DNA from: Geobacteraceae bacterium
GTDB lineage: Bacteria > Desulfobacterota > Desulfuromonadia > Desulfuromonadales > Geopsychrobacteraceae
Reading direction: 5' to 3'
Assembly (NCBI GenBank): GCA_027064785.1
Contig: JAMOPE010000266.1
Coordinates: 1 to 11,094, forward strand
DNA: 11,094 bases
Shown: one piece after another, positions 1 through 11,094 of the stretch
How the letters are laid out: each line of letters begins with the position of its first letter
How positions within the stretch are numbered: position 1 is the first letter of the stretch
Translations under genes and position numbers: made by a program
Notes under the pieces: generated by a model
What the model was told of the DNA's origin: nothing
The model's input: the letters and a program-made list of their open reading frames with translations, nothing else
Database searches by the model: none

Positions 1-27
1 CCGGGTTAAAATAGACTTGTCACTCAT
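1..27 (-). CDS. N-terminus of an unidentified gene leaving the window
   Basis: Reading the minus strand, an ATG at 27-25 opens a frame that stays open to the window edge and encodes MSDKSILTR. A GGAGG ribosome binding site (bases 40-36 on the minus strand) lies 8 bases upstream, which is good spacing and is the main reason to believe this start. Only nine residues are visible, so no family can be named. The gene is divergent from the zinc ribbon gene that starts at 188, so both would be transcribed away from the region 28-187. I infer a real gene from the start signal alone. Confidence 0.55.
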
Positions 28-119
28 AAATAGGTCCTCCACAAATTAATAAAACAGCGTTTCTTGCAGTTTAATCCAAGTCCAGCACTAGGGAAACTAT
101 TTTTTTATGTTTTTCACTC

Positions 120-149
120 TTGCCATCATCAAATTAAATAAGATATGAT
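120..149 (+). promoter_or_regulatory. Candidate sigma-70 promoter for the FmdB-selenoprotein unit
   Basis: TTGCCA at 120-125 (4 of 6 to the -35 consensus) and TATGAT at 144-149 (5 of 6 to the -10 consensus) are 18 bases apart. They would start transcription about 30 bases upstream of the FmdB start codon. The surrounding sequence is AT-rich. A short inverted repeat, TTATT-GAT-AATAA, lies at 163-175 near the presumed transcript start, just before the ribosome binding site. It could be an operator but is too short and AT-rich to assign to any regulator. The rest of 28-187 shows nothing else convincing. Confidence 0.45.
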
Positions 150-187
150 TTATCGGATATAGTTATTGATAATAAAGGAGGTTGCTT

Positions 188-373
188 ATGCCCATATTTG
201 AATACCAGTGTGAGCATTGTGGTCAGACCGTAGAAAAGATTCAACGCATTCCGCTTGCCGAAGTTCCCTGCCCGGCATGCGGTAAAAATGCATCAAGAAC
301 AGTCTCCCTGACCTCAGCGAGTGTTTCAACCGGTGGTGGATGCAGTGCCCCGGCAGGAAGCGGTTTTACCTGA
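188..373 (+). CDS. FmdB-family putative zinc ribbon protein
   Basis: A 61-residue protein beginning MPIFEYQCEHCG, the typical opening of the FmdB (CxxC_CxxC_SSSS) zinc ribbon family. Four cysteines, C8, C11, C28 and C31, form two CxxC knuckles expected to bind one zinc. After the ribbon comes a short Ser/Thr and Gly-rich tail with one extra cysteine. The ATG at 188 is chosen because AAAGGAGG at 174-181 lies 6 bases upstream; an in-frame TTG at 182 touches that site and is rejected. Family members are small predicted regulators or metal-binding proteins, and their biochemical role is not settled. The gene is followed after 103 bases by the HesB-like selenoprotein in the same direction, with no terminator with a U-run between them, so co-transcription is likely. 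A job linked to metal or Fe-S handling is inferred from this neighbour only. Confidence 0.88.
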   Translation: MPIFEYQCEHCGQTVEKIQRIPLAEVPCPACGKNASRTVSLTSASVSTGGGCSAPAGSGFT

Positions 374-387
374 GGCTAAACAAAAGA

Positions 388-405
388 AAGGTGGAGTTCC
401 ACCTT
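388..405 (+). other. Stem-loop between the zinc ribbon and selenoprotein genes
   Basis: AAGGTGGA at 388-395 and TCCACCTT at 398-405 are perfect 8-bp complements around a two-base GT centre. No U-run follows, so it does not look like an intrinsic terminator. In the transcript it could act as an RNA-stability or processing hairpin, or the DNA could be a protein-binding palindrome. A second weak hairpin, TTTCAA at 414-419 with TTGAAA at 425-430, follows. The roles are inferred and no known motif is matched. Confidence 0.4.
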
Positions 406-476
406 GAAAGTATTTTCAACATTTTTGAAATATTCACATTTCAGAAATTATCACTGAACCAAGGAGAAGATTGAAC

Positions 477-782
477 ATGTTAACAATCACAGACACAGCA
501 CGTGAAAAGTTCAAAGAGCTAATGAAGGAGCACACGGATAAGTTCCTTCGCGTTGTTTTTGAAGGCTTTGGCTGAGGTGGTCCCAGCCTGGGATTGACTC
601 TGGACGAGTCAAAAAAAGAAGACGAAGTATACACCATCAATGAAATCGAACTGCTGATTGACGAGAACGTTCTTCCTCACACCAAAGAGAGTCAGATCGA
701 CTACATCAGCAATGCTTACGGCGAAGGATTCTCAATTGCTTCTGTCGGCGGCAGCAGTTGTGGAAGCGGTTGCAGTTGCTAA
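477..782 (+). CDS. IscA/HesB-like selenoprotein, Sec at UGA 573-575
   Basis: The full frame is 101 residues if the in-frame UGA at 573-575 is read as selenocysteine (Sec33). It starts at ATG 477 with AAGGAG at 461-466 upstream. The Sec lies in FEGFG-U-GGPSLGL, at the place of the first scaffold cysteine of A-type Fe-S carriers (C35 of IscA). The downstream GEGFSI segment and the C-terminal cysteines C95, C99 and C101 match the NEGFKF and CGC region of IscA. This agrees with the known HesB-like selenoprotein family. The frame stays open and in register on both sides of the UGA, and the encoded protein aligns with the A-type fold throughout. A likely role is Fe-S cluster binding or transfer, or a redox function using Sec, but the exact function of the Sec form is unknown. 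A SECIS-like hairpin follows the UGA. Ordinary gene calling would give a 32-residue stub or only the C-terminal part. Confidence 0.9.
594..612 (+). promoter_or_regulatory. Bacterial SECIS element for Sec insertion
   Basis: TTGACTC at 594-600 pairs perfectly with GAGTCAA at 606-612, leaving a five-base loop TGGAC at 601-605. The loop has G as its second base and begins 25 bases after the UGA. These features fit the general bacterial SECIS description: a short stem in the coding sequence, a small apical loop with a G in its first two bases, and roughly 16-37 bases between UGA and loop. It would bind SelB with Sec-tRNA. The hairpin also encodes part of the protein (around residues L40 to K46). 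It is identified by eye, and no folding energy was calculated. Confidence 0.8.
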
Positions 783-806
783 TTTCATAGTGCAGCCCGA
801 GTTTCA

Positions 807-848
807 ACTAAAAGAGCCCCGCTTCTTGAGAAGCGGGGCTCTTTTAGT
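807..848. terminator. Bidirectional intrinsic terminator between convergent units
   Basis: A perfect 19-bp stem (807-825 with 830-848) closes on a TTGA loop. The core is GC-rich (GAGCCCCGCTTC) and is flanked by an A-run on the left and a T-run on the right, so it works in either direction. It ends the FmdB-selenoprotein transcript on the plus strand and the cytochrome bd transcript on the minus strand, whose last gene stops at 866. Confidence 0.93.
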
Positions 849-865
849 ATCAAAATGATTCTAAC

Positions 866-952
866 TTACAACAGGTTAAATTTTTCCAGAACTTTTACAG
901 AGCCGAAAAAAGCGACCGCAATCAGAACCACCCACAAAAATACCATAATCAT
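866..952 (-). CDS. 28-residue single-helix protein, candidate CydX-like bd oxidase subunit
   Basis: On the minus strand a 28-codon frame starts at ATG 952-950 and ends at TAA 868-866. It opens MIMVFLWVVLIAV and continues as one hydrophobic helix to about residue 19, followed by a short charged segment (K20, E23, K24) and NLL. A textbook AAAGGAGG site lies 5 bases upstream and overlaps the cydB stop codon, which argues strongly for translation. It is the last gene before the operon terminator. Small single-helix proteins (CydX/CbdX, CydS, CydH) are known stabilising subunits of bd oxidases and are often encoded just after cydB. The hydrophobic, Trp-containing start resembles CydX in style, but similarity over so few residues proves nothing. 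The function is inferred from position, size and topology. It is too short for most gene finders. Confidence 0.72.
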   Translation of the reverse strand: MIMVFLWVVLIAVAFFGSVKVLEKFNLL

Positions 953-957
953 AACGA

Positions 958-965
958 CCTCCTTT
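958..965 (-). promoter_or_regulatory. Strong ribosome binding site of the 28-codon gene
   Basis: The minus strand reads TAAAGGAGGTCGTTATG, so AAAGGAGG precedes the ATG at 952 by 5 bases and includes part of the cydB stop codon. This site decides that the tiny frame downstream is a gene and suggests coupling of its translation to cydB. Confidence 0.8.
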
Positions 966-2094
966 AGTAACTCTTCTTATCAGCCGCAAGCTCTTCAAGA
1001 GAGAGCTTCTTGCTGTCCATCTGTCTCCAGGCCCAAATGATATAACCCAGCACAACCGGGATCAACAGGGCAACGTAGGTCATGACAGTCAGGGTGTAGT
1101 GACTGCTTGATGCATTATAGATCGTAAGGCTGCTGTTTAAATCAATTTTAGAGGGATAAAAGGCAGTATTGTTGTACCCGGCAGTAAAAAATACCGCAAG
1201 ACACGTCAACACAGTTCCCAATCCGGAAGGCCAGATCCCGCGTACAGACGGGGTGAAACGATTCAGAACAACACCCAAGACAACCAGAACCAAACCAACC
1301 AGTAATAGAATCAGATTTAAAGGCATTTGAATCAGATTGTGAAGATATTTGTTGGCCTCCAGCACCACTGTTCCATCCACAGGATTGACAGCATAACCGT
1401 CCATGACCACAAGGCGCAGCAGGACAAAGAGGAGGAACGGCAGCAAACACAAAAGGTTATTGAATGCCGCCTTCTTCAGCTTGGCAACGAGTTCCTCATG
1501 ATCAAGATTGCTCGCCAGATACAGAGCACCTAACGTTCTAGCGAGAAAAACCAGAAACAAGCCGAAACTGACGTTGAAGAAACTGAACGCGGCTTCCAAA
1601 CCACGTAACGGATGATGCCACTGAACCAGATTGTAATCGTTCAGAGTAAAGTTGGAGCCGGTAAAGAATGTACCGACAGCCGCTCCAATCAACAGAATTC
1701 CGATTGACCCATTGATAAAGAGAAAAGCGTCATAAACGCCTTTTCCGAGAAAGTTATCGGGCTTGCGCCGATACTCGTAACTAACTGCCTGGATGATAAA
1801 AGTAAAGAGGATCAGAATCCACACCCAGTAGGCACCACCGAAGCTTGTTGCATAAAAAAGCGGGAATGCTGCGAAGAGTGCTCCGCCGAACAGAACCAGG
1901 GATGTAAAGGTCAGTTCCCATTTACGCCCAAGCGAATTGACGACAAGAATCTTTTCATCTTCACTCAAGGACAATGTTGACAACAAGGTCTGCCCGCCCT
2001 GAACAAAGGTCAGGAAAACAAACAAAGACCCAACCAAGGTAGTGATAAACCACCATAATTGTTGTAAAATCGACCAGTCTAAACTGCCAAACAT
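964..2094 (-). CDS. cydB: Cytochrome bd quinol oxidase subunit II
   Basis: A 376-residue polytopic membrane protein, the partner of CydA in the cytoplasmic-membrane bd oxidase that oxidises quinol and reduces O2 to water. Visible segments typical of CydB are LWWFITTLVGSLFVFL (residues 13-28), GRKWELTF (57-64) followed by FGGALFAAFPLFYATSFGGAYW, YNNTAFYPS (307-315) and TIYNASSSHYTL (324-335). About eight or nine hydrophobic helices are apparent. The first helix ends FVQGGQTLL, where E. coli CydB has an Asp-containing DGFDMG stretch. This variant is what I recall from Bacteroidetes and Epsilonproteobacteria-like operons that carry DUF4492. The ATG at 2094 lies 3 bases after the cydA stop, with its AAGGAG site inside the end of cydA, so translation is probably coupled. 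Length is normal for the family. Confidence 0.95.
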   Translation of the reverse strand: MFGSLDWSILQQLWWFITTLVGSLFVFLTFVQGGQTLLSTLSLSEDEKILVVNSLGRKWELTFTSLVLFGGALFAAFPLFYATSFGGAYWVWILILFTFIIQAVSYEYRRKPDNFLGKGVYDAFLFINGSIGILLIGAAVGTFFTGSNFTLNDYNLVQWHHPLRGLEAAFSFFNVSFGLFLVFLARTLGALYLASNLDHEELVAKLKKAAFNNLLCLLPFLLFVLLRLVVMDGYAVNPVDGTVVLEANKYLHNLIQMPLNLILLLVGLVLVVLGVVLNRFTPSVRGIWPSGLGTVLTCLAVFFTAGYNNTAFYPSKIDLNSSLTIYNASSSHYTLTVMTYVALLIPVVLGYIIWAWRQMDSKKLSLEELAADKKSY

Positions 2095-2097
2095 AGT

Positions 2098-3633
2098 TTA
2101 TTCTCCTTCCGGACCAATAGAAATCTGCTTGGCCATAATCTTAAGCTCGGCAATCAGCAAAGCAGTAAACAGAATGAGGAACATAAAGAACGTCACTTCG
2201 ACAGTCCCGGCATCGAGATTAGAGCGGGCAATGGTGACGGGGAGAAGGTCCTGAATCGCCCACGGCTGCCGACCGACTTCGGTCACAATCCAACCTGCTT
2301 CATGGGCAACCAGACCAAGGACAAAGGAAAAGACCCCCAGTTTAAGAAGAAGCGGCTGCTTCTCAAGTTGATCTTTGTACAGAAGGAAAAGGTAGACCAT
2401 AAATAGCAGGATAAAGAAGGTTCCCAGTCCAACCATGACACGGAAAGAATAAAAAATCAGCGGGACATAAGGAACGGCCTGCTCGGCATAATCGAGGTAG
2501 CCGTAGCCCAGATAATCACTATTTTCTTCAAATAGGCTTAGAGCTTTCGTTGCAGCAGCCTGATCTCCTGCTTTCTTAGCGGCTTTATAGTCACCAAGAC
2601 CGGAAACAGCCAGCTTGCCACGTACCATTTTCTCTTTGACACCCATAATATTTTCAGCTTCGTTGCCGAAAACAAGATCATTAATCCCGGGGACAAAACT
2701 GTTGACATCACGATTAGCCAGCAGCGACAGAACCATCGGAACCTTGACCTGGAAGATGAAAGAATCTTCGTCATCACCCGGCTTTTTACTGAAATTCAGT
2801 AGCCCCGCAGCAACCAGCCCTGCGGAATGCTCACCATCATACAATCCTTCCATCGCAGCCAGCTTCATCGGTTGAACGTTGGCAGCATGGTAGGCGTGCT
2901 CATCACCGGTATAAGCAACAAATAGTGAAGCCAGTAACCCGAACGTACAGGCAACGGTCAATGAGCGTTTCGCAAACTTGATATGACGTTTTTTCAACAG
3001 ATACCAGCTGGAAACAGCAACAACAAACAATGACGCATAGAGAAAGGCGGAACCTGTCACGTGAACAAAGTGACTGATCGCAACAGGTGAGAACACCAGT
3101 GCCGCAAAATCGGTCATTTCAAAACGAGCCAGATCAGGATTAAACGTCATTCCAACCGGATGCTGCATCCAGCCGTTAGCGATCAAAATCCAGACAGCCG
3201 AAAGATTGGAACCAATAGCAACCATCCATGTCGCAAACAGGTGAGCTTTCTTTGAAACACGATTCCATCCAAAGAACATTACGGCAAAGAATGTTGCTTC
3301 GAGGAAGAAAGCAGCAATTCCCTCGATCGCCAGCGGCGCCCCGAAGATATCGCCAACCATCCAGGAGTAGTTGGACCAGTTGGTGCCAAATTCAAACTCA
3401 AGAATGATTCCGGTTGCCACACCGATCGCAAAGTTAATCCCGAAGAGGGTCATCCAGAAGCGGGTCAACTTTTTCCAATGCTCATCTCCGGTTTTGACGT
3501 AAATTGACTCGAAAAAAGCGCAGATAAATGACAGGCCCAGTGTCAAAGGAACAAAGATCCAGTGATACATAGCCGTCAGGGCAAACGTGGCTCGCGCCCA
3601 GCTCACCATGGTTAAATCAATCTGTTCAATCAC
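2098..3633 (-). CDS. cydA: Cytochrome bd quinol oxidase subunit I
   Basis: A 511-residue haem-bearing subunit. Aligned by eye to E. coli CydA, the key residues are present with a constant offset: H24 (E. coli H19), E104 and E112 (E99, E107), H191 (H186, b558 ligand) and M400 (M393, b558 ligand). Quinol-loop residues K257 and E262 match K252 and E257. The GRQPW signature is at 454-458. The region from about 245 to 390 between helices is long, so the Q-loop resembles the long type. All residues needed for activity appear intact. The start is GTG at 3633-3631, supported by AGGAGG 6 bases upstream; no ATG lies near that site. The operon order is DUF4492 gene, cydA, cydB, then the 28-codon gene. 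It gives high-affinity O2 respiration or O2 protection in an otherwise anaerobic metabolism (inferred). Confidence 0.97.
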   Translation of the reverse strand: MIEQIDLTMVSWARATFALTAMYHWIFVPLTLGLSFICAFFESIYVKTGDEHWKKLTRFWMTLFGINFAIGVATGIILEFEFGTNWSNYSWMVGDIFGAPLAIEGIAAFFLEATFFAVMFFGWNRVSKKAHLFATWMVAIGSNLSAVWILIANGWMQHPVGMTFNPDLARFEMTDFAALVFSPVAISHFVHVTGSAFLYASLFVVAVSSWYLLKKRHIKFAKRSLTVACTFGLLASLFVAYTGDEHAYHAANVQPMKLAAMEGLYDGEHSAGLVAAGLLNFSKKPGDDEDSFIFQVKVPMVLSLLANRDVNSFVPGINDLVFGNEAENIMGVKEKMVRGKLAVSGLGDYKAAKKAGDQAAATKALSLFEENSDYLGYGYLDYAEQAVPYVPLIFYSFRVMVGLGTFFILLFMVYLFLLYKDQLEKQPLLLKLGVFSFVLGLVAHEAGWIVTEVGRQPWAIQDLLPVTIARSNLDAGTVEVTFFMFLILFTALLIAELKIMAKQISIGPEGE

Positions 3634-3639
3634 GTTTTT

Positions 3640-3645
3640 CCTCCT
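3640..3645 (-). promoter_or_regulatory. Ribosome binding site setting the GTG start of cydA
   Basis: The minus strand reads TAGGAGGAAAAACGTG, so AGGAGG lies 6 bases before GTG at 3633. The next in-frame ATG is eight codons further in and has no such site, so GTG is the start. Confidence 0.85.
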
Positions 3646-3678
3646 ATCCGATTGTGGTTAGGGTTAGCATTCAAAGAA

Positions 3679-3897
3679 TTAATGATTATCCGCCGCAGAT
3701 TGGGTCAGATTAGACAACACATGGTCTGCCCGTTCGGCGTCCGTCGCAAAATTTGTTTCAAGAAAATTCGGGAAAAAGAAAACCTTTAGGATTGCAAACA
3801 TGATGAAAAGCTTGATGAGGATGATTTTCCACAGTGTCCGCCCGAGAACCATCGACCGAAATCCGTCGTAGTACAGACTGAATGCATTTTTAAACAT
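3679..3897 (-). CDS. DUF4492 small membrane protein, first gene of the cyd operon
   Basis: A 72-residue protein opening with MFKNAFSLYYDGFRSM. It has one hydrophobic helix at about residues 24-43 (IILIKLFIMFAILKVFFF) and a polar, acidic tail. The start and its position just ahead of cydA match the DUF4492 family, which is known from cytochrome bd operons. Its function is not established. A role in assembly or stability of the oxidase is inferred from this linkage and from the single helix. The start ATG at 3897 has only a modest AGGTGG-like site upstream. The gap to cydA is 45 bases without a terminator, so the genes are likely one operon. Confidence 0.86.
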   Translation of the reverse strand: MFKNAFSLYYDGFRSMVLGRTLWKIILIKLFIMFAILKVFFFPNFLETNFATDAERADHVLSNLTQSAADNH

Positions 3898-3938
3898 GAC
3901 TTCACCACCTGAGGATATATGCAGAAATCGACATCAAT

Positions 3939-3959
3939 ATATAACTAACAGAGTTATAT
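3939..3959. repeat. Inverted repeat at the cyd promoter, operator-like
   Basis: ATATAAC (3939-3945) and GTTATAT (3953-3959) are perfect complements separated by 7 bases. The right arm overlaps the candidate -10 of the cyd operon and the left arm would cover the transcript start. The geometry suits a dimeric repressor. No regulator can be named. Confidence 0.4.
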
Positions 3960-3985
3960 TTACACCCAATATCACCGATAGTCAA
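3957..3985 (-). promoter_or_regulatory. Candidate promoter of the DUF4492-cydAB operon
   Basis: On the minus strand TTGACT (3985-3980, 5 of 6 to -35) is followed after 17 bases by TAAATA (3962-3957, weak -10). It would start transcription about 50 bases upstream of the DUF4492 start codon. The -10 is poor, so an activator or a different sigma factor is possible. Confidence 0.38.
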
Positions 3986-4138
3986 GAATAATTGTAACAT
4001 CCAAAGTCAGATTTACAAGAATGCTAAACTTTCGTAATTGCTCATCATTCATGGTAACAAACCAGCCCAAAAGCCGACCAAAATGGTATGAAAACAACTG
4101 GATATATTTTAAATTAAAGCTTAATCTATCGAACAGAA

Positions 4139-4173
4139 AAGGGTTCCTCCTGTGGAAAGTGTGAGGAACTCTT
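4139..4173 (+). other. Hairpin in the presumed ygiQ leader
   Basis: AAGGGTTCCTC at 4139-4149 pairs with GAGGAACTCTT at 4163-4173 over 11 bp with one G-U pair, around a 13-base loop. The ygiQ start codon follows 45 bases later and lacks a recognisable Shine-Dalgarno sequence. There is no U-run on the plus strand. On the minus strand the stem is followed by CTTTTCTG, a poor terminator tail. The function is unknown; a leader RNA structure is inferred. Confidence 0.35.
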
Positions 4174-4218
4174 AAAAACAGAGAAACAATAAAATCAAAC
4201 TCCTTTTCGGTTTAAAAA

Positions 4219-6069
4219 ATGAGACAACAAGAAACTCAGCAATCATTGTTTTTGCCAACCGACCGAGCTGAAATGGCACAACGAGGTTGGGACGGGCTGG
4301 ATGTTCTATTCATCACCGGCGATGCCTATATAGACCATCCCGCCTTTGGGACACCTCTCCTGGCACGCCTGCTTGAAAATAAGGGGTTCCGCGTAGGGAT
4401 TGTTGCCCAGCCCGACTGGAAAGATCCAGAATCTTTAAAAGTCATGGGACGGCCGCGATTGTTTGCTGCAATATCTGCCGGAGCAATGGACTCCCTCGTT
4501 AACCATTATACCGCAGCAAAAAAAATCCGCAGCAACGATGCTTATACCCCCGGGGGAGTTGCCGGAAAACGTCCTAACCGTGCAGTTATTGCTTATACCG
4601 CTGCAGTTAAAGGTGCGTTCAAGGGGCTGCCAACCGTCATTGGCGGTATCGAAGCGAGTCTGCGCCGGTTAGCTCACTATGATTACTGGTCAGACAAGGT
4701 CAGACGTTCCATCTTAATCGACAGTAAAGCCGATCTACTCATATTCGGGATGGCGGAAGCGGCAATCCTCGAAATCACCCGGCGACTTGACCGTGGCGAA
4801 CAATTATCAACACTGACCGACATCAGAGGAACGGCCTTTGCGACAAAAGATCGTCCTGATGAGGGAATAATCCTTCCTTCTTTTGAAGAGGTTTTCCAAT
4901 CAACGGATGCATACAATCGAGCTTTCAAGTTGTCAAGTCGGCAGGAAAACCCTTTCTCAGCAAAAATATTGATTCAACCCCATGCCGGGCGGCATGTCGT
5001 CATCAATCCTCCATCATTACCAATAACTGAACCTGAGATGGATAGCATTTATGCCCTCCCTTTCACCAGACAACCACATTCAATGTATACCGAAACGATT
5101 CCTGCGTTTGAGCAGATCCGTTATTCCATCACCAGTCACCGCGGCTGCTTTGGCGGCTGTTCGTTCTGTGCGATTACCCACCATCAGGGGAAAACAATTC
5201 AATCCCGTTCACAGCAATCGATCCTGCGTGAAGTTGAAATTATGACCGCTCAAAAAGATTTTCGCGGGACAATAAGTGATGTCGGTGGTCCAACCGCTAA
5301 TATGTATGGTCTCAAGTGTGGAAATCACGAAGCTGAAAAGGTTTGCCAACGTCCAAGCTGCCTCTATCCAAAGATTTGTAACAATCTGATGACCAGTGAT
5401 CGTCCTGCGACAACACTGCTGCAGTCAATCAGACAGCATGAGAATGTAAAACATACCTTTATTGCGTCGGGAGTTCGTTACGATCTATTTCCTGACCAGC
5501 AGCACTACTTTTCAGATCTACTCCAGCACCATGTTGGGGGTCTGTTAAAGGTTGCGCCCGAATCAACCAGCGATAATGTCACCAAAGTCATGCGCAAACC
5601 GGGGGCAGACGTATTTACCCGCTTTCTTGATCAGTTCCGCCGTGACAGCCGGGAGCTGGGGTTGCGGCAGGCAGTCGTTCCCTACATGATTAGTAATCAT
5701 CCCGGTTGCACGCTGAACGATATGATTGACGTCGCACTCTACTTGAAACGCCATCGCCTCACCGTAGAGCAGGTTCAGGACTTCACTCCGACACCGGGGA
5801 GCCTCTCGACATGTATCTACCACACAGAAAAAGACCCCTATAGCGGTCAACCAATCCATGTGCCGCGTAGCACCAAGGAACGCCAACTGCAAAAATCCCT
5901 GCTTCTCTACCACCGTCCTGAATCACGGGCTAATATTCAGGAAGCCTTAAAAGTTTGCCGTCGTGAAAATGTCACCACTGAACTTCTCGGAGCAATCTCA
6001 GCAGTCAAAAAACGTAAACAAGAGAGCAAGAACCCCAAAAATAGCAGATCTCGCAGAAGATCTTCCTGA
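4219..6069 (+). CDS. ygiQ: YgiQ-family radical SAM protein (UPF0313)
   Basis: A 616-residue protein of the YgiQ family. The N-terminal part opens with LFLPTDRAEMAQRGWDGLDV, typical of the family, and contains the conserved blocks GDAYIDHPAFG, YTPGG and GGIEASLRRLAHYDYW in a cobalamin-domain-like region. The radical SAM cluster motif is C310-x3-C314-x2-C317 within RGCFGGCSFCAI, expected to bind a [4Fe-4S] cluster and S-adenosylmethionine. The later segment CxxPSCLYPKIC supplies further cysteines. The C-terminus is short and very basic (about the last 20 residues rich in K, R, S and N). Its length is shorter than E. coli YgiQ (about 739 residues) but within family range. The substrate of the family is unknown. 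The ATG at 4219 is chosen because family homology begins within ten residues, although no clear ribosome binding site is visible. It appears to be a single-gene unit. Confidence 0.94.
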   Translation: MRQQETQQSLFLPTDRAEMAQRGWDGLDVLFITGDAYIDHPAFGTPLLARLLENKGFRVGIVAQPDWKDPESLKVMGRPRLFAAISAGAMDSLVNHYTAAKKIRSNDAYTPGGVAGKRPNRAVIAYTAAVKGAFKGLPTVIGGIEASLRRLAHYDYWSDKVRRSILIDSKADLLIFGMAEAAILEITRRLDRGEQLSTLTDIRGTAFATKDRPDEGIILPSFEEVFQSTDAYNRAFKLSSRQENPFSAKILIQPHAGRHVVINPPSLPITEPEMDSIYALPFTRQPHSMYTETIPAFEQIRYSITSHRGCFGGCSFCAITHHQGKTIQSRSQQSILREVEIMTAQKDFRGTISDVGGPTANMYGLKCGNHEAEKVCQRPSCLYPKICNNLMTSDRPATTLLQSIRQHENVKHTFIASGVRYDLFPDQQHYFSDLLQHHVGGLLKVAPESTSDNVTKVMRKPGADVFTRFLDQFRRDSRELGLRQAVVPYMISNHPGCTLNDMIDVALYLKRHRLTVEQVQDFTPTPGSLSTCIYHTEKDPYSGQPIHVPRSTKERQLQKSLLLYHRPESRANIQEALKVCRRENVTTELLGAISAVKKRKQESKNPKNSRSRRRSS

Positions 6070-6124
6070 ATTCAGCTTGCGCTTAAACCCAAACTGTATT
6101 TTTTTACCCTAAATAAAATTTTTC

Positions 6125-6153
6125 TTGACAATTTGGTGAGTTTTTTGTTTGTT
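6125..6153 (+). promoter_or_regulatory. Candidate promoter of the carboxylase operon
   Basis: TTGACA matches the -35 consensus fully. The hexamer 17 bases downstream, TTTGTT, matches the -10 consensus at only 3 of 6. The start of transcription would fall near 6160, inside the palindrome at 6158-6172, which suits repression. Confidence 0.35.
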
Positions 6154-6157
6154 TGCG

Positions 6158-6172
6158 ACTGTAAAAAACAGT
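6158..6172. promoter_or_regulatory. Operator-like palindrome ACTGT-A5-ACAGT
   Basis: ACTGT at 6158-6162 and ACAGT at 6168-6172 are perfect inverted arms around five A bases. The 15-bp site sits at the presumed transcription start of the carboxylase operon. The size and symmetry fit a dimeric helix-turn-helix regulator, but no regulator gene is in the window and no known site is matched. Confidence 0.4.
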
Positions 6173-6239
6173 GTTTTGAATTAATAATCACACAACAAAA
6201 AGTTTAACATTACTTAATTTCCTACAGCAGGTTGATCAC

Positions 6240-6275
6240 GTTCGACCGTCACCACCAGCCCTATCCCGGTCGGAC
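6240..6275 (+). other. Leader hairpin upstream of the carboxyltransferase gene
   Basis: GTTCGACCG at 6240-6248 pairs with CGGTCGGAC at 6267-6275 over 9 bp with one U-G pair. The loop is 18 bases, rich in C and A. A U-rich stretch (6280-6292) and then the ribosome binding site follow. It could be an attenuator-type or translation-controlling leader. The U-run starts several bases after the stem, so it is not a standard terminator. Confidence 0.4.
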
Positions 6276-6294
6276 AAAATTCTTATTTTTTTGT

Positions 6295-6300
6295 AAAGGG
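6295..6300 (+). promoter_or_regulatory. Ribosome binding site setting the carboxyltransferase start
   Basis: AAAGGG at 6295-6300 is 9 bases before ATG 6310 and directly abuts ATG 6301. The spacing favours 6310, giving MSKNKMKPS; the choice shifts the N-terminus by only three residues. Confidence 0.5.
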
Positions 6301-6309
6301 ATGTCCAAC

Positions 6310-8034
6310 ATGTCAAAAAACAAAATGAAGCCCTCATTGCAAAATCCGCTCGCAGCTGCAGAAGAAGTCGAGTTCACCATTCCCGGTGAAGTTGCGGGTC
6401 AGTCAGGTCCTTACGAAGAGGTCATGAAGGAAGGCCACGATCTGATCCAGCGCCCGATAAAATCGGTTGCCGTCGGTCAAATTGAGAAACAGCATTTTAA
6501 AAAAAGGATGACCGTTTGGGAAAGAATTAAGGTCCTCACCGACAGCGAGCCGAACATTCTTTTCCAGAACTGGGGAAAGAACCTTGACGGTGCTTCATTG
6601 GTCACAGGTATCCTGAATATTGGTGGTCGTGATGTTGCCCTTTACGGACACGATTTTACTGTCCGTGCAGGCTCTATTGATGCAACCAATGGTCAAAAAC
6701 TTGCTCGCTTGATGAACATGGCTGGCGAAAAAGGAATCCCACTCATCGGGATGAACGACTCGGCCGGTGCCTTTGTTCCCGCCGGTGTCGGTGGTCTCGA
6801 CGGTTATGCCGAAGCATTTACTGCTCTGCGTAAAATCAGCGGTGTCGTTCCGACTGTCATGTGTATGTTTGGCTTCAATGCCGGTGGCGGTTCCTATCTA
6901 CCACGACAAGGCAGCTTTGTTATCCAACCTGAAGATACCTTCTTCGGTCTGACGGGTCCGGGGGTTGTTAAGTCGGTTCTTGGTGAGGATATCACTCCCG
7001 AAGAACTCGGCGGACCAAAGGTTCATGCTGCGACAGGGGTTTCAGACATAACAGTTGCCGATGAGACAGCCGCACTGAGAACCGCAGTCCGCTTACTCAG
7101 TTATGTTCCGGACAACAATTTTTCCATGGCTCCATTCCAGGAGACCAGCGATCCACTCGACCGGAAAACCTGGGAGATCAACACTCTGTTGAAAAAAGCC
7201 TTCAATTCACCGACAGGTTTCAATACTCCATTTGATGTTTCGATCGTTATCCAGCAAATCTGTGATCATGGCGATTATTTTGAAATTCAGCCGACCCGTG
7301 CCCGTGAAGCGATCACCGCTTTCGGTCGTCTGGGCGGAAACGTTGTCGGTTTCGTCGCCAACAATTCGGCAGTCTCCTCAGGTCAGATCGACTGTGATTC
7401 TGCTGTCAAGATCGCCCGGTTTGTCCGTTTCTGTAACATCTACAACATTCCATTGATCTTCATGGAAGACACCACCGGATTCCTGCCGGGCCGAGATCAG
7501 GAAGCCCGCGGTATCGTTCAAGCCGGTCGCTCGATGCTCGATTCAATTGTTGATGTCCGTACTCCACGCATCTTACTGATTTTGCGGAATGCTTACGGTG
7601 GTGCTTACGCTTCCTACAACAACTATCCCACCGGAGCCGATTTGGTTCTGGCTCTGCCGACCACCCGCCTTGCAGTTATGGGTCCGGCCGGTAAAGAGTT
7701 TGTCTACAAAAAAGAGTTGCGGGCACTGCGTGGATCAATCAAGCAGCGAGTCGCTGACGGAACTCTGGAGCGGACCAAAGCTGGAATGGACGGAGCCGAT
7801 GCTAAAGCCGATGCTGAGAAAGAGGCGGCTGAGTGGCTCAAACTTGAAGAAGCGGCTCTGAATATGCGTTACGAAAAAGAATTGATGAACCCAAAAGAGG
7901 GTCTTGCTCTCGGCTCGATCTCTTCACTGGTTATGCCGACCGATCTGCGTAAAGTTTTGGGAGAAAATCTCAACTTCTTCCTGCGCCATTACAAGCCATC
8001 GGCATGGCAGGGAGTTCAGCGCGAATTCCATTAA
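6310..8034 (+). CDS. Biotin-dependent acyl-CoA carboxylase, carboxyltransferase subunit
   Basis: A 574-residue carboxyltransferase (two crotonase-like halves) that moves the carboxyl group from carboxybiotin to an acyl-CoA. The N-terminal half includes [13 protein letters not shown], the NDSAGAF segment, [12 protein letters not shown] with the oxyanion glycines, and [20 protein letters not shown], typical of propionyl/acetyl-CoA carboxylase beta chains. The C-terminal half includes [14 protein letters not shown] and [12 protein letters not shown] (428 onward). Residue A434 stands where propionyl-CoA carboxylases have the substrate-influencing Asp (GGAYD). Between VMGPAGKEF and MNPKEG the segment is about 25-30 residues longer than usual and rich in A, K and E, probably helical. 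The start is at ATG 6310. The biotin carboxylase gene follows after 62 bases without a terminator, so the two form one enzyme. The substrate is undetermined. Confidence 0.9.
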
Positions 8035-8079
8035 TCGCTGAAAATTAGACTTTTTCGCCTTTACTTTAAATTACATGGA

Positions 8080-8087
8080 AAGTGGAG
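8080..8087 (+). promoter_or_regulatory. Ribosome binding site setting the biotin carboxylase start
   Basis: AAGTGGAG at 8080-8087 lies 9 bases before ATG 8097. An in-frame GTG at 8082 lies inside this site and is therefore rejected as the start. Confidence 0.65.
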
Positions 8088-8096
8088 ATTAAACCC

Positions 8097-10973
8097 ATGG
8101 CTCAAAATACAGATTTATACGCAAACAACCCGTTGATTCATAAAGATCGTCGACTCGGCAAATCTTCGTCTGAGTGGGTTCGTTCTTTTGCCTGTGAGGA
8201 TCTGGCTCCTTTGATCGTCTGTCGCGGTCCGATCCGTAAAGAAGCAATGGATGTCTATACCGAAATGGGAATCACCCACTTTGGCATCCTACTGTCAGAA
8301 AAAGATTCTATCGTTTACCCCAATGCCCTGTCCCCGGAGCTGCGTCAGCTTACCGATACCAGCCGGGTTCATCGTGTTCCGGATTATTCGGGAGCATCCA
8401 AGGAAGAGCGGGTTGAAAGAATCCAGCAGATTATCGATATTGCCAAGGACAATGGCTACAACGCTGTCTTCTCCGGTTACGGTTTCATGGCCGAAGATGA
8501 TGAGTTTGTTGCTGCCATTGAAGATGCCGGACTGATGTTTATTGGTCCCTGCGCTGCAACTCAACGGGCTGCAGGTAAAAAGGACGAGGCAAAACGGACA
8601 GCACTTCAGGTTAACGTATCAGTAACACCGGGTATCGATAACGTGACCGCCCGGACTCTGCTGAAAAAACATCCGACCTATGACCAGCTGTTGGCGTTGG
8701 TGAAAGCCAAAGATCTCAACGTTGACAAAAAGGTCCTTGAGAACAAAGATCTGCCTCTCGAAGAACTGGCAGATATGATCCTCTTTGCTTCCTACGACAA
8801 AGGAATTGACCTCTTTACTATCGAAGAGCTCTGCGCTCAAGTTGAAATTGAGTGTGCCGAAATGTTCAAGAACTATCCCGGTGCCAGAATTCGCCTCAAA
8901 GCAATCGGCGGCGGTGGCGGTAAAGGACAGCGGATTCTTGGTGCATCTCTGCTGACCGTTAAAAATCCAACCGAGAAGCAGATCAAAGAGGCGGCATCTG
9001 ATGCCCCGAGCCTAGTTCGTGAAATTCTCAATGAAGTTAAAACCAACGGTGTTGGCGACAACAAAAACATTCTGGTCGAATTGAACATCGAGCAAACCCG
9101 TCACAATGAAATTCAGCTGCTGGGGAATGGAAAGTGGAGTATTGCACTTGGCGGTCGTGACTGCTCATTGCAGATGCACGAACAGAAACTACTTGAAATC
9201 TCCGTCACTCAGGAAAGTCTTGCTGATGAGATCGCAAAAGCCAAGAAGGCTGGACTGAAGAAACAGCAGGCTGCTCTTGAATCGGATCTTAAAGTTCTGA
9301 AGCGGATGGAAGAAGAATCAGAGCGTTTCGGTGAAGCTGTCGGACTTGACTCTGCTTCAACCTTCGAATGTATCGTCGACGGAAGTCGCCACTACTTCAT
9401 GGAAGTGAACACCCGGATTCAGGTTGAACACCGCGTTACCGAGCTTGTTTACAGCCTCAAATTTACCAACCCTGATGATGAGAACGATTTCTTCATCGTT
9501 GAGTCTCTGGTCGAAGCAATGGCTCTTCTGGCAATGCACAAACAACGCCTGCCCCGCCCGACCCGCGTCTCCCGTTTTGGTGCGGCAGCTGAAGCACGGT
9601 TGAATGCAACCGACTGCTCACTCTCTCCAAGTGCCGGTGGTTACGTCCGTTACTGGTCCAAGCCAATTGAAGGGGAAATTCGTGATGACCAGGGGATTTG
9701 TATCCCTAACCCTGACACCAACCAGTTCATGCGTTACCACCTTGCCGGAGCCTACGATTCCAATATCGCCCTATTACTGACCAAGGGTGATGACCGCAGT
9801 GCAAGTTATGAGCATCTCTCCAAAGTCCTCCGCAGTACAGTCCTGCGTGGTACAAACCTGGCAACCAACCTTGAATTTCATTATGGTCTGGTCAACTGGT
9901 TTATCGGCAACGGGATTATGGCAAAGCCAACAACCCGCTTTGTTGTCCCCTACCTGACCTTGGTTGGGAAAATCAAAGAGGAAGCTCAGAAAATTGATGT
10001 CGTTTATGCCTTCATCGCCATGAAGAAGCATTACGCTAAACTTTATGCTGACAACCCTGAAGCATTGAAGGCTGTTTCAGAGACCCTCGACCGCAAAGGG
10101 ACTTTACTGACCCGGCCAATGGAGAAGCTCCTCACTGATCCCCATTTACTCTCGGGCTGGTTGAGTCTTAATCGCAAAAAATTCAGCATTAAAGATGGCA
10201 AAGTCACCTGGCTGTGTAACCCGCTGGTTATTCTTGAAGAGACTTACGAGTATCTCAATATGACCTGGCGTAAAGAGGCTCCGGCAGCTGAAGTTATCTG
10301 GACTCATGACCGTGATCTTCTTAACAGTGCTGTCTCTTTCTACGCTGAATTACGTGATCATTTCTCACTTAGCAAAGAAGAGTTTGTGAAACTCAACGAC
10401 ATCCTTGGCAAAACAAAACCACAAGGTGGCTACGATGCTGAAGCATGGGCACAGATTCAAGCCGCTCATGCCGGTTTTGAGATGGGCAACGAGCTCCTCG
10501 GCCTCCTGTTTATGATCGCTGACAAAATTGACTTCTATGCATTTAAAGTTGAAGACGATCTTGAAGTGACAATCCCTGAGTATCTTCATGACCCAGAGTT
10601 ACAAGCGGCTATGAAGAAGATTCTGGTTCCACCACCGGCAACCAAAGCCGATGAAATTGTTACTCCGGGTGGAGGGATGTACTATGCTCAGGAAGCTCCG
10701 GGAATGCCGCCTTTCGTAGCTGAGGGGATGCATTTTGACAAAGGGCAGCCACTCTTCATCCTTGAAGTCATGAAAATGTTCAACAAAGTTCCTGCACCAT
10801 TTGCCGGAACGATCGACAAGATCATTATTGAAGGTGGCGACGGAACAATTGTTCAAAAGGGTCAACCACTCTTCAAGGTGACCCCAGACGAGAAATTTGT
10901 TGAAGTCGATCCGAAAGCACTGGCAAAAGAGAAGCAAACGGTCACTGCTGAATTTTTGCAAAGCGTCTTGTAG
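8097..10973 (+). CDS. Large biotin carboxylase with C-terminal biotinyl domain
   Basis: A 958-residue polypeptide that would carboxylate its own biotin with ATP and bicarbonate and pass the carboxyl group to the upstream carboxyltransferase. Residues about 30-160 form the biotin carboxylase N-domain. K161 or K162 matches E. coli BC K116, K268 matches K159, and the glycine loop is G271-G275 then K276-G277. Q359 and K364 match Q233 and K238. E436, N438, R440, Q442, V443 and E444 match E288 to E296, and R501 matches R338. Catalytic residues are thus kept, but E362 replaces H236. About 64 extra residues lie between K162 and K268, and about 22 between K364 and E436 (Lys/Glu-rich, helical). Residues about 600-850 match no domain I recognise. 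From about 855 a biotinyl domain carries EVMKM with K893 as the biotin site. It is clearly longer than usual alpha chains (about 660-700). Confidence 0.9.
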   Translation: MAQNTDLYANNPLIHKDRRLGKSSSEWVRSFACEDLAPLIVCRGPIRKEAMDVYTEMGITHFGILLSEKDSIVYPNALSPELRQLTDTSRVHRVPDYSGASKEERVERIQQIIDIAKDNGYNAVFSGYGFMAEDDEFVAAIEDAGLMFIGPCAATQRAAGKKDEAKRTALQVNVSVTPGIDNVTARTLLKKHPTYDQLLALVKAKDLNVDKKVLENKDLPLEELADMILFASYDKGIDLFTIEELCAQVEIECAEMFKNYPGARIRLKAIGGGGGKGQRILGASLLTVKNPTEKQIKEAASDAPSLVREILNEVKTNGVGDNKNILVELNIEQTRHNEIQLLGNGKWSIALGGRDCSLQMHEQKLLEISVTQESLADEIAKAKKAGLKKQQAALESDLKVLKRMEEESERFGEAVGLDSASTFECIVDGSRHYFMEVNTRIQVEHRVTELVYSLKFTNPDDENDFFIVESLVEAMALLAMHKQRLPRPTRVSRFGAAAEARLNATDCSLSPSAGGYVRYWSKPIEGEIRDDQGICIPNPDTNQFMRYHLAGAYDSNIALLLTKGDDRSASYEHLSKVLRSTVLRGTNLATNLEFHYGLVNWFIGNGIMAKPTTRFVVPYLTLVGKIKEEAQKIDVVYAFIAMKKHYAKLYADNPEALKAVSETLDRKGTLLTRPMEKLLTDPHLLSGWLSLNRKKFSIKDGKVTWLCNPLVILEETYEYLNMTWRKEAPAAEVIWTHDRDLLNSAVSFYAELRDHFSLSKEEFVKLNDILGKTKPQGGYDAEAWAQIQAAHAGFEMGNELLGLLFMIADKIDFYAFKVEDDLEVTIPEYLHDPELQAAMKKILVPPPATKADEIVTPGGGMYYAQEAPGMPPFVAEGMHFDKGQPLFILEVMKMFNKVPAPFAGTIDKIIIEGGDGTIVQKGQPLFKVTPDEKFVEVDPKALAKEKQTVTAEFLQSVL

Positions 10974-10994
10974 CCTCAGACGTATCGCAATAAC

Positions 10995-11029
10995 AAAAAA
11001 AGGCTCCGAAGATTCGGAGCCTTTTTTTT
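10995..11029. terminator. Bidirectional intrinsic terminator after the carboxylase operon
   Basis: GGCTCCGAA (11002-11010) pairs with TTCGGAGCC (11013-11021) around GA, and the stem continues through an A-run (10995-11001) with a run of eight T (11022-11029). It lies 22 bases after the biotin carboxylase stop. The A-run on the other side lets it also end the convergent minus-strand gene that stops at 11057. Confidence 0.95.
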
Positions 11030-11056
11030 ATTTTACAAAATAGAAATGATCAGAGA

Positions 11057-11094
11057 TTAAAACACGCCACCGCCTGCACCACCGCCTGCACCAC
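11057..11094 (-). CDS. C-terminus of a Gly/Ala-rich tailed protein, partial
   Basis: On the minus strand a frame open from the window edge encodes GGAGGGAGGGVF and stops at TAA (11059-11057), 28 bases before the terminator. The coding bases contain a direct 12-base repeat (11069-11080 and 11081-11092) that yields the Gly-Gly-Ala-Gly pattern. Glycine-rich tails end many unrelated proteins, so no family is named. The position facing a bidirectional terminator supports it as a real gene end. Confidence 0.5.
   Translation of the reverse strand, partial: GAGGGAGGGVF

Follow-up and report, generated by a model that had tools for sequence, protein, structure and literature searches.

A candidate two-selenoprotein locus in a Geobacteraceae bacterium: a HesB/IscA-like gene with an in-frame UGA beside an FmdB-type gene with a predicted penultimate selenocysteine

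Organization of the Locus

The window, that is, the whole stretch of 11,094 nucleotides of Geobacteraceae DNA that was analysed, carries two short neighboring genes on its plus strand, an FmdB-family zinc-ribbon gene and, 97 nt downstream of it, a HesB/IscA-like gene (Table 1). The 3′ end of the former reads GSGFT-UGA-GGC-UAA. In the latter, whose ATG at 477 is directly preceded by AAGGAG, translation of TGA as U yields a frame with a single UGA, which places U33 in the context FEGFG-U-GGPSLGL, and a C-terminus that reads SSCGSGCSC (CxxxCxC). When the window was scanned with the Rfam models, no match reached the gathering score, the region 808-847 giving sub-threshold matches only.

The rest of the window is occupied by genes of other kinds. 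The stretch from 964 to 3897 holds, on the minus strand, cydB, cydA, for which GTG is the first start listed, and a DUF4492 gene, which together look like a cytochrome bd oxidase operon. They are followed by a gene for a YgiQ-family radical SAM protein (4219-6069, TIGR03904), a carboxyltransferase gene (6310-8034) and a gene for a 958-aa fusion of biotin carboxylase and biotin carrier (8097-10973), the last two scoring under every NCBIfam cut-off listed.

Table 1. Features of the two-gene locus, with positions in the window.
Feature	Position	Strand	Basis or remark
FmdB-family zinc-ribbon gene, MPIFEYQCEHCG...CPACG...GGGCSAPAGSGFT-U-G-stop (TAA 377-379)	188..379	+	PF09723 and TIGR02605 above cut-off; same tail in relatives
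UGA, read as putative penultimate Sec62 of the FmdB-type protein	371..373	+	First stop is UGA in 77/77 tail-type genes
SECIS-like hairpin AAGGUGG-AGUU-CCACCUU, beyond the TAA	388..405	+	-10.4 kcal/mol; stem covaries in relatives; fits the bSECIS model
HesB/IscA-like selenoprotein gene (predicted)	477..782	+	101 residues + TAA; family models, fold, conservation
In-frame UGA, predicted Sec33, at the scaffold-cysteine position	573..575	+	UGA in 29/31 covering sequences; structure alignment
SECIS-like hairpin UUGACUC-UGGAC-GAGUCAA	594..612	+	Loop starts 25 nt after the UGA; inside the coding sequence
Terminator-like hairpin with T run, 3′ of the HesB gene	808..847 (about)	+	Sequence

The HesB/IscA-Like Gene

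A first-pass annotation of this DNA had proposed that the frame encodes a HesB/IscA-like protein in which one UGA stands at the position of the conserved scaffold cysteine, and comparisons with family models and structures bear this out. The protein matches the A-type carrier domain model PF01521 (29.6 bits, Pfam cut-off 26.3). With C typed for U, it matches NF038090 (IscA_HesB_Se) over its full length at 82.0 bits, below the cut-off of 85, and TIGR01911 (HesB_rel_seleno) at 60.1 bits, below that of 66.35. Its predicted structure has the IscA/SufA fold, with IscA 1r94 (E 5.6e-6, TM 0.72) and SufA 2d2a among the Foldseek matches, and U33 lines up with the GCSG cysteine of 2apn, 1nwb and IscA 1r94. 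Together with the existence of relatives that have Cys at this position (see below), these matches support the interpretation as a HesB/IscA-like protein in which selenocysteine (Sec) would replace the scaffold cysteine.

By its fold and the alignment of U33, the protein resembles the A-type Fe-S carriers IscA, SufA and ErpA, from which it differs by the predicted Sec in place of that cysteine; its scores also fall well short of the equivalog cut-offs for all three. With the HesB-like selenoproteins it shares its length, its fold family and a single predicted Sec in U-x-G-P at the scaffold position, while it differs from them in staying just under both curated cut-offs and in adjoining an FmdB-type gene. 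The window gene is very likely a further member of this family. That the family is established, as had been stated at the outset, agrees with the literature: HesB-like selenoproteins with the motif UxGP are listed as experimentally verified (PMC13188914), one was assigned to Desulfuromonas acetoxidans in 2006 (PMC1794560), and that of Methanococcus maripaludis was found by mutagenesis and 75Se labelling, a disruption mutant still fixing nitrogen according to an unpublished observation cited in the same source (PMC11097638).

A match to the gene was found in 32 of 60 genomes, that of the window included, which gave 35 rows, 31 of them with an in-frame TGA; the other four comprise a fragment at the end of a contig (G003), a pair of rows from G042 and a single row from G034. 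Thirty-three sequences were compared, namely the window, L030-L058 and L024-L026 (L019-L023 being the same contigs as L030-L034), and 31 cover the scaffold position, L024 and L054 being fragments without it. At residue 33, where homologues with U or C had been anticipated, both occur: 29 of the 31 sequences have UGA, including that of Clostridium thermopalmarium (L025), one has Cys (L058), and one, the distant archaeal L026, has neither. Cys is also present in the database protein P0031, within GFGCGGPSLGLTLDES, and this Cys form is closely similar to the UGA form L056.

In the alignment of relatives, conservation is continuous across the UGA, and pN/pS 3′ of it ranges from 0.10 to 0.38 in comparisons with 14 relatives. 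The frame beyond the UGA is under purifying selection, and the possibility that it ends there with no conservation downstream, which had been named as fatal to the selenoprotein reading, is refuted by both observations. The C-terminal CxxxCxC motif is present in the window and typical of the genus, but it does not extend to the whole family, many relatives having only one or two C-terminal Cys.

The expectation that routine annotation would split or lose the gene proved correct. Among 36 relatives from protein databases, 15 are full-length with W at the UGA, one is the Cys form P0031 and one differs (P0037); the remainder are 16 downstream fragments of 57-65 aa, 11 of which were assigned by length only, and three upstream fragments that end at the UGA. 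The gene is thus broken in much annotation. Decoding of the UGA as tryptophan, as those 15 copies would have it, was rejected because sister proteins have Cys there and the genome encodes a tRNA-Sec. A second Sec, considered for 12 relatives that end in Cys-UGA, was also rejected, since a second stop within three codons follows in L038 only and the sequence beyond is unconserved. L050 (G054:C1:1120631-1121299) holds a tandem pair of HesB-like genes, both of which have an in-frame UGA at the scaffold position. Fifteen matches on plasmids are Firmicute relatives (31-42%).

The hairpin that follows the UGA within the HesB coding sequence has five inner pairs that form in all 29 UGA sequences, with paired changes at three of the five, and two outer pairs that fail in seven and one of these sequences. 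Its loop, UGGAC at 25 nt, agrees with the bacterial SECIS model of PMC13188914 (16-37 nt, G[G/U] loop). Codon constraint accounts for part of this conservation, and the changes are confounded by coding.

The FmdB-Family Neighbor

The gene upstream scores over the cut-offs of TIGR02605 and PF09723, which describe the CxxC...CxxC ribbon, and in a set of relatives termed A2 all 41 members match the two models, with E up to 1 and 0.01. Ribbon cysteines 8, 11, 28 and 31 are invariant in A2 and in 30 order-level genes; in the latter, Cys52 of the tail is nearly invariant and the UGA at 62 invariant. In the predicted structure, pLDDT is about 90 for the ribbon and about 55 for the tail.

For the analysis of the tail, loci were chosen by protein similarity, with no selection on the kind of stop. 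An order-level search of 136 genomes, 113 of which had a match, provided 30 loci that were fetched and read, and all 30 end in GF[T/G/S]-UGA, with one or two more codons before a further stop. A profile search of the phylum (395 genomes, 385 with a match) provided 30 loci and 40 more that were hand-picked from its listed matches for reaching far into the tail. Removal from these 100 loci of four repeats and of L145 and L146, which the pattern missed (both GGGFT-UGA with a five-codon tail), left 94 distinct genes. Genes were assigned to the tail type if [F/H][S/T/G/R] or GST precedes the first stop; this rule was drawn up once the sequences had been seen, and under it the first stop is TGA in 77 of 77 genes. 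A second in-frame stop follows within one or two codons in 74 of them (61 and 13, respectively); in the three exceptions (GST-UGA) the tail is 6-7 codons long, and a hairpin of the same type is present. Among the 17 other FmdB genes, the first stops are eight TAA, two TAG and seven TGA, and none has a near second stop. The background was taken from 205 other long ORFs at these loci (repeats included): TGA terminates 96 of them, and in 25 another stop follows within three codons. The 74 tail-type genes with a near second stop span 25 families of one phylum, as counted from family labels.

The codon after the UGA in these 74 genes most often specifies Gly (34: GGC 13, GGT 11, GGA 6, GGG 4) or Ala (25: GCC 13, GCT 5, GCA 4, GCG 3), while Lys (5) and Arg (4) come next, besides five others. 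As their second stop, the tail-type genes use TAA in 31 cases, TGA in 22 and TAG in 21. Since all four third bases are used after the UGA and all three stops occur second, selection acts on the amino acid and on stopping and not on a fixed DNA motif. One tail reads FGFS-UGA-Cys-stop (L161), so that a terminal Cys would follow the Sec.

At the protein level, no Cys counterpart of the predicted Sec was found among 138 database relatives (26 plus the listed 120 of 2032, overlapping), and none continues past this point; the tail motif stands at the end in 134 of them, and RST, RLT or RPT at the same place in the other four. The public gene calls examined stop at the UGA. A plasmid search for FmdB forms gave no match.

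The Hairpin Beyond the FmdB Stop Codon

According to the bacterial SECIS model, the loop has 3-9 nt, with G in its first two positions and then mostly G/U, it lies 16-37 nt from the UGA, and the stem has 4-16 bp and a folding energy of at most -7.5 kcal/mol (PMC13188914). Such elements have been placed inside coding regions (PMC1088965; PMC13188914). In the window, the FmdB hairpin has a 7-bp stem, and its AGUU loop begins 21 nt after the UGA. With a stem of at least 5 bp and a distance of 15-24 nt, the model fits 68 of the 74 tail genes versus 18 of 200 ORF ends and one of the 17 other FmdB genes (24 rows minus four repeats and the three GST genes); at the full 16-37 nt, it fits 68 of 74 versus 40 of 200. 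A stem of at least 6 bp is found in 65 of the 74 tail genes versus 14% of shuffled copies.

Covariation was assessed on 32 aligned hairpins, out of 61, that had been selected for having a GU loop with three or more pairs next to it, so that pairing of the inner part is favored in the figures: 91.2% of the cells are paired, versus a shuffled mean of 56.8% and 30-50% in slid versions, with 77 two-sided changes. The hairpin of the window itself, which has a 4-nt loop, is outside the 32.

Genomic Company of the FmdB Gene

In two genome sets, selB was found over the cut-off in 53 of 56 and 20 of 22 genomes with a UGA-type FmdB gene; it is very common in the group, so that its presence says little. 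The five exceptions among these 78 genomes are G000, G020 (partial match), G073, G107 and G144. G073 is the most awkward of them, as this genome, listed as 99% complete, has a UGA-type FmdB gene with a hairpin (L102). In G057, listed as complete and also without selB over the cut-off, there is only a distant FmdB match.

Of the 46 loci with sufficient flanking sequence, 15 have the gene for the HesB-type protein with predicted Sec directly downstream of FmdB. G001 holds the two genes side by side (L080 and L037), the predicted end of L080 being ...GFT-U-G. In five others of the 46 loci (L130, L131, L132, L133 and L141), a thioredoxin-fold frame begins at most 90 nt downstream of the FmdB UGA, and that of L131 matches the thioredoxin equivalog model. 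In one family (L120, L128 and L134), cytochrome b-like proteins, which on visual inspection seem fused to a heavy-metal-associated domain, are encoded near a UGA-type FmdB gene.

Comparison With Known Selenoproteins

A predicted FmdB selenoprotein (TIGR02605) was described from the GOS metagenome with the Sec motif CxxU (PMC2398784), the motif is given as U/CxxU in PMC9312934, and the sole FmdB form in the selenoprotein table of 2026 is UxxU (PMC13188914). The window protein belongs to the same zinc-ribbon family and also has a predicted Sec, but it keeps all four ribbon cysteines, which are invariant, and has no Sec inside a CxxC-type motif like that of the GOS type, its own predicted Sec being penultimate in the tail. 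Animal thioredoxin reductase ends in GCUG. UXX-star and KCU-star, going by their names, have Sec near the C-terminus. These three resemble the tail-form FmdB in the place of the Sec and differ from it in fold. UXX-star and KCU-star are named as bacterial families in the table of PMC13188914, and no model of their type is among the matches listed for NCBIfam scans of the tail-form FmdB (25 of 99 families). NF041197, a model for small proteins with two CXXC motifs that also figures in the table of 2026, was considered as possibly the same family and rejected; it is not among the matches listed for four FmdB members, for the first of the 41 members, or in the 25 of 99 families shown for all 41.

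In the literature searched, which lay mostly outside subscription journals and included the accessible part of the deep-Sep paper, no report of an FmdB protein with a C-terminal Sec was found. The adjacent FmdB tail form is the novel part of the locus and likely constitutes a new selenoprotein subfamily, distinct from the CxxU/UxxU FmdB proteins.

Selenocysteine Machinery

As to the sel genes, whose absence from the genome had been proposed to argue against Sec, the outcome is mixed. The tRNA-Sec (selC) is present in the draft genome of the window at 70.8 bits (gathering 47), and ARAGORN agrees. There is no match for selA in the draft, and selB and selD were not found in it either, their best matches scoring 180.6 bits (cut-off 242; EF-Tu-like by size) and 67.7 (cut-off 125). 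The draft comprises 2.37 Mb in 468 contigs, and genus relatives reach up to 3.7 Mb. Over the 60 genomes, that of the window included, selB is over the cut-off in 53, and the seven genus relatives that were fetched all have selA followed by selB, six of them also selD (L076 ends within selB).

A common gene block follows the sel operon in five genus relatives, and a version of it without two of its genes does so in L074. The same flank block is found in the draft on contig C186. A plain contig-end gap at the junction, looked for by synteny, is not supported, because the block on C186 continues for 6 kb and no sel gene appears there. Both a missing contig after rearrangement and a true loss fit this arrangement, and we favor the missing contig given the two intact UGA genes and the tRNA-Sec. 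A pabB-like gene adjoins selA in L071, L073 and L075 and has only a 43% match in the draft, which says little because it is not beside selA in L072 and L076 either.

Alternative Readings

The FmdB UGA might be an ordinary stop, in which case UGA-X-stop would represent two stops in tandem and the hairpin would be a conserved element of a regulatory or terminator-like kind. The absence of Cys forms from the 138 relatives examined, the end of the examined public gene calls at the UGA, and the presence of the gene in G073, where selB was not found over the cut-off, fit this reading. We nonetheless regard it as unlikely, as the first stop is UGA in all 77 genes and never UAA or UAG, compared with UGA in 96 of the 205 other long ORFs. 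Furthermore, the codon after the UGA shows synonymous variation, each of the three stop codons is found in second place, the loop and spacing of the hairpin fit the SECIS model, and in tailless FmdB genes of this phylum neither feature is seen, apart from a single hairpin among 17 that looks like a chance occurrence.

It is also conceivable that the Sec machinery was recently lost in this organism and that both genes are decaying relics, a reading that would account for the failure to find selA, selB and selD in the draft and for the flank block that continues without them. The tRNA-Sec, well over its gathering score, the intact state of both UGAs and both hairpins, the absence of any other in-frame stop from either frame and the small size of the fragmented draft relative to the genus make it quite improbable. 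It is scarcely credible that the UGA in the HesB frame truly ends translation or stems from misassembly, with 594-782 forming a separate short gene: a TTG start at 594 would give a 62-aa ORF, and such fragments are present in public collections, but the UGA is found in 29 of the 31 covering sequences, conservation is unbroken across it, the Cys forms P0031 and L058 are continuous, and the predicted fold spans both halves.

Proposed Mechanism and Significance

Most probably, the two-gene unit at 188-782 encodes two selenoproteins, one HesB-like and one of FmdB type with a penultimate Sec. The computed basis of this proposal comprises the conserved UGAs, the selection beyond the HesB UGA, the covarying FmdB hairpins, the short-tail rule and the HesB fold; we infer from it Sec insertion itself, the functions of both proteins and their joint action, the last of which is suggested by their adjacency. 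In the HesB protein, the UGA would be decoded as Sec33, which would replace the first conserved Fe/cluster-ligand cysteine of the A-type carrier fold. Sec33 and the C-terminal cysteine(s) probably bind iron or an Fe-S cluster, or might perform thiol chemistry.

The FmdB protein is predicted to consist of a folded zinc ribbon (residues 1-40) and a flexible Gly/Ser tail with Cys52 and Sec62. SelB, bound to the hairpin after the stop codon, would deliver Sec at the UGA, after which one glycine would be added and translation would end at the TAA. The flexibility of the tail, with Cys52 and the UGA at 62, suggests a mobile arm, probably a redox or metal-binding one that might be reduced by a thioredoxin and that may cycle through a selenenylsulfide or hold metal.

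More broadly, we think it likely that the tail-form FmdB beside HesB represents a phylum-wide, unlisted selenoprotein subfamily with a penultimate Sec, a flexible Cys...Sec arm and a 3′ untranslated SECIS, which the public gene calls examined cut one or two residues short and which, in the family of the window, would work with HesB as a selenium-dependent metal/Fe-S or redox relay. With a missing piece of one or two residues, the annotation looks intact, which would explain why the form was overlooked. If real, the tail form adds a selenoprotein subfamily of 74 genes in 25 families of one phylum and implies that bacterial SECIS elements can sit entirely downstream of the stop codon. A reactive C-terminal Sec would moreover give a chemical clue to the function of the FmdB family.
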